64,000 bases of DNA, taken from contig NZ_JAOTJC010000013.1 of the NCBI RefSeq assembly GCF_025628895.1, forward strand, positions 76,161 to 140,160. The letters run 5' to 3'. Below, piece after piece: positions 1-64,000 of the stretch. The position numbers and the translations under genes were made by a program. Within the stretch, counting starts at the first letter, position 1. Each line of letters begins with the position of its first letter. The stretch is from Alteromonas salexigens (lineage in GTDB: Bacteria > Pseudomonadota > Gammaproteobacteria > Enterobacterales > Alteromonadaceae). The notes beneath the pieces were generated by a model, which was given only the letters and a program-made list of their open reading frames with translations, did no database searches and was not told the origin of the DNA.

Positions 1-413
1 CCGGGCCAGCTCCCTCTAACGATCACGAAAAAGAGCGGGCGCATAATCATGAGATCTCCACCAAAAAGAGCCAGAAAGTGCTCATTATTGAAGATGACCA
101 GGATGCGGCGGAGCTTATTCAGCTGCTTATCGTGCATGAGGGCCATGACGTCATTATTGCCAACACGGGAACGGATGCACTTAATACGCTTAAACGGAAC
201 GTGTTTGACATTATTCTGATGGACCTCACGTTGCCTGATTACCATGGCTATGACCTGGCTAACGATATCAACGCCCTGCAATCGGGCGCCAAACTTGTGG
301 TCGTCAGCGGTAATGAGCCAGAGCCGGAGCGGATGGAGGAACTGGGAATTAGTGGTGCCCTGCTTAAACCTGTTTCCAAAGACGACCTTACCAATCTGTT
401 TGCAGACAGTTAG
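1..413 (+). CDS. C-terminal receiver domain of a protein cut by the left edge
   Basis: The reading frame is open to the left edge of the window, so this is the 3' part of a longer gene, and the GTG at 78 need not be a start. The visible end is a complete response-regulator receiver domain: the acidic pair in VLIIEDDQD, the phospho-acceptor Asp in IILMDLTLPD, the Ser in VVVSGNE and the Lys in ALLKPVS are all present. The roughly 25 residues before it are polar and charged like an interdomain linker. The most likely parent is a hybrid sensor histidine kinase, whose C-terminal receiver passes phosphate onward; a multi-domain response regulator is the alternative. The receiver is sure, the parent is inferred. 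Confidence 0.85.
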   Translation, partial: GPAPSNDHEKERAHNHEISTKKSQKVLIIEDDQDAAELIQLLIVHEGHDVIIANTGTDALNTLKRNVFDIILMDLTLPDYHGYDLANDINALQSGAKLVVVSGNEPEPERMEELGISGALLKPVSKDDLTNLFADS

Positions 414-631
414 TCACTGACCCCACCCAGTGACTGCGCCATTTTGGCGGTCATACCTTCTTTCCTTCTTCACCCCACGAAATTATTACATCCGCACGCT
501 GCAAGTTTTACGGTAATTTACCCTCCTCAAAGTAATGAAACCAATATATGGCTTTAAATTCAGGCACTTATTTTGTGGTATATGGCTTGCACCTGCCACT
601 GGTGTATTCGTAAATCATAAGGAGATACATC

Positions 632-958
632 ATGGCAACACAATCAACTTCGGTACCCAAAACTCCGAAAGTAAAAGCGAACAGCGTAACTGACTCAACT
701 CATCCAATGACGGACAAGTTGCAGGAAACGTTACACAGCTCTGTAGATAAGCTGGCAGGTACAGCGAGTGTTGCTGAGGAAAACCTGCGGGACACGGCCT
801 CTGCTTCAGCAGAAAACATGGCTGCTCGTCAGCGCTTAGCCAAGCAGAAGTGGCAAGCTTCTTCTATCCGTAAATACGCAGTAGAGAATCCGGTCGCCGC
901 TGCAGGCATCGCATTTGCAGCAGGCATGTTCCTGACTTCTATTCTGCGTAAGAGATAA
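632..958 (+). CDS. YqjD/ElaB-like (DUF883) membrane-anchored protein
   Basis: A 108-residue protein with a helical, Ala/Glu/Lys-rich body and one C-terminal transmembrane segment (about 85-104) followed by a basic tail, LRKR. This is the layout of the DUF883 family (YqjD, ElaB, YgaM), tail-anchored inner-membrane proteins that bind ribosomes in stationary phase in E. coli. A strong ribosome-binding site, AAGGAG, lies 8 bases before the ATG. The stop codon overlaps the start of the next gene (TAATG). With the next two genes it mirrors the E. coli yqjD-yqjE-yqjK cluster. The family assignment rests on architecture and neighbours. Confidence 0.75.
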   Translation: MATQSTSVPKTPKVKANSVTDSTHPMTDKLQETLHSSVDKLAGTASVAEENLRDTASASAENMAARQRLAKQKWQASSIRKYAVENPVAAAGIAFAAGMFLTSILRKR

Positions 959-1473
959 TGACTCAGTTAATCCAACCGGATTTTCGACAGGCGTCGTTCT
1001 CACCTGAAACCGAGAACATGTACTGCCCGACCAGTTCTACTGGCCGGGCAGATGCCTGTCGGGCCGAAAAGACGCCGGAAGACGATACCACCGTCAGTGA
1101 CACCATCCAGGCTTTTAAAGACACCTACGCACAGAAGTATGATGAGATGCTTGCTTTGGCAGACGTAGTCGCTGCTGAATCGGCACTGGTGAAAAAATCA
1201 GCCGTGGTCACTGGTCTCAGCGCTGGCGCTGCCGCCGTATTGGGTTGTTTCTGCTGGCTGATAGTTAATATAACACTTGCCATTGCCTGCTATCAGGCTG
1301 GTATCCATTACCTGCTCATTACCACGGGTTTGCTGTTGATCAATGGTGGCCTGGGCGTATTTGCCGTTAAGGTAGCACGTGATGCGTATAAGCACATGAG
1401 CCTAATGCCGGTATTTAATAGTCTTATGGGCCAGATCCCCAACGGCAAAGAGGAACGCGGGGAGGCGAAATGA
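958..1473 (+). CDS. YqjE-like (DUF1469, holin-superfamily) membrane protein
   Basis: A 171-residue protein with two hydrophobic segments around residues 80-105 and 115-140, separated by a short loop. This is the YqjE/DUF1469 arrangement, annotated in databases as phage holin family although it is a chromosomal stress-linked inner-membrane protein. It starts on the ATG that overlaps the stop of the YqjD-like gene, and its own stop overlaps the start of the next gene (ATGA), so the three are translationally coupled. The first 40 residues are polar and longer than in the E. coli protein; a later start cannot be excluded. The exact function is not known. Confidence 0.65.
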   Translation: MTQLIQPDFRQASFSPETENMYCPTSSTGRADACRAEKTPEDDTTVSDTIQAFKDTYAQKYDEMLALADVVAAESALVKKSAVVTGLSAGAAAVLGCFCWLIVNITLAIACYQAGIHYLLITTGLLLINGGLGVFAVKVARDAYKHMSLMPVFNSLMGQIPNGKEERGEAK

Positions 1474-1727
1474 AAAACCTGTTCTTACAGCGCGAATTAC
1501 ACCAGGTAGAGGTAAGTAAACAGCGCTACCACATTGCACAGCGACGCACCGACCATACTTTTGGTCGCGCGAAAATGAATGCCAGATTGCTCGCAGCTTC
1601 ACCTGCTGCCCTACTGACCTTTTTCGGTATTGGTGCGTACAAAGGAGCAACAACGGATAATCCGCCGTCCAGACGCAGACAAGCGGTAGTCACGTTCTTA
1701 CGTACAATTGTTCTCAATGCAATTTAA
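1470..1727 (+). CDS. YqjK-like small protein
   Basis: An 85-residue basic protein with a glutamine/arginine-rich N-terminal helix and one weakly hydrophobic stretch near residues 40-60. Its place as third gene of the yqjD-yqjE-like cluster, overlapping the previous stop by 4 bases, is the main reason to call it YqjK-like. Sequence resemblance alone would not be enough. Confidence 0.55.
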   Translation: MKNLFLQRELHQVEVSKQRYHIAQRRTDHTFGRAKMNARLLAASPAALLTFFGIGAYKGATTDNPPSRRRQAVVTFLRTIVLNAI

Positions 1728-1741
1728 GAAAAGGATGGCTT

Positions 1742-2302
1742 ATGCCCATGTTCTCACGAATTCAGCTTGTAAGTTGCTCACTGGCCGCGATGCTCACACT
1801 AGGGGGTTGTTCCACCACCTCGTCACCAGGCCCTACCCCGTATCAGGCCGCCAAAACTGAAAATGCCTACGGGTATTCCAGTGTTCAGTTAAGCGATTCT
1901 GAATACCGGATTTTATTTAAAGCATCAGAAAATACCCCCGCCGATCTCGTCCAGCAGTACACTGTTCTGCGTGGAGCGGAAATTGCGAAGCGCCAGGGGT
2001 ACGACTGGCTTACAGTCGTTAAAACCGATATCCAGCGTAAAAAATCCACTGCGAAGAAAATAGTCAGGAAAGAAGGCCGGGAAGGTCACGTGTTTCCTCC
2101 TGAGCAGCAATGCACCATGTCAGGATGCCAGGAAGTCGGCCAGCCATTTGATGGCCCTGTTGGCGAAGTGGAAGTAGATAATGTACCTACTAAGGACGTG
2201 TATTATTCAATATTAGTCCGCTTTGGTGACAGCCAGGTAAGTACCGATGGCAACGCGCTGCGGGTAAGTGAAGTATTAAATAACCGTCCGGAAACAGATT
2301 AA
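1742..2302 (+). CDS. Putative lipoprotein, CC0125/CC1285 type
   Basis: A 186-residue secreted lipoprotein: the signal peptide ends in a lipobox (LTLGGC, Cys about residue 23), followed by a Ser/Thr/Pro linker. The conserved part reads YGYSSVQLSDSEYRI and later ELAxxxGYDW-like text (AEIAKRQGYDWLTVV), typical of small Alteromonas, Vibrio and Caulobacter lipoproteins of unknown function. AAGGATGG gives a good ribosome-binding site before the ATG. It lies 14 bases after the YqjK-like gene and may belong to the same transcription unit. No enzymatic motif is visible. Confidence 0.7.
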   Translation: MPMFSRIQLVSCSLAAMLTLGGCSTTSSPGPTPYQAAKTENAYGYSSVQLSDSEYRILFKASENTPADLVQQYTVLRGAEIAKRQGYDWLTVVKTDIQRKKSTAKKIVRKEGREGHVFPPEQQCTMSGCQEVGQPFDGPVGEVEVDNVPTKDVYYSILVRFGDSQVSTDGNALRVSEVLNNRPETD

Positions 2303-2320
2303 TTTATCCCTGTATCTCGC

Positions 2321-2336
2321 GCCCGTGGCCACGGGC
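2321..2336. repeat. 16-bp perfect GC palindrome after the lipoprotein gene
   Basis: GCCCGTGGCCACGGGC is a perfect palindrome 18 bases after the lipoprotein stop codon. It would form a 7-8-bp hairpin in the transcript, but no T-run follows, so it is not a standard intrinsic terminator. It may stabilise the 3' end or bind a protein. Confidence 0.4.
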
Positions 2337-2557
2337 ACGAGCCAACTCTACACATTCCTCGTAAGATTTTCTTAAGCTGACTGAGCCCCTTCCCCTGCTA
2401 AGCAACAACTCAGCGTCCCCTCCAGCCTCGCCACCATAAAAACACCTGTAAAACAACATCTTATAGATTTATACCAAAGGAGAATAGGCATGGAACAGTT
2501 GATGCATCGATAATATAAACGACGATTGACCGATATTACGCATATACGGAGGCAGTT

Positions 2558-3013
2558 ATGCATTCTTCTTCTCCAGTCGGAGAAATCACGGACATTGTTA
2601 AAAAATTAAACAGTGGCGCAAGCTTTTATGCTGACGCTATCTCTCATGTTGCATCTGAAAATTATCAGGCAATGTTTACCAGAATGCAGGAAGAAAAGGT
2701 GCGTGCAATAAATACGTTACAGCCCTTATCCAACCTGGAAAAGGACAATGCCAAGGCAGGCAGTAACGGCTGTATAGAGCTCAGACACCTGTATACCTCT
2801 ATTCTGGCCACTATCGCCAGTGACCACGACTACACCTATATGAAGCAGCTTATTGAGGTAGAAGAAAGTATCTTACACGCCATTGATAAAGCACTGGATG
2901 TGGGGCCTCCTCCGGAACAGGCGTCTACTCTGCGCTTGGTTCGCACCCGCATGCAGCAATGTCATGACGAAATGCTTTCGTTACACAGTGCTGCTGTCTC
3001 GCAAATCGCGTAA
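2558..3013 (+). CDS. DUF2383/PA2169-family four-helix protein
   Basis: A 151-residue soluble, all-helical protein. Its spacing of helices and the text ITDIVKKLNSGASFYADAI resemble the ferritin-like DUF2383 (PA2169) family, four-helix-bundle proteins induced by stress and of unknown activity. No clear di-iron ExxH ligand set is obvious. A good ribosome-binding site, GGAGG, precedes the ATG. It is convergent with yfbR, only 4 bases between the stops. Confidence 0.6.
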   Translation: MHSSSPVGEITDIVKKLNSGASFYADAISHVASENYQAMFTRMQEEKVRAINTLQPLSNLEKDNAKAGSNGCIELRHLYTSILATIASDHDYTYMKQLIEVEESILHAIDKALDVGPPPEQASTLRLVRTRMQQCHDEMLSLHSAAVSQIA

Positions 3014-3017
3014 CGGG

Positions 3018-3680
3018 TTAATCTTTTTGAGCGCCAGCATCTTTTAAATGCATAGTGTTGGCGTGTTCCACCCAATCCAGGTCGCGCGTTTGCTCATCCA
3101 GCGTCCCTTTAGCATCTTCCAAAAACACTTGGCAAAAATAATCTACACTGGGGAACATTTCACGGTATTTTGCCAACTGAATATCCATTTCGTGCATCGC
3201 ATTCGCAAATTCTGAGTTAGATTTAGATAACTCATAGTCACACTTAAGATAGGCGCATAGTACATCAGCCGCTTTTGCCAGCTGTACATGAATATCTTCT
3301 TTGTCCTGTTCGATTAATGGCTTATACCGTTGCTGCAGGGCTTCTGGCAGCGTCTGGATCAGCATTGCCTCAAACCGGCGTTCCAGCTTTTTAATCGCCG
3401 CCGTGGTCTCAGGGTCATGATATTTAACCGGACTGGGTATATCACTCATACCAGCAATTTCACTGCCTTCGTGAAACAAGGCCATGCTGGCAACACGATC
3501 CGGTTGCACGTCCTCTCCTAAGACATCAGCGGCAATTGTGCCTAACATGTGGGCCACTACAGCAGCCTCATACACGTGGGTGGACAGCATTTCCTCCTGG
3601 AACTGAGCCATTAAGGGCCATCGTTTTACATTGCGGGCCCGCTGCATCAGTCCGATAAATGCTGAGTGTGTTTTCGCCAT
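3018..3680 (-). CDS. yfbR: 5'-deoxynucleotidase YfbR-like HD hydrolase
   Basis: A 220-residue HD-domain protein colinear with E. coli YfbR, which removes the 5' phosphate from deoxynucleoside monophosphates in a cobalt- or other metal-dependent reaction. Conserved landmarks are RWPLM near the N-terminus, the His in STHVYEAA, IPSPVKY, and the Asp in KAADVLCAYLKC. The core HD pair is HE here (LFHEGSEI instead of YHDASE), a change at a metal ligand. The start was placed at the second Met codon (ATG at 3680), because AGGTAGG is correctly spaced for it; an upstream GTG at 3683 is possible. Slightly longer C-terminus than in E. coli. Confidence 0.8.
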   Translation of the reverse strand: MAKTHSAFIGLMQRARNVKRWPLMAQFQEEMLSTHVYEAAVVAHMLGTIAADVLGEDVQPDRVASMALFHEGSEIAGMSDIPSPVKYHDPETTAAIKKLERRFEAMLIQTLPEALQQRYKPLIEQDKEDIHVQLAKAADVLCAYLKCDYELSKSNSEFANAMHEMDIQLAKYREMFPSVDYFCQVFLEDAKGTLDEQTRDLDWVEHANTMHLKDAGAQKD

Positions 3681-3917
3681 CACTTGCCTACCTGTAATTC
3701 AAAAAACAAAGTATACCAGAAAGCCTTCCATGCTCATGCCCGTTTACGGGGAAATTCGCTATGTAAAAAGTGCAGATTATACTGTAATAGTGGTGAGTAA
3801 AAACTGCTCCCCGTTTTCACACCAAATTAAAAAGCCATTGATATCATCAAGTTACACTTGTGGCACACTTCAAGCATAACTGTATGTGAGTTAAGGAAAC
3901 GATAAGAGGATTATCTT

Positions 3918-4094
3918 ATGTTAGGTTGGGCCATTACATTTTTTATTATCGCCATTATTGCAGCAGTTTTTGGCTTCGGTGGAATTGCCGGTGCAGCTAC
4001 AGGCATTGCTCAGTTCCTGTTTTTCGTATTCGTAGCACTTTTGGTTATTTCGTTAATCGCCAATGCATTGCGCGGTAAATCACCGAAAGTATAA
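3918..4094 (+). CDS. YtjA-like DUF1328 small membrane protein
   Basis: A 58-residue protein, [20 protein letters not shown] and onward, with two transmembrane segments separated by a Gly/Ala-rich turn ([11 protein letters not shown]), ending in a short basic tail. This is the diagnostic pattern of the DUF1328/YtjA family, small inner-membrane proteins often linked to the envelope stress response. AAGAGGA precedes the ATG. It stands just upstream of a small lipoprotein of the entericidin-like size class. Confidence 0.85.
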
Positions 4095-4128
4095 CAACAC
4101 ACTTTATTAAGGATTTGGAGAAAGGACT

Positions 4129-4323
4129 ATGTTGACACATAAAGCATTTTTGAAAACATTGATGGTAGCCGCGTTTGCTTTTTCACTGGCAGCCTGTGGT
4201 GACGGTGAAGCGGAAGATGCTGGCGAAGAGCTGGACGAAGTCGTCACAGACGCAGGTAACGCTGTAGAGGACGCCTGTGAAGATGTTAAAGAGGGCGTTG
4301 ACGCCGAAGATGACGACTGTTAA
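4129..4323 (+). CDS. Small acidic lipoprotein
   Basis: A 64-residue protein with a signal peptide ending in a lipobox (SLAACGD, Cys 23). The 41-residue mature part is almost entirely Asp, Glu, Ala, Gly and Val with two further Cys pairs (DACEDV and the C-terminal DDDC). It is 34 bases downstream of the DUF1328 gene and followed by a strong terminator, so the two probably form an operon. GGAGAAAGG is its ribosome-binding site. Function unknown; entericidin-like size but very acidic. Confidence 0.75.
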   Translation: MLTHKAFLKTLMVAAFAFSLAACGDGEAEDAGEELDEVVTDAGNAVEDACEDVKEGVDAEDDDC

Positions 4324-4337
4324 CAGCCAGTCCGACT

Positions 4338-4369
4338 AAAAAAACCAGGCTCACATGCCTGGTTTTTTT
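4338..4369 (+). terminator. Intrinsic terminator
   Basis: A 7-bp stem ACCAGGC/GCCTGGT with a 6-base loop, preceded by an A-run and followed by seven T. It ends the DUF1328-lipoprotein transcript and, read on the other strand, could also stop minus-strand transcription. Confidence 0.9.
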
Positions 4370-4761
4370 GTGTCCGTACGGATCACACCGGCCGGTTGCG
4401 ATACTCCTCCCCTTCCCGCATTGGGCCTCCGCTATCACCTCGGTTAGAAGAGTTGGCATAATCTCACTGACTGCTCACATGCTGACCGGATTGCTTCTGC
4501 TATATCCACAACCGGCATTTGCACACCTCCTACCGTTTGCATAAAACCACAGAGCGGTGAGGGAGACATACAACAGCACATGCGCTGACCGATATTGCTA
4601 ACCTGCCACCACCAGCCAGTCTGGCCACACCGCCTGATGGAAAACTTCATGCGCGGTTCCCCTTGCTAATTACTTACGACAATGGCCGCTTTCAACGCCA
4701 CTCGGCACAAGCCACACAATAGCTACAGCGACTCGTCGCCATTACTTCTAGTCAATCTTGT

Positions 4762-7212
4762 TCAGGCTTGTGCTTTTCGTTTGGTGACAAACAAGGCAAG
4801 CAACGCTGGTAACAGGGTGGTATCCGTTACCAGTGCCATCATCATAGCGGTAGCGGTGAGCAAACCGAAATAAACACTGGGTAAAAAGTTAGAAAAGCCA
4901 AACAGTGAAAAGCCGATGGCAATGATGCTGGTAGTATAGAAAATGGCCAGCCCAGTATGTCCGAACGCGCGCTGGGAGGCGGCTTCAGCGGGCTCATCGC
5001 TATTGCTTTTTTCGGCTCCTTCAAGCCAGGCGTGCAGAAAGTGGATAGTGTCATCAACCGCAATTCCCATCGCAATGGCGGCGATAGTTATCGTCATAAT
5101 GTCCAAAGGAATACCCAGCCAGCCAATTATACCCAGTATCCCCAGCGTGGTGAGGATATTGGGTACCAGGGCGATTAACGCCACTTTCACTGACCGGAAA
5201 ATAGCCAACAGCACTAACCCCAACACAACGTATACAATGCCCAGTGTCTTTATCTGTGAGTCGAATAACCGGCTCAGAATATCCTGATACAGAATAAACA
5301 GGTTGGTGAGTGAGTATGACTGCTCGTCGACGCCCACCGTGCTCAGGTCCTGGCGTAGTTGCTTTACAAACGTTTCGCGATCAAGGTCTTTAGTGGTGTC
5401 CTGAATGCGAACGGCAATACGTAACTGTTCTTCCTCGGCAGAGAAGTAGGCGCCTACCAGCTGCTCTACCACCTGTTTATCTAACAGGTGATAAATACTG
5501 GTTAACTCATATTCGGTTAGCGGCATCCCGTCATTCAGTTGCTTTGCCAGTGCGGTAAAATTAGCCAGCGACGTTACACTGCCGGTGGCCTCAAATGCTT
5601 CTACGGCCTGTTGTACCAGCTGCAACTGATTAACCATATCGGCAGACAGTACCAGCTGCTCGTTCTGAACATGTTCGGGGATGTCTAAGATAATATCCAG
5701 CGGGGTCGAACCACCGAATTGCTTATCAATAAATGCCAGCTCCTGATGAACCTGTGTATCGGTGTCGAAATAATCAATAAATGAATTTTCCACATCCAAC
5801 TTCGGCAGCCCGAACGCAGTAACCGCAAAAGCCAATAAGATGACGGACGATACCCGTTTAGGCGCATGAAGCGCCCACTGGCGTAACCTTTCCAGCACCC
5901 GCTGCAAGCCAGTAAACTCATTCGTTTCAGCAGACTTAGAGACAAAGCATAACAGTGCAGGAAACAACAGCAGGCTCACCGACATTGTCACCAACATGGA
6001 CACAAGCATCATCCAGCCGAAATCCACCACGGGCTGCAGGCCGCTGAAAATCAGTGAGCCGAAGCCTACCGAGGTGGTCAGCGTGGCATAAAAACAAGGT
6101 GACAGCTTATCAATCAGCGTGGCTTTTATCCGCTCTCGCTGTGATAAACCGGGTTCATCCCGACTTATTTCCCGGTAGCTGCCAATGAGGTGAATCATCA
6201 CCGCTAACGTCAGAATGAGCTGCAGTGCAATGAAGTTCGCAGAGATTACCGTGGTCCGCATATCGAGCATGCCGAATAAACCCATGGTTATCAGCACACT
6301 CACAGCACAGGCGAGTATAGGAAATACCACCCACTTTACCGAACGGTACAATACCGCCAACATAATCGCGATAACCAGTGCAATGGCACTGCCAAACATT
6401 TGTAGATCTGATTTGATGATGTCAATAAGGTGCTGCCCGACAACGTAACTTCCCCCTAAATAGGTATCTGCCCTGTCGCTAACCGTTGCAGCAATCTTCT
6501 CAATTTCAGCAATTTCCTTTTGCCGTTGCTCAGAAAGCGATTGCCGGATCGGATCAGCCTGAGCCTTAAGCTGTGCTAACTCAGCTTGCTGTTGTTCAGT
6601 AAGCTCACCTTCCAGTAGCTTGGCCTGGATGTCAGTAATCTGTTTTTCCAGCGCACGCAATTCCGGGTTTGGCCTGAAAACGATTTGGATGGCGGTGGCG
6701 GTCTCTTCCCGGTTGATAAGCAAATCAGTAAAGATAGGATGCCCGGCAATCAGCTCTTTCATCACTTGCGGTGAATACCGCTGTTGTTGCCAGGTCAGTG
6801 AGCTCACATCGGTCCCGCCCGTCAGGGCGTCGGCATTGTCAACAAGGGGCACGGTGAGGATTGAAGTTACCGCTTCCACCCGCTCCAGCTTTCGGATCTG
6901 GGAGGAAAGCTTATTAATATCGTTAAACGTCTTATCACTGAACAACGCGTGTTGTTCAGGTGCATACGCCAGCAGGATGAACTCCTCCGGTGAAAAAACT
7001 TCGTTAGCGAGTTGGGTACGGATATAGAGCTTATTGTCTTTAACCAGCAGGGTATCGGCTGAGGCATCAATTTTGAACTGCGGCAAGTAGAATATGGCCA
7101 CCGCAATTATTGCAGTAAAAACTGCAATAATTACCCAGCGGGCAGAAATAATGGCCTGAGCAAGGGTATTAAGGATTTTGTGGCTGGTTGTCGCTGCTGA
7201 AGACTGCGTCAC
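4762..7212 (-). CDS. RND-superfamily (MMPL) exporter
   Basis: About 816 residues with the repeated RND/MMPL topology: one membrane segment near the N-terminus, a large periplasmic domain with a coiled coil (EKQITDIQAKLLEGELTEQQ), five or six membrane segments, then the whole arrangement again. Such proteins use the proton gradient to move lipids or hydrophobic molecules; HpnN-like hopanoid exporters belong here. The second half contains GIAVDDTIHFLHAW, the typical charged TM4-like motif. The GTG at 7212 is preferred because AGGGAAAG precedes it and because the longer ATG form (7311) would overlap mlaA by 143 bases; even so 44 bases overlap. The neighbouring mlaA suggests a role in outer-membrane lipid handling (inference). 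Confidence 0.85.
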   Translation of the reverse strand: MTQSSAATTSHKILNTLAQAIISARWVIIAVFTAIIAVAIFYLPQFKIDASADTLLVKDNKLYIRTQLANEVFSPEEFILLAYAPEQHALFSDKTFNDINKLSSQIRKLERVEAVTSILTVPLVDNADALTGGTDVSSLTWQQQRYSPQVMKELIAGHPIFTDLLINREETATAIQIVFRPNPELRALEKQITDIQAKLLEGELTEQQQAELAQLKAQADPIRQSLSEQRQKEIAEIEKIAATVSDRADTYLGGSYVVGQHLIDIIKSDLQMFGSAIALVIAIMLAVLYRSVKWVVFPILACAVSVLITMGLFGMLDMRTTVISANFIALQLILTLAVMIHLIGSYREISRDEPGLSQRERIKATLIDKLSPCFYATLTTSVGFGSLIFSGLQPVVDFGWMMLVSMLVTMSVSLLLFPALLCFVSKSAETNEFTGLQRVLERLRQWALHAPKRVSSVILLAFAVTAFGLPKLDVENSFIDYFDTDTQVHQELAFIDKQFGGSTPLDIILDIPEHVQNEQLVLSADMVNQLQLVQQAVEAFEATGSVTSLANFTALAKQLNDGMPLTEYELTSIYHLLDKQVVEQLVGAYFSAEEEQLRIAVRIQDTTKDLDRETFVKQLRQDLSTVGVDEQSYSLTNLFILYQDILSRLFDSQIKTLGIVYVVLGLVLLAIFRSVKVALIALVPNILTTLGILGIIGWLGIPLDIMTITIAAIAMGIAVDDTIHFLHAWLEGAEKSNSDEPAEAASQRAFGHTGLAIFYTTSIIAIGFSLFGFSNFLPSVYFGLLTATAMMMALVTDTTLLPALLALFVTKRKAQA

Positions 7213-8047
7213 GACGCTTTCCCTGTATATATTGGTTTCTGAAGTAAAGGTATGGATCTTCCGCATTCTCATAGAGTGAGCGGTAGGTGTCGGCTTGCGA
7301 TGAGAAGTCATCGAAGCCGTCGAAAAATCTCAGTTGATAACTTTCTGGCGGTTCAGCAACAAAGTTAATGGGGTGTAAGACGCTCTCAGTCACTGTAGAA
7401 AACGCGCCGCGTGAATCACTGGGGCCTAATAGCGGTAACACCAGATAAGGGCCAGCGCGAATATCATGCTGGCTGAGCGTGTCAGCCACGGTCTGTTTCT
7501 CGGGAGCGAGATCAAACCAGTCTGTCGCAGGGTCAAATAGGCCAAACAGTCCCACAGTTGTATTAATTATGAAGCGGCCTAAATTGGTCCCTGCCTCGTC
7601 AAACTCGCCGGCGAACGTATTATTCACTAAGTTGAGAGGTTCGCGGATATTATTAAAAGCATTGCCGATTTTATCTCTTGCCACCGCCGGCACCACGTAA
7701 CGGTAACCGTCCGCAGCAGGCAATAGCACATAACTATAAAGGTAGTGATTGAACGAGAAGATGGCGCGGTTCATTCCTTCCCAGGGATCATGATAATAAA
7801 CATCCTGGGTAACGTCTGGGGAGGTTTGGGCGTCGGTGATGGCAACCACGGCGGGCTCCACTTCCATAGTGCCCTGAGAGGTTGTTACGGTGACAGTTTC
7901 ACCGGCAGACAGATCCCGTACCTTAGCATTTTCGGTCTTATTCGCAGCAACTGGCTTAGCCGGTTCAACCTCCTTGTCCGGTGGGCTTGCGCAGGCTGAT
8001 AAAAAGCCTGCGGCAACGGCCAGTAAAAACTGCTTATAGACTCGCAT
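7169..8047 (-). CDS. mlaA: MlaA/VacJ-family outer-membrane lipoprotein
   Basis: About 292 residues; signal peptide with lipobox (FLSACAS), a ~70-residue acidic linker, then the MlaA domain: DPWEGMNRAIFSFN, NNIREPLNLVNN, GRFIINTTVGLFGLFDPA and PYLVLPLLGPSDSRG are the family signatures. MlaA removes misplaced phospholipids from the outer leaflet and passes them to the MlaC-MlaFEDB route, keeping outer-membrane asymmetry. The start is set at the ATG of the third codon of the longest frame; GGAAAA precedes it. It sits between a small secreted protein upstream and the RND exporter downstream, all close-packed on the same strand, so they are probably cotranscribed. The C-terminal tail after IQGKRRDA overlaps the exporter start. 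Confidence 0.93.
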   Translation of the reverse strand: MRVYKQFLLAVAAGFLSACASPPDKEVEPAKPVAANKTENAKVRDLSAGETVTVTTSQGTMEVEPAVVAITDAQTSPDVTQDVYYHDPWEGMNRAIFSFNHYLYSYVLLPAADGYRYVVPAVARDKIGNAFNNIREPLNLVNNTFAGEFDEAGTNLGRFIINTTVGLFGLFDPATDWFDLAPEKQTVADTLSQHDIRAGPYLVLPLLGPSDSRGAFSTVTESVLHPINFVAEPPESYQLRFFDGFDDFSSQADTYRSLYENAEDPYLYFRNQYIQGKRRDAVFSSDNQPQNP

Positions 8048-8384
8048 AGGCACTGTTTTCCATTCGTTCGTGATGCGTCAGGATATTGTTAGCCCGCTCC
8101 AGAGCTTCATCCCGGTTGTAATACCATTCATGTTGATGGTAATGCTTTGCACGGCTTATGTAGTGCTCAATACGCTGTTTACGCAAAAAGTGATCGCGAT
8201 CACCTAAATTAAATTGCGCACTATGAAGCAGGCCTTCCAATTGCGCAATTTCTTCAGCCGGGTAGCCTGTTTGGGCACCCGCTTCTGCAGAAGAGACAAA
8301 ACCCACGATAGAGTCCGATTTGCTGGTGACTACGAGCAGCAGAGTTACCAACAGGACGACACTTGATAATTTGACGAATTGCAT
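8034..8384 (-). CDS. Small secreted protein upstream of mlaA
   Basis: A 116-residue protein with an N-terminal signal peptide or anchor (MQFVKLSSVVLLVTLLLVV) followed by a helical, His/Tyr/Arg-rich body (RIEHYISRAKHYHQHEWYYN). The ATG at 8384 is chosen because GAGGTGG lies just before it and the signal peptide begins there. Its end overlaps mlaA by 14 bases, indicating coupling. No known family recognised. Confidence 0.65.
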   Translation of the reverse strand: MQFVKLSSVVLLVTLLLVVTSKSDSIVGFVSSAEAGAQTGYPAEEIAQLEGLLHSAQFNLGDRDHFLRKQRIEHYISRAKHYHQHEWYYNRDEALERANNILTHHERMENSAYASL

Positions 8385-8578
8385 TGTAACCACCTCACAT
8401 TTGTTCACTGTAATAGTTAATGCAGGGGGCGTACCAGAAATCCACACAAATAAAAATCGTAAGGTGTTGAAAATTAGCTATTTATAAGGGGGGGGTAATA
8501 TAAAAATGGAAGGGAGTTTGAAGAGGGAGGGCAATAACTACAAAAAAGTGCGAAGATATTGCCCTTATTCCGGCTTTA

Positions 8579-8758
8579 CTAGCCAGCTCGTTTTGCTAAC
8601 CAGCTTTCAGAGTCATCCACACTCTGGGCAATAGCATCGACGGCTGCATTGCTTTTTTTCTCATATCTGTCGAACCAGTTATACACTGGCTGACTCCGCA
8701 AAAACTCTTGAAAACGATTCTCAGCTTTAGGTGGGAACTTAGGTTTTAGCAGTTTCAT
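8579..8758 (-). CDS. Small hypothetical protein (59 aa)
   Basis: An ORF of 59 codons reading MKLLKPKFPPKAENRFQEFL, with a charged, tryptophan-containing helical body and ending in AKRAG. GAGGA stands 9 bases before the ATG, a convincing start signal, and codon use is normal for the region. No family recognised; cytoplasmic, no hydrophobic segment. Confidence 0.55.
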   Translation of the reverse strand: MKLLKPKFPPKAENRFQEFLRSQPVYNWFDRYEKKSNAAVDAIAQSVDDSESWLAKRAG

Positions 8759-8991
8759 GTGAAATGTCCTCGTTAACCAATTGACGAGCAGTTGTGTATG
8801 GCCACAATGCTTTGCCTGAATACTAAGACATTCAAGATCTGATCCAGTTTTTTATAAAACATGCATGGCGCGCCATATATAGCCTTTAGTATAACCTGGT
8901 CAGACAATGAGCATCTCTTTTCGCATCGCTGTCGTCAGCTTTACCTGCCCTTGAGTAAAAATTACATTCATGTAACTTTTCTCGGTAAAAA

Positions 8992-9019
8992 CAAAAAAAG
9001 AGCGCCGAAGCGCTCTTTC
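8992..9019 (-). terminator. Intrinsic terminator of the BON-domain gene
   Basis: On the minus strand the 7-bp stem AGAGCGC/GCGCTCT with a four-base loop is followed by a run of seven T, about 20 bases after the BON gene stop codon. Confidence 0.88.
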
Positions 9020-9038
9020 CTATTTTGCTCAACAAACT

Positions 9039-9722
9039 TTATTTTGTTGTCGACATTGCCGTTTCGTTAACTACCTTCAAATCAGCTTCCACGTTTACTA
9101 CGTCTGAAGCATTTTTTGCAATCTGTACCGCCAGGTCTCGCTCTGCGTCTGTGTCGACTTCGCCAGTCAGAGTCACGATGCCATTCTCTACATCCACATC
9201 AATGTCGAAACCGGAGATATCAGAATCCATCAACAAGCGGGTTTTAACTACCGTCGCAATTTTTGCGTCCGTGAGTGCGCTTATTTCCTCTTCTGACTCT
9301 TCTTCAACATTGTTGGCAACTTCTTCAGATTCTTCCTCAACATTATTGGCTACTTCATCTGCCTCTTCTTCCATCTCGTCGGCGGCATCCGCAAGCTCAT
9401 CGGCGCGGTCGCGCTTGTCAGTTACTGACAGCTGATTGTCTACCGATGTCACGCCTTCGATATTAGCTACCAGCTCTTCTGCCAGCTTTTTATCTACTGA
9501 ATTTTCTACGCTACCGGTAAGCACTATCTCTCCGTTACGGACATCTGTGTTGATGTCGAACGAGTCCAGGTTGCCATTGAATAATAAAGTGGCTTCCGCT
9601 TTACCATCTATCCATGCATCTTTGGCACCTTTTTCCCAGTTGTTTCCTGATGTTTTGTCATCTGCAACAGCCGAGGTGGACAACACACCCGCAACAATTA
9701 AAGAAAGTATTGAACGTTTCAT
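9039..9722 (-). CDS. Periplasmic BON-domain protein, OsmY-like with acidic linker
   Basis: 227 residues: a signal peptide (MKRSILSLIVAGVLSTSAVA), a first BON domain (about 50-105, with FDINTDVRNGEIVLTGSVEN), an acidic linker of near-repeats of EEESEEVANNV, and a second BON domain (about 155-220, with DIDVDVENGIVTLTGEVDTD). BON domains bind lipids or membranes; OsmY protects periplasmic proteins during osmotic stress. AAAGGAGA before the ATG fixes the start. The central repeated acidic linker is unusual for OsmY, whose two domains are joined by a short linker. Confidence 0.88.
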   Translation of the reverse strand: MKRSILSLIVAGVLSTSAVADDKTSGNNWEKGAKDAWIDGKAEATLLFNGNLDSFDINTDVRNGEIVLTGSVENSVDKKLAEELVANIEGVTSVDNQLSVTDKRDRADELADAADEMEEEADEVANNVEEESEEVANNVEEESEEEISALTDAKIATVVKTRLLMDSDISGFDIDVDVENGIVTLTGEVDTDAERDLAVQIAKNASDVVNVEADLKVVNETAMSTTK

Positions 9723-10023
9723 AGCAGCTTCTCCTTTGTGTGAAACATACATGCTAATGCGAATTGTCTGCCAACTCAGATAAGTCAATGTATTCCAGTG
9801 ACTTATCGATTTGCGATGCGGCTCAACTGTCGCACTTTTGCTGCAACCTTTACGTCCGCGACAGTATTTTTTACCGGTTTGCTACACTATGAGACTGACA
9901 TTCGGAATGATTATTGAATAGCATGCGTGTACTGTCAGTCAGTAATGTGAAGAAAGAGGTATGAATCGCTTCATTTGCTGACCTAATACCACAAAGAGCC
10001 GTTACGGTTAGGGATAAAAAATC

Positions 10024-11028
10024 ATGAAAGAAACCCTTTACGTTTTAAGTGGATTACTCATATTTACCACGCTTGCCCCCCACTTGCCGGGCAAACATTG
10101 GCTGATACGGGTATGGGAGTTTCCCCGGGTCCAACAGGTGGTGGCGATGGGCGTTGTACTGGCGCTGTGGGCTATATTACCGGTAAGCGTAGACTTCTTT
10201 GCTGCTATCACCATAGGCATATTGATGGCCGCCGGTATTTATCAGCTATTCTGGATAATCCCCTACACCAGCCTCTGGTCAGCTGAAGTAGAACGTTATT
10301 CAGGCAAGGACGATGAGGCAGCCACCGTGAGTATCATGACCAGCAATGTGTATATGCACAATAAAAACAGTGCCGGACTCATAAACTTAGTCAATAAGTA
10401 TCAGCCGGACATGCTGGTCACCCTGGAAACCAATCAACGCTGGGAAGATGAGTTAGCGGAGCTGCATGCCGATTATCCGCATAGAATGGCCTGCCCATTG
10501 GAGAACCTGTATGGGATGCATCTGTATAGCCGCCTGCCATTTGAAAAGCAGCAGCTGCGGTTTGTTGTAGAAGATGGTGTACCGTCGATGCAGGTGGACG
10601 TACTTCTGGGCAAACAAACGGTAACCATGTATTTTCTTCACCCTAAGCCCCCCAGCCCTACAGAAAATAAGACTGCGCGCCCGAGAGATGTTGAGTTGGC
10701 GATAATAGGCCAGGAAATCGCGAAGGCTGATAATCCCGTGGTGGTGGCAGGCGATTTAAACGATGTGGCCTGGTCGCCCACTACCAGGGAGTTCAGAGAA
10801 ATCAGCAATGCTCTGGATCCCCGCATCGGACGCGGCTTTTTCAATACCTTTCACGCTAAGTACCCGTTGATCCGCTGGCCACTGGACCATGTTTTCCATA
10901 GCAAGGGCTTCATGCTGTGCGATATAAAGCGCCTGGAAGGGTATGGCTCAGACCACTTTCCCCTGCTCACTCGTCTGGCTCTTTCACCCCGCAATGTTTC
11001 TTCATCGGATCGGAAAACTGAAAAATGA
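10024..11028 (+). CDS. Endonuclease/exonuclease/phosphatase-family membrane protein
   Basis: 334 residues. Two or three N-terminal membrane segments (about 5-25, 38-55, 58-80) precede an EEP-fold hydrolase domain: VSIMTSNVYMHN, the catalytic-type Glu in MLVTLETNQ, VVVAGDLNDVAW and the C-terminal GSDHFPLL. Members of this membrane-anchored group are metal-dependent phosphodiesterases of unknown substrate, probably facing the periplasm. The 3' end overlaps the convergent MgtC/SapB gene by 62 bases. Confidence 0.85.
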   Translation: MKETLYVLSGLLIFTTLAPHLPGKHWLIRVWEFPRVQQVVAMGVVLALWAILPVSVDFFAAITIGILMAAGIYQLFWIIPYTSLWSAEVERYSGKDDEAATVSIMTSNVYMHNKNSAGLINLVNKYQPDMLVTLETNQRWEDELAELHADYPHRMACPLENLYGMHLYSRLPFEKQQLRFVVEDGVPSMQVDVLLGKQTVTMYFLHPKPPSPTENKTARPRDVELAIIGQEIAKADNPVVVAGDLNDVAWSPTTREFREISNALDPRIGRGFFNTFHAKYPLIRWPLDHVFHSKGFMLCDIKRLEGYGSDHFPLLTRLALSPRNVSSSDRKTEK

Positions 11029-11407
11029 AGAAGCCTAATGCGCACAATACCAGGCTTATTTCATAGCGGGCGTAGGCCACGGTAACGCCTATCGCCCCTA
11101 CTAACCAAATACCAGCGGCAGTGGCCGTCCCGGCCACTCGTTCACTGTTTTTCAGAATTGCGCCACCGCCTATAAAGCCGATACCGGTGATAATGCCATA
11201 CATCACCCTGGCTTCGGCTTCACCGTCCTGATACACCTCGCGACCCACAAGCATAAACGCACAGGCAGAAATTGCCACCAGCGGGAAGGTTCGCAAGCCG
11301 GCATTGTCTGACTTGTATTCCCGGTTGTAGGCAATGGGCAACGCCAGGGCGAACGCAATACCCAGTTGATAAAAGTGATAAATAATCAGGCTAAAATCAA
11401 TATCCAT
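10967..11407 (-). CDS. MgtC/SapB-family inner-membrane protein
   Basis: 146 residues with four membrane segments and family signatures: LPIAYNREYKSDNAGLRT (the usual G-x-ERE region, here YNREY), GIGFIGGGAILK and GTATAAGIWLVGAIG. MgtC-type proteins act in magnesium limitation and inhibit the F-type ATPase in pathogens; the short version without the C-terminal domain is of uncertain role. The start at 11407 has AGGAG at the right distance; an ORF extension further upstream lacks one. Its 3' end overlaps the EEP gene, so the two mRNAs share a complementary stretch. Confidence 0.85.
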   Translation of the reverse strand: MDIDFSLIIYHFYQLGIAFALALPIAYNREYKSDNAGLRTFPLVAISACAFMLVGREVYQDGEAEARVMYGIITGIGFIGGGAILKNSERVAGTATAAGIWLVGAIGVTVAYARYEISLVLCALGFFIFQFSDPMKKHCGVKEPDE

Positions 11408-11649
11408 ACAATAGGCTCCTAAGCATGTTCCTGTTAGAAACATAGCAATATCGGTGCCTGAATATGATTTATACTCTGGCAAGCATGCTACTGCAGTAAG
11501 CCGTCCACTGCGGATTTATGGAATTTGCAATTATGTTCAGCGGGCTATCGTGTTCTTCTTAGTGGAAGAGAACACTGTATTTTTTAGCGAGCAACAGCAA
11601 GGGAGTATCGTTCCCGCGCCAGTCAACAGAACCACACAACGCGGTAGTG

Positions 11650-12048
11650 TTATGCACTTTGCGGAATAGAAACGGATGACAATACTGTCTGACAGCGGGT
11701 GACCAGGTCTTTGTAATTGGTAGGATCGCTGACTACATCATCGAAGTGCGGGGCAAGAGACGAGGGTTCAATGTCAGGACTGCCCGTGTCTGCCAGCAGA
11801 ATTGCCACCCGACAACACTGCTGCTCCTGCTTCAGGATGACGCACAGCTCTGCACTTTGCATATCAGGAAGCCGGGCATCACACAGAACCACATCATAGC
11901 GCTGTTGCTTACCGAACTCGACCGCCCTGGCACCGCTGGCGGCAAAATCTACAGACCAGCCCAACCCTTTCAGCATAGTGGTTAACTGGCTTGCTACAAC
12001 GGGATTATCATCAATCACCAGTACCTTGAGTAGGCTCACTGACTCCAT
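11650..12048 (-). CDS. Stand-alone response-regulator receiver
   Basis: 132 residues, one receiver domain: VLVIDDNP gives the acidic pair, VVLCDARLPD the phospho-acceptor Asp and LLADTG the Thr. The conserved Lys near the end of beta-5 is missing (DDVVSDPTNY), so phosphorylation-driven change may be altered. No output domain and no kinase next door; it likely signals by protein contact. GGAGAC precedes the ATG. Confidence 0.85.
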   Translation of the reverse strand: MESVSLLKVLVIDDNPVVASQLTTMLKGLGWSVDFAASGARAVEFGKQQRYDVVLCDARLPDMQSAELCVILKQEQQCCRVAILLADTGSPDIEPSSLAPHFDDVVSDPTNYKDLVTRCQTVLSSVSIPQSA

Positions 12049-12238
12049 GGTAATGTCTCCTTTGGGGCTCCTTCCCTACCGCCAGATTGCGACTGCAGAA
12101 GCTGCGATAAATTTTACATTCGCCAATATATGACGAGGAGAACCATGCACATATCGTGCAAGGTGCCAGTATTGCCCCAATTCAATAAAAAGCGTAGCAG
12201 ATGGAAGCGATTCTGGGTAGCAGAAAAGCCTATTCTGC

Positions 12239-12826
12239 CTACATAGGACCGTGAGCCGCTGAGCCGGACATGGGTCCGTTCGTACCGTTATTCCGTGTGG
12301 ACGCCAGGCATGCACGAACACGTTCACATACCTGTTCCCGACGTTTGAAATGTGCCAACCCTAAGACTCTGTCGTCACGTGGCCACACCGCCTGATTAAG
12401 AACCTCCACATCAGCTTCTGTCAGCGCCGCCGTATTAAGCTTGATAGCCACTGCTTTTTTATTGGGTTTAATGAGTGTCGGTTCTACGTCGCGAACCAGG
12501 CCGCCGGGAACACAAATAAACTCTCTGGCCTGCGGATCTTTCACCACACAAACATGATCATCGTCACAAATAATGGAGGGCCAGCCTTCTGCGATCCGGC
12601 TTTGCGCAAACATGGCGACCGTAAAGGCGACGAGCACCAGCATTGTCATGAGAATAAACTGTGCGCTTAATTCCGGTGCCACAGCCACGATTGCCGCAAC
12701 CCCACCGGCGAACAGGATCCAGCCCCCAAACACCCGCCGCATTGCATTCGGTGAAATACCGGATATCACCTCTGCCTGCTGAATTTGGGCTTTATTGAAA
12801 GTTCGCACTACTATAGGTTTTTTCAT
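12239..12826 (-). CDS. Membrane protein with two N-terminal TM segments, unknown
   Basis: 195 residues. Two adjacent membrane segments (about 30-75, GGWILFAGGVAAIVAVAP and FILMTMLVLVAFTVAMFA) are followed by a soluble domain with a beta-rich part (PSIICDDDHVCVVKD) and a helical C-terminus. No family recognised. The C-terminal 20 residues are low-complexity (Gly, Asn, Ser, Pro). Confidence 0.6.
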   Translation of the reverse strand: MKKPIVVRTFNKAQIQQAEVISGISPNAMRRVFGGWILFAGGVAAIVAVAPELSAQFILMTMLVLVAFTVAMFAQSRIAEGWPSIICDDDHVCVVKDPQAREFICVPGGLVRDVEPTLIKPNKKAVAIKLNTAALTEADVEVLNQAVWPRDDRVLGLAHFKRREQVCERVRACLASTRNNGTNGPMSGSAAHGPM

Positions 12827-12957
12827 ACCGATACCGAACCACTACTTAAGAAGCGCAAGTGTACATTTAATTATAGTACGCGCAATAGCTTAGATGAGAT
12901 TAACAAAGATGCTATAGGTATCTGAAGTGAGGGGAAAAAAGAGTTTTACAAAGTTAC

Positions 12958-13548
12958 TCAGGCGCTGGCGGACAAGTCGGTGCGTAATTCGTTAACTTCA
13001 AAATGCATGGCATCAGGGTGTGAGCCTTCGTTCTGACGCAGTCGGTTCAGCACCACTTCACGTTGAGGTTTGCCGTAGAAATACCAGTCACAGACATGAT
13101 TTCGCATACCTGCACTACGTAGTTGATACACGTGCACAATATAACGATAGCCTTTGTCGTAGGCTTTCTTGTGTTCATCAGCTTCGTTGACAAGGGTATA
13201 CCCAGGACTATGGTATTCCGCAAGGGACGTAATCCCGGCACTCTTAGAGGTAAAAAAACCGCTGCCTAGTGTGGCAATGCGTTCCAGTGCAGCCTGCTCA
13301 ATATCTTCCAGCGAGCATTCGAGGTAGCCTTTTTCCAGACTCCCGAATGCACGGCAAGCATTCGGGCACCCTGCCACTAATCCTACCGAATACCCAGTAT
13401 GCTCTTTCCCCTCCCATGGCCTTAACCAGACGTAGGGACTAATGTGTACGAAGTACTCCTGCCCCTCAAAAACAACTGGAAACACGTCCGGAACAAGAAC
13501 GTTTCGTACATTCACCAGCTCATTAGGATTACGGGGATCAAACAGCAT
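12958..13548 (-). CDS. Hypothetical protein (196 aa)
   Basis: A soluble protein without signal peptide or membrane segment, rich in aromatic residues (EYFVHISPYVWLRPWEGKEH), with two Cys in AGCPNACRAFGSL. GAGG stands 6 bases before the ATG. I do not recognise the family. It stands alone between two short intergenic stretches. Confidence 0.6.
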   Translation of the reverse strand: MLFDPRNPNELVNVRNVLVPDVFPVVFEGQEYFVHISPYVWLRPWEGKEHTGYSVGLVAGCPNACRAFGSLEKGYLECSLEDIEQAALERIATLGSGFFTSKSAGITSLAEYHSPGYTLVNEADEHKKAYDKGYRYIVHVYQLRSAGMRNHVCDWYFYGKPQREVVLNRLRQNEGSHPDAMHFEVNELRTDLSASA

Positions 13549-13818
13549 GGAACCTCGAAGTCAAATAGACAAAAGTATAATTCTTAACAGTTGAGATTAT
13601 CGCACATTCTGACGACAGCTGTCAGGTATATTACAGCAGCTTAATACTTTATATTACCTGGCTTGCTGGCAGCGTCTATGAGGCTTTCCCCCCAGACTGA
13701 TATTGGCGTTCACATTTAATAGCAATACCCAGTACCTGTGAATAACGCATTATATAGCTATATAGCGAATGGCTCCGTCCACATGTCTGGGCGGTATCCA
13801 CGCATAGCATTGCTGACG

Positions 13819-14349
13819 TTAATCTATATACCCCTTCCCTATTGCCCGAAACGGCAACTCTAACCCCAGCTCAGGTACTTGCTGGCCCACCCAGGCCGGG
13901 AACGTATTACTGTTCGGCCCAGGAAAAACTTTGTACTCGTCTGCATAAGGGTAACTGCGCACAGCGTCCTGGATATCGGCAATCAGCACCTGTGCCTTTA
14001 TCCCCTGCAAGCTCAGCACTTTTTCGGGGCGAGCGCCATACCAGTAGCGGTCCGGACTCGCGGTGCGATACTCACGAAGTGCGGGCAGCCCATTGCGCAC
14101 GCGCCAGCCTACGACCTCATACACTATATACTCACTGGCATTGGCAGGCTTAAGTGCCAGCCAGGTATGCACAGCAAACCAGCCCCGCCAGCTAAACGCA
14201 TCGGCTGCATAAACTTCTATGACTGCCTCTTGTTGTTGCTGGGGGTCTGGGGCTATCCCGGCAGGCTCCCGACTGGCAGTGCGCCAGTCCTGAGTCTGAC
14301 ACCCTATTAGCATCAGTACCACTGTACTTAGTAATATCAACTTGTTCAT
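13819..14349 (-). CDS. DUF3750-family lipoprotein
   Basis: 176 residues. The signal peptide MNKLILLSTVVLMLIGC ends in a lipobox Cys. The mature protein carries the DUF3750 pattern: VYAADAFSWRGWFAVHTWLA, VYEVVGWRV, the R-x-x-x-PDRYWYGARPE segment and the C-terminal GPNSNTFPAWV, reminiscent of a papain-like or NlpC-type fold with an invariant His and Asn. AGGGG precedes the ATG at 14349, which is preferred over the longer frame beginning at 14460. Function unknown. Confidence 0.75.
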   Translation of the reverse strand: MNKLILLSTVVLMLIGCQTQDWRTASREPAGIAPDPQQQQEAVIEVYAADAFSWRGWFAVHTWLALKPANASEYIVYEVVGWRVRNGLPALREYRTASPDRYWYGARPEKVLSLQGIKAQVLIADIQDAVRSYPYADEYKVFPGPNSNTFPAWVGQQVPELGLELPFRAIGKGYID

Positions 14350-14726
14350 ACGTGCCCCTAAAACTGCTGCCCACACTGACCGGTGATGATCTTGTGACAG
14401 ACGACCCGTTAAGATTACTGCCAATAACCAACCCGCACGCAATGCCTGCACAGTTCCCACATTGAAGAGCAGCGCCTGCGGGGTGGCGTATTACTTACTT
14501 AATAGAGTACGAAGGAGAAATAGAAGGAGGTCAGTGTTGTCGCCGGGCGCTGAATACCGCGCGCGCATTCTGGGTGTTCGGATGCATTGTGCTGGGCAAA
14601 GCCCAAAGGGTGAAAAAGAAAGACTGGGGGCCAGAAAAGGGTGTAGCCCCTTGCGGGGCTACGATGCGGAGTAGGACTCCGCGACCATGTTGAAATGATT
14701 TCACATGGTGTGAGTTCGGTTGTCGC
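14350..14726. other. Intergenic region with three successive hairpins
   Basis: No convincing gene. At 14647-14706 three stems follow each other: GTAGCCCC/GGGGCTAC with a TTGC loop, GCGGAGT/ACTCCGC, and CATGTTGAAA/TTTCACATG with one bulge. They lie just downstream of the DUF3718 gene on the minus strand. They may be a 3' stabiliser, a terminator complex without a long T-run, or a dispersed repeat. Confidence 0.5.
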
Positions 14727-15122
14727 TTAGATGCGGCCGTTCAGTTCGGCGGCAATCGGGCTGCTCTGCAGACCTTGCTCAGCGATCCACGCTTGTAGGG
14801 TTTTACCATCTGCTTCTGGTGCAGACAGCTCACGGCTTGGCATTTTCTTAACCAGCAGTGTACCTACTTCTACCGCGTTGTTTTTGATAGCGGTACGAAT
14901 AAGACTGTCACCGTTGCAGCTAATACCTGTGTAGTAATCATGCAGCTTCAGGCGGTAGTCAGATTGAACGCTACGCATTTTCTTACGCAGTTCGCCTTTA
15001 TCGTCGGCCTGAACAATATTACAGATGTTTGCCAGTGCGTCGTTTACGTTAGCTTGTGCAGCGTTAGAAAAAGCCAGAGTAGACGCAGCAACAATCAGAG
15101 AAGTTTTAACAATTTTCAACAT
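14727..15122 (-). CDS. DUF3718-family periplasmic protein
   Basis: 131 residues; signal peptide MLKIVKTSLIVAASTLAFSNAA, cleaved after AQA, then a domain with two conserved Cys (NICNIVQADDKGELRKKM and GISCNGDSLIRTAI). This Cys spacing and the CNGxSLIRxA text are typical of DUF3718, found in Vibrio, Shewanella and Alteromonas. AGGAA precedes the start. Function unknown; the two Cys probably form a disulfide. Confidence 0.78.
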   Translation of the reverse strand: MLKIVKTSLIVAASTLAFSNAAQANVNDALANICNIVQADDKGELRKKMRSVQSDYRLKLHDYYTGISCNGDSLIRTAIKNNAVEVGTLLVKKMPSRELSAPEADGKTLQAWIAEQGLQSSPIAAELNGRI

Positions 15123-15409
15123 GGTTATATTCCTAAGATTAATTTAGTTCACTCGGTGAGAACGAGATGAATTAAACTAAATTAACTTATGAGTGAAAAT
15201 ACTTAAGGCAATACTTAGGTATACGGCACCATACCAAATCGCAGTGAGCTATCCTGCTTTGAGCAGGTGGAACACAGGTTTCATTGCACTCCCCTTTCTC
15301 GCCAGACGCGACCAACATCAAGCATCTGGTTCTGATTTTCACAGCACGGCATTGCACTGTAAGCGTTTTGTGGTTATTTTTTATTCGTAAAAATACAATC
15401 AAGAATCAC

Positions 15410-15850
15410 ATGGACTTACAAGCAGCTCATCTCATTTTGAATCAACTGGCCACGATTTGTACCTACCTGGGCGGTTTTTCGCTGGTGTTTCTGGGGGCGC
15501 TTATCACCATGCGGGGCACTGAATCCCGCGCTGCACAAGTGACGATTGTGAGCTCCGCTGTGGCATCCTGCTGTTTTATATTAAGCGCAGTTGGGTGGGG
15601 AATCCTGCAACTTAGCGCCGCACTTCCCGCTAACGATGTTCCCGTTGATAAAATGCTCGACGCATTGTTCGGCACCAGACATAAACTCTTTTCCCTACTC
15701 TATCTTGCCGGTCAGTTCAGTTTATTCGTTTGTATTGGATCCAGTGGGTATTTGCATTCCCGTAAAATTGGCCATCTCACTTTTGGAATAGGTGCGTTCG
15801 GTTTTGCAATAATGGGCTATGTACTATCGCCCTATGTGAACTTTGGTTGA
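15410..15850 (+). CDS. Four-TM membrane protein, unknown
   Basis: 146 residues from the ATG at 15410; a longer frame from 15284 would add 42 residues without hydrophobic or conserved character. Four hydrophobic segments (about 10-32, 40-62, 88-108, 116-138) suggest an inner-membrane protein. The ribosome-binding site is weak. No family recognised. Confidence 0.55.
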   Translation: MDLQAAHLILNQLATICTYLGGFSLVFLGALITMRGTESRAAQVTIVSSAVASCCFILSAVGWGILQLSAALPANDVPVDKMLDALFGTRHKLFSLLYLAGQFSLFVCIGSSGYLHSRKIGHLTFGIGAFGFAIMGYVLSPYVNFG

Positions 15851-16053
15851 CCCCCTGGGACACAGAGCCTTGTCGGTATTTTTTACACTCCCCCGGAAAC
15901 CTTTCCTGTGTAACACCATAAATACTTGTAAATAAAGCATAAAATTATACTGGCGCGGTTACTGCAAGGTCAAAAAATGAGCAATCATTGCGGTATCCGC
16001 TCTCCCGCTGTCGTCGTTCGCTCCCTCTAATGTGTCCTTAGGAAAGGTGACTT

Positions 16054-16638
16054 ATGATGTCAATACTACGAATAATAATTTATACCGCTTTTACACTAGC
16101 TAGCGTGGTTTTCACCGCACCTGTATACGCTCAGGAGCACATGGTGGGGGAAATACGGTATTTCGCCGGAAATTTTGCTCCAAGAGGCTGGGCTTTTTGT
16201 GACGGACAGCTACTTCCTATTTTTCAAAACGATGCGTTGTTTTCGTTATTGGGTACCACCTATGGCGGTGACGGCAGAACCACGTTTGCTTTGCCTGATA
16301 TGCGCGGACGGGTGGCCCTGCACAATGGCACAGGCGCCGGGTTGAGTTCCAGAACTCAGGGCATCCGGGGGGGAAGTGAAAACAAGCAACTGAACGCAAT
16401 GAACCTCCCTACGCACTCGCACCCTATGCAGGTTGCCTCAGATAATGCTAGCAGCAACGTGCCCGCTAATAAGTCGCTAGCCTCAGCCGAGATTTATACC
16501 ACCTACGACAATACTAACGCTGTGAATTCTGAGCCAACTTCTTCGGCCGGAGGCGGGCAGCTGTTTACCAACATACAGCCCTCGGCCACGGCCCATTGCA
16601 TTATTGCTCTCACTGGCGTTTATCCTTCCAGATACTAA
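16054..16638 (+). CDS. Secreted phage-tail-collar-domain protein, copy 1
   Basis: 194 residues: signal peptide ending VYAQE, then a tail-collar domain with GEIRYFAGNFAPRGWAFCDG, GTTYGGDGRTTFALPDMRGR and an R-x-G-S-x-N segment, and at the end the conserved Cys in AHCIIALTGVYPSR. These microcystin-dependent-protein-like (MdpB) domains also form the tip of phage tail fibres; the bacterial ones are often unlinked to phage. AGGAAAGG precedes the ATG. It is first of three paralogues in tandem, with 27 bases to the next; all probably form one operon with the PEP-CTERM-like gene. Confidence 0.85.
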   Translation: MMSILRIIIYTAFTLASVVFTAPVYAQEHMVGEIRYFAGNFAPRGWAFCDGQLLPIFQNDALFSLLGTTYGGDGRTTFALPDMRGRVALHNGTGAGLSSRTQGIRGGSENKQLNAMNLPTHSHPMQVASDNASSNVPANKSLASAEIYTTYDNTNAVNSEPTSSAGGGQLFTNIQPSATAHCIIALTGVYPSRY

Positions 16639-16665
16639 TTGCCAACAAAGCATGAGGAACACCGA

Positions 16666-17253
16666 ATGAATAAATTAACAAGAACGTTTTTACCGCTGCT
16701 CTGCCTGTTGTGGCAGACACCATCAAGCTTTGCCCAGGAACCGATGCTAGGTGAGATGCGTTATTTTGCAGGTAATTTTGCACCGCGCGGCTGGGCTTTC
16801 TGCGACGGTCAGTTGTTACCTATTTCACAAAATACCGCGTTATTTTCACTGCTGGGGACGACTTATGGAGGCGATGGCCGCACTACCTTTGGATTGCCGG
16901 ATATGCGTGGACGAGCACTAATTCATCCGGGTAACGGCCCAGGCCTTTCTAGCTACAGGCAGGGACAAAAAGTGGGCGTTGAAGAGACAACCTTAACCGC
17001 AACGACAATGGCTGCACACTCTCATACCGTAGTCGCTTCAGCTGCACCTGGTGATTCGGATAACGCCGCCAACGGAGTACTCGCAGCTGAGCGCATGTAC
17101 TCAACCCGCGCTCCCAATAAAACGTTGAACTCAGCAACCCTGGGTGAAGCAGGCACGCCTGCCCCAGCGACCGTCCCTGTCACCAACGTACAGCCGGTAA
17201 TTGCGATTAATTGCATCATTGCCATGTCTGGCATTTATCCAAGCCGGAGTTAG
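16666..17253 (+). CDS. Secreted phage-tail-collar-domain protein, copy 2
   Basis: 195 residues; signal peptide MNKLTRTFLPLLCLL to SFAQE, then the same collar domain (GEMRYFAGNFAPRGWAFCDG; TTYGGDGRTTFGLPDMRGR; NCIIAMSGIYPSR). The start at 16666 has GAGGAA before it; the longer frame simply reads back to the stop of copy 1. The repeat module is nearly identical to copy 1 over the first 100 residues, and differs in the central variable part, as in tail-fibre tip proteins. Confidence 0.85.
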   Translation: MNKLTRTFLPLLCLLWQTPSSFAQEPMLGEMRYFAGNFAPRGWAFCDGQLLPISQNTALFSLLGTTYGGDGRTTFGLPDMRGRALIHPGNGPGLSSYRQGQKVGVEETTLTATTMAAHSHTVVASAAPGDSDNAANGVLAAERMYSTRAPNKTLNSATLGEAGTPAPATVPVTNVQPVIAINCIIAMSGIYPSRS

Positions 17254-17262
17254 GAGTCTGTT

Positions 17263-17853
17263 ATGAGAAAACTATCATTTGTTTGCAGTGTGGCACTCGC
17301 GGCAGCTTCGTTGCAGGTTACCGCACCCGCAGTCGCGGAGCCCTTGTTAGGGGAAATTCGCTTCGTTGGTTTCAATTTCGCTCCCAGAGGGTGGGCCGAG
17401 TGCGATGGTCAGCTGTTACCGATTTCCCAGAATTCAGCGCTATTTTCTATTTTAGGCACGATTTACGGAGGCGATGGCAGAACGACCTTTGCATTACCTG
17501 ATATGCGTGGGCGTACCCCTGTACATGCAGGCAGTGGTCCAGGGCTATCTTCATATACCCTTGGAGCGCGCACCGGTACTGAGTCTAACAGGCTTACCCT
17601 GGCAAATATGCCTCCACATCATCATCACGTGCAGGCCACCAATTCGTCAGCCCGCACCAGTTCACCAGCCAGTAATACGCTGGCTCGGACCAGAAGTAAC
17701 GGTCGCGCCTATGTGAATGAAGATCCAAACGTAACGTTGCACCCATCGAGTATTGCTGAAACAGGTACTGCTGCGCCGGTTGATAACATGCAGCCTTTCA
17801 CCACGCTGAATTGCATTATTGCCACCCAGGGATTGTTCCCTTCCAGAAATTAA
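17263..17853 (+). CDS. Secreted phage-tail-collar-domain protein, copy 3
   Basis: 196 residues; signal peptide ending APAVAEP, then the collar domain (GEIRFVGFNFAPRGWAECDG; TIYGGDGRTTFALPDMRGR; a PHHHHHVQ-like His cluster; NCIIATQGLFPSRN). It begins 9 bases after copy 2. The His cluster HHHH in MPPHHHHVQA is positioned where tail-fibre tips bind a metal ion. Third paralogue of the array. Confidence 0.85.
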   Translation: MRKLSFVCSVALAAASLQVTAPAVAEPLLGEIRFVGFNFAPRGWAECDGQLLPISQNSALFSILGTIYGGDGRTTFALPDMRGRTPVHAGSGPGLSSYTLGARTGTESNRLTLANMPPHHHHVQATNSSARTSSPASNTLARTRSNGRAYVNEDPNVTLHPSSIAETGTAAPVDNMQPFTTLNCIIATQGLFPSRN

Positions 17854-17866
17854 GCAGGAAATTATT

Positions 17867-18568
17867 ATGTCGTACATTCAAACAAGTAAAAAATTAGCAT
17901 TTGTCCTTACACTCACTTTCACTGCATTCTTGTACAGCTTCTCTTCACAGGCTGCCATTGTGGCCAGCTACGATGCTGAAGTAGATGTATCGGTTAGCGC
18001 TGATTTTGATATAGACGACTTTGAGTCTATATTCTTTGACTCATTTACATTCTTTGGGGGAAGCGGAGTCGCCTCCGCCAGTGGCGACTTGTCTGCCAGT
18101 GCCCCCCTTCCTGCCGGAAGCACCGGGCTTATTGGCGCAAACGCCTCCGGCAATATCAATGGTATATCCGGTTTTGCTGATTCGGGATATCTTACCAATG
18201 GGTATCTGTCGGTGACTAACTCCACCCAGAGCACGCTTTCCGGTACTATCACGATCGTTATCGACATGTTGCTGAGCGCCTTTGCCAGCACCCCAGGTGA
18301 TTTCTCCCTCGCCTTTGGCTCGGTATATATTGAGCGAGGAGATGGCACTGTTATCTTCGATGATTTCACGGAAATTTTTGGGGACAACCCAGAAACCACG
18401 TTCTCGTCAAACACACCCGTCACGTTAGCTGTAAGCCTTGCCCCCAGCGAACAACTTGAGCTCTTCTTTGAAGTAGATGCGGATGGCTTGGCAGTGGTTT
18501 CAGCACCCTCAACTGTTGCCGTCTTTGGTCTTATGCTAATTGGTCTTGTCAGACTAATGAGACGATAA
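17867..18568 (+). CDS. PEP-CTERM-like exported protein
   Basis: 233 residues. Signal peptide MSYIQTSKKLAFVLTLTFTA, then a Ser/Ala/Asp/Gly-rich beta-type body, then a C-terminal sorting-like tail: VSAPSTVAVFGLMLIGLVRLMRR, i.e. a motif, one hydrophobic helix and a basic end. Classical PEP-CTERM has PEP; here APST replaces it, a common variant. Such proteins are processed by exosortase and linked to exopolysaccharide in marine bacteria. The start at 17867 has CAGGAA before it. It closes the collar-protein operon, followed by a terminator. Confidence 0.75.
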   Translation: MSYIQTSKKLAFVLTLTFTAFLYSFSSQAAIVASYDAEVDVSVSADFDIDDFESIFFDSFTFFGGSGVASASGDLSASAPLPAGSTGLIGANASGNINGISGFADSGYLTNGYLSVTNSTQSTLSGTITIVIDMLLSAFASTPGDFSLAFGSVYIERGDGTVIFDDFTEIFGDNPETTFSSNTPVTLAVSLAPSEQLELFFEVDADGLAVVSAPSTVAVFGLMLIGLVRLMRR

Positions 18569-18591
18569 CTTCCTTTAAAAACTAGCAGAGG

Positions 18592-18613
18592 GGGGCTTAG
18601 CCCCTTTTTTTTT
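18592..18613 (+). terminator. Intrinsic terminator
   Basis: Stem GGGGC/GCCCC with a TTA loop followed by nine T; it ends the collar/PEP-CTERM operon. Confidence 0.9.
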
Positions 18614-19164
18614 GCCTCCCACTTTAATGTAATACCCCACCTCAGAGTATGGCGTCAGTGGAGATTTAAACCACTGGTCGATATCTCATGCCTTACCATA
18701 AACGTGACTTGCAGGTCTCGCGCCTTGATCTTCTTCGTCATAGTTATGCCCTGTTTGGTACACCTCAGAATTAAATAGTTTCGGGAAAGGAGAATTTTGA
18801 CAATTGATGCCGCAGCGTTCGTCTAGAAGAACCCGATGCCTTAGCTAAGAAGAGGTATAAAACTTAAAACAACAACTACTGTATAATGTGACAATTATGG
18901 GGTAGAGCCTACGTAGCGCTTCCACAACAAAATGGAAATGCTATCGAGAAGAGCGTATGGTTTTAGAAACTTCGAAAACTACCGAATAAGAGTAATGACT
19001 CATTGCGGATGGAATGGTGTTATTAATCGTGTACGTTGAGTGCTGATCCCCCGTTTATGGGGTAGAGCCTGGTGTTATTAATCGTGTACGTTGAGTGCGG
19101 ATCCCCCGTTTATGGGGTAGAGCCGCAATCAATGAGCGGGGTAAGTCATTGAAAAATAGGAGAG
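18614..19164. other. Non-coding stretch left of the island
   Basis: No ORF with a start signal or recognisable product. A short frame at about 18688-18774 (28 codons, beginning MPYHKRDLQVSR) may be a gene remnant. The main content is the 55-bp tandem duplication described separately, and a third copy of its 15-base end (TTATGGGGTAGAGCC) near 18896-18910. Confidence 0.5.
19015..19124. repeat. 55-bp tandem duplication flanked by inverted repeats
   Basis: Two adjacent 55-bp units (19015-19069 and 19070-19124) differ at one base. They are flanked by an imperfect inverted repeat, CTCATTGCGG at 18999-19008 and CCGCAATCAATGAG at 19123-19136. Each unit contains a small CCCC/GGGG stem. It lies 40 bases left of the island boundary. 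Confidence 0.8.
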
Positions 19165-19214
19165 ATTGGTCGGTGTGAGAGGATTTGAACCTCCGACCCC
19201 TGACACCCCATGAC
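19165..19214. repeat. attL: 50-bp direct repeat, displaced 3' end of tRNA-Pro
   Basis: This 50-bp segment is identical to 46662-46711, which covers the 3' half of the intact tRNA-Pro(GGG). Here only the 3' part (T-arm, anticodon region, CCA end) exists, so it is a tRNA fragment left by site-specific integration. It marks the left end of the 27.5-kb island; the integrase starts 200 bases inside. Confidence 0.93.
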
Positions 19215-19415
19215 TTTATCGTAGTAGTAATATTGCACATTTCTTAATCGAAAATAAATACTCAATAGCGCTGTCTATGAGAACTTTCCTGAATGTCAGC
19301 GTTTTCTTTTTTTTAATACTGTACATAATAACACCGTGTTGATTCATACAGTGTCACGTCATCGTGTACACCAAATGAGTACACATTAATTTTGTCAAAT
19401 TAGAAGGTGATTATT

Positions 19416-20597
19416 ATGATCGTAAACAATTTAACACTACCAACTATCTATAAGAGAGAAAAGAAAAGCCCATCCGGCAAACGATTCGAATTAACGTTTG
19501 GTGATGGTCTGGGATTAAGAGTTTCAAAAAAAGGCATTTTCACTTGGCAATGTCGGTTTCGTTTAGACGGACGACAACATCGCATTGATTTGGGTCGATA
19601 TCCCGAATTAAGCGTCAGTCGAGCTTTAGCTGAGCATAAGGCTTTTAAAGAAAATATAGCTGAAGGCATTGATCCTCGGGAAGATGTGCCGGATGACATC
19701 AAAACAGTCGGTGGTCTGTGCAATTACTGGTATCAAGAATACGCCGAGGAGCAGCGAAAAAGACCCGAAATCGCACGTCGCTCTCTTGACGTTGATATCA
19801 TACCCGAATTAGGCCACAAGACTTTACTGGGCATAAGGTCGATTGATGTACATCGTTTTTTGCGAAAAATTGTCAAACGCGGGTCAAAAACGCAAGCACT
19901 AAAAACGCTTAGCTTACTTAAGCAGATATTTCGGTTCGGTGAAAGCCTTGGGCTAGTTCACTCCAGTCCGGCTGCGTCGATCAAGAAGCGTGACATATGT
20001 GATGTGCCCCAACCTAAAAAACGTTGCCTTAACGATGAAGAAATCGCTTGTTTACTCAAGAAGCTCAACGAAGGACTGTTGTCTGAGCAATTTTCTCTAG
20101 CGACTAAGATTTTACTTTTCACAGGACAACGTAGAAGCGAAATAACATTAGCTGAGTGGACAGAGGTTGATATCGTCAAGGGTGAATGGTTTATTCCAGC
20201 GCACAAAAACAAGTCGAACAGAGACCATGTCGTTTTTCTAAGCCCGTCCGTTAAAGTGTTTTTTCACCGGCTAAAACAATTAAGTCGTGATTCAATTTGG
20301 GTGTTGCCTAACATGCATCAAAAAGAAAACCACATTTCTGAACGAGCACTCACGCGAGCCATAAACCGAAAACAGCATCAATTTGGTTTGCCAAAGTGGC
20401 GGCCGCACGATCTCCGTAGAACTTTCGTTACCGGCGTGAACGACCTAGGTACTCCTCTTCAGGTGACAGAGAAGATAGTCAATCACACTCTTGAAGGAAT
20501 GCTCAAAATTTACGACAAAGGTAATTACGACGAGCAGCGCTTGGAAGCGATGTTCAAGTGGGATGAACACCTGAATGAACTGATGAAAAATGGGTAA
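19416..20597 (+). CDS. Tyrosine site-specific integrase of the island
   Basis: 393 residues. The N-terminal ~85 residues are the DUF4102 arm-binding domain (LTFGDGLGLRVSKKG, then GRYPELSVSRA), followed by a core-binding helical domain and the catalytic domain: Arg in FTGQRRSE (~240), HDLRR (~331), and NH...IYDKG with the nucleophile Tyr near 366. This is the P4-type family that integrates into tRNA 3' ends, agreeing with the tRNA-Pro target. The ATG at 19416 is preferred to the GTG at 19407 because GAAGG is properly spaced. It is transcribed into the island. No frameshift, so it looks functional. Confidence 0.93.
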   Translation: MIVNNLTLPTIYKREKKSPSGKRFELTFGDGLGLRVSKKGIFTWQCRFRLDGRQHRIDLGRYPELSVSRALAEHKAFKENIAEGIDPREDVPDDIKTVGGLCNYWYQEYAEEQRKRPEIARRSLDVDIIPELGHKTLLGIRSIDVHRFLRKIVKRGSKTQALKTLSLLKQIFRFGESLGLVHSSPAASIKKRDICDVPQPKKRCLNDEEIACLLKKLNEGLLSEQFSLATKILLFTGQRRSEITLAEWTEVDIVKGEWFIPAHKNKSNRDHVVFLSPSVKVFFHRLKQLSRDSIWVLPNMHQKENHISERALTRAINRKQHQFGLPKWRPHDLRRTFVTGVNDLGTPLQVTEKIVNHTLEGMLKIYDKGNYDEQRLEAMFKWDEHLNELMKNG

Positions 20598-20684
20598 CTG
20601 AGTAATCATTCGCCAACGTAAGGAGCATTATATTGCAATCTAAGATAATCAAATTTAATTTAAATTTAAAAGGCAGTAACATTT

Positions 20685-20891
20685 ATGAAAAAACAAATAA
20701 TCACTACGATTCGATCTGATGAGCTAAGAAACATATTGGGGATCAGCAAGAGTACTTACTACCGGATGATCAAAACTGGACGCCTTCCAAAGCCAAATCC
20801 AGTTTCAGATCGCATCAGAGTTTTCGATGTGGAAGAGGTAGAAGAGACTCTCGGTTTTACTCTAACCAGCTCCTGTTCAAAAGCTCATTAG
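20685..20891 (+). CDS. AlpA-like small HTH regulator
   Basis: 68 residues with a MerR/excisionase-like winged helix: LRNILGISKSTYYRMIKTGRLPKPNPVSDRIRVFDVEEVEE is the AlpA pattern (helix-turn-helix, then the wing Arg-x-x-x-F). AlpA proteins activate the integrase or excision in P4-like elements. It lies 87 bases after the integrase, same strand, as is usual. Confidence 0.85.
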   Translation: MKKQIITTIRSDELRNILGISKSTYYRMIKTGRLPKPNPVSDRIRVFDVEEVEETLGFTLTSSCSKAH

Positions 20892-21125
20892 TGAAAAGCG
20901 AGTGGCGGAGACTACACAACAACACACTCGTTTTTTAATTTATTCAACTGAATCAAATCAAGCTTCAGGTCACAAACAGTTAACCACTGCACTACTGGCT
21001 TGGTCTATATTCACCCAAATGACTTTCAGAATTTACCCCGCAACCTCTCTGAATGCAGCAGAAACAAACCTATTGGTATCGTATGGCTGGCAATGTGTCC
21101 AGAACTCAGCGTTAAGATCCTTTTG
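20892..21125. other. Spacer before the repeat array
   Basis: No convincing gene. A GTG-started 75-codon frame (20902-21129) runs into the repeat array and has no sign of protein conservation. The last ~45 bases look like a diverged copy of the 50-bp repeat (GGCTGGCAATGTGTCCAGAA). Confidence 0.4.
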
Positions 21126-21424
21126 CTAGTATATTGCTAGCAATGTGATCACAACTCAGCGGTAATATCCTCTTGCTAGTATATTGCTAGCAACGTGATC
21201 ACAACTCAGTAGTAATAGCCTATCACTATTATATCGCTAGCGACGTGATCACTACTCAGCAGTAATATCCCCTTGCTAGTATATTGCTAGCAATGTGACC
21301 ACAACTCAGCGGCAATATCCTCTTGCTAGTATATTGCTAGCAACGTGATCACAACTCAGCAGTAAATTCCCTTGCTAGTATATTGCTAGCAATGTGATCA
21401 CAACTCAGTAGTACTGGCCTATTG
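21126..21424. repeat. Array of six 50-bp tandem repeats with two palindromes per unit
   Basis: About six head-to-tail units of 50 bp (one 49 bp) with few differences, plus a diverged unit to the left. Each full unit starts CTAGTATATTGCTAGCAA, containing the palindrome TTGCTAGCAA, and continues with the palindrome GTGATCAC and CAACTCAG. There are no unique spacers, so it is not a CRISPR. It lies between the AlpA-like gene and the recombinase operon. Iteron-like binding sites, for a replication, partition or transfer protein or for the recombinase, are possible; unproven. Confidence 0.85.
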
Positions 21425-21469
21425 CTTTTGTATTACCACCGATGATTAGACTCATAAGTCATAAGAGCA

Positions 21470-21532
21470 TTTTGAACATGTTCAAAAATAAATATTTAAT
21501 ATTTTGAACATGGGTAATCTATACTGTTCAAA
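21470..21532 (+). promoter_or_regulatory. Operator-like palindromes upstream of the recombinase operon
   Basis: A perfect 18-bp palindrome TTTTGAACATGTTCAAAA at 21470-21487 is followed by a half-site TTTTGAACATG at 21502-21512 and a reversed half, GTTCAAA, at 21526-21532. The set stands 30-90 bases before the 21562 start codon, where an autoregulatory repressor would bind. The N2-spaced GAAC/GTTC half-sites differ from the known LexA boxes. Confidence 0.6.
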
Positions 21533-21561
21533 TATTTTAATTTTTGAGCAGTCCCGGAACG

Positions 21562-21861
21562 ATGACTTTGAAGCTGGATATAGAAGTTCTCGCTAAAGAT
21601 GACGATGAAGCGCTATCGCTTCTTACTCGCTTTGCCCATGAAAAACTAATGGCAGCGGATGTACACGAACTCGATGGCACTAAAACGCTTAACATCGATG
21701 GCGGTGAAAACGACATCCGCGCAAAAATTTCTAACGCTACTATCGAATTTTGGGTGCGCTACAGCCACGATGAGTCCATGTATGAAAAAAAGTTGCTCGA
21801 TTTCTGTCGGCAACACAATCTCACTGTAAGGTTTAAAACCACTGACAGAGGGGATAAGTGA
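21562..21861 (+). CDS. Small acidic protein of the recombinase operon, unknown
   Basis: 99 residues from ATG 21562 (a TTG at 21544 would add six). Soluble, with alternating beta/helix text (LKLDIEVLAKDDDEALSLLT, then EFWVRYSHDESMYEKK). No family recognised. Its TGA stop overlaps the ATG of the recombinase (TGATG), so the two are translated together; it may regulate or assist it. Confidence 0.6.
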   Translation: MTLKLDIEVLAKDDDEALSLLTRFAHEKLMAADVHELDGTKTLNIDGGENDIRAKISNATIEFWVRYSHDESMYEKKLLDFCRQHNLTVRFKTTDRGDK

Positions 21862-22424
21862 TGGCACTAGTTGGCTTCGCACGCGTCAGCACAACCGCAC
21901 AGGACTTGGCAGCACAACTGGAGCAGTTTGACAGGATTGGTTGCGATAATGTTTTTGCTGGCAAACAGGGTGGCACAAAAGACGAAAACGAGCGAAAACT
22001 CGAAGAGATGATTAGCTATATTCGGGATGGTGATGTGGTTGTCGTTACAAAGCTGGACCGACTTGGACGCTCTTTGAGAATGATCCTGAGTGCTATCGAT
22101 GCAATTCACAAAAGAGGCGCTTCTCTTCGCACGCTCGATGGCGCTATCGACACATCTAATAACTCGCCGTTCGCTCAGGCGCAAGTCAGCTTAATAGGCA
22201 CATTTGCACAATTAGAAAGAGATCTAATCGTGTCTCGGACAGGCGACGGCCGTGAACGCGCCAAACTCAAAGGTGTACCGTTCGGAAGAAAGCCTAAGCT
22301 CAATTCAGACCAAAAGCGGGAAGTCGTAAAACTATACAATTCAGGCAACGGCACAAGCATCAGCAAGCTAAGCCAGAAATTCAACGTATCAAGAATGACC
22401 ATAAGCAGAATAGTGAATGAATAA
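21861..22424 (+). CDS. Serine recombinase of the resolvase/invertase family
   Basis: 187 residues: catalytic Ser in FARVST, KLDRLGRS with the conserved Arg residues, and QLERDLIVSRTGDGR, then a C-terminal HTH (SISKLSQKFNVSRMTISRIV). This is the small Pin/Tn3-resolvase type. It may invert or resolve DNA within the island, possibly at the neighbouring array. The ATG at 21861 overlaps the previous stop. An intact active-site Ser and Arg set suggests activity. Confidence 0.9.
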   Translation: MALVGFARVSTTAQDLAAQLEQFDRIGCDNVFAGKQGGTKDENERKLEEMISYIRDGDVVVVTKLDRLGRSLRMILSAIDAIHKRGASLRTLDGAIDTSNNSPFAQAQVSLIGTFAQLERDLIVSRTGDGRERAKLKGVPFGRKPKLNSDQKREVVKLYNSGNGTSISKLSQKFNVSRMTISRIVNE

Positions 22425-22635
22425 TGCTATGAATGATCCACACTTTAGTGAAATATGGCCTCTAGTAAAGCACTGGTTTGATTCAAAGGAAAGCGCGTGG
22501 CGCTGGTACACTGAAGAACAAATAATTGGTTTTGGCGGAAAAACACCAAATGAACTTGTTGATGAACAAGGCAGTCAAGGGGTTCATGAAATAGAAAAGT
22601 TTATCAAGTCAAAAAACCTAGGCGGATTCGAATGA
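22417..22635 (+). CDS. DUF2384 (MbcA/ParS/Xre antitoxin C-terminal) protein
   Basis: 72 residues; ESAWRWYTEEQIIGFGGKTPNELV matches the DUF2384 pattern A-x-x-WL...LGG-x-TP, the C-terminal domain of antitoxins paired with RES toxins. Here the domain stands alone without an HTH part and without a RES toxin downstream. It overlaps the end of the recombinase gene by 8 bases. Confidence 0.7.
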   Translation: MNNAMNDPHFSEIWPLVKHWFDSKESAWRWYTEEQIIGFGGKTPNELVDEQGSQGVHEIEKFIKSKNLGGFE

Positions 22636-22882
22636 TCTCACCGAACTCACTATATCAATTATGTGTCGCTGCTCAGATATAATCTGACACTTTCATGTGT
22701 ACGGGCAGTTAGGCAAGATTAGTTACAGACTTAGGTGCTACAATGTGATTTTCTATTTCTGAAATCAAGCGCACGTAGAAGATTTACCGCCATCTCTAGA
22801 ATGACGCTACCGAATCAAGGATTTTAACCTGTTCTATGTAATATATTAGATTAGACAATCTGTACTTAGATTATACGCGAGA

Positions 22883-24298
22883 TTAGGGAAGCGTTTTAGT
22901 TGAGCTTGCAATAGATATTGTTTTGGCACCTCTTGATAAAGCGACATATAAATTTTGTCTATTCATGTTGCTGACATCAATAATTAAACTGTGATCGGCT
23001 TCCAAGCCCTTAAGCAATAAAGTACTACCAATAGCCAAATTTGGAATACGGGTATCACCTCGTTGACGCAGACTTTCTCTGGATCTCTCCATGCCTTGCT
23101 TGAAGCTCAAGGATGGTTCACAAACAACGCTATTAACGGCTCTATTTAATGCTCTGAATGCCGCTCGTCGATAGATTCTAACATTATTGTCAGCTTCAAC
23201 AGCATTCATAATTACCAAAAAATTAGCGGCTGTTTTCGAATGAATGAATGCAACTATTGCAGCTTCAGTCGGGGTTGGTCCGCTTCTGTTTCTGCCCGCT
23301 ATTATTGTCTTTATTCTTGGAACCCAAGTTGAAGCTCCCATTCCTGTGGCCAATGCTCCAAAAATATTGATTACACTGATCACTAATTGTTCACCCAGTT
23401 CAACGTCTAATTGTCCAGTGAAGGCAACTAAATCTCTTAAATCAACGGGTTCAACCACATCAATCCCGTTATTTTGACTCGCATATAAATGTCTTGAGTT
23501 CGTGTTGATTGAGTCGCCAATAACTAGCAAAGAATCTTGGGGATAAATGTTCCTAAGGTGATACTGTGCTGCACTCTTAAGGCGCATATTTTCTTGATGA
23601 TTTCTGCTCAGTTGAATATGTGATACAGAGCTAGGGCTATGTGTTAAATCAATACTGCTATTGGCTATCAATCTCCTGCGGCATTCCAGCACCCACTCAC
23701 CTAGCTCTTGGTTTTGTGCATTTATCCAGCGCCAAGGTGTATTCAACTCTGTTAGCAGCGGGAAATGATTTAAAACCTCTGCTTGCCAATTTGGAATCTG
23801 CGTGCCTCGAAAATTGAAGATCAACTGCATTGGATCCCCTAAAACTGTAGTTGGAATACACTGTGCAATAGAGCAAACGATATTATGTTGTTCTTGGTTA
23901 CAATCTTGGTATTCATCAACAATCAGTCGTGAATATGATGCCCTGATCACTTCGTGCAGACTTCCAGAAGCCAAATAACGACTCACTACATTTCTTAATT
24001 CAGGGTAATACGTTTGAGAATTTTCAACATGTGATGCTATTTGACAATTGTGGCTAAAACTACTCGCGATTCTCACCGACCAGCCATCGATCGTCGACAA
24101 TACATAATTCTTTGCTGGTACATTTGCCCTAGTTAGCCTCTTTCGAAGAGCTGCAACGCCAGCAGTAGTATGGGTTAATACAAGATATGGCTTAACGGGT
24201 GTAACAGCCAACGCTTCAACTATAAGTTGAGTCTTTCCACATCCTGCTGGAGCTTCAATAGCACCAATTTCATTTTCTAGTACGATTGCTGCTGACAC
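22883..24298 (-). CDS. gajB: GajB: UvrD-like helicase of a Gabija system
   Basis: 471 residues, the usual GajB length. The superfamily 1 helicase motifs are present: Walker A EAPAGCGKTQ (16-24), motif II DEYQDCNQEQHN (~131), LGDPMQLIF (motif III) and VALSRG near the C-terminus (motif VI). In Gabija, GajB senses DNA termini or depleted nucleotides and activates GajA. It starts 9 bases after the gajA stop, so the pair is coupled. The order gajA-gajB matches known Gabija loci. Confidence 0.92.
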   Translation of the reverse strand: MSAAIVLENEIGAIEAPAGCGKTQLIVEALAVTPVKPYLVLTHTTAGVAALRKRLTRANVPAKNYVLSTIDGWSVRIASSFSHNCQIASHVENSQTYYPELRNVVSRYLASGSLHEVIRASYSRLIVDEYQDCNQEQHNIVCSIAQCIPTTVLGDPMQLIFNFRGTQIPNWQAEVLNHFPLLTELNTPWRWINAQNQELGEWVLECRRRLIANSSIDLTHSPSSVSHIQLSRNHQENMRLKSAAQYHLRNIYPQDSLLVIGDSINTNSRHLYASQNNGIDVVEPVDLRDLVAFTGQLDVELGEQLVISVINIFGALATGMGASTWVPRIKTIIAGRNRSGPTPTEAAIVAFIHSKTAANFLVIMNAVEADNNVRIYRRAAFRALNRAVNSVVCEPSLSFKQGMERSRESLRQRGDTRIPNLAIGSTLLLKGLEADHSLIIDVSNMNRQNLYVALSRGAKTISIASSTKTLP

Positions 24299-24307
24299 TT
24301 TCAGTCC

Positions 24308-26017
24308 CTATTGTCGTGCCCACGCAAGAAGGTCATCTAATACTTGAGTAAATGCAGGCTCTATGAATAGTTTGTTAGGCCAAAGAACAGTTTCAGCAAC
24401 GTTTTCCATAGGCTCAATGTCTTTATACCACTCTTTTTTCTTTGCTGTTATACCAAGATACGGTCGATAAGCATCCTGAGGAGTCTGGATACAACTTATG
24501 AGATTAAACTGACTTTCAGTTGCGTTGATAATGTGCGTATTTACGGCATCATTAGTTTTTCTCTCAATCGCAATATTTAACAGTTGAGGGATGAGATGGA
24601 GGTGACAATTATTAAATATTGCCTGCTCAGTGGCTTGGTTTTCACCCCATTCAAACATAGGTATGCTCAGTCGTATTGCTTCGGTGATGGATGCCTGCTG
24701 CTGATCATTGATATCTGAATCTTTAAATATTGCAACAGGGTAACCTAACTCATTAAAGACCTTGGCTCGCTTAAACATATGACTTCCGCCGCCATCTGCG
24801 TGCATAACACCAAGTGATTGGATGCTATGCTGCCCCTGTACCTGTTCAACAGCATCAACACCTTTTAAAAGTCCAATTTCTGTTTTCCCTTCGCAGACTA
24901 TTACTTTATTACTCAAGAATGCTTCAGCACATACTCGCAAAGTCGATTGATGCTCGTCGCTATCATTCATTGAATATATAACGTGATTAATTTGAGGTTG
25001 CCCAGTTATTGAATACTTTCTCAAAATATGTAGTTGCGACGACTTTAATTCTCGGAGAACATAAGGAGAGTGCGTTGTAATAAATACTTGCTGTGTTGGT
25101 TGCTGTTCTTTTGCTCCTATCTCTTTAAGCAAACGGCTAATTCTAAATGGTTCTAGACCGAATTCTACCTCATCAATTATCAACAGTTTTGAGTTGGAAA
25201 CCAATTTTTGAAGTCCCGCTAAAAGCAACCTAGTTGAACCAGTACCCATTTGTCTAATTGGCGTTGAGTTAGCATCATGTAAGCTCACTGCACCATGCGA
25301 GACTGAAACACTCGACACATCAAGTAAAGCTTTAAGCTCACCTACATTTACGCCGAGCGTATCTGCTACACCTTGAACACTTGCAAGGGCACTATGAATC
25401 CCATCCACATTTTGCTGTGCAAAGGCTTGTCTGGCGTTGCGAGAAACTTCGGTAAGAACTTCACTTACGTCAAATCTATCATCTAATAGTTTGTTTAGAA
25501 GTGAGTTACGTCCCCACGTAAAATGGCGAGATGAGCCTTCCCCTAATCTAGTGGGTGATATTAACTCCCTGTGACTCCAAGGAAGTCGCTTCTCTAATCC
25601 TTCCTGAGCAGCGCGATCTGAATATAAGCCCCAGTCTGGATCCAAACCTTTATCCACTACTAACCTAACTGTAATAACAGTTTCAGCGCCTACTTGAGGC
25701 TCATCATACAACTCCTGAGTAGTAAGATTGTAAGAACGGAGAAAACTGCCATAGCGCTCAATGCTTAGAAGTTCATCACTTAAGCGTCCCAAAGTGACAT
25801 AGATTTCAATTGGGTTATCAACATTGGAATTATGGAAGTCAGCATCTGTAAAACTAATATTGCGTCTAGCACCGAGACAAAGGTCAATTGCATCAAGGAC
25901 GGAAGATTTTCCCGAATCACCGGGCCCAATTACACAATTTATGCCTTCGATTGGATACCAATCTAGAGATTGAATACCTCTGAAATTACGTATAGCGATG
26001 TGACGAATAATCGACAT
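24308..26017 (-). CDS. gajA: GajA: OLD-family ATPase-TOPRIM nuclease of a Gabija system
   Basis: 569 residues. N-terminal ABC-type ATPase: Walker A GPGDSGKSS (31-39), signature MGTGSTRLLLAGL (~255), Walker B LLIIDEVEFGLE (~278). C-terminal TOPRIM: VIVCEGKTE (Glu ~377) and IFKDSDI (~432). GajA is a sequence-specific DNA nickase inhibited by nucleotides; phage depletion of NTP releases it. Length and the following helicase make the assignment firm. It lies 185 bases after an unknown 153-residue gene. Confidence 0.93.
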   Translation of the reverse strand: MSIIRHIAIRNFRGIQSLDWYPIEGINCVIGPGDSGKSSVLDAIDLCLGARRNISFTDADFHNSNVDNPIEIYVTLGRLSDELLSIERYGSFLRSYNLTTQELYDEPQVGAETVITVRLVVDKGLDPDWGLYSDRAAQEGLEKRLPWSHRELISPTRLGEGSSRHFTWGRNSLLNKLLDDRFDVSEVLTEVSRNARQAFAQQNVDGIHSALASVQGVADTLGVNVGELKALLDVSSVSVSHGAVSLHDANSTPIRQMGTGSTRLLLAGLQKLVSNSKLLIIDEVEFGLEPFRISRLLKEIGAKEQQPTQQVFITTHSPYVLRELKSSQLHILRKYSITGQPQINHVIYSMNDSDEHQSTLRVCAEAFLSNKVIVCEGKTEIGLLKGVDAVEQVQGQHSIQSLGVMHADGGGSHMFKRAKVFNELGYPVAIFKDSDINDQQQASITEAIRLSIPMFEWGENQATEQAIFNNCHLHLIPQLLNIAIERKTNDAVNTHIINATESQFNLISCIQTPQDAYRPYLGITAKKKEWYKDIEPMENVAETVLWPNKLFIEPAFTQVLDDLLAWARQ

Positions 26018-26202
26018 GAAACTCCCTGATTTAACATTCCCTTATCGTGGTAAAACATAACGAAAGCAACAAAGAAAGGCAAAGTCTTATTCGTGCTAAG
26101 ATGTTCAAAACACTTTTTCATTAAATAGCGACACTTGCTTTTCTTTTGAAATGCCCACTTCACGCATAAAAGCAAGAAAGGTAAAGTGTGGTCAATGAGC
26201 TC

Positions 26203-26664
26203 TCACTGGCTCATCATCAGACTTTCGCATAAATCTCGCCAGCATGCTTCTTTATATGCTTCCTCAAAATCAGAAAATGACAAGTCTATTTCTCTAAGTG
26301 ACCTATGATGGCGAAATAACCACTGGATGAGCTCGTCAGATATTTGTGGCTTTTCATGCCACTCATGAGCATCAGCCGGAAGTCCTCTTTCACAAATGAC
26401 AAACCCTACAAACGCTTTGTGCTTATCTATTTGTTCATCGTCATAGAGCTCCTGCAAAAACTCATAGAGTTCATATGTTTTGAAATGCTGTAAATGAGCA
26501 TAAAGCTTCGCCTGTGACACACGCCAAGAATGTTTTATTTCGTTGAGACATTTAACATTAACCCCACTCATTTTTTTATAGGTGTTTAGATCTTCAATCT
26601 CATCTTGTCTAAGTCGAACAAATTGCTCAAAAGTTCTCAGTATATCTTCGGTGGTTGTGCGCAT
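26203..26664 (-). CDS. Unknown protein upstream of Gabija
   Basis: 153 residues, soluble, helical and acidic, rich in aromatic residues and His (AKLYAHLQHFKTYELYEFLQ; QWLFRHHRSLREIDLS). The ATG context is weak. Same strand as gajA with 185 bases between, so it may be cotranscribed, but it is not a standard Gabija component. No family recognised. Confidence 0.55.
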   Translation of the reverse strand: MRTTTEDILRTFEQFVRLRQDEIEDLNTYKKMSGVNVKCLNEIKHSWRVSQAKLYAHLQHFKTYELYEFLQELYDDEQIDKHKAFVGFVICERGLPADAHEWHEKPQISDELIQWLFRHHRSLREIDLSFSDFEEAYKEACWRDLCESLMMSQ

Positions 26665-27093
26665 TGATGGACTCCGCGTTACCTGCTAAATGCCTCAATT
26701 GTGGCGCGGAGATTTTCAATGTCACATTTTTTTAGATCTTTTTTGATTGGAGAAACCAGATGTCTTGACAGGCACTAAACGTGTCGCACGCGACATTATC
26801 GATGCCATTCTTGGCACCACTGACGCCTCTCGTGACATCAATGATGGCGCCCGTGACATTAAGCAAAGCAAAATATCGTTAGAATTGTTGTTGCAAAAAA
26901 CACGGAGTTTTACTCACATTATTTTTATTTATAATTTTATAACTCTTTATAACTGTTAAAGTAATTTATAACACAGAAATACGTTTAAATGGCTGTCAAC
27001 TTCCAAAACTTTGACTTTAATCACAATGAATTTTCTTCTTAAACAACAATGTCAAATGAGTTCGGGCATTTTGATGCTGCTACCTCTTTCCTA
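26665..27093. other. Intergenic region between Gabija and the retron operon
   Basis: No convincing gene. A TTG-started plus-strand frame (26747-26959) encodes three near-repeats of R-D-I/N-D (VARDIIDAI, ASRDINDGARDIKQ) from repeats of CGTGACAT, but has no good ribosome-binding site. AT-rich elsewhere; probably holds the promoter of the 153-residue gene. Confidence 0.4.
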
Positions 27094-28827
27094 TCAATGT
27101 GATCTCTGAGATCGCAAGAGCCTGTCCATCAAAGTCCAAATTATCAATAACGACGTTTCGATATTTGCAACTTCAGCATGCTTTACATCACCGTTGCCTT
27201 CTGAGCCGTGAATTATTGGTAACTTGTTTCGAACGCTTTTACAGGATTCATATTTAGATAAAAGGTTTGAATCAAACTGAGAATCAATGCACTCCAACGT
27301 ATCGTCTATTATTTTTGTATGACGTCCCTTGGTGTCTTTTTTAACTCTTTTAGATGAGTACAGCGTTAACTTTTCCGTCGTGTTATTCCAAAGAAATTTT
27401 TCTATTTCATTAAATAGCTCCATTGTTCCAAGGAATATTCTGTCATTAACGCTTTTTTCATCAATACCCTGCCATAACATCCATGTAACTGAGTGTTGAG
27501 TTTCTACAAAAAAGTTTCGAGTTCTCCGTTGAAAAGGCGTTCCGGTAAAAGGCTGCTTTTGACAGATTTCATCGAGAATTCTCGCAATAGCAAACACTCT
27601 GCAATAGCGTACCTGACGAAGTCCGCTTGTCATCTTCTCAACAAACTGACAGTAGATATCCATTGCAGTCGCTACGGCATGAGAATTAGCATTATTAGAA
27701 CTTTCATCTGATTTACGCCAATATGCCATCGCTCCTTTCTTTATAGCCTTTTCAAGATTCCAGAGTTTGTTGGAAGCAGATGCTATTAAGACAGGAAGCC
27801 CGGGAACGGCATTTAAGAGAGATTCAACGACTGCAAAGCCGCTCAGATCGTCAGAATCATAGTTTTCAAAAGCAGACTCGTGTTCAGATAATCTTAAGTC
27901 TACTATCGCCAGTTCAGGTAATTTTCCCTCCCCGTGCAATTGAGACATCTTCAAAAACAATTCAACGTCAGCCTGACTATTAAAACATCGAATATCGGCA
28001 TTTATATCAGCCAACATGCTGTCTACCAATTGGTACCAACCATCTGCATGCTGATCATCAACAAACCAAATTTGTAAACTTTCACTACTTTCGAATACGT
28101 CACTTGAGAGATGAAATGTCTCATGCAAGTCATTGTAAAAAGACATGACAGGAGTGCTCTGACTCATGGACCTCTTTACATGACTCCACGTAGTTGTGAG
28201 TACTCTTCTCTTTTTTAAACAAATCTGTATTTTTCTATTAATAAAAGCTCTGAGATCTCCGCTGTGCAACTCATCCCATCGTTCGAGAATCTCCCACATC
28301 ATCATGGCGTTTTCCTGATTGTGCAAAAAAGAACAGGCGCTATGTAATGTTAGCTTGGAAGTCTCATTGAACAGAGTAAGGTCGCCTTCAACTTTTTGCA
28401 GTTCAAGCAGATCGAGTACTAATGAGAGTAATACGGCACCTCTGATATTTTTAACAGCATGCGGATCTAATAAAGACGCTGGTTGCTCAGGCATGTCATT
28501 GCAATCAAAGATTAGCGACTGATCATCTCTAAGAGCACCCGTTTCTTTTTCTACTTTCTCAATGATTGCGTCATCTACGTCGGAAAAAGCAATAGTAAAC
28601 AACCGAAGGTTGGAAGATTCGAGACCTTGTACTAACTTCAACAATGTCTTGAATTTATCTACAAAAAGCCCTTGCTGACATTGGTTCAGATTAGAGATGT
28701 TAATCACACACTCTTCAGAAGTTAAGTTGCGTTTCAGCAACCGGAGTAAATTAAAAGGGTTAAATTGACCTGAATGATTGAAAAGAAATTTACTATGCTT
28801 TGAAGTAAGTTTTAAATCAAATGTCAT
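27094..28827 (-). CDS. Retron-operon effector candidate: central receiver domain and C-terminal HEPN-like motif
   Basis: 577 residues from the ATG at 28827, chosen over 28857 because only two bases separate it from the previous stop and GGGAAG lies before it. Residues about 1-240 are of unknown fold. Residues about 250-390 form an intact receiver: WFVDDQ, LAIVDLRLSEH with the phospho-acceptor Asp (~310), LIASAS and the Lys in AYWRKSD (~372). The C-terminal part contains SVRNKLPIIHGSE, an R-N-x5-H (R-x6-H) motif, then a hydrophobic helix IIWTLMDRLL, the signature of HEPN RNase domains. Inferred role: toxic RNase restrained by its partners. No kinase is in the operon. HEPN assignment is by motif only. 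Confidence 0.7.
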   Translation of the reverse strand: MTFDLKLTSKHSKFLFNHSGQFNPFNLLRLLKRNLTSEECVINISNLNQCQQGLFVDKFKTLLKLVQGLESSNLRLFTIAFSDVDDAIIEKVEKETGALRDDQSLIFDCNDMPEQPASLLDPHAVKNIRGAVLLSLVLDLLELQKVEGDLTLFNETSKLTLHSACSFLHNQENAMMMWEILERWDELHSGDLRAFINRKIQICLKKRRVLTTTWSHVKRSMSQSTPVMSFYNDLHETFHLSSDVFESSESLQIWFVDDQHADGWYQLVDSMLADINADIRCFNSQADVELFLKMSQLHGEGKLPELAIVDLRLSEHESAFENYDSDDLSGFAVVESLLNAVPGLPVLIASASNKLWNLEKAIKKGAMAYWRKSDESSNNANSHAVATAMDIYCQFVEKMTSGLRQVRYCRVFAIARILDEICQKQPFTGTPFQRRTRNFFVETQHSVTWMLWQGIDEKSVNDRIFLGTMELFNEIEKFLWNNTTEKLTLYSSKRVKKDTKGRHTKIIDDTLECIDSQFDSNLLSKYESCKSVRNKLPIIHGSEGNGDVKHAEVANIETSLLIIWTLMDRLLRSQRSH

Positions 28828-28829
28828 TA

Positions 28830-29198
28830 TCAAGCTTCCCGCTTGATTGATTGACAACGCTCGATAAATTCAGGCAATACTTTTTCAAAGTAATCACTAT
28901 CAATACTGAAGTAAGGTCTCCCGGTGCCACTTTGTCGCAGATAGGGAGTACTATCGACAGAACCCGAGTAGACCATCATTGGCCAATTATTCTTTTTAGC
29001 GAAGTGGTTTACGATGTCATATCCAGTCATACCCGAATGGCATATGACACCATCAATTTTCAACGACGCAATGTAATCGACGTCAACTGTTTCACAAACT
29101 TCGATTATATTTCCATAGCCCAACCGTTCAATCTTTTCCTTAAACGACGAATTACGCTCGGGACGTCGATCGTCGTCCATGTAGATAATTCTAAGCAT
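28830..29198 (-). CDS. Degenerate stand-alone receiver domain protein
   Basis: 122 residues in the order of a receiver domain: N-terminal acidic cluster IYMDDD (8-10), the strand IDGVICHSGMTGYDIV where His 54 occupies the place of the phospho-acceptor Asp, VYSGS with the Ser, and no Lys at the final site (GTGRPYFSID). It therefore cannot take phosphate in the normal way. The ATG directly follows the RT stop (no gap) and its TGA is two bases before the next ATG, so it is tightly coupled to both. Likely an adaptor or decoy holding the receiver of the following protein (inference). Confidence 0.75.
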   Translation of the reverse strand: MLRIIYMDDDRRPERNSSFKEKIERLGYGNIIEVCETVDVDYIASLKIDGVICHSGMTGYDIVNHFAKKNNWPMMVYSGSVDSTPYLRQSGTGRPYFSIDSDYFEKVLPEFIERCQSIKREA

Positions 29199-31616
29199 TT
29201 AGTCTTTAAACTCTCTTAGGGTAAACATTAACCTTCCTTTTTTCGCATCTACAGCTACAGACGCTTTGTGAAATGAATGCTCTGTCAGATTTACAATAAT
29301 ATTTTCCAACACACTTTTGCTGTTACGTTCTTTAAAGCTCCCATGAACTAAAAGATCTCCCACAGGTAAAAATTCCCTAGCAGCAGAAGTTAGATCTCCA
29401 CCAGCGATCCATTTTTTGACTAGACCCGAGTCTGATGCCATATCTATTTTCGGCATTTTGCTGAATGGCAGTCCTGTATCTCGCCTGAATATTTGCAAAC
29501 ATCTAGGCTCTTTGGTTTCCGGATCCTCGTTAATAAAACAGAGCACATACGGCTTATTAGCCGATGATGTTCTCACCCTTTCACTATCAGCCATATGCTG
29601 CTTAATACTATCAAGAACCTTCTTTAACGAATCTCGCCACGCTTTAATATCTGTGACGACTCTGTCTTCCATGTTACTTCTATCGATTTCAACAGCGTTC
29701 TCCATACCCGCGGCAGATACAGCGGGCAAAGCAATTTGTTGATAAAAGTTGTCAGTATCATTTTCATAAAGTCGTACAGCAGATTTTAAATCACGAATTG
29801 CTTGTACTGCTTTAGCCGATTGCTTAGATGGTTTTTCAATATTAATGCGAACATCATCTCCATTGCTTCGCAGCAGGTTAAGAAGCTCTTTATGAGTATT
29901 TGATAGCTTCTGTTTTAAGGTTTTTGAAAGATATCTAAAGTTTTGGGCAACTGACTCAGACAAATTGTCAACAAGCTGTTTCACACTATGTCCATCTCCA
30001 TTAGTGCTTTTGTGAAAAAGATCGTCCAGCGGGTACATATTCAATTTTTGACAAACAACACGTTGTTTTTTGGGATCTGGCCAACCTTGTTCGACTAGCA
30101 TCTTAATTTTATCCAGATCAAAGGAAGAATGAGACTTACAATGCACTATCAATGCTCTCTGTAAATTTTGAGGCGCACTGTTAAAGAAGGTCTCATAACG
30201 AGATTTGTCTGACTTTAATTTATCGGCTTGCTCTTTAAGGCTTTTTTCTTGTTCAGATAGTAAGCCACTATCCAAAGCCAGATAGGGCTGAGTCTTTATT
30301 AGGGATTGAAGGTGAGTAAGCTTATTGGCGAGCCTAAGCACTACGTGTTCAACAGGCCACTCAAATTTCATCGCAATGCGATAAAATGCTCCTAGCATCT
30401 CTTCATATTTTTTTATTCGGGCATACTGTTTCGGAGAAATTGAACGTCTCTTGTCCAAATCATAGGGCGAGTTAACTGCCGTACACACAACTTGCCCGTA
30501 CCAATGAATTCTTCCCAACAGATGCAGAGCATAAATTTTGTGCATTTCATCTTCTGTTATTGGCTTAGGATGCTTGACTCCCTTAGATGGTGAACGTAAA
30601 AAACGCCCGAGCGTTCCGTTTTTAAAAAAACCAATGGGCAAAAATGCATCAAATGCTCTTTTATTTTTTAGCTTCCAAAATTCCAATATCGACTTCTCAA
30701 CTGAGTCATATTTGTGCTCGAGGTTGTAAAGTGTCGCTCTGAGTGCGTCCACATGTTTTTTATGCAAATTTAGTCCATCATTAACCACTATCCCCGTTAC
30801 CATCTGACGCGTACTTCGATACATTATTTTTGTTTTGGCCTCATTGATTTGAAAGCCATTTCTTCGCACATGACGAGTTACTTCATCTATTATTTTTTGT
30901 GGGGATATCCGCTTTACATTGTTGGTCGATATCGTCAAGTCATCGGCGTAACGCGTATAAGTTAAATCATATTTTGCTGCAAACTTTCCAAGCTGATAAT
31001 CCAACTTTTTGCAGATAAGGTTTGAAAGCAAAGGGGAACTAGGGGCGCCTTGCGGTAACCCTCTGTTGATATCAATCTCTTTTGGCAGACAAACTAAAGA
31101 TGCAGCTACAGCCGCCTGACGATGACTAAAACCATATGGCTTTTTAATGAGCATCCCAACTATTCTAGGGAAGGTAATAGAAGGGAAAAAATCTTTAAGG
31201 TCGATGCTTATCACGACCTTTTTTCCAGTATGTGCCAACGCATTACTCACGACACCCCTAGGCCTGTCTACGCCGCTGACGGATTCAACATCCTGATCAT
31301 CTTTGAGCGGTTTTACTGAATTTGCGGAGACAAAGCCGTAGGCATACTGTGAAACGTCATGATTTTTCTCAAGATACTTTCTCAGTTTGGACTGATACTC
31401 TTTAAGCTTGTGGTCAACTGTGACTAGCTGCCTTTCAGTACCATTGCGCTTTTTGATGGAAAAGGTTTTATAGTGTTTCTTTGTTATTGGCCAACACCCA
31501 TTTTTCGATAGCAGTTTGGTATCAAAAACAGGTTCACTCGCTAGCAACTCTTCTAGCAATGAAAAGATGTCTTGTTCTTTTTCTGTATTTTTCGAAGTTG
31601 GTTTAATTATTTTCAT
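29199..31616 (-). CDS. Retron-type reverse transcriptase with a long C-terminal extension
   Basis: 805 residues. The RT core is within 45-300: NALAH (125-129, the retron NAxxH motif), IDLKDFFPSI with catalytic Asp 139, GLPQGAPSSP (187-195), YADD (223-226) with both catalytic Asp, and VTG (273-275), the two retron-specific motifs being NAxxH and VTG. Retron RTs are usually 300-400 residues; here about 500 further residues follow, helical to ~690, then a mixed domain to the end, without a motif I can name. The last 40 residues (VLENIIVNLTEHSFH...) weakly resemble the N-box of histidine-kinase ATPase domains, but lack the following D-x-G-x-G. It lies 15 bases after the a2 repeat of the predicted ncRNA. 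Confidence 0.9.
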   Translation of the reverse strand: MKIIKPTSKNTEKEQDIFSLLEELLASEPVFDTKLLSKNGCWPITKKHYKTFSIKKRNGTERQLVTVDHKLKEYQSKLRKYLEKNHDVSQYAYGFVSANSVKPLKDDQDVESVSGVDRPRGVVSNALAHTGKKVVISIDLKDFFPSITFPRIVGMLIKKPYGFSHRQAAVAASLVCLPKEIDINRGLPQGAPSSPLLSNLICKKLDYQLGKFAAKYDLTYTRYADDLTISTNNVKRISPQKIIDEVTRHVRRNGFQINEAKTKIMYRSTRQMVTGIVVNDGLNLHKKHVDALRATLYNLEHKYDSVEKSILEFWKLKNKRAFDAFLPIGFFKNGTLGRFLRSPSKGVKHPKPITEDEMHKIYALHLLGRIHWYGQVVCTAVNSPYDLDKRRSISPKQYARIKKYEEMLGAFYRIAMKFEWPVEHVVLRLANKLTHLQSLIKTQPYLALDSGLLSEQEKSLKEQADKLKSDKSRYETFFNSAPQNLQRALIVHCKSHSSFDLDKIKMLVEQGWPDPKKQRVVCQKLNMYPLDDLFHKSTNGDGHSVKQLVDNLSESVAQNFRYLSKTLKQKLSNTHKELLNLLRSNGDDVRINIEKPSKQSAKAVQAIRDLKSAVRLYENDTDNFYQQIALPAVSAAGMENAVEIDRSNMEDRVVTDIKAWRDSLKKVLDSIKQHMADSERVRTSSANKPYVLCFINEDPETKEPRCLQIFRRDTGLPFSKMPKIDMASDSGLVKKWIAGGDLTSAAREFLPVGDLLVHGSFKERNSKSVLENIIVNLTEHSFHKASVAVDAKKGRLMFTLREFKD

Positions 31617-31631
31617 TATTCAATTGAGGTC

Positions 31632-31826
31632 GCGCTTCCCCAGATTACTCATCGCGCTTGCGCGAAAATTGTCCTATAGTGTCACTCATGTATTCTCATG
31701 AATGTTAGATATTACATAACGCTACGTGTAACACGTAACAAGCCAATTGCCTGATTCGGAGTAAGTGAGCAACAAGTGCTCAATTACCCTACTACAGACA
31801 ACGACTTAACTAATCTGGAGAAGCGC
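31632..31826 (-). ncRNA. Predicted retron msr-msd RNA
   Basis: The segment is bounded by inverted repeats a1 (31809-31826) and a2 (31632-31649). In RNA sense they read GCGCUUCUCCAGAUUAGU and AGUAAUCUGGGGAAGCGC: 16 Watson-Crick pairs, one GU pair and one mismatch of 18. Between them are stem-loops at 31758-31789 (12 pairs with one mismatch), 31723-31737 (TACGTG/CACGTA), 31683-31704 and 31652-31665. Position, length (~195 nt), strand and flanking pair agree with msr-msd next to a retron RT. The branching guanosine and msd limits are not determined. Confidence 0.8.
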
Positions 31827-31887
31827 TTTTAAAGTTTATCAAATTTTTCAGACTGTCTCTTCAATTTTCAGTTTTATTTATGAAGCA

Positions 31888-32289
31888 TTAGACTTGTTTT
31901 GAAAAAACTATTTCAAAGTTATCCGAATCCCATTTTGTTATTGAACCCACCCAATCTATTTTAGGCGAGAACGTGTTCTTATACTTACTGGCGTCCTCAC
32001 CACAAGCAATTGCCTCCGGCGAATTCGTTTTTGCAATAATTGCGCGAACTGTTGCCCCATTTTTAGTTGCTAGATCAAGCTTTTCTCTAAACTCGGAGTT
32101 GCCATTGCCACTCCATCGACTGACTCTATCAACGTACTTCATAGCCCGCTCTCCGTTAACCGTTACCGGCTGAAAGAATTGGTGCCACAGACTCAGTACA
32201 AGCTCACCTTTTTCATTAAATGCCGATACAGACCACTGCACGTTGTTTTGCGTAGCTTTGAATGCCTTGAACGCCTCTGAAATTAACAT
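31888..32289 (-). CDS. Small unknown protein upstream of the retron
   Basis: 133 residues from the second ATG (32289), for which AGGAG has proper spacing; the first ATG would touch it. Mixed alpha/beta sequence with WSVSAFNEKGELVLSLWHQF and a basic middle. No family recognised. It follows the DUF2130 gene by 16 bases and is on the same strand, so it is part of that operon and not necessarily of the retron. Confidence 0.6.
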   Translation of the reverse strand: MLISEAFKAFKATQNNVQWSVSAFNEKGELVLSLWHQFFQPVTVNGERAMKYVDRVSRWSGNGNSEFREKLDLATKNGATVRAIIAKTNSPEAIACGEDASKYKNTFSPKIDWVGSITKWDSDNFEIVFSKQV

Positions 32290-32305
32290 AGCCATCTCCT
32301 TTTAC

Positions 32306-33568
32306 TTAATCCAAAGCACCTATCTGGTCCAATAACGGCATTCCATCATCAGCCAATCCTTGAAGTTCACCGGCCATTGACATCATTTGGTTCGTGATCC
32401 CATCAATTTGCTTTTCGCGCTTGTTCCAAATACGAGTCATGGCATTACGTTCCTTCTCAAGTTCTTCCTTCATGACTCTTTGGTGATCAACCACTGCTTT
32501 TACTCGTTGAAGAAACTGAGGACTGCAAATATAGTCATAGACAGCCTCAATATGTTGTTCACGACCCGTACTAATTACTTTTTGTCTCTGCACTTCAAGT
32601 AATTGCATTCGTAATGCGTCAGCCAAACTTTTAACCAAACTAGGCTTTACTAACCAAATATCGTCTCTTATGACCATCGAGCCCCTTTCTTCTGCCGGGA
32701 ACACTTCTGTTACGATTACACCTATGTTGCCATTAACTGACTGCATGTCTGTTTTAAGCTTACTGATCCAGTTATTACTCCAGTTCTCAGTGCGCTTTGT
32801 TTCCCATACCACTTTCCCACACTCAGTGCCGGAGCGCATTTTCACCGTTTGAATAATGTCAGCACCTCGCGCCCCCGTTTTGACAGCTTCCACTTCGTCT
32901 AAGGGATATTCAGTGGCAAGAAGTGATTCCAGCTCAAGCTCAAGCACTTCACCTTGAAGCTGCTGAGATCCTTGAGCAAGCTTTCGCTTCATCTCTTCAT
33001 TCGCTTTCACGGCATCAGCGAGCTTTTTATTGTATTCAGCCTCTCTTAACTTAAAGCTTTCCTCCAAACTCTCTTGAATAGACTTCTTTTCTTCATCGAG
33101 CTTTCGTGCCACTTCCAGCTCCAAGTTCTTTCGGCTTTCTTCAATAGATGCTTTTTCTTTCCTCAGCTGCATTTCCCTATTCCGAAAATCTGCTATTTGC
33201 TCTTTTTGCATGGCAATGGAATGTTTGAGCTCGTCACTCTCCAGTTTCATATTCTCAATGGCCAATTCTGCTGCCTTTTGCTTTTCTCGCTCAATGCGCT
33301 GCTCCAACCTCTTAGCGGCCTCACCACTATCTTGTAATTGCTGGGTCAGCTCTTCGATTTGGCTTTCCTTGTCTTTTACCAAAGATCGCTCCAACTCCTT
33401 TCGGATCTGTTCTTCCAGCCCAGACTTGGACTCTTCGAGTTGCTTTAAAAAGTCAGTCTCATGCTTCTCTATCAAATGACTTGCGATACCATCTCTCAGT
33501 TGGAACTGTGTATCGCAGTGTGGGCAGGTAATATGGTCGTCGGAGTTGATGATTATTTTGGCGCTCAT
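32306..33568 (-). CDS. DUF2130-family coiled-coil protein with N-terminal zinc finger
   Basis: 420 residues. Residues 15-35 form a C2H2-like finger (CPHCDTQFQLRDGIASHLIEKH). A long coiled coil follows (about 40-210), and the C-terminal domain is DUF2130: LELESLLATEYPLDEVEAV, GADIIQTV, GKVVWETKRTENWSNNWISKLK, where the Glu and Lys in WETKRT resemble a PD-(D/E)XK active site. Such proteins are often in mobile elements; function unknown. It is between the NERD-helicase and the small protein, same strand. Confidence 0.85.
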   Translation of the reverse strand: MSAKIIINSDDHITCPHCDTQFQLRDGIASHLIEKHETDFLKQLEESKSGLEEQIRKELERSLVKDKESQIEELTQQLQDSGEAAKRLEQRIEREKQKAAELAIENMKLESDELKHSIAMQKEQIADFRNREMQLRKEKASIEESRKNLELEVARKLDEEKKSIQESLEESFKLREAEYNKKLADAVKANEEMKRKLAQGSQQLQGEVLELELESLLATEYPLDEVEAVKTGARGADIIQTVKMRSGTECGKVVWETKRTENWSNNWISKLKTDMQSVNGNIGVIVTEVFPAEERGSMVIRDDIWLVKPSLVKSLADALRMQLLEVQRQKVISTGREQHIEAVYDYICSPQFLQRVKAVVDHQRVMKEELEKERNAMTRIWNKREKQIDGITNQMMSMAGELQGLADDGMPLLDQIGALD

Positions 33569-33728
33569 GATATTTTTCCTAAATTAAAAATTCTTTCCAT
33601 AATGTAAGCACCTTACGTGCCAAAAATAAAAGCCCTTATTTTACAAATACTTAAGAAGCATTACTGTATACAACCCAATTAAAATAGCAAATATAATTAC
33701 CATTTAGCAAAATTATTAGCGGTTATTT

Positions 33729-35669
33729 TTATTTCATAGCCTTAGAAAAGAAAGGTGAAGCGACACTTCTGCCCCCGCAGTCCAATATCACCAAGTTTTC
33801 CGTTGAGCGAGTGATGGAGGTATAAATAAGTTCTGGCTCATCTTCTTCCAGCATGATGTAAAACACTGTTTTTGCTTCTAATCCCTTATAGCTATGTGTT
33901 GTTGACAGCTTGATGTTGCCTGAATTTGCGTAAAAATGATTTTTCTTTATGCGTCTGACTCGCTCAACCTCACTCGAACTTGCAGAAATCTCTTTATTGA
34001 CTTCATGTTCTGTCATCTGTTCTAGAAGCCCCTGTTCTACACCCAATATCGCAGCTAGCTCCTGATATGTTTCAAACATACAGTGAGTCTTTTCTCTAGC
34101 AGTCAAAAGATCGTTCAACTTTCGCAACGGAAATATTTTTGAACTAATTATGATGGTGTCATTTGGGTGTAAATCATAAGCCTTTATCAGCTCCTGAATC
34201 GTCTCGAATGCTAACTCTACAAAATCTGCGGTTGGCAGCTTTTCATGTTTCAAGAGGCTGAAGCCCATACCCAATTGTTCTGCGGGTGTCTCTATTACGT
34301 CCGTGTCGGAATATTTATCAATCAAAAAGTTGAGCTGGAACTCTTTGAACAATCTATTCAATGGGGAGTCATAACTCGTTCTGTAAGAGCGCGTTAACTT
34401 GTTCCAACGTCCAAAACCTTGAGCTATAACGGCCGACCGGCCTGAGTTTCTTGCGTAGATATCTTGAGAATCATCGCCAAGCAAAACCATTTCACCATCT
34501 TGCTTCAGAAAATTGTCTCTGATTATTTTTACCCACTCAGGCTTATAGTCCTGAATTTCGTCCACGAGCACAGTGTCATACTTCACTGTATCTTTTTCAC
34601 TGAACAAATCTACGTCATACAGTCGCTCCAGACCGTATCGTGCAACAAGCTCTACTATGTCCCGTGATGTGTTATTGAGTTGTGAGTTAAAAAACTGATG
34701 GTAATTTGAGATTTCAAAGCTAGTAAAGTCACGCCCCCCTTGCAGATCGCTAAGTTTATCACGTATGTAATTTTTTAAAGTAATATTGAAAGTAAGTATG
34801 AGCACTTCTGAGCCATGACGACTTCGCGCGTTAATCGCTCTGCTAGCTAAGATGGTCGTTTTTCCGCAACCGGCGACCCCCTTAATCTTTTGCTTACCAT
34901 TATCACTTAAAGTCAAACGTTGCTGTTTATCGTCCAACTTAATATCAATACCCTGTTTGATTTCATGCTCAGATGGACTCAAACGTCGTTTAAAGTCCCT
35001 ATAAACATCTTCGTCAAAGAGAACGTGATTGTCTTGATTTCTGATTTTTTTCACCAGTTTCTGAATGCTGTCGTAGCCAAACGACATCCGTTCATCTCGC
35101 TGGATTTGGCGTTTTTTGTTTAACAAAGACTCATTAACACGCTCATATTTTTCAAAACGAATAGCACCACTGCGATAATCACTTTGAACTTGCTGTCTAT
35201 GCATAGCATTTGAGCTGTGGACTGGCTTATATAACGAGGTTAACTGTTCCTGACCTGCTTTGTGAAAATACACGAAACAATGAACAAGATTGTAAAAGTT
35301 CGGGTTCGTTAAACGGCGAATGCCTACTACGGGAAGATGCAAGTCATAAAGGTTTTTCTTGTAATTAAAGGCTTGTGATTGCGGCGATTTTACTCTCTGT
35401 CTTCCTTGACCGGCCATGACTGACCAAGAGTTTTTATCATCAATTGTGTATAGGCCGAGATCCCAGTCTTTTACTTCAATAACAAACACGCCAATACCCT
35501 TCTTCATTATAATGATGTCAGGGCGGTCACCATCTAGATAAGGATTAAAGAAAACCTCATAGGTCTCGTCTAGGTTTTGCTCCAAATACTTAACTAAATG
35601 CAGCTCGCCATCTGTTGGCGGAACCTTCAATCTTTGAATGTTTTCTAACGTTGGATAAATCGTGGCCAA
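33729..35669 (-). CDS. NERD-domain superfamily 1 helicase
   Basis: 646 residues. N-terminal NERD nuclease-related domain (about 20-110): GDRPDIIIMKKGIGVFVIEVKDW with Asp 51, Glu 65 and Lys 67 as the D...ExK set. Then an SF1 helicase: Walker A GVAGCGKTT (~263), DEIQD (~370), GDDSQDIYA, and a C-terminal TTHSYKGLEAK with SITRSTENLVI. Such NERD-UvrD proteins are frequent in defence islands as nuclease-helicases. It follows the RM operon on the same strand after a 337-base gap and precedes the DUF2130 gene (160 bases). Confidence 0.88.
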   Translation of the reverse strand: MATIYPTLENIQRLKVPPTDGELHLVKYLEQNLDETYEVFFNPYLDGDRPDIIIMKKGIGVFVIEVKDWDLGLYTIDDKNSWSVMAGQGRQRVKSPQSQAFNYKKNLYDLHLPVVGIRRLTNPNFYNLVHCFVYFHKAGQEQLTSLYKPVHSSNAMHRQQVQSDYRSGAIRFEKYERVNESLLNKKRQIQRDERMSFGYDSIQKLVKKIRNQDNHVLFDEDVYRDFKRRLSPSEHEIKQGIDIKLDDKQQRLTLSDNGKQKIKGVAGCGKTTILASRAINARSRHGSEVLILTFNITLKNYIRDKLSDLQGGRDFTSFEISNYHQFFNSQLNNTSRDIVELVARYGLERLYDVDLFSEKDTVKYDTVLVDEIQDYKPEWVKIIRDNFLKQDGEMVLLGDDSQDIYARNSGRSAVIAQGFGRWNKLTRSYRTSYDSPLNRLFKEFQLNFLIDKYSDTDVIETPAEQLGMGFSLLKHEKLPTADFVELAFETIQELIKAYDLHPNDTIIISSKIFPLRKLNDLLTAREKTHCMFETYQELAAILGVEQGLLEQMTEHEVNKEISASSSEVERVRRIKKNHFYANSGNIKLSTTHSYKGLEAKTVFYIMLEEDEPELIYTSITRSTENLVILDCGGRSVASPFFSKAMK

Positions 35670-36006
35670 AATCTTTCCTTTGATATTACAAGCTACGTTT
35701 TCTTCGGGTCGATAGTGACACTCTTGTCAGTATCTTCCCTTGAATTACATGTGATTTCCTTTCCGAAAATAATCTTCTGTTACCAATTCCTAATCAGTTA
35801 GCTATCAGATTTAAATGTATTAATCTGACCATTCAAAAACCTTTCTAATGACTCGCTTAACATGGAGGTTTGCCTAAGCGTTTCAGCTTCACTTAGAAAA
35901 TTGACCCAACCGTATTCAGGCATGACAAGTACCTAAAGCTGGACTAAATGAATACTTTTTGTCTTCTTCAATCTTCCTGATTACATCCATAACATATCCT
36001 TGTTTA
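35670..36006 (-). pseudogene. Gap after hsdS holding two very short ORFs
   Basis: Two overlapping minus-strand frames are seen: 35990-35916 (24 codons, MDVIRKIEEDKKYSFSPALG) preceded by AAGGATATG, and 35923-35798 (41 codons, MPEYGWVNFLSEAETLRQTS). Together they look like one small gene broken by a frameshift, or two leader-like ORFs. Neither is recognised. Remaining bases are AT-rich with no clear terminator. Confidence 0.3.
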
Positions 36007-37182
36007 TTAAAGCTCTCCTGCAAAGGCTTTTTGGCTCAGTGAATCGAAAAGCTGTATTTGTTTTACAGAAGAATCTAGTTGCTTCGAAATCTTTCCGACA
36101 GCATGCTCTATTATTTCAGAGTATTTAAGCTGTAAATTTGCTGGTGGAAGCAATATATTTAAATTTTTTAAAGCAACAATCTTAAGCTCAGCAAATGTAG
36201 TTCCTGAAGCAATCGAGCTGTAATTTGCAAAAAATATTCGTTTTAAAAAGCTTCTCAGGTAATCAGAGTTTATCGTTGTTTGGCTAGACTTTATCCAAAG
36301 CACTCTTCCATCTTTAAAGTAAAATGGTTCATTGTGACTTACCTGCCAAATACGCCCATCAGGACAAATTGAAGGAAGCAATAAGTCCCCAACTTTTGGA
36401 ACACCACCGTGTGCTTTCAAGGCTTCGTAGTGTTCTTGTGATATAAATAGGCTGGGATTGATTTTTTCACTATTTCCTAGCTTTCCTACCTCTGTGCCAC
36501 GATAAAAGGGAATACCTGAGTCTACAAAGTCGTCCACGAACACTCTTTTGCTCGAACCGACTGCACAAATATCACCAAGTTTTTTAGATTCCCATCCCAT
36601 CGGATTCGTCACCGGATCACCGAACATATCCAGAAAGACGCTTTTGAGAAAATCATCGGCGAGTTGGATGGCTTGCTGGCGTTTGCGGCGGATGGCATCG
36701 GCATTGTCTAAAATTGCGGCAATGCGTTTTTGCTCGTCGAGTGGGGGGAGTGGGATTTTTGTATCTTTAATCATCCCTTGACTGATATTCGGTTGGGCTC
36801 CACCAACAGCATTTCTCAGGAAATCAGGTACAAGTGAACGAAGTGCATAATAGACATACTTTGGAAATGCTTTGTGTTCGTCTGGAATTATACTACAAAC
36901 AGCCTGATTGGTGGCCGCATCTATTCCTAGCATGGCCATTCGACCTACTGTTGCACCATACATGGCAAGTAAAATAGCGCCTTTAGGAACAAGTTTGGCA
37001 CTGCTTTTTTTAACACCTAATTGGGTAATGAATTCCGACGCTTCCTCCACGACTTTTTCACGTAAGTCGCCAGATTTTATCCACGGAATGTCTCCGTTAT
37101 AAAACTCAGTGTTCCTCCTTGATGGAGTACCACCGCTTCCCGTTTTACAAAAATCACCTATCGCAACCAGTGGCCAACTCAC
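36007..37182 (-). CDS. hsdS: Type I restriction-modification specificity subunit HsdS
   Basis: 391 residues: two target-recognition domains, each followed by a conserved spacer helix (first [20 protein letters not shown] near 145-165; second [20 protein letters not shown] near 345-365). It directs the methyltransferase and the nuclease to a bipartite site. It starts at a GTG that overlaps the hsdM stop (GTGA). Full length, so functional; the recognition sequence cannot be read from this. Confidence 0.92.
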
Positions 37183-38747
37183 AGCATTCCCTCCAATGCT
37201 TTCAAATCGGCCATGATGTCTTCTTCAAGCTTTACCAGCTTACCCAAGATCACCTTGGGCTCTTCGAACTCTTCTGCCTTATAAACCGTTTCTTTGTAGC
37301 GGTTGATAGATAAATCATATTTGTTATCAGCAATTTCTTCCTTGCTCACCCAGAACGCTTTTTGTGTTTTATCATTCTGCTCAGTGCCAGCTATCGCTTT
37401 GTCGCGCGATTTATATTTGGTCACCATATCTGGGAGATCATTGTCTTTGATTGGCGTGCGTTTATCGTCCAAACTAAAACCATCTGCTTTCACATCATAA
37501 AACCATACATGGTCTGTGGTTCCGCCTTTCGTAAAGATAATTATGGCAGTTGAAACCCCTGCATAGGGTTTGAACACCCCGCTCGGAAGCGAAATCACGG
37601 CTTCTAACTGATTATTTTCTACCAGTAGTTTGCGAAGCTGTTGGTGTGCTTTGGATGAGCCAAACAGCACGCCATCAGGAACGATAGTCGCGCTTTGCCC
37701 CCCTATACGTAACATACGTTCTATCAGCGCAACGAAAAGCAGCTCGGTTTTTTTAGTTTTGACTTTACGGAGAACTTCGGGACAAACATCCTCTTCATCC
37801 AGCGAGCCTTTGAAGGGTGGGTTCGCATAAATCACGGAAAAGCCCTCTTTGGCCTCTTTGGGGAATTTCTCACTGAAGCTTTGGCTGAGCGTGTCCTGAT
37901 AGTGAATATCAGGCTCTCTAATGCCGTGCATCACAAGGTTCATGGCGGCCACGCGAAGCATAGTCGCGTCAAAGTCGAACCCATGGAACATATCCGTGTC
38001 GATATGCGTCCTATCCTCAGGCTCTAGAAGGTCGCCCGAATACAATACATTCTCCACCGGCTTACCATTGACATCCACAAGCGGTTGGCCGTTTTCATCA
38101 AACAGCGGCTCTCGCTCTACCCCTTCTTCTGATGTGTACTTTTCCAGTAAGTACTCATAAGCAACGGTCAAGAAGCCGCCTGTTCCTGTCGAAGGGTCGC
38201 AAATACGGCTGTCTTTGCTTATCTCAACCATCTCCACCATGGCGCGAATAATATGACGCGGGGTTCGAAACTGTCCATTGATACCGGCAGTAGTTAATTT
38301 ACTCAGCAGATATTCGTATAAGTCACCCTTGGTATCGGCGTTCTCAAGCGGTAAGTCATTTATCAGCTCAACGGCTTTCACCAGCAGGCTCTGCTTTTGG
38401 ATCATGAGCTGCGCGTCTTTCATAAACTCGCTGAACAGTGCGCCCTTACCTGATGTTTCTGCAAAGTAAGGAAAAAGCTCATCACGGATAGTTTTGTACA
38501 GCTTTTCCGCACCAAGGTGACGCAGGTTCTGCCAACGCAAATGCTGCTGTTCATCAGTAAAGCGACGATTAAACGGTTTGCCCGTACGGGCACTTCGTTT
38601 TTCATCTGCCTGCTCTGCCATGTCGAGCATCCGGGCGTACATTAAAAACGTGACCTGCTCGATAACCGTTAACGGGTTGGTGATACCGCCGGTCCAGAAT
38701 TCTGTCCAGAGCTTGTCGATTTTGCTTTTTAGTTGTCCTGTTATCAT
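37179..38747 (-). CDS. hsdM: Type I DNA methyltransferase HsdM
   Basis: 522 residues. AdoMet-binding motif [11 protein letters not shown] (~184) and the catalytic NPPF in [10 protein letters not shown] (~307) define an N6-adenine methyltransferase of type I. It pairs with HsdS for modification and with HsdR for restriction. It begins 42 bases after the hsdR stop; the three genes form one transcription unit. Confidence 0.95.
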
Positions 38748-38789
38748 TCTTTTCTCTTTACTGCTTATAGGTGAGCCACGCGCTTGTAA

Positions 38790-41700
38790 TTAATCCCGTG
38801 GCTGTTGATTGTTCTGATTTCGCTTACCTAATTGCACACCAAACTGTTGCACAAATTGTGCAATCACATCGGCTTGAGCTTCACTGAATACGCCATCCAA
38901 GCCGCCATCATGAATTTGTGTAAATGGCGCTTCATATAGCTGCTCGACTTGGATAGTGCCAAAGCGCACCAAGTGATTTTTCAGCAACGTAATAAAGCGC
39001 TGTTGTTTGCTATTTAAGTGGGTATGCACCTGCTGAACAAAATCGGTAAACGCCTGCTCGATGGCAGCTCTATCCATGCCCACGATGGTACGCAGGATCT
39101 TATCAAGTGATTCTGTCGACTCCGGGAAGAATTCTTTCAGCGTGTTCAGTTCAACGTTGGGGTTTTGCACATGAACCAGTGCGTTTAATTGCTCCAATTC
39201 GGCTTCTGTCACAGGTTCACCACTGCGAATTTTCTGGAGTACCGCATCGGTTTCAAACAGTGGCGTCAGCGTTTTTTCTACTTCACGACGAAAAATTTCG
39301 TAGTCGACCGAGACGATTTTGGCCTTGCGCTCCTGCACCTGAATGCCGTCGGCCTCCTCCGTTACATCGATAAAGACTTCTGGCCGAGGTTCATAGGTGT
39401 CCTTTTTACGCAGGTGAATAATACTGCGTAACGCTTTGCGACTTTCCTCTAGCTTGAAGAAAGTTAAATCCTGCCAATATTCATCCTGCTGAATATTATG
39501 TATTGCTGCCGCCTGTGCACGCACTTCATTCAAATGCATCTGCAACTTCGACACTTTGATTAGTAACGCCTGCTTGGCGACATCTATTTTGCTTTTATTG
39601 GTAAACAGCATGAGTTGTAACTGCGCCATTTCGTTGTCGAAACGCAGAGCTTCACCCAACCCCATTATGTTGCGCCATTGCATGAGTGGCGCAATCACTT
39701 CCTGTAATCGTGTTTTCGTTTGAGGAGCAAACGTCTTAAGGCGTTCTAAATCTTTACACACCTCGACATCCTGCCAGTTTTCCCGCACGCTAATCGTATT
39801 CATATCAAGCGCACAGATGTCTTCATAAATTAAGCCTATGACCTCTTCAAAAGCATCCATTTCAGCACGTTGTAGTAGAGTTTCAGCCAGCGCCAAACGG
39901 GTTTCAAAAACGCGCTGACATAATGACTTACTTTGACTGACATCGTCCTCATCCGGATCTTCATCGAAGTATTCAAAATTACCCCAGTGGTCAAAGATTA
40001 AGAAGTACGACTTATCCTGCCCCTCGCCATAAAGATTCGGGCACAGGCGTGTGCCACGGCCAATCATCTGCCAGAACTTAACTTTCGATTTGATCGGCTT
40101 GGCGAAAACCAGATTAACGACTTCGGGCACATCAATGCCCGTATCGAGCATATCGACTGAAATGGCAATACGAACGCTGCTTTCATCAGTCGATTTAAAG
40201 TCATCAATGAGCTCTTCCGCACGTTCATATTTTGAATGGATCACCCGGCAGAAATTATCTCCCATCTGAGGATAGAGCTCGGCAAACAGAGTCGACAGCA
40301 ATTCTGCGTGGGCAATATTTCGGGCAAAGATAATGGACTTACCGGGCAGTTGGCCATCGGCATCTCGCTGCCCCTTTTCCATCAAATTGCGTAGGATATG
40401 ACGGTTGGTGTCTTTGTTTTTTACCGCCTCGTCAATTTGGGATGCCTCAAAATCCAGCTCATTAGGATCAATGCCTTGGTCTTCCAGCTCCGCTATTTGC
40501 TCTTCGGTCAGCTTTTCTGACTTAATACCATCACGCAAAAACTGGGTGGTATACGACACCACTTTATACGGCACCAGATTACCGTCAGAGATTGCCAGTT
40601 TTAAAGGATAGTTGGCGGTAGGCTTTTTGTAGTCACAGCCAAACAGCTGACACGTTGACCGCGAGACCATTTCTACCGGTGTTGCGGTTAAGCCAACTTC
40701 CAGCGCATCGAAATATTTAAAGATATCGCCGTAAATGTTGTAAATAGAACGATGGGACTCATCGGCTACTATCAGGTCAAAGTAACCTACATCGTATTGC
40801 TGGAAGATACGCATCATGCCGGGATAGGTGGCAATGAACACACGGGCCCCAGCAGCAGCATCTTTTTTACTTTTTCCAACCACATAAAGCGGCTCGTTGG
40901 TGTGCTCATTGAACGCATTGCCCGCCTGCTTGCGAAGCTCTTTTCTGTCGCAAAGAAACAGCACGCGCTTCGCCCAACCTGCTTCCAGTAGGCGTTTGGC
41001 CAGTGCAATCGATACCCGCGTCTTGCCCGTACCTGTCGCCTGCACGACGAGTGCTCGACGGTGTTTGTCGGTAAAGCGCTCACATACCCGTGAGATGGAC
41101 TCCATTTGATAGAGCCGTCCGGCGACATTCGTATCAATGGGAGTCCTATTTAAATCTTTTTTCAGTGAACGCTGCTTAATGAGGTATTGCAGGCTGCTTT
41201 TGGAGTAATATCCATATAGTGTTCTGCTGTTATAGCCCTGCGCATCATCGAGAATTCGGATATCATAACCGTTTGAATAGAAGATCACTGGGCGCTGGCC
41301 ATGCTCTTTCTCTAGTGCATTTGCGTAAAGGATTGCTTGCTGACGACCTTTTTCCACTGACTCACGGGTACGTTTGGCTTCAATAAGCGCTAATGGTTTA
41401 CCGTCATCATCCCAGAGCACATAGTCAACGTAGCCTATGCCAGTTTGCGTCGGTTGGCCAGAGACTTCAACTTCCTTACCAACTTCCTCAGTACAGCTAT
41501 CATCAATAGATACGTCCCACCCTGCGGCGCGCAAATCCATATCGATAATACGCTTTCTCGTTTCGGCTTCATTGAAATCAAAACCAGACATCGATTCAAA
41601 GCCTACTTTTGCAGCATCAATTGCGCTCTGATCAATGGCCTGTTTTAGTTTTGCTGCTTCCTGTTGCGCAGCCAACTGTGCCTGTTCAGCCGCTTTGAGT

Positions 41701-42221
41701 TCATCTAACGCCTGTTGCAGCCGCGCTTCACTATCTTTTAGTTTAGCTTGTAGTTTCTTGTTCTCACGAGCAAACGTGGCATCAGACTGAGTTGCTGTTT
41801 TCTCACAGTCCGGTGCTTTGAACTCTGGTAAGTCTTCCCGTTTGCCACCACAAAAAGCGACGTAAAAATAACTGGAAACAAAGTAGCTCTCTTTGAGGAT
41901 CCAAACCGCGTCCTGTTGACTAACTTTACCTTCGTGCGCTGCACGATTACCGCTTTTGCGTATCGCATGCAGTTTGTCTTGAATGGGCTTTGGGACAACA
42001 CTTCGAAACTCATCTGCGGTGAGCTTATCCATGATGTTAGCATTGGGATAAACCGGCAGATTCAACTTGGCGTATATAACACCGACGAACTTTTCGATGA
42101 GACAACGCATTTTCACCAGCGCACTTTGAGGATCGCTGCACGCATAGTCTTCCGCAAATGCTGCGAGCTGGTGTAACTCAGGCCAAGGCTGTAAATGTTC
42201 AAAACTCATAGATTGCTTCAT
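38790..42221 (-). CDS. hsdR: Type I restriction endonuclease subunit HsdR
   Basis: 1143 residues. An N-terminal DUF4145-like helical domain (1-130) and a coiled-coil (about 140-195) precede the nuclease domain, with YVLWDDDGKP and LIEAKRT (~270-280) as the PD-ExK core. The motor has QATGTGKTRV (~394), ADESHRSIYN (~485, DEAD-box-like) and TRLCPNLY-type motif VI (RGTRLCP). It translocates and cuts DNA lacking host methylation. Start at 42221 with AGGG at a longish distance; the Met five codons on is another option. Its mRNA would begin about 15 bases before, at the sigma54-like promoter. Confidence 0.93.
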   Translation of the reverse strand: MKQSMSFEHLQPWPELHQLAAFAEDYACSDPQSALVKMRCLIEKFVGVIYAKLNLPVYPNANIMDKLTADEFRSVVPKPIQDKLHAIRKSGNRAAHEGKVSQQDAVWILKESYFVSSYFYVAFCGGKREDLPEFKAPDCEKTATQSDATFARENKKLQAKLKDSEARLQQALDELKAAEQAQLAAQQEAAKLKQAIDQSAIDAAKVGFESMSGFDFNEAETRKRIIDMDLRAAGWDVSIDDSCTEEVGKEVEVSGQPTQTGIGYVDYVLWDDDGKPLALIEAKRTRESVEKGRQQAILYANALEKEHGQRPVIFYSNGYDIRILDDAQGYNSRTLYGYYSKSSLQYLIKQRSLKKDLNRTPIDTNVAGRLYQMESISRVCERFTDKHRRALVVQATGTGKTRVSIALAKRLLEAGWAKRVLFLCDRKELRKQAGNAFNEHTNEPLYVVGKSKKDAAAGARVFIATYPGMMRIFQQYDVGYFDLIVADESHRSIYNIYGDIFKYFDALEVGLTATPVEMVSRSTCQLFGCDYKKPTANYPLKLAISDGNLVPYKVVSYTTQFLRDGIKSEKLTEEQIAELEDQGIDPNELDFEASQIDEAVKNKDTNRHILRNLMEKGQRDADGQLPGKSIIFARNIAHAELLSTLFAELYPQMGDNFCRVIHSKYERAEELIDDFKSTDESSVRIAISVDMLDTGIDVPEVVNLVFAKPIKSKVKFWQMIGRGTRLCPNLYGEGQDKSYFLIFDHWGNFEYFDEDPDEDDVSQSKSLCQRVFETRLALAETLLQRAEMDAFEEVIGLIYEDICALDMNTISVRENWQDVEVCKDLERLKTFAPQTKTRLQEVIAPLMQWRNIMGLGEALRFDNEMAQLQLMLFTNKSKIDVAKQALLIKVSKLQMHLNEVRAQAAAIHNIQQDEYWQDLTFFKLEESRKALRSIIHLRKKDTYEPRPEVFIDVTEEADGIQVQERKAKIVSVDYEIFRREVEKTLTPLFETDAVLQKIRSGEPVTEAELEQLNALVHVQNPNVELNTLKEFFPESTESLDKILRTIVGMDRAAIEQAFTDFVQQVHTHLNSKQQRFITLLKNHLVRFGTIQVEQLYEAPFTQIHDGGLDGVFSEAQADVIAQFVQQFGVQLGKRNQNNQQPRD

Positions 42222-42246
42222 TCAGTAGTATCCCTGTTCTGGTATG

Positions 42247-42262
42247 AGCGAAATTGATGCCA
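42247..42262 (-). promoter_or_regulatory. Sigma54-type -24/-12 promoter before hsdR
   Basis: On the minus strand TGGCATCAATTTCGCT is preceded by TT. GG and GC are exactly 10 bases apart, as required, and 9 of 12 conserved positions of TGGCACG-N4-TTGCW agree. It lies 26 bases before the hsdR start and after the sigma54-activator gene. Confidence 0.65.
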
Positions 42263-42285
42263 AATTTGTTTTTCTGTGGATTCTC

Positions 42286-43779
42286 TCATTCAATTTTCAG
42301 ACTTTTCATCCAGTTTTTTAACGTCTGTCGATTGCTGAGACTGAGCATTTCTGCCGTTCTAGTAAGATGATTTCCGGTAGCTTTTAACGCTGCCAGTATA
42401 TATTTTTTCTTCGTGTTTTCAATAATTTGCTCTAACTCAACCTGCTGTCCAAACGCGAGATTTATTTGTGCATTATCGCTATGAGCCTCCCGTTTTATCA
42501 TGGCTTTTTGAATATCTTCTGCTTCAATATTCGATTTTCCTGAAGTTATAAATACGCGATTCATCGTGTTCCAAAATTCACGAATATTGCCCGGCCACGG
42601 TTGACTTTCAACAAATTTAATTGCGCTTTCGGAAAGTTTTTTACGTTTATAATTGGGCTGTTTGCTACATGTATGGTTGATGGTTTGTTGAAACTCATCT
42701 ATCAAAACCGGGATATCGTCGGCTCTTTCTCTCAATGCTGGAATTTGTATGATGCCAACTGCAAGGCGATAGAATAGATCTTCTCGAAACACACCGTCGA
42801 TCATCATTTTTGTGAGATCTCTGTGTGTCGCACCGATGACCCTAACATCAACGCTGATTGTCTTATCATCGCCAACCCGGTTTATTTCACCTTGTTGTAG
42901 GGCTCGCAACAGTTTCACCTGCACGTCTGCACTTAATTCGCCGATTTCGTCCAGAAACAACGTTCCACCGTGGGCTTGTTCAAAGATCCCTTCTCTATCG
43001 GAGTTAGCGCCTGTAAACGCCCCTTTTATGTGACCGAACAGTATGGAATCGACTAATGTTTCGGGAATGGCTCCGCAATTTATAACCCTCAGAGGTTTGT
43101 CAGCACGCAAACTTGCCTGATGAATAGCTTTTGCCATGTTTTCTTTACCAGTACCGGTTTCACCCGTTATCAGTATTGGTACATCGCTTGCGGCCAAATT
43201 TTTGGCTTCTGCAATGGTTTCTTTCATTACTGCACTTTTGGCTGTGATTGCAGAGAAGGCTTTCCCTGTATTTGGTAGCTTTAAAGCTTTCGAAGCCGCA
43301 TTCTTCGCAGCAGATTTTACATACTCTCGTCCGAAATCAAGTGGAATGACAGCTTCGGCTATGGTGTTATCCGGTGCAGATTGATAGAAGGAAGTATTAT
43401 CTTTTCCCTTCCCCAGCAGCACACTGATAACTGCCATCGCTGGTGTACCAGATGAAATATTGATACACAGTGAATCGCTTTTTTCAGCTAATGGTGTGAT
43501 CCACGATTCAGTAGCGACATGAATGCTCTCGTAGTCAATGGGACTTACTAACTCAACATTTTTGACCTGAAGACTCCCGCAGGATCTGTCGTTTTTATTA
43601 AGTAAATCAGACAACCACGAGTGATAAGCAAGTGTTTTGTCATGCCAGCTATTTGCGAGAATAATGATATTGTCGAATGCTGGCTCGTGCTTCAGCGCAA
43701 TTGACGCAAGTGCAGCCAATTGTCCCTTTTGCATATTTTCGATATCAGCCTTACCGAGCCAACTTAGCAAAGTATTCAT
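42286..43779 (-). CDS. RtcR-like CARF-AAA+ sigma54-dependent activator
   Basis: 497 residues. The N-terminal domain (about 1-150) resembles the CARF domain of RtcR: VELVSPIDYESIH, INISSGTPAM (107-115, SSGT) and YQSAPD align with the RtcR NPWDFEEVY, HITTGT and QSSPP segments. Then the AAA+ bEBP domain: Walker A GETGTGKE (206-213), GAFTGA (253-258) that contacts sigma54, Walker B LFLDE (~275). A Fis-type HTH closes the protein (KATGNHLTRTAEMLSLSN). CARF domains bind cyclic oligonucleotides or RNA ends. It precedes hsdR on the same strand, 64 bases away, with a sigma54-like promoter in that gap. Confidence 0.88.
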   Translation of the reverse strand: MNTLLSWLGKADIENMQKGQLAALASIALKHEPAFDNIIILANSWHDKTLAYHSWLSDLLNKNDRSCGSLQVKNVELVSPIDYESIHVATESWITPLAEKSDSLCINISSGTPAMAVISVLLGKGKDNTSFYQSAPDNTIAEAVIPLDFGREYVKSAAKNAASKALKLPNTGKAFSAITAKSAVMKETIAEAKNLAASDVPILITGETGTGKENMAKAIHQASLRADKPLRVINCGAIPETLVDSILFGHIKGAFTGANSDREGIFEQAHGGTLFLDEIGELSADVQVKLLRALQQGEINRVGDDKTISVDVRVIGATHRDLTKMMIDGVFREDLFYRLAVGIIQIPALRERADDIPVLIDEFQQTINHTCSKQPNYKRKKLSESAIKFVESQPWPGNIREFWNTMNRVFITSGKSNIEAEDIQKAMIKREAHSDNAQINLAFGQQVELEQIIENTKKKYILAALKATGNHLTRTAEMLSLSNRQTLKNWMKSLKIE

Positions 43780-44036
43780 AGTGCTTTATTATCTTTTTAC
43801 TGTGGAAATATATTTACATAAAGCAAATATTTTTGCGAACAATATTACTTGTGCACAATAATAAATCGTTAGAAAGCGACTAGTTATCAACATTGTTTTA
43901 GTTTGCGTGAGGCGCGTCACATTTTCAGATAATCATCCGGTTGATCGGCGAAAAGTAAGATATAAAAAAGGAGCGTGATGCGAGATTACATATTTTGTAA
44001 TCAACTAAGATTTGAAATCAAACGTGGTGAGCCTTT
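43780..44036. other. Divergent promoter region
   Basis: The AT-rich gap between the activator gene (minus) and the 244-residue gene (plus) should hold both promoters. No clear -24/-12 element is seen here; GGAGCG and a short inverted repeat TTACATATTTTGTAA (43986-44000) precede the plus-strand gene. Confidence 0.4.
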
Positions 44037-44771
44037 ATGACTGAAATGAGCTGTAACTCAATAATCAATATATGTGCAAAAGTCAGAGGAGATGAATTCT
44101 CATTGCCCTCCTTTTTCACGCCGATGCTACGCCGAGCTTCAAAAGATAATGATTTTTCCGAGTTGAATGCCAGCATCGAACATTACTCTTTAAACAGTAA
44201 AGTTTTAGGTGTATTGATCAACGATACCATTGATCATGGCTGCTACCGCACTCTTCGCTATGTAGTAAATGAGTGCTGCAAAAGCCCGATTTCAGAAGGA
44301 GTGTGGTTATCGTCAATCTCATCTCTGATCCTTAACAAGGAGCTACGTGCTCTAAAATTCTGTTTACAGTACTTTAAGCCTGAGAATTATGATGATGATG
44401 TCGTACAGGCTGAGCTAGAAATGGCGTTTTATAATTTTTATTGTCAGGAAACCAATAGCTTTTTACCTTCGGATATCGATAAATCTGTCGTCAGAGCCGT
44501 ACTGCCACACTTTCCTAATCCCCTCTATGATCACCTGATTGATGCATTAGAAAGTATATGTGGCTATGATCTAATCGTTTACCTTCCCGCGTTCACTCAA
44601 TTACCAGAGCATTTATTGCGCTCTTTTCTTACATATAAAAATGTAAGTCCGACAACATACTTGAATACACTGCCTATAGGTCACCCTCACGCATCACTTG
44701 CGTTGAAAATCTTCTTAGACAGCTTTCAGTCGAAAACGAGTGGCGATAACAAACTGTTCTGCACTAAATAG
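44037..44771 (+). CDS. Unknown helical protein
   Basis: 244 residues, helical, with Cys residues scattered (GCYRTLRYVVNECC) and ankyrin-like spacing (LRALKFCLQYF). No family recognised and no membrane segment. It is divergent from the sigma54 activator and convergent with the nuclease-like gene; the 3' ends overlap by 46 bases. Confidence 0.6.
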   Translation: MTEMSCNSIINICAKVRGDEFSLPSFFTPMLRRASKDNDFSELNASIEHYSLNSKVLGVLINDTIDHGCYRTLRYVVNECCKSPISEGVWLSSISSLILNKELRALKFCLQYFKPENYDDDVVQAELEMAFYNFYCQETNSFLPSDIDKSVVRAVLPHFPNPLYDHLIDALESICGYDLIVYLPAFTQLPEHLLRSFLTYKNVSPTTYLNTLPIGHPHASLALKIFLDSFQSKTSGDNKLFCTK

Positions 44772-46354
44772 CTGGCTCTTTGCTTTTTATCAATAGGAAT
44801 ATACCGCTGACTAGTGAGATCCAAGCCTTGTCGTTCAGATTCAGCTAAAACCTCACTTAACGTTAATTGATCAGGCCTTAGATAGATGACGATATTCTTA
44901 TTCTGTTCATGATATTCAAATTTCAAACGATCATTTTCAACTTGAGCAATGAATGACTCAGTATTTTCGGAGTTGCTATGAAAATGATGCTGAGAATCGC
45001 AATGCTGTGCACCTTGTATCTCAAAAAAGACGTCTAATAAACGAAAATGTATAAGCAAGTCAGCTCGAAGTGACCACTTTTTACTACGCCCCTTAGATAA
45101 CGGTATCTCCAGTGCGCTAGCTAATGGATTTTTGTTATGGTCAAAACGCGAAGACAATATTGCATAAAGTCTTTTGCCACATTCGTCATAAACACGTGAA
45201 CAGCTTACGATCGAGTCTTTCAATTCTGGATACGCTGTTATCAAAACTTGCGTGATGGTTAGACCCGGCATAGATGCCAGATAAGAAAGTTTGTAACGAT
45301 TAAAGTCACTCTGCCCCAATAAAGATAACTTTTGAATTTTTGACAGCGGTGAATTTTTACCGAAAACTTGTTCGGTAAGCCAGTCAATAGCTTCTCTTGC
45401 TTTTTTACATTGGAGCTCGCCACACTCATCTCGCCAGTAAAAGTTCGGTACCCCTCCTATGAACTGAAAAACCTTGAAATTTTGTTCTGGGAATAACTCA
45501 ATACATAGTTGAGCAAAAGGAGTATTACGATTTCTAGAGCACGCGGAAGAGATAGATCCATTATTTAATTGGGCATCTAATTGCTTCAATGAAAGCTCAG
45601 GGAGAGCTGTGATTGGCTTTCCCATATTTTGCAATGCAGCAACAATTCTCTCTCGAATAAACTCAGGAGAGTCCCATGCATTATTAGGTGCAACGTGTGT
45701 CTCAAATTCTTTTTCACCAAAGTAAAGACACATTTTGGATACACTGTTACCAAACTTGTCCATCAGCTTCACCCCGAACCAATCTTTCCTTAATGAATCA
45801 GTATTCGGCCACTTGTTATCAATACCAAGTCTGATCTTCATTTTTGTAAACAGATCAAGTGCAACTTCTGGTTGTTTTTCAAAAAAATTATTCGGTAAGG
45901 AACTAACCCGCTCGTAATTAATTTCTCCAAGAATTGAGGATTTAAGTTCTGTTGTATGTAGGATTGCACTGGGCAACAGAGTTTTTATTACTGGATCATT
46001 CCGCAGCTGCGATTGAGTTAGCTGTTCAATTGAGCATTCATTTACTTCTGCGCATTGAAACAATAACTGTGCTGCTCGCCCACAGCTCAGAAGAAACGAT
46101 TTTCTTGTTCGCGGTGACAAACAGTGCACAACCTCTTCATTAATGCCCAACGCCAAAAACGCTTTAGAATAATTGTCACTCTTCGACTCAGCAAGCCTGC
46201 GTATCTGGTGTCGACTCAACCCAAATTTACTAGCCAGTTGCTTCAAATCCGGTAAATTGAAATTTGCTTTTATGTGGTGAATTACATCGAAAAAGCTACA
46301 GTCTCTGAGATCTGCAATTGTTGATACTGTTTGGAGCTTGGTAAATACAGCCAT
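44726..46354 (-). CDS. HTH protein with C-terminal homing/Vsr-like nuclease domain
   Basis: 542 residues. An early helix-turn-helix (LKQLASKFGLSRHQIRRLAE, ~38-57) and a long helical middle precede a nuclease-like end: the Asp in LRADLLIHF, FEIQGAQH (Glu 445, Gln 447, His 451) and NDRLKFEYHEQNKNIVIYL (Asp 475, Lys 478) match the EYDGEQH...DKIKxxYC pattern of Vsr-like and phage-type homing endonucleases. Location at the right end beside the tRNA fits a mobile-element gene or a defence nuclease. Substrate unknown. Confidence 0.65.
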   Translation of the reverse strand: MAVFTKLQTVSTIADLRDCSFFDVIHHIKANFNLPDLKQLASKFGLSRHQIRRLAESKSDNYSKAFLALGINEEVVHCLSPRTRKSFLLSCGRAAQLLFQCAEVNECSIEQLTQSQLRNDPVIKTLLPSAILHTTELKSSILGEINYERVSSLPNNFFEKQPEVALDLFTKMKIRLGIDNKWPNTDSLRKDWFGVKLMDKFGNSVSKMCLYFGEKEFETHVAPNNAWDSPEFIRERIVAALQNMGKPITALPELSLKQLDAQLNNGSISSACSRNRNTPFAQLCIELFPEQNFKVFQFIGGVPNFYWRDECGELQCKKAREAIDWLTEQVFGKNSPLSKIQKLSLLGQSDFNRYKLSYLASMPGLTITQVLITAYPELKDSIVSCSRVYDECGKRLYAILSSRFDHNKNPLASALEIPLSKGRSKKWSLRADLLIHFRLLDVFFEIQGAQHCDSQHHFHSNSENTESFIAQVENDRLKFEYHEQNKNIVIYLRPDQLTLSEVLAESERQGLDLTSQRYIPIDKKQRASYLVQNSLLSPLVFD

Positions 46355-46661
46355 TGTCTAGTTCCGTAATTCTTTCAACGAAGTACGGACTACGAAGACA
46401 AATCAAGTGCCTCTCATACTTTTTGTGCGTGATAAGCTCAGTATAGCTGGAGATCCAAAAAGCTATTACGAGACACCGAGTTTATCCAATCCTCACCGTA
46501 TTTATTTCTACATATACACTAGCTTGACTTTGAGGCAATACAGTTTAAAACTTGTTAGTACACACGGTGAGTACACAAATTTGATATGGTAATGAGCTGT
46601 TATTGCGAGCCAACAAGTTTCAGTTGTAACGTATTGAATTTTAGAGCTTTTGAGGTAAGGA
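46355..46661. other. Gap between the nuclease-like gene and tRNA-Pro
   Basis: AT-rich; no gene seen. It must hold the promoter of the minus-strand nuclease-like gene and the transcription end of the tRNA gene. Confidence 0.4.
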
Positions 46662-46711
46662 ATTGGTCGGTGTGAGAGGATTTGAACCTCCGACCCCTGA
46701 CACCCCATGAC
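46662..46711. repeat. attR: 50-bp direct repeat within tRNA-Pro
   Basis: Identical to 19165-19214. It includes the 3' half of the intact tRNA and two bases beyond its CCA end, so integration kept the tRNA functional. It ends the island. Confidence 0.93.
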
Positions 46712-46740
46712 AGTGCGCTACCAGGCTGCGCTACACACCG
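46664..46740 (-). tRNA. tRNA-Pro (anticodon GGG)
   Basis: 77 bases on the minus strand with encoded CCA. The acceptor CGGTGTG/CACACCG pairs fully, the T-loop reads GGTTCAAATCC and the loop ATGGGGT gives anticodon GGG. Near-identical in arrangement to E. coli tRNA-Pro(GGG). It is the integration site of the island. Confidence 0.96.
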
Positions 46741-46876
46741 ACCGAAAGAGCGGACAAGTGTACTCATTTTTTCCGTTAATGCAACGCGAAACACGTAAAA
46801 AACTGCGCCGTCGAATCTGTTTGTCTGAATAATCATCAAGTGCATGGAAATTGGCAGTTGGCAGCCTTTCTAAAGG

Positions 46877-46984
46877 CTAGCTCAGAGTACAGTTGTGCTT
46901 CTGTGTGTTACCGATAAGCTTGAAAATACAGAACATGATGCCGTAAGTAACACAAAGAACTATACCGCCCGCTTTACAGCTCAT
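46877..46984 (-). CDS. Possible small hydrophobic protein (35 aa)
   Basis: The internal ATG at 46984 has GGGGG nine bases before it and opens a 35-codon frame, MSCKAGGIVLCVTYGIMFCI, with one membrane-spanning segment and four Cys. It is divergent from a second small membrane-protein gene. Support is only from the ribosome-binding site and hydrophobicity. Confidence 0.3.
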   Translation of the reverse strand: MSCKAGGIVLCVTYGIMFCIFKLIGNTQKHNCTLS

Positions 46985-47039
46985 GGCTTTATCCCCCTTG
47001 TGCGTAGGGACACATCGAACCCCACATGGAATCGACGAC

Positions 47040-47255
47040 ATGACATCATTTAAAATCTTGGTCTTGCTAAGTGGTTTTCTTATCAGCGTTGGGTTAGGCG
47101 GTCTGCTGATGTACGCAACCGCTTTGTACCTGCCTGAACTCAACGTTTGGCAAGAGCTGCTGTGCTATACGGCCATCGGTGCTGGCGTAGGCGCTGGCGC
47201 GTACCGATTATGCATTAAGCCCGCGCTGAGCCAGGACAGCGCGCAAACAGAATAG
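47040..47255 (+). CDS. Small two-TM membrane protein
   Basis: 71 residues from ATG 47040, with two hydrophobic segments (6-27 LVLLSGFLISVGLGGLLMY and 40-55 LCYTAIGAGVGAGAY). Start chosen because the longer frame before it overlaps the divergent small gene. No family recognised. Confidence 0.5.
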   Translation: MTSFKILVLLSGFLISVGLGGLLMYATALYLPELNVWQELLCYTAIGAGVGAGAYRLCIKPALSQDSAQTE

Positions 47256-47289
47256 CCCACCGGCTAGGGGGCTGCCGCCACAATCAGCT

Positions 47290-47874
47290 TTATGAATCTG
47301 AGCTTATGCGGCTTGCCACAGCGCCGTCCTGCCCTCGGTACTTGGCATCCAGCCGGACACTGTAAGGTTTTTCAGCAGGGCGCGATAACAGCTCAAAACT
47401 TAGCGCCCCTATTTTCATAAGCGGCTTTAACGCCAGCGGCAGTTTACCGCTGTTAAAAAACTCGAGCACAATATTGCCAGACCAGCCCGGATCAATACGG
47501 TGAGCGGTTACATGCACCATCAGGCCCAGCCGGGCTAACGATGAACGACCGTCAAGCCAGCCTACAATATTGTCAGGTAGCGTGACCGATTCATGGGTGA
47601 TCGCCAGCGCCAGTTCGCCGGGATGTAAGAAAAACGACTTATCTTCCGGTAACACAATTTCATCGCTCATTACGGTTTCCAGTGCCTGTTGCACTTGTGC
47701 TTTCGGGCCGCTCAAATCGATATAAGGGGCCTGGTGATCTTCGAACACCCGAAACTTATTACCCAGGCGAATATCCACGGTCACCCCGCTTATCTGGTCG
47801 TAGCTGGGCGTGGGCGAAATGCCTATTTTCCCTTCCTGTAAATACTCGTATATATCGCGATCACTTAAGCGCAT
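47290..47874 (-). CDS. dcd: dCTP deaminase
   Basis: 194 residues, one more than E. coli Dcd. Signatures: MRLSDRDI start, [27 protein letters not shown] with catalytic Ser/Arg, [17 protein letters not shown] with the catalytic Glu. It converts dCTP to dUTP, the main source for dTMP. ATG 47874 is preceded by AGGA. It lies 65 bases downstream of mrp; the dcd-mrp-metG arrangement is conserved in gammaproteobacteria. Confidence 0.96.
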
Positions 47875-47939
47875 ATGTTGTCCTGAAACGTAAAAGTCCA
47901 CGGTGAGCAGACACAATAAAACCGAAACCTGGCGCTATA

Positions 47940-49025
47940 CTACACCGGCTTGAAGCTAATAGGGTCACCTTTCACGTGTTGTTCATTTTCGGTGGCCGGT
48001 TGGCTTAATGCCAGCTGCATAGAAAGCGCTCGCGCGGCCTCACAAAATGTATTGGTTAACGGGTCATCCGGTTGTGCAGACACCAACGGTTCGCCACTAT
48101 CGGCATAAGCACGCAATCGGGTTGCCAGCGGTAGCGCGGCTAACAGTGGCAGGCCATACCGGTCCGCCAGCGCCTCCCCGCCCGCTTCACTGAAAATTGT
48201 GTCTTTATGACCGCAGGCCGTGCATTCGTAATAGCTCATATTTTCGATTAACCCCAATACCGGCACGTTCACCTTATTGAACATAGTGATGCCTTTCTGG
48301 GCGTCGGCCACCGCCAGATCCTGCGGCGTAGTCACCACCACCGCGCCGCAAAGCGGCACCTGCTGAGCCATGGTCAGCTGAATATCACCGGTACCGGGGG
48401 GCATATCGACGATCAGGTAATCGAGTACCGGCCACAGCGTTTCGTCCAGCAGCTGTTTGAGGGCGCGACTGGCCATAGGCCCACGCCACACAGCCGCGTC
48501 TTCCTGTGGCACCAGATAACCAATAGAGTTGGCCACAATGCCATAGGCCTCCAGCGGCTGCATATGCTTATTATCGCTACTGGAAGGAGACGCATCCGGG
48601 TTACCCAGCATAATCGGTATTGAAGGCCCGTAAATATCCGCATCCAAAATGCCTACCCGGGCGCCCTCCTGGCGGAGCGCCAATGCCAGGTTCACGGCAG
48701 TAGTAGACTTACCTACCCCGCCCTTACCCGACGCTACAGCAATAATATTTTTAATATTGCGGATGGGCGGTTGCTTAGTATGGGCACTTTGAATGTGCTG
48801 GGTCACCGTAACGTCTACCCGGTGCCCACTCGCCTGTAAGGCATCTTCTACATAATGGGCAATGGTGAGGTGCTGACTGGTGGCACAGAAAGGCAGTGTG
48901 ATAGCTAAACTGTCTTTTTCCAGCTTACACCAGCGCTCGGTTTCGTTAGGCTCCAGGCTGAAATAATCGGCCAGTGCCTGACTTGCTGCCTGCGTGATTT
49001 TGTCACCCTTACGGGAAAAAAACAT
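47940..49025 (-). CDS. apbC: Mrp/ApbC iron-sulfur cluster carrier ATPase
   Basis: 361 residues. A short DUF59-like N-terminal domain, then the P-loop: deviant Walker A AVASGKGGVGKST (96-108), LIVDMPPGTGDIQL, and CTACG, the C-x-x-C pair that holds an Fe-S cluster between subunits. It delivers Fe-S clusters to apoproteins. It is divergent from metG with 110 bases between, as in E. coli. Confidence 0.95.
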   Translation of the reverse strand: MFFSRKGDKITQAASQALADYFSLEPNETERWCKLEKDSLAITLPFCATSQHLTIAHYVEDALQASGHRVDVTVTQHIQSAHTKQPPIRNIKNIIAVASGKGGVGKSTTAVNLALALRQEGARVGILDADIYGPSIPIMLGNPDASPSSSDNKHMQPLEAYGIVANSIGYLVPQEDAAVWRGPMASRALKQLLDETLWPVLDYLIVDMPPGTGDIQLTMAQQVPLCGAVVVTTPQDLAVADAQKGITMFNKVNVPVLGLIENMSYYECTACGHKDTIFSEAGGEALADRYGLPLLAALPLATRLRAYADSGEPLVSAQPDDPLTNTFCEAARALSMQLALSQPATENEQHVKGDPISFKPV

Positions 49026-49135
49026 AAATTGCCCTTATTTGCGACTTCATGTTGAATTACGTAATGCAAAAATAGCGGTTTTCCGCTAGTATTTGCTCCC
49101 ATTTTTCAACGCGAAGATTTAAGTTAACCGTCATT

Positions 49136-51199
49136 ATGTCAGAAAACACTTTGTCCACCGCAGCGACAGGCGAAACTAACCAGCGCCGTATTCTGGTAAC
49201 CAGTGCGTTACCTTACGCGAACGGCTCTATTCACCTGGGTCATTTGCTTGAACACATCCAAACCGATATTTGGACGCGCTTCCAGCGTCTGCGCGGCAAC
49301 GAGTGCTACAGTGTCTGTGCTGACGATGCCCACGGTACGCCGGTTATGCTCAAAGCTCAGGAGCTGGGCATAACACCAGAAGAAATGGTGGCCAGAACCC
49401 GTGCCGAACACCATCAGGACCTGCTGGACTTTCATGTTGAGTATGACAACTATTATGTGACCCACTCGCCTGAAAACAAGGCTATTTGCGAAGAGATTTA
49501 TCATCGTCTGGATGATGCCGGGTATATTTCCAAGCGCGTCATTAATCAATTATACGATCCGCAGAAGGAAATGTTCCTGCCTGATCGCTTTGTGAAAGGC
49601 ACCTGTCCGAGCTGTGGCGCAGAAGATCAGAACGGCGACAGCTGTGATGTGTGCGGCGCAACCTACAGCCCTACTGAAGTAAAAGAACCGCGCAGCGTGG
49701 TATCAGGAGCAACCCCAGTACTGAAAGAGTCAGAGCACTTCTTTTTCGACCTGCCCCAGTTTGAAGGCATGCTGAAAGACTGGATCCGTTCAGGCGCACT
49801 GCAAGAGGAAATGGCCAACAAGCTGCAGGAATGGTTTGAAGAAGGGCTTCAGCAGTGGGACATCAGTCGCGATGCGCCCTACTTCGGCTTTGAAATTCCC
49901 GGTGCGCCCAACAAATTCTTTTATGTATGGGTAGACGCCCCGGTTGGCTATATGGCCAGCTTTAAAAACTATTGCGACCAGCACAACGTGGACTTCGACA
50001 GCTTCTGGAAAGCGGATTCAGATGCTGAGCTTTATCACTTTATTGGTAAAGACATCACTTACTTCCACTGTCTGTTCTGGCCCGCCATGCTCGAAGGTGC
50101 CGGCTACCGCAAGCCCACCGGAGTGAACATTCATGGTTTTGTTACCGTAAATGGCGCCAAAATGTCGAAGTCGCGGGGCACCTTTATTAAAGGCCGTACT
50201 TATCTGGATCACCTGAACCCTGAGTACCTGCGGTATTACTTCGCCTCAAAACTTGGGGACGGAGTTACCGATATTGACCTGAATTTCACTGACTTCGCGC
50301 AGAAAGTAAATTCAGATTTGGTGGGCAAAGTAGTCAATATCGCCAGTCGCTGTGCGGGTTTCATTACCAAACGTTTTGACGGTAAGTTATCTGACAATAT
50401 CCTCGAGCCAGCCCTGCTCAAGGAGTTCCAGGATGCCTCTGACAGCATTGCCAACCTTTATGAGCGCCGCCGTTACCACCAGGCTATTCGCGAAATCATG
50501 ACGCTGGCAGATAAAGCGAACCAGTTCATTGATGCCAATGCGCCCTGGGTGACTATCAAAGAAGAAGGCAAAGAAGCCTTTACCCATGATGTATGCTCAA
50601 TGGGTATTAACATGTTCCGCATGTTAGTGGTGTATCTGAAGCCGGTACTGCCCATTCTGGCCGATAAAGCCGAAGCCTTTTTGAACGACAGTCTGACCTG
50701 GTCGTCCACGCAGTCTGCGCTTACCGGCCACGCAATCAATAAATTTAAGCCCATGATGCAACGGGTCGAAATGGAGAAAATAGACGCTATGGTAGACGCA
50801 TCTAAAGAAAGCCTGGCAGCGGCTGAGCCTGCTATCAACCCAGACAGTCCGCTGGCGAAAGATCCTATCAGTGAAGAGATCACCTTTGATGACTTCGCTA
50901 AGGTAGACTTACGTATTGCCCGCATCGCGAAAGCGGAACATGTAGACGGTGCCGACAAACTATTGCGCCTGGAGCTGGACTTAGGCGGTGAAACCCGTCA
51001 GGTCTTCGCCGGTATCAAGTCAGCCTATGCGCCAGAAGCGCTGGAAGGCAAGCATACGGTAATGGTAGCCAACCTGGCCCCGCGTAAAATGCGCTTTGGG
51101 TTATCTGAGGGTATGGTACTGGCCGCCGGCCCTGGTGGTGAAGACTTGTATATTATGGAGCCGCACGAAGGCGCCAAGCCTGGCATGCGGGTAAAATAA
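49136..51199 (+). CDS. metG: Methionyl-tRNA synthetase
   Basis: 687 residues: HIGH-like HLGH (33-36), the zinc-binding C-x-x-C pairs in [18 protein letters not shown] (~155-175), KMSKS (~342-346), anticodon-binding helical domain and a C-terminal EMAP-II-like tRNA-binding domain (from ~585, [14 protein letters not shown]). Typical of E. coli MetG (677 residues), slightly longer. The dimerising C-terminal domain is intact. Confidence 0.97.
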
Positions 51200-51223
51200 T
51201 CGCTGCGTGTGCAGTAGAATATA

Positions 51224-51250
51224 AAAATAGCGCCTTAAGGCGCTATTTTT
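51224..51250. terminator. Bidirectional terminator
   Basis: A perfect palindrome with TAGCGCC/GGCGCTA around TTAA, A-run before and T-run after, so it can stop both metG and the convergent methyltransferase gene. Confidence 0.92.
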
Positions 51251-51265
51251 TTACCTGTAGTTCGG

Positions 51266-52096
51266 TTAACCGTGTTCGTGCCCATCATCTGAGGTCATAC
51301 GATTGCTACCCTGCATGCTGGCGCCCACCGGCGCAAACTGCGGTTTCAGTTTTTTCACTTTGGGTTTGATAGCCGTCATGGGCATCACCCGCTTGCGCGC
51401 CAGAATGACGTACACTGAACTGCACCAGGGCAGATAGCGCGTCAGCCAGGCCTGCAATTTAGGCTTGTCGCGAAAGGTATAATTTAAAAAAAGCATAGAA
51501 AACAACACGTGTCGCTGCTCGACAATTTCAAAGCCCAGCAACTGCAACCAGTCCTTGATTCGTCCACTGGTAAAAAACCGCGCATCGTGGAGTACGTTGC
51601 CCCGTTTAAGTGGCAGATATTTACCCAGCCAGGTCAGGCTGAAAGGGTTAAAGCCGCTGATAATCACATAACCACTTTGGGTAATTGCCCTATCCACCTC
51701 CCTTAAAATCTGGTGAGGATCCTGCGCAAAATCCAGCTCATGAGCCAGTAAAAAGCCGTCAATGCTGTTTTCGGTAAAGGGCAACGCGTGGGAGCGGCCA
51801 AGCAACGAGGAGTTCTCCCCCGGTGTGGGCGTCAGATTGATGTGATGACGGATAGAGCAGGATGGGAGCGCCAGCTGCGTACTAAGATGCCCCAGCCGCA
51901 CAAAGTGATAGCCAAATATACGCTGCGTAAGTTCGTCACATACGTCCTCGATGGCGCTTTTTACCAGCCTGGAGGCCGGTAGCGCGTCCCAGTTTTGTGG
52001 GTAACGCGGCTGTTTATTCAGAAATGCGGATCTCATGAAGATGCTGTCTGATCCATTTAGTTGCCCTGCCGCTAACAAGTTTTTATAGTATCCCAT
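51266..52096 (-). CDS. YafS-like SAM-dependent methyltransferase
   Basis: 276 residues. The class I methyltransferase fold is visible from the middle (HALPFTENSIDGFLLAHELDF; PHQILREVDRAITQSGYVIISGFNP), though the first Gly-rich motif is weak (HHINLTPTPGENSSLLG). Position next to and divergent from gloB, with mltD beyond, matches E. coli yafS-gloB-mltD. ATG 52096 is chosen because it leaves 27 bases to gloB; a longer frame would overlap gloB. Substrate unknown. Confidence 0.8.
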   Translation of the reverse strand: MGYYKNLLAAGQLNGSDSIFMRSAFLNKQPRYPQNWDALPASRLVKSAIEDVCDELTQRIFGYHFVRLGHLSTQLALPSCSIRHHINLTPTPGENSSLLGRSHALPFTENSIDGFLLAHELDFAQDPHQILREVDRAITQSGYVIISGFNPFSLTWLGKYLPLKRGNVLHDARFFTSGRIKDWLQLLGFEIVEQRHVLFSMLFLNYTFRDKPKLQAWLTRYLPWCSSVYVILARKRVMPMTAIKPKVKKLKPQFAPVGASMQGSNRMTSDDGHEHG

Positions 52097-52123
52097 TACA
52101 CCCTTTTCACAAGCAGGTGCGCA

Positions 52124-52915
52124 ATGACCAATCACACTATGCCACAGGATCTGACGATTTACCCTATTCCTGCCTTCACCGACAATTATATTTGGTGTCT
52201 GCACGATGGGACGAACGCCGTCGTCGTCGACCCGGGCGATGCTCAGCCGGTAATGGCGTATCTAAACGAGCACAGTCTGACGCTGTCGGCGATATTAATT
52301 ACCCATCACCATCACGACCATACCGGCGGTATTGCGCGGCTGGTGACAGCGAACCCCAGCGTGCCGGTGATCGGCCCCCGGGGCAATCATATCCGAGGGA
52401 TCACCAAAAGCGTGGCGCAGGGTGACACAGTACATCTGCCGGTATTATCACTGACGTTTTCTGTCATCGAAACGCCTGGCCACACCCTTGATCACATTGC
52501 GTTTTACGGCCACGGTGCGCTGTTTTGTGGCGATACACTGTTCGCCGCGGGCTGCGGACGGCTGTTCGAGGGCGCGCCGGAACAGATGTTGCACTCGCTG
52601 AACAAATTAAAGCGGTTGCCGGAAGACACAAAGGTGTACTGTACTCATGAATATACCCAGGCAAATGTGGCATTTGCCAAAGCGGTCGATACGGACAACC
52701 CACAACTACAGGCTTACTCTGACTGGGTAGATACTCAGCGTGAGCAAGCGTTACCCACGCTCCCCAGCACCATAAAAACTCAGCTGGATGTGAACCCGTT
52801 TTTACGTAGTCACCGTGATGACATTCAGGCATCACTGGCGCGTCACTGGGGGGAAACACCAGCAAATGACATTGCAGCCTTTGCCGCGGTCAGGCGCTGG
52901 AAAGATGAGTTTTGA
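52124..52915 (+). CDS. gloB: Hydroxyacylglutathione hydrolase (glyoxalase II)
   Basis: 263 residues, metallo-beta-lactamase fold: THHHHDHTGG (first zinc site), GHTLDHIAFY, FCGDTLFAAGCGR and the C-terminal glutathione-binding NPFLR. It hydrolyses S-lactoylglutathione to lactate, completing methylglyoxal detoxification. Its stop overlaps the longest mltD frame by 4 bases. Confidence 0.95.
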   Translation: MTNHTMPQDLTIYPIPAFTDNYIWCLHDGTNAVVVDPGDAQPVMAYLNEHSLTLSAILITHHHHDHTGGIARLVTANPSVPVIGPRGNHIRGITKSVAQGDTVHLPVLSLTFSVIETPGHTLDHIAFYGHGALFCGDTLFAAGCGRLFEGAPEQMLHSLNKLKRLPEDTKVYCTHEYTQANVAFAKAVDTDNPQLQAYSDWVDTQREQALPTLPSTIKTQLDVNPFLRSHRDDIQASLARHWGETPANDIAAFAAVRRWKDEF

Positions 52916-52980
52916 TGCAAAACAGGCGATTAATCCGTACAATGCGGGGTTTGCGATTCACAAAACGAGGTGTCTTCATA

Positions 52981-54648
52981 ATGAAAACGCAGTTGTCCGT
53001 ACTGACGTCACTGGTCGCAATTTCTTTTCTATCCGGCTGTCAGTCCACGTCTGAACAAACCCAGACTTCCTCTCAACCCAATACGCACGCGTCGACACCT
53101 TGTGAAGTTGCGCATACTGATATTCAGGATGCAAGTGACTGCGAAGTGGCAACAGAAGGCGTCATTGAGGTTATTCATCCTGAAGAAGATATCGCGGCTG
53201 ACATCGAAGTTAAGGCTGCCGAGCAGGCCGATGTTGAAGTTGCAGTGACCGATGTCTGGGATCGTATTGCTAATCAGCTAAACCTGCCTATTCCTGAGGA
53301 CCGCCGGGTGGCGGTACAGAAAAACTGGTATCTGAAACACCCGGCGTATATGGCCCGGGTAGTAAAACGGGCTAAACCGTTTCTGTATTACATTGTGGAA
53401 GAAATCGAAAAGCGCGATATGCCACTGGAGCTGGCCCTGCTGCCTATCGTAGAAAGTGCGTTCGACCCGTTCGCTTACTCCCATGGCCGTGCAGCCGGTA
53501 TGTGGCAGTTTATTCCAGGCACCGCTAAGCGTTTCGGCATTCAGCAGTCGTGGTGGTACGACGGCCGCCGGGATGTGATTGCTTCTACCCAGGGCGCATT
53601 GGATTACCTGACCTACCTGAATAAATATTTTGACGGTAACTGGCTACACGCACTGGCCGCATACAACAGTGGTGAAGGCCGGGTGGCCCGGGCCATTAAG
53701 CGTAATGCCAAAGCAGGCAAGCCCACCGATTTCTGGTCGCTTGGCCTGCCCCGTGAAACCCGCGCTTACGTGCCTAAATTGCTGGCACTGGCCGACATAC
53801 TTAAAAATAAAGACGACTATGCGTTTACCTGGCCGGAAGTGGAAAATGTAGCGGTGATCGAACTGGTGGATATTGGTTCTCAGGTCGACCTGGCATTCGC
53901 CGCTGATCTGGCAGGCATGTCGCTGAAAAATCTGCATGCACTGAATCCCGGCTATAATCGCTGGGCCACCGACCCGGACGGCCCGCACCGCCTGGTGTTG
54001 CCAAAAGAAAAAGCCGCCGAATTCGTTACTGCGCTGGCAAAAGTGGACAAAACTGAACGTCTTAACTGGGTACGCCACCAGATACGCGCCGGCGACAGCC
54101 TGGGCAAACTGGCGAATGAATATCACACCACCGTGGGTATCATTAAGCAAATTAATAACCTGAAGTCCAACACCATCCGCGCAGGCGACTTTGTAATGGT
54201 CCCGGTCGCCCTGAAAGAGCTGGATGCGTATTCACTGTCTCAGGACCAGCGCCTGACGTCACTCCAAGATAAAAAACGGGCGGACTATAAGCTTACCCAC
54301 AAAGTGGTCTCAGGCGATACTCTGTGGGACATCGCCCGCAAGTATGATGTAAGTACCCGTTCGCTGGCCAAATGGAACGGCATGGCGCCTAAAGACACCC
54401 TGCGGCCGGGTCAGAAGCTGGCAATATGGATAAATAAGGCCAGCAAAAAACAAGAAAGTGATGCCATTCTTAAAACCCTGACCTACACGGTTAAGCGGGG
54501 CGACTCATTGTCACGCATTGCTAATAAATTTAACCTGAAAGTCAGTGACATCACTAAATGGAACGATCTCAGTGCAAAGCGTTATCTGCAACCGGGTCAG
54601 AAACTCACTTTGCACGTAGATGTCACGCGACTCAAAAATATAGGATAA
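52981..54648 (+). CDS. mltD: Membrane-bound lytic murein transglycosylase D
   Basis: 555 residues. Lipobox FLSGC, an acidic linker, the family-1 lytic transglycosylase domain (catalytic Glu in LLPIVESAFDPFA; GRAAGMWQFIPGTA; AAYNSGEGRV), and three LysM domains (IRAGDSLGKLAN, VVSGDTLWDIAR, VKRGDSLSRIAN). It cleaves glycan strands forming 1,6-anhydro-muramic ends. The start at 52981 has GAGG before it and begins the lipoprotein signal; the longer frame does not. Confidence 0.94.
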   Translation: MKTQLSVLTSLVAISFLSGCQSTSEQTQTSSQPNTHASTPCEVAHTDIQDASDCEVATEGVIEVIHPEEDIAADIEVKAAEQADVEVAVTDVWDRIANQLNLPIPEDRRVAVQKNWYLKHPAYMARVVKRAKPFLYYIVEEIEKRDMPLELALLPIVESAFDPFAYSHGRAAGMWQFIPGTAKRFGIQQSWWYDGRRDVIASTQGALDYLTYLNKYFDGNWLHALAAYNSGEGRVARAIKRNAKAGKPTDFWSLGLPRETRAYVPKLLALADILKNKDDYAFTWPEVENVAVIELVDIGSQVDLAFAADLAGMSLKNLHALNPGYNRWATDPDGPHRLVLPKEKAAEFVTALAKVDKTERLNWVRHQIRAGDSLGKLANEYHTTVGIIKQINNLKSNTIRAGDFVMVPVALKELDAYSLSQDQRLTSLQDKKRADYKLTHKVVSGDTLWDIARKYDVSTRSLAKWNGMAPKDTLRPGQKLAIWINKASKKQESDAILKTLTYTVKRGDSLSRIANKFNLKVSDITKWNDLSAKRYLQPGQKLTLHVDVTRLKNIG

Positions 54649-54654
54649 GGCATT

Positions 54655-55731
54655 ATGTTAAGGATTAACCGGGAAAACCTGCGTAACAGTCACGAAACCC
54701 CCTGGTTAATCCTTGATTTGGTAATGCTGGGGTTGCTGCTGGTAAACCTCATCTGGCTGATTTTCGATGCCCTGTACGCTACCGAGTTTGTATTTTCCTG
54801 GCTGGCAACGTACTTCCCCGCCTTTACCGATGCATACGACCCCATTCACCACAATTTCATTTTGGTGGATCTGGTGTTCATTGCCATCTTCTTCACCGAA
54901 TTCTGTTTTCGCTGGATTGTCTCGGTGGTGCGCAAGGAACACCTGCGCTGGTATTTTTTCCCGTTCCTGCACTGGTACGATATTGTTGGTTTGATCCCGC
55001 TGGGCGCTACCCGCATTTTCCGTTTTCTACGCATTTTCTCTATCTTGCACCGGCTGCATAAATTCCAGATTATCGATTTAAACCAAACCGCTATTTTTCG
55101 CTTTTTCCGGTTCTATTACGAGGTGTTTGTGGAAGAGCTCAGCGATCGCATCGTAGTGAAGATACTCAGTGATGCGCAAAAGGATATTTCTGCTGGTTCG
55201 CCACTGGTTGACGACATTTCCCGCCAGGTCCTGGCACCCCGCCGCCCTATCCTTACACAGTGGCTGGCGGGTGTGATGAACCATTTCGGCCAGTCCATCA
55301 GCGACAATCAGCACGGTGAAGCCATTCGTGAGCATGTGCGAAAATGTGTCGGCAAAGCGGTAAAAAATAACGCGCAGGTGTCCACTTTGCATTATGTGCC
55401 GGTGGTGGGAAAAACTATTGAGAATACGCTGGAGTCTGCAGTCACAGACATTGTTACCGCATCTATGATAAACCTGCTGTCTGATCTTGAGGCCGACCAG
55501 ATAGACCGGTTTGTGGAGGCCGGTCTGCACGACTATACGCCTACTACAGACGAACTGGACAAAGAGGTTTTGCAAGTGATCAACGAATGTCTGGAACTGG
55601 TGAAAGCCCACGTGGCGCAGCAGCGCTGGAAAGCCGAGTTGGCCGCGCAGGAGTCTACCCTCCCGATGTCTGACATTACCACCAAACCTGGTGATCACCC
55701 GGATGTGAACAATGACAAGCCCAGAGCTTAA
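54655..55731 (+). CDS. Ion-transporter-like membrane protein with S4-like segment
   Basis: 358 residues. Four N-terminal membrane segments end in TRIFRFLRIFSILHRLHKF, an S4-like row of Arg/His spaced by hydrophobic residues, as in voltage-sensor domains. There is no obvious pore helix or selectivity filter; a large soluble C-terminus (from ~140) follows. It may be a stand-alone voltage-sensor-like protein. It begins 6 bases after mltD, and its end overlaps the next gene by 20 bases. Confidence 0.7.
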   Translation: MLRINRENLRNSHETPWLILDLVMLGLLLVNLIWLIFDALYATEFVFSWLATYFPAFTDAYDPIHHNFILVDLVFIAIFFTEFCFRWIVSVVRKEHLRWYFFPFLHWYDIVGLIPLGATRIFRFLRIFSILHRLHKFQIIDLNQTAIFRFFRFYYEVFVEELSDRIVVKILSDAQKDISAGSPLVDDISRQVLAPRRPILTQWLAGVMNHFGQSISDNQHGEAIREHVRKCVGKAVKNNAQVSTLHYVPVVGKTIENTLESAVTDIVTASMINLLSDLEADQIDRFVEAGLHDYTPTTDELDKEVLQVINECLELVKAHVAQQRWKAELAAQESTLPMSDITTKPGDHPDVNNDKPRA

Positions 55732-56179
55732 AGTCCCGCCGTTGTTGCTGCTGGCCATCGCCATGGCTGGCGTACTGACTTGCCACCTTGTGTGGCCTAT
55801 GCAATGGCCATCATTGGTCACGATTGTGGGTATACTGCTCAGCGCACTGGGGCTGATATGCTGTGTGGCCGGCGTGGTGGCATTTCGCCGCCATGCGACG
55901 ACTGTTGATCCCCGTTATCCGGAAAACACCGGCACCTTAGTCACGGGCGGTATTTACGGGTACTCACGTAACCCCATGTATTTAGGTTTTGCACTAATTC
56001 TGGTGGGCTGGAGCGCGTATCTTAGCACCCCATTCAGTCTGCTCTGGCTAGTGCTTTTCGTCACTTACCTGCAACGCTTCCAAATTTACCCTGAAGAACG
56101 CCAGATGCGGATCCTGTTTGGGCAGCAGTTCGAAAATTATTGCCGCCAAACACGTCGCTGGCTGGGACGGAAAAATTAG
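55712..56179 (+). CDS. Isoprenylcysteine-carboxyl-methyltransferase-family (PEMT/ICMT) protein
   Basis: 155 residues, four membrane segments, and the family end GGIYGYSRNPMYLGFALILVGW and PEERQMRILFGQQFENYCRQTRRW. Such bacterial proteins methylate lipids or small molecules with AdoMet; the substrate is unknown. It overlaps the preceding gene by 20 bases, so it is in the mltD operon. Confidence 0.88.
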   Translation: MTSPELKVPPLLLLAIAMAGVLTCHLVWPMQWPSLVTIVGILLSALGLICCVAGVVAFRRHATTVDPRYPENTGTLVTGGIYGYSRNPMYLGFALILVGWSAYLSTPFSLLWLVLFVTYLQRFQIYPEERQMRILFGQQFENYCRQTRRWLGRKN

Positions 56180-57042
56180 TTCAGATGCTGGTAAGGCGCG
56201 GTGCCCGCACAACCCAGCGGCTGCCAGTCGGCTACTCTGGGGTTGATAATGCCCAGCCGGATATAAGTGTCTTTAATCTCACCACCTTCACGCAGCTTTT
56301 TAAGCCCGTCCTCTAAAGCTTTCTGCAAGGCCTCACTCTGTGGGGTTTGTTTACTCACCAGGAAATGCGTAGAGTCAGGAAAGACCAGCTTAAAACCGGC
56401 TACCGGGACTAATGGCTGCTCAAAGGGGTCTCGCTCGAAGTCTTCCTTGCCGCTGAATGTCAGCGGCAGTAATTCACCCCGCCCACGGGATAGCATTTTA
56501 AACATGTTTTCGTACAGGCCCACATGCAACAGCCTGAGGCCAGCACATTGCAGCAAAGCCCAGTCCATATGCCAGTTTTCATTGGTCAGAGTAATTGCGT
56601 TGCGAATGGTGTCCAGACTCGTGAAGTTGGGAGCCAGCTGACGGGTGGTATACAGCCCTTTCTCGAACTCATTTTCACGGAACAAGGGCGCACTGAGGTG
56701 GATATCTTCAGCTTCCACCTCATTTACCCAAATCCCTACCATGGAAGCATGCAAAAGCCCGGATTTAACCGCATCAATTATACGGCTGTTTACCGGTAAG
56801 CCCGAAATCTGTAGCTCGTAGCTTATCCCTGACGCCTTGAGTGCATTACAAAATATCAGATATTCGGCAAGAATCTGGTTTTCGTTAAGTGCGGCTTCAC
56901 CTAGCGCCGGACAACCGTGAAGCTTTATAAAGCGCTTAATGGCAGGCACATGGTCTTCATATGTGCCGACCCGAAACACTGTGTCCTTCGCAGTTGCCCC
57001 GTAACTAAACAGGGTCGCTACCATCAACAACCACAACTTCAT
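56176..57042 (-). CDS. Periplasmic solute-binding-protein-like protein
   Basis: 288 residues with signal peptide MKLWLLMVATLFSYGATA and the bilobal type 2 periplasmic-binding fold pattern (SGLPVNSRIIDAVKSGLLHASMV; YIRLGIINPRVADWQPLGCAG). No transporter genes stand nearby, so it may be a sensor ligand-binding relative. Convergent with the methyltransferase-like gene, overlap 4 bases. GTGACATG-type start; weak ribosome-binding site. Confidence 0.7.
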   Translation of the reverse strand: MKLWLLMVATLFSYGATAKDTVFRVGTYEDHVPAIKRFIKLHGCPALGEAALNENQILAEYLIFCNALKASGISYELQISGLPVNSRIIDAVKSGLLHASMVGIWVNEVEAEDIHLSAPLFRENEFEKGLYTTRQLAPNFTSLDTIRNAITLTNENWHMDWALLQCAGLRLLHVGLYENMFKMLSRGRGELLPLTFSGKEDFERDPFEQPLVPVAGFKLVFPDSTHFLVSKQTPQSEALQKALEDGLKKLREGGEIKDTYIRLGIINPRVADWQPLGCAGTAPYQHLN

Positions 57043-57120
57043 GTCACTTTCTCGCTGTCAGTTAAGACTTCACTTACCAGCATGAATTGCGCCCGGGCAA
57101 CAACCCTGGGCATACCGGTT

Positions 57121-58497
57121 TTACTGCCGCCGCCAGGTGGTGCCCTGCGGTCCGTCTTCCAATACAATGCCTTTGGCCGTGAGTGCGTCACGGGCCGCGT
57201 CTGCGGCTGCCCAATCCTTGGCTGCCCGGGCATCATTACGCTGCGTTATCAACGCTTCAATTTCTGCCGCGTCATCATCGCTGCCGGACTGAAGATACGT
57301 ATCCGGGTCAGACTGCAATACCCCTAAAATGCCGCCAAGTTGTTTAAGCACACCAGCCAGGTTGCCAGCTTCCTCAGCATTATCTTTTTGCTTATTCAGC
57401 TCACGGGCCAAATCGAACAATACCGAAAACGCTTCCGGCACATTCAGATCATCGTTCATGGCTTGCTCAAACCGGGCCAGATAACCGCCGTGACTAAGCT
57501 CTACGTCAGGGTTAACTGTTACGCCGCGAAGGGCAGTATATAACCGCTCCAGAGCAGATTTAGCCTGCGTCAGATTGTCCTGAGAATAGCTCAGCTGGCT
57601 ACGATAGTGCGCTGACATCAAAAAGAAGCGTAAAGACTCGGCGTCATGGTCTTTAAGCACGTCACGCAGGGTAAAAAAGTTACCCAAGGACTTAGACATT
57701 TTCTCGTCGTTTACCTGCACCATGCCCGTGTGCATCCAGACATTCACATAAGGGGTGTCGAACGCGCAGCACGATTGCGCCACTTCGTTTTCATGGTGAG
57801 GAAAGATTAAGTCAGAGCCGCCACCGTGAATATCGAAATGCGGGCCCAGGTGTTTACGGTTCATCGCTGAACACTCGATGTGCCAGCCGGGGCGTCCCTG
57901 CCCCCACGGCGATTCCCAGGCAGGCTCACCGGGCTTGGTGGTTTTCCACAGCACAAAATCAAGGGGATCGTCCTTGCCGGCCGCCACTTCTACCCGTGCC
58001 CCAGCCTGCAGCTGGTCGAGATCCTGCTTACTCAGCTTGCCGTAATCCGGGAATGTCGATACATCAAACAGCACATCACCACTGCTTGCCTGATAGGCAA
58101 AGCCTTTGTCTATCAGCGTGGTAATAACCTCAATGATTTCGTCCATGTGGCCGGTCACGGTAGGCTCGGTATCAGGCTCAAGCAGATTTATCGCCGCAAA
58201 GTCTTCATGCATCATGGCAATTGTGCGCTGCGTAAGCGAATCTACAGACTCATTGTTTTCCTGGGCCCGGGCAATGATTTTGTCATCGACGTCGGTAATA
58301 TTGCGGACGTAATTTACATCGTAGCCAAGGTGGCGCAGATAACGTACCAGAATATCAAAACTCAGGTAGGTTCTGGCATGCCCCATATGACACACGTCGT
58401 ACACGGTAATACCGCACACATACAAGCCCACTTTCCCTTCTTCCAGAGGCACAAACTGTGCTTTTTCACGGGTTCGGGTATTGTACAGGTGAAGCAT
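57121..58497 (-). CDS. cysS: Cysteinyl-tRNA synthetase
   Basis: 458 residues (E. coli 461). Zinc Cys in [13 protein letters not shown]-like HMGHAR, KMSKS in [12 protein letters not shown], and a helical anticodon-binding end. ATG 58497 is chosen over the longer frame, with AAGGAAA upstream. It is divergent from ppiB with 166 bases between, a conserved arrangement. Confidence 0.97.
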
Positions 58498-58663
58498 GGG
58501 CAGAATTTCCTTGATGAACGTCAAAAAACGCAAAGTGTAGCATTGCCGGGCGTCCAGTCACAGCCTTTGTTGGCAACTGTCACCACGGGATGGTTTTCTC
58601 TTTCTGCAGATTAGGCTACCATTGATCTGATTCTATTTTTGCCATTGTAGGAAATGAGACAAG

Positions 58664-59161
58664 ATGGTTACATTTAAAACAAATTACGGTGACATTACAC
58701 TGGAACTGTTTGCTGACAAAGCGCCAGTTACCGTTGAAAACTTCCTGAGCTACGTAAAAGAAGGCTTTTACGACGGAACGATTTTTCACCGGGTAATTGA
58801 CGGTTTTATGATTCAGGGCGGCGGTTTTACCGAAGACATGGGTCAGAAAGACACCAAAGCGCCTATCAAAAACGAAGCGAACAGCGGTGTGAGCAATGAA
58901 AAAGGCACCATTGCAATGGCGCGCACCAATGATCCTCACTCTGCCACGGCGCAGTTTTTTATTAATGTAAAAGACAACGATTTTCTTAACTTTACCAGCG
59001 AGTCGGTGAACGGCTGGGGTTATTGTGCATTCGGTAAAGTGACCGAAGGCATGGATGTGGTTGAAAAAATCAAAGATGTTAAAACAGGGTCCCACGGCTT
59101 CCACCAGGATGTTCCGGTTGAGCCTGTCATCATCGAAAAGGCGGTTATCGCTGACGCGTAA
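58664..59161 (+). CDS. ppiB: Cyclophilin-type peptidyl-prolyl isomerase B
   Basis: 165 residues: [24 protein letters not shown] and the Trp in [13 protein letters not shown] match cytoplasmic PpiB. It catalyses proline cis-trans isomerisation. Next to cysS and lpxH as in E. coli. Confidence 0.96.
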
Positions 59162-59171
59162 ACACTGCTAT

Positions 59172-59192
59172 GGGCACGTGCTCCGCGTGCCC
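59172..59192 (+). terminator. Terminator-like hairpin between ppiB and lpxH
   Basis: GGGCACG/CGTGCCC stem with a 7-base loop, then TTTATCTT. The T-run is short, so read-through into lpxH is likely. Confidence 0.6.
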
Positions 59193-59223
59193 TTTATCTT
59201 CTCTAAACAATCAGACTCCCTCC

Positions 59224-59949
59224 ATGCCTTTTACTTATTTCATAGCTGATTTGCACCTTAGCGACGATCGCCCGGATATTACTGCCTGCCTGAAGCATTT
59301 TCTGGCCACCGATGCCCGGGATGCCGAAGCGCTCTATGTGTTAGGTGATCTGTTTGAAGTGTGGCTGGGTGACGATGATGTGACACCTTTCAACGAAGAA
59401 ATTGCCACACTGTTTAAAGCGCAAAGTGAACGCTGCCCGGTGTATTTCATGCACGGCAACCGGGATTTCGCAATCCGGCAAACCTGGCTTAACAAAGCTG
59501 GCATGACGCTGCTCAAAGAGCAAACTGTGGTGTCTTTGTATGGCGAACCCACGCTACTTACCCACGGCGATGAATTGTGCACCCGGGACGTGGCCTATCA
59601 GAAGTTCAGAAAAAAATCCCGGAGTTGGTGGTGGCCGCGGCTGATGCTTGCCCTGCCACTGTGGTACCGACGCCGTGTCGCACGAAACGGCCGGGAACAG
59701 AGCAAACAGAATCAGCGCGGACTGCGTCCCGAAATCATGGACGTCACTCCTGAAGAAGTGGTCAAAGTGATGGAGCATCACAACGTATGCCAGCTGATCC
59801 ATGGCCACACACACCGTCCTGCCATCCACCAGCTAACGGTAGCCGGTCAGCCCGCTACCCGTATTGTGCTGGGAGACTGGTACGATCAAGGCAGCATACT
59901 GCGGGTCGAGCCAGATAACATCGAACTGGAAACCCGTTCATTTAAGTAA
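59224..59949 (+). CDS. lpxH: UDP-2,3-diacylglucosamine pyrophosphohydrolase
   Basis: 241 residues (E. coli 240). Metallophosphatase motifs: FIADLHLSDDRP, GDLFEVWLGDD, MHGNRDFA, THGDELCT and IHGHTHRPAIH. It makes lipid X in lipid A synthesis. The ATG at 59224 fits the E. coli start; the frame extends 54 bases upstream only through the hairpin. Confidence 0.96.
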   Translation: MPFTYFIADLHLSDDRPDITACLKHFLATDARDAEALYVLGDLFEVWLGDDDVTPFNEEIATLFKAQSERCPVYFMHGNRDFAIRQTWLNKAGMTLLKEQTVVSLYGEPTLLTHGDELCTRDVAYQKFRKKSRSWWWPRLMLALPLWYRRRVARNGREQSKQNQRGLRPEIMDVTPEEVVKVMEHHNVCQLIHGHTHRPAIHQLTVAGQPATRIVLGDWYDQGSILRVEPDNIELETRSFK

Positions 59950-60150
59950 TGCCGGACGCGGGTACATACTCAGGCATTTTATTTTGACCTGTCTTTGCAT
60001 CAGCAATTGCTGACTTTCCGCCTTGCCCAACAGTCCAGTGAGCGCATTCAATCATTTCCCGCTGGCCAAAAACTGATCGCTTTTTAGCTGGCAAGATCGC
60101 GCTGATGTGGTATAACTTTCAAGAAGTTAATTTCATCAAGGACGGTGATA

Positions 60151-60771
60151 GTGTCGGAATTTCTGTTTAGCGATACCAACTTCTGGTTCTCAACCGCCAT
60201 CGGTATTGTATTGTTGCTGTTTCTCATCGAGGTCATAGGCCTGGTGTTTGGCATGTCTATTATCGGCGTCTTCGATGACCTGACCGACATCGACAGCGAC
60301 ATGGACGGCTCCAGCGTCTCCGCGCTGTCCAGCTGGCTGAACCTGGATAAGCTGCCAATGATTATCTGGCTGGTTATTTTCCTGACCCTGTTTGGACTAA
60401 CCGGCTACCTGATCGGTTACGGATTTTCTCTATTCACCTATACCCTTCCCCCTTTATGGTTATCGCTTCCACTTGCAATACTGGCCGCACTGACGATCAC
60501 CGGACGCTTCGGTATTGTGCTGGCACGAATACTCCCTAAGGCAGAAAGCGCAGCAGTACATGACGATGATTTTGTGGGCGCTGCGGCCAGTATCACTATT
60601 GGTGTAGCGCGGCAGGGAAACCCCGCAGAGGCGAAATTTACCGACAAATTCTCGCAGTCTCACTATGTGCTGGTTGAGCCGTTTGAAGAAGAAGAGCAGT
60701 TTCATCAGGGTGATCGCATCATACTGATAAAAAAAGGGCCGCGCAGCTGGTTAGCTACCCGGTATAAGTAG
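60151..60771 (+). CDS. YqiJ-like OB-fold membrane protein
   Basis: 206 residues: two or three membrane segments (about 12-35, 65-90, 95-115) and a C-terminal OB/NfeD-like domain (DDDFVGAAASITIG...QGDRIILIKKGPRSWLATRY). The GTG at 60151 has AAGGA at 8 bases; the one at 60145 is too close. It is 20 bases before the flotillin gene, as yqiJ-yqiK in E. coli. Confidence 0.82.
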   Translation: MSEFLFSDTNFWFSTAIGIVLLLFLIEVIGLVFGMSIIGVFDDLTDIDSDMDGSSVSALSSWLNLDKLPMIIWLVIFLTLFGLTGYLIGYGFSLFTYTLPPLWLSLPLAILAALTITGRFGIVLARILPKAESAAVHDDDFVGAAASITIGVARQGNPAEAKFTDKFSQSHYVLVEPFEEEEQFHQGDRIILIKKGPRSWLATRYK

Positions 60772-60791
60772 AACATAAAAAGAGACGTTCC

Positions 60792-62591
60792 ATGGACACA
60801 ATCACTCCTTCCACCGCGCCAATGATCTTCATTGTCGCAGGTATTGTCGTTGTCACCCTGCTCACCATCGGGTTGATCTTTGCGAAACTGTATACCCGGG
60901 CCACTAAAGAAACCGCGTTTGTGCGTACCGGACTGGGTGGCGAAAAGGTCATAAAAGACGGCGGCGCCATTGTCTTGCCGGTGGTACACGAAGTTATCCC
61001 GGTCAACATGAATACCCTGCGTATTGAGGTTGAGAAAACGCAAAAGGACGCCCTTATCACCAAGGACCGCATGCGAGTTGATGTAAAAGCCGACTTTTAC
61101 CTGCGAGTGGCCCCCAACGCCAGCGGTATATCCATGGCTGCGCAAACTCTGGGCACCCGAACTACCCGCGCAGAAGAAGTTAAAAAGCTGATGGAGTCGA
61201 AGTTTGTTGACGTACTTCGGGCGGTGGCAGCAGAAATGACAATGACCGAAATGCACGAACAACGTGCAGACTTCGTACAAAAAGTGCAGCAAAGTGTAGC
61301 GAACGATCTGGAAAAGAATGGTCTGGAGCTCGAGTCGGTCAGCTTAACCGGCTTTGATCAGACCGATCTTGAGTTTTTCAACGAGAACAATGCATTCGAC
61401 GCCGAAGGACGGGCGCGACTGGCTAAAATTATTGAAGAAAAGCGCAAGGAAACTAACGATATTCAGCAGGAAAACCGCGTGAAGATCGAACAGCGCAACC
61501 TTGAAGCTGAAAAACTGTCACTGGATATTCAGCGGGATGAGCAGGAAGCGCGTCTGGAGCAGGAACAGCTACTGGCCTTTAAACGTCAGGAGCAAAAGGC
61601 GGAAATTGCAAAGCAGCGTGAAATGAAAGATCGTGAAGAGCGCGAAGCCGGCATTGCAAAAGAACGTGCCATTGAAGCGGCAGAAATTGAAAAAGCCCGA
61701 GAAATCGAAACACAGGAAATTGCCAAGCGACAATCTCTGGAACAAGCCCGTATTCGTCAACAACAGGAAGTAGAAGTCGCGGAGCAGATTAAACAGATCG
61801 CCGTGGCAAACAAATCAGAAGAAGAGTCAGCTGCCCGCGCGAAAGCCGCTGAAGCGGAAAAAGCCAAAGTCGAAAAAATGGAAGCGGTCACTACTGCCAG
61901 ACAGGTGGCCGAGGCGAACCGCCGCAAAGAAATCGAAGTTATTGACGCCCGCAAAGAAGCTGAGCGTGAGGCTGTGAGCATTACCGTAGAGGCCGAAGCT
62001 AAGCGGGAAGCCGCCGAAAATGCCGCCGAAGCCATCCTGACCGAAGCAAAAGCCAACGCCGACTCGAAGATGTTGCAGGCGGAAGCTGACGAAAAAGTGC
62101 TGGCCGTAGAAGCGGCAGGTAAACAGGCGCTTTATGAAGCCGAGAACTCGCTCAAAAACGAGCAAATCGATTTACAGAAATCTCTGGCCATTCTGAAGGT
62201 ATTACCGGAGCTGGTTGCTAACGCAGTGAAGCCCTTAGAAAACATTGATGGCATTAAAATTCTGCAGGGCTACGGCGCCTCTGGCAGTAACGACAGCAAC
62301 AATACCCAGGCGACGGCAAGTCAGGGCGGGCTGGCAGAGCAAGTCACCAACGCCGCGCTTCAATACCGTGCCAATGCACCGGTGGTAGACGCGATGTTGC
62401 GTGAAGTCGGCCTGGTGCACGAAAAAGACGGCACCTTGCATGACTTACTTAACGGTAACAGTCCGATAATTGCGTCGGCATCAAACCTGAATAACGCCAC
62501 CGCCAAAACAAATGGCGCCGGTGAGATAAACCATGTGGAACAGGTAACACCGGTGGTACCTGAAACACCCCACACTGAAAAAGAACAGTAA
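60792..62591 (+). CDS. YqiK-like flotillin
   Basis: 599 residues. One N-terminal membrane segment (~12-35), an SPFH/PHB domain (to ~190) and a long Ala/Glu/Arg/Lys coiled coil (about 200-470) with the EA-repeats of flotillin, then a variable tail. Flotillins organise membrane microdomains. The partner is the NfeD-like gene upstream. No ribosome-binding anomaly. Confidence 0.9.
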   Translation: MDTITPSTAPMIFIVAGIVVVTLLTIGLIFAKLYTRATKETAFVRTGLGGEKVIKDGGAIVLPVVHEVIPVNMNTLRIEVEKTQKDALITKDRMRVDVKADFYLRVAPNASGISMAAQTLGTRTTRAEEVKKLMESKFVDVLRAVAAEMTMTEMHEQRADFVQKVQQSVANDLEKNGLELESVSLTGFDQTDLEFFNENNAFDAEGRARLAKIIEEKRKETNDIQQENRVKIEQRNLEAEKLSLDIQRDEQEARLEQEQLLAFKRQEQKAEIAKQREMKDREEREAGIAKERAIEAAEIEKAREIETQEIAKRQSLEQARIRQQQEVEVAEQIKQIAVANKSEEESAARAKAAEAEKAKVEKMEAVTTARQVAEANRRKEIEVIDARKEAEREAVSITVEAEAKREAAENAAEAILTEAKANADSKMLQAEADEKVLAVEAAGKQALYEAENSLKNEQIDLQKSLAILKVLPELVANAVKPLENIDGIKILQGYGASGSNDSNNTQATASQGGLAEQVTNAALQYRANAPVVDAMLREVGLVHEKDGTLHDLLNGNSPIIASASNLNNATAKTNGAGEINHVEQVTPVVPETPHTEKEQ

Positions 62592-63186
62592 CCCCCCCGT
62601 CACCACCGCGCAGGCGGTGGCCTCCTATGCGCGATAGCCGGACGTTGTGAAAGTCAAAAAAGCTACCGTCACCCCGGCGTCAGTAGTATTTACCGTCATC
62701 CCGGCGTCAGAAGTATTTACCGTCATCCCGGCGTCACTAGTATTTACCGTCATCCCGGCGCAGGCCGGGACCTCCCAAACAGCCTGACTACCCAAAAACC
62801 GCCCTCCTCTTACCCAGCTCAAAAAACTAAATTGTTTTTGAAAACACAAAAGGGGCTTTACGCGTGAAAACGTAAAGGCTGAAATAACGTCATCGATAAT
62901 GTAAATATCGGTTAATAGCAGAGGTTAACCCTGGTTAGTACGACTTATATCCTGTGCTACCGGCGTTTAGGTAATAGATACGACACGGTTTCCTGATGGA
63001 GGTCCCGGCCTGCGCCGGGATGACGGTAGCTTTGAGAAACGCCGGGTTGACGGTTGTCTGATGGAGGTCCCGGCCTCCGCCGGGATGACGGTAGCTATGA
63101 AGAGCGCCGGTGTGACAGTTACCAGATGGAGGTCCCGGCCTGCGCCGGGATGACGGTAGCTATGAGAAACGCCGGGATGACGGTAG
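62592..63186. repeat. REP-like repeat region
   Basis: No gene. It has a left array of 27-bp units (62664-62770; three full and a partial) and a right array of three 65-bp units (starting 62995, 63060, 63125), each with CCCGGCCTGCGCCGGG. The last left unit (62745-62775) is the reverse complement of the first right one (62998-63028), so the two arrays face each other around a ~220-bp spacer that contains the hairpin CTTTACG/CGTAAAG. Confidence 0.85.
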
Positions 63187-63444
63187 CTACGACAGCTTCG
63201 CGGCTATTTTTTTCGGCAGGTATTTCTCTGCAGCTTTGCCGGTAACGGCCCACACCAGAACGGCAGACCATGCGAAAACCGAGAGACCGGCAGGCACACA
63301 TGCGATCGCTATTAGCTTGGCCTGTTTTCGGTTGAACAATAGCGCCAACCCTACAGGCAGAAACCACACAACCAATACCAACACACTCACCAGCGCCAGC
63401 TGGATACCCGTTACATCCTGAAATTGCGCTAAAAACTCGGTCAT
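63187..63444 (-). CDS. T4 superinfection-immunity (Imm)-like membrane protein
   Basis: 85 residues from ATG 63444 (GGAGTG before it). Two membrane segments: VLVLVVWFLPVGLALLFNR and IACVPAGLSVFAWSAVLVWAV. The W-x-LP-hydrophobic-x-N pattern is that of the Imm_superinfect family, named after T4 Imm that blocks DNA injection by related phages. In bacteria it is widespread and of unknown function; family membership is by pattern. Confidence 0.6.
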   Translation of the reverse strand: MTEFLAQFQDVTGIQLALVSVLVLVVWFLPVGLALLFNRKQAKLIAIACVPAGLSVFAWSAVLVWAVTGKAAEKYLPKKIAAKLS

Positions 63445-63685
63445 CGAAACACTCCTCATTGGTTATTGTTGAAGAGGTAGTCGGCGAATAACCGGTTTTA
63501 TTACAAATTATTTGAGAAATTTTTATAAATGATTGGCCAGTGGGAGATTAAGGCAGAGATGACATAGTGAATTAACAGCGCTAACTCACATTGCTCTAGT
63601 CGGCGAGCTATGGTTGCTGGTATATGAACCGCATTTGCTGCATGCTAGTAAAACTTGCAGGGAATAACACAAGAGAAAAATAACC

Positions 63686-64000
63686 ATGCACAAACTGTCT
63701 AAACTTTTACGTACTACTACCGTGATGGCCACACTGTTCTCGCCGCTGGCAATGGCGGACGACCACAGCACTCATACGACGGTAGATCACAGCCACCGCA
63801 GTGAAGCAAACCAGCAGCGCGATGAATTCCGCCAGCCGTACCGCACTTTGGCATTTTTCGGGGTGAAGCCTGAGCACAAGGTGATTGAAATCCTGCCTGG
63901 TGGAGGCTGGTACACAGAAATTCTTGCTCCTATGCTAAAAGAAGATGGCGAATTGATTGCGGCCCACTACTCTGCCAGTTCGCCATCGGAATACCGCAAA
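63686..64000 (+). CDS. Exported class I methyltransferase-like protein, 3' cut
   Basis: The first 105 codons: signal peptide MHKLSKLLRTTTVMATLFS, cleaved near AMA, a His-rich linker (DDHSTHTTVDHSHRS), then PYRTLAFFGVKPEHKVIEILPGGGWYTEILAPML, where the methyltransferase motif I is EILPGGGWYTEIL. Exported methyltransferase-like proteins of this kind are known in marine gammaproteobacteria; substrate unknown. The gene runs past the right edge. Confidence 0.8.
   Translation, partial: MHKLSKLLRTTTVMATLFSPLAMADDHSTHTTVDHSHRSEANQQRDEFRQPYRTLAFFGVKPEHKVIEILPGGGWYTEILAPMLKEDGELIAAHYSASSPSEYRK

Follow-up and report, generated by a model that had tools for sequence, protein, structure and literature searches.

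We regard the operon described here as a likely representative of an undescribed retron type, in which a complex of msDNA and reverse transcriptase (RT) would act as the sensor and signal through a two-component relay to a HEPN effector; we put the probability of this reading at roughly 0.55. The operon lies on the minus strand of a 64,000-nucleotide stretch of Alteromonas salexigens DNA, the whole of which is called the window below. The assembly that contains it comprises 17 contigs and 3.5 Mb, and its rpoB matches that of E. coli at 77% over 3000 of 3000 bases, as would be expected of a gammaproteobacterium. Comparison of the window with its relatives establishes the parts of the family, their order and conservation, the covariation of the RNA arms and the intactness of the receiver residues. 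Whether these loci, found mainly in Bacteroidota, work as phosphorelay retrons is in our estimate an even bet; in such systems msDNA-RT would feed a histidine kinase, the HEPN RNase would be gated by a receiver, and a receiver bearing a His would serve as a buffer, a phosphotransfer intermediate or an end-processing enzyme.

In transcription order, the window operon consists of an intergenic RNA region (31617-31887, minus strand), an RT open reading frame (ORF) of 805 aa, an ORF of 122 aa and an ORF of 587 aa. The RT ORF abuts the 122-aa ORF, which in turn overlaps the 587-aa ORF. The RNA region contains the following elements:

31632 to 31826, minus strand: predicted msr-msd noncoding RNA (ncRNA), 195 nt, with a closing a1/a2 helix (z = -7.7; position-restricted p = 0.0004)
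31809 to 31826, minus strand: a1, the 5' arm of the RNA, forming 16 Watson-Crick pairs and one G-U pair over 18 positions with a2
31632 to 31649, minus strand: a2, the 3' arm of the RNA, ending 15 nt ahead of the RT ATG (31616)
31810, minus strand: candidate branching guanosine, the unpaired G following the 16-bp a1 helix (...GAUUA-G)

The first-pass annotation had described a repeat of 16 Watson-Crick pairs, one G-U pair and one mismatch over 18 positions, separated from the RT ATG by 15 bases and enclosing four stems. A recount on the minus strand agrees with this pairing (the mismatch is G-G), the gap between a2 and the ATG is the same, and the predicted fold contains four stem-loop domains inside arms that close as 16 bp, a mismatch and then 3 bp. 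The inner 16 nt of the arms were also the first inverted repeat returned by a repeat finder, with 94% complementarity. The folding energy of the RNA was -83.1 kcal/mol, and none of 200 dinucleotide shuffles folded as well. The annotation had considered chance unlikely at this position, and this was borne out in a test that placed one arm between -60 and +20 nt of the start and its partner 90 to 400 nt upstream: the repeat score of 39.0 was reached by 1 of 5,000 shuffles (p = 0.0004). G31810 is a plausible branching G of the msDNA to judge from its place in the fold, and presumably it resembles the Ec86 a1-G junction. The window RNA had no Rfam match at gathering thresholds, no close relative of it was found, and a simple promoter scan of positions 31550-32350 detected no sigma-70-like site. 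The repeat had, in addition, been taken to decide for a retron over other RT classes; the retron assignment is supported, but the repeat alone is not decisive, and the RT motifs and the family context weigh equally.

The protein encoded directly downstream of the RNA is listed here with two of its regions, the last of which is discussed further below:

29199 to 31616, minus strand: RT with a long C-terminal extension, 805 aa (RVT_1, 4e-25; RT-Protease_XI, 1e-76)
30657 to 31616, minus strand: retron RT domain, about aa 1-320 (NAxxH, YADD and VTG motifs; BLASTP match to the RT of L058, a locus in the window's class)
29202 to 29816, minus strand: putative GHKL or histidine-kinase-like region, about aa 601-805, placed tentatively by position, kinship and a low-confidence model

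The window RT carries the motifs SNALAH (NAxxH), YADD and VTG, and across 35 RTs including that of the window, NAxxH was present in 33, YxDD in all 35 and VTG in 31. Its best PADLOC match was RT-Protease_XI (best stretch aa 112-385), followed by RT-Toprim_I-C (1e-74) and RT-TIR_XII (2e-74), and the NCBIfam model retron_Ec67_fus matched at 2e-68. These motifs and best-matching models support the assignment of the window RT to the retron RTs. In total, 63 models of PADLOC-DB 2.0.0 matched the RT protein, and the 25 matches listed stay within aa 42-387. Among the PADLOC matches listed, RT and effector together fit no single retron type model; the 122-aa protein matched no model in the library, and the 587-aa protein matched SduA only (2e-4). 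By BLASTP, the window RT aligned with L058 over aa 46-320 at 36% identity (4e-44). The whole window RT as query gave no match in genome contigs, while the same search of viral contigs returned one other RT (L002).

The first RT tree placed the long St85 row inside the family and L035 outside it; rows St85, XIII and XII and one duplicate of I-C were removed before the second tree was built. A branch with 99/96 support sets the 34 family RTs apart, and the window RT forms a long branch outside this clade, with a single clade including the window not being rejected (p-AU 0.265). The window is either a divergent member of the family or a receiver module joined to another retron RT.

The family was recognized through the 587-aa protein and its receiver part. 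Two plasmid relatives of this protein were found, each from Chryseobacterium and each preceded by an RT, in the order RT, 380-aa protein, a protein of about 215 aa and response regulator; the 380-aa protein matches the HisKin-conflict family PF22561 (1e-33). When genomes were scanned with the receiver part, 37 loci were obtained, 36 of which are titled Bacteroidota and one a Rhizobium metagenome-assembled genome (MAG). A retron-type RT lies upstream on the same strand in 33 of the 37, or in 33 of the 34 that are free of contig-end cuts (L013, L037 and L041 are cut; L046 has no RT). In these 33 loci the order is retron-type RT, conflict-type histidine kinase and then receiver-HEPN protein; every kinase matches PF22561, 25 of them as a separate gene and 8 fused to the RT (L030, L032, L035, L036, L040, L042, L043 and L044). 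In the window's class, L058 encodes an RT-kinase of 916 aa, a small receiver of 120 aa and a receiver-HEPN protein of 561 aa that shares the motif RNxLPxIHG with the window. The gene order can be seen to recur across Bacteroidota; within the window's class two genomes show it, each with an RT that is fused or extended. The Rhizobium-titled locus (L024) has an RT that falls inside the Bacteroidota family clade, and it was probably either mis-binned or recently transferred.

This linkage bears on two other explanations of the operon. It is improbable that kinase, receiver and HEPN protein are an independent Detocs-like defence system in which the retron is a passenger. Such a view could draw on L046 (3125-8215), where a receiver-HEPN protein without an RT stands behind a 908-aa protein that has a receiver at its N-terminus and, in addition, a HerA/TraD-like ATPase, and which suggests that the receiver-HEPN module can take other partners; it could also draw on the kinase system neighbouring retron-Sda1, which functioned without the RT or the ncRNA (PMC12548924). 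Against it, eight loci of the scan, and L058 as well, encode RT and kinase as a single polypeptide, and an RT is present in 33 of the 34 informative loci. Least credible of all the explanations weighed here is that a regulatory hairpin or the remnant of a mobile element accounts for the repeat and that the neighbours of the repeat came together by chance in a defence island. The further defence genes flanking the operon and the negative promoter scan would fit this explanation, whereas an arrangement that is the same in 33 of 34 informative loci, window genes that abut or overlap, recurrent RT-kinase fusions and covarying arms all speak against it.

The RNA element was then followed through the family. 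At p ≤ 0.05, 23 of the 36 family loci, counting the window, had an upstream repeat at the expected place, versus 14 of 219 control genes from the same loci, and at p ≤ 0.01 the figures were 13 of 36 versus 6 of 219; 13 of the 36 family loci miss the 0.05 level. The count leaves aside L002 and L006-L008, which are other retrons (p is 0.006 for L006 and L007, a level that L002 and L008 miss), and contains both L004 and L010, which are copies and neither of which attains 0.05. Arms from 23 relatives had two-sided changes at 18 of 25 positions, including all of positions 0-10. These arms were anchored at a CTTTGA-like motif on the 5' side of a1, because a MAFFT alignment of 17 ncRNAs left the arms out of register; L004 was dropped because it duplicates L010, and the count excludes loci lacking the anchor, one of which is the window. 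Since the arms had been selected for complementarity, the covariation count is biased, and the position test with control genes serves as the independent check. Homologues with arms that fail to covary had been named at the outset as the finding that would overturn the msr-msd reading; examined at the level of the family, the reading survived, with recurring upstream repeats and co-varying arm positions 0-10. The RNAs of three relatives folded with z values of -5.5 to -7.4. The L058 repeat is bulged and fails the ungapped test (p 0.37), and its region folds at z -2.9. Taken as sequences, the related loci do carry an a1/a2-bounded, structured RNA ahead of a retron-type RT.

These RNAs also weigh on the question of whether the RT belongs to a non-retron, defence-associated class, with the structured RNA as a template used without 2'-5' priming and placed before a two-component defence system. 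Structured RNAs are reportedly used by DRT systems as well, and Drt2 was among the weaker NCBIfam matches of the window RT (4e-12). The retron RT models match far better, however, and the RT has both NAxxH and VTG; the closing repeat ends close to the RT start and its arms covary, and TTGA directly past a1 is invariant in all 17 aligned relatives, a subset of the 36 loci selected for the similarity of their RNAs. We hold a non-retron RT to be very improbable.

The presumed effector is encoded by the last gene of the operon:

27094 to 28857, minus strand: receiver-HEPN protein, 587 aa, with the TTG start as listed and provisional (window-free profile, 4.7e-25)
27601 to 28083, minus strand: receiver domain, aa 259-419, with D267, D268, D320 and K382 (invariant in 38 of 38 rows; structure match with Z 14.8)
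27097 to 27600, minus strand: C-terminal helical region with R543 and H550 (RNKLPIIHG), a HEPN-type R-N-x(n)-H motif

The family profile built without the window finds this protein over aa 257-508, and its N-terminus, though without a Pfam match of its own, can be aligned to the iREC part of the relatives. R543 and H550 are, like the four receiver residues, present in all 38 rows. D267 and D268 lie inside a search pattern, and D320, K382, R543 and H550 lie outside both patterns; because two receiver patterns served to select the 37 loci, invariance within those patterns reflects selection. Response_reg was matched in 37 of the 38 rows (all except the window) and iREC (PF22563) in 32. Among 28 C-termini tested at E ≤ 0.1, HEPN families were the two commonest Pfam matches, with HEPN_RiboL-PSP in 4, HEPN_Apea in 3 and HEPN_Swt1 in 1; the window row had none. 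The two structure models made for the window were poor, with mean pLDDT values of 61 and 60, and the best structure match of the receiver model covered 124 residues at an rmsd of 2.2. A search of the PDB with the C-terminal profile found no solved HEPN. In the structure search with the receiver protein, the matches listed are filled by the receiver domain and include no HEPN, which is no evidence against a HEPN assignment.

The extension of the window RT behaved differently from the kinases of its relatives. Its approximately 480 aa have no Pfam match over the cut-off, and the window is the sole exception among 34 kinase rows, 33 of which match PF22561. A family kinase profile built without the window gave no match in the extension at E ≤ 10 (E 71 with L058 added), while profiles that contain the window row do match it and are not independent. 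By the window-free profile the kinase part of L058 was detected at 3.7e-19 over aa 740-914; it keeps its His in the form ITHD and has no Pfam kinase match. BLASTP of the window against L058 past the RT aligned a linker piece (aa 365-486, 27%, 1.7e-5) and left the last 200 residues unaligned. A two-row profile of window and L058 matched the family kinases over 80 columns with E 9e-5 and a probability of 59. When L058 is included in the realignment, 34 of 35 rows have H in the column of the conserved His of the family kinases, where the window has Q510; H496, which an earlier alignment had put forward as this His in the window, was discarded on this account. The model of the extension, with a mean pLDDT of 61 that is higher over the last 200 residues, resembles GHKL kinases (best Z 9.2), but it was built on an alignment containing family kinases and may lean toward GHKL. 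Of the 50 structure matches listed (Z 8.0-9.2), 48 were histidine-kinase-type, PDK or BCKDK entries by title, with DivL being termed a tyrosine kinase; the remaining two were the LvrB CA domain and an entry whose title holds no protein name. Foldseek alone gave no match with E under 0.001.

Wider searches added little to the extension. The C-terminal part as query returned only the window among 295 genomes at the family level and no plasmid match, and a three-row kinase profile returned only the window among 398 genomes at the phylum level. The family kinase profile recovered the window and L058 only among 369 genomes of the window's class. Two weak kinase-profile matches besides the window in 394 genomes of the order were dropped, as their neighbourhoods held no RT or family-receiver match. 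Viral sequences scanned with the receiver and kinase alignments gave no match, and neither did phages searched with the Chryseobacterium kinase.

The designation of a kinase in the window is therefore a tentative one, made from position and kinship and not from the sequence itself, and the copy may be degenerate. Our confidence in the main explanation is lower because window-free kinase profiles miss the extension. A different explanation, which we consider unlikely though more credible than the other three weighed here, is that the extension is a degenerate or replaced kinase that acts as a scaffold and holds the receiver-HEPN protein, as other retrons sequester their effectors. That the window extension alone among 34 rows lacks PF22561, that the window-free profiles miss it and that Q occupies the conserved His column would all be expected of such a scaffold. 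L058, on the other hand, likewise has one long RT protein and keeps both the ITHD His and a detectable kinase part; the window receiver retains D267, D268, D320 and K382, which would be odd without a phosphodonor; and the extension model is GHKL-like, subject to the alignment bias described above.

Between the RT and the receiver-HEPN protein lies the third gene:

28830 to 29198, minus strand: small receiver-like protein, 122 aa (window-free family profile, E 0.0011; cREC_REC, E 0.003)

The cREC_REC match is below the Pfam cut-off and confined to the window row. All 24 small receivers compared, those of the window and its relatives, have His54 and Ser78, and His54 falls at the end of a predicted beta-3, which would be the phospho-Asp place of receivers. 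Among the 33 RT loci, 22 devote a gene of its own to the small receiver and 4 have it as the N-terminus of the receiver protein; in the other 7 it was undetected. Such fusions to the receiver protein occur in L012, L013, L016, L017 and L027, of which L013 is one of the contig-cut loci.

In the relay that we favour, the RT would copy the msd part into msDNA, starting from the G after a1, and the RT-msDNA complex would keep the attached kinase off. A phage product could switch the kinase by binding or damaging the msDNA or by altering a host target that the msDNA monitors. The phosphoryl group would pass to Asp320 of the receiver, a step that in the window might consist of contact only, and the phosphorylated receiver would release or dimerise the HEPN RNase. 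The RNase would cut cellular RNA, so that growth stops (abortive infection). For the small receiver with its His, the likeliest role is that of a buffer, an adaptor or a reset element. A role of the operon in defence is what this scheme would imply.

Among described systems, the window RT domain is most like the models of types XI (RT-protease), XII (RT-TIR) and I-C (RT-Toprim), with which it shares an a1/a2-bounded RNA ahead of the RT and an extra C-terminal module on the RT protein. Unlike those types, the family carries a kinase as this module instead of a protease, TIR or Toprim domain, and its killing domain belongs to a receiver protein that is encoded separately. Type IX retrons (RT, winged-helix and HEPN), for example retron-Kva2, have in common with the family a HEPN-class RNase effector. 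Retron-Kva2 sequesters a HEPN dimer with a non-canonical motif (PMC13405049). The family differs from it in that the HEPN motif R-N-x(n)-H is on the receiver protein and that a kinase stands between RT and effector.

The layout of kinase, stand-alone receiver and receiver-effector is Detocs-like. In Detocs these roles fall to DtcA, DtcB and DtcC. Detocs has been described as a three-gene family with an ATP-degrading PNP (PMC11249213). The family departs from this in having a HEPN-type motif for the PNP, an RT and an RNA as partner, and, in the small receiver, a His at the presumed place of the phospho-Asp. The PADLOC matches listed include no Detocs name, and the library may hold no Detocs models. 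By analogy, the family would work like Detocs with a retron sensor and a HEPN effector; we do not claim that it belongs to Detocs. The Pfam names HisKin-conflict (PF22561), iREC (PF22563) and cREC_REC (PF20274) show that the domains had been noticed in conflict loci; the paper behind these names is reportedly that of Burroughs and Aravind (2020, J Bacteriol). Among the papers listed in a literature search, none, judged on titles and abstract openings, dealt with a retron that has a histidine kinase or receiver. HATPase and REC are among the domain labels in a DefensePredictor figure legend (PMC13092281).

To our knowledge, the effectors of known retrons are held through direct contact with the RT-msDNA complex. 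If the proposed relay is correct, a kinase and a receiver step would add amplification, thresholds and reset to retron signalling, and the way in which an msDNA change reaches an effector would become measurable as a phosphate signal. The fused RT-kinases offer a compact target for structural work, and the family yields some thirty candidate ncRNAs, with a significant repeat in 23 of 36 loci, from which a new msr-msd class could be defined.

Several other genes were seen around these operons. A gene resembling PDC-M16A (a PADLOC candidate) stands behind the operon in 15 of 39 loci (L004, L005, L010, L011, L018-L022, L024-L027, L038 and L045, with L004 and L010 being copies), and a PDC-M16B-like gene is next in 12; the PDC-M16A-like gene is a frequent neighbour or a helper, and it was not seen behind the operon of the window. 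A second retron-like RT lies a few kb behind the operon in two loci (L024:10610-11701 and L045:13149-14261). The window operon itself is flanked by a Gabija-like pair (GajA, 5e-212; GajB, 2e-167) and a NERD-UvrD protein (C3a187, 1e-57), located at 22883-26017 and 33729-35669, as well as by type I restriction genes, and by these gene matches its surroundings are a defence island.
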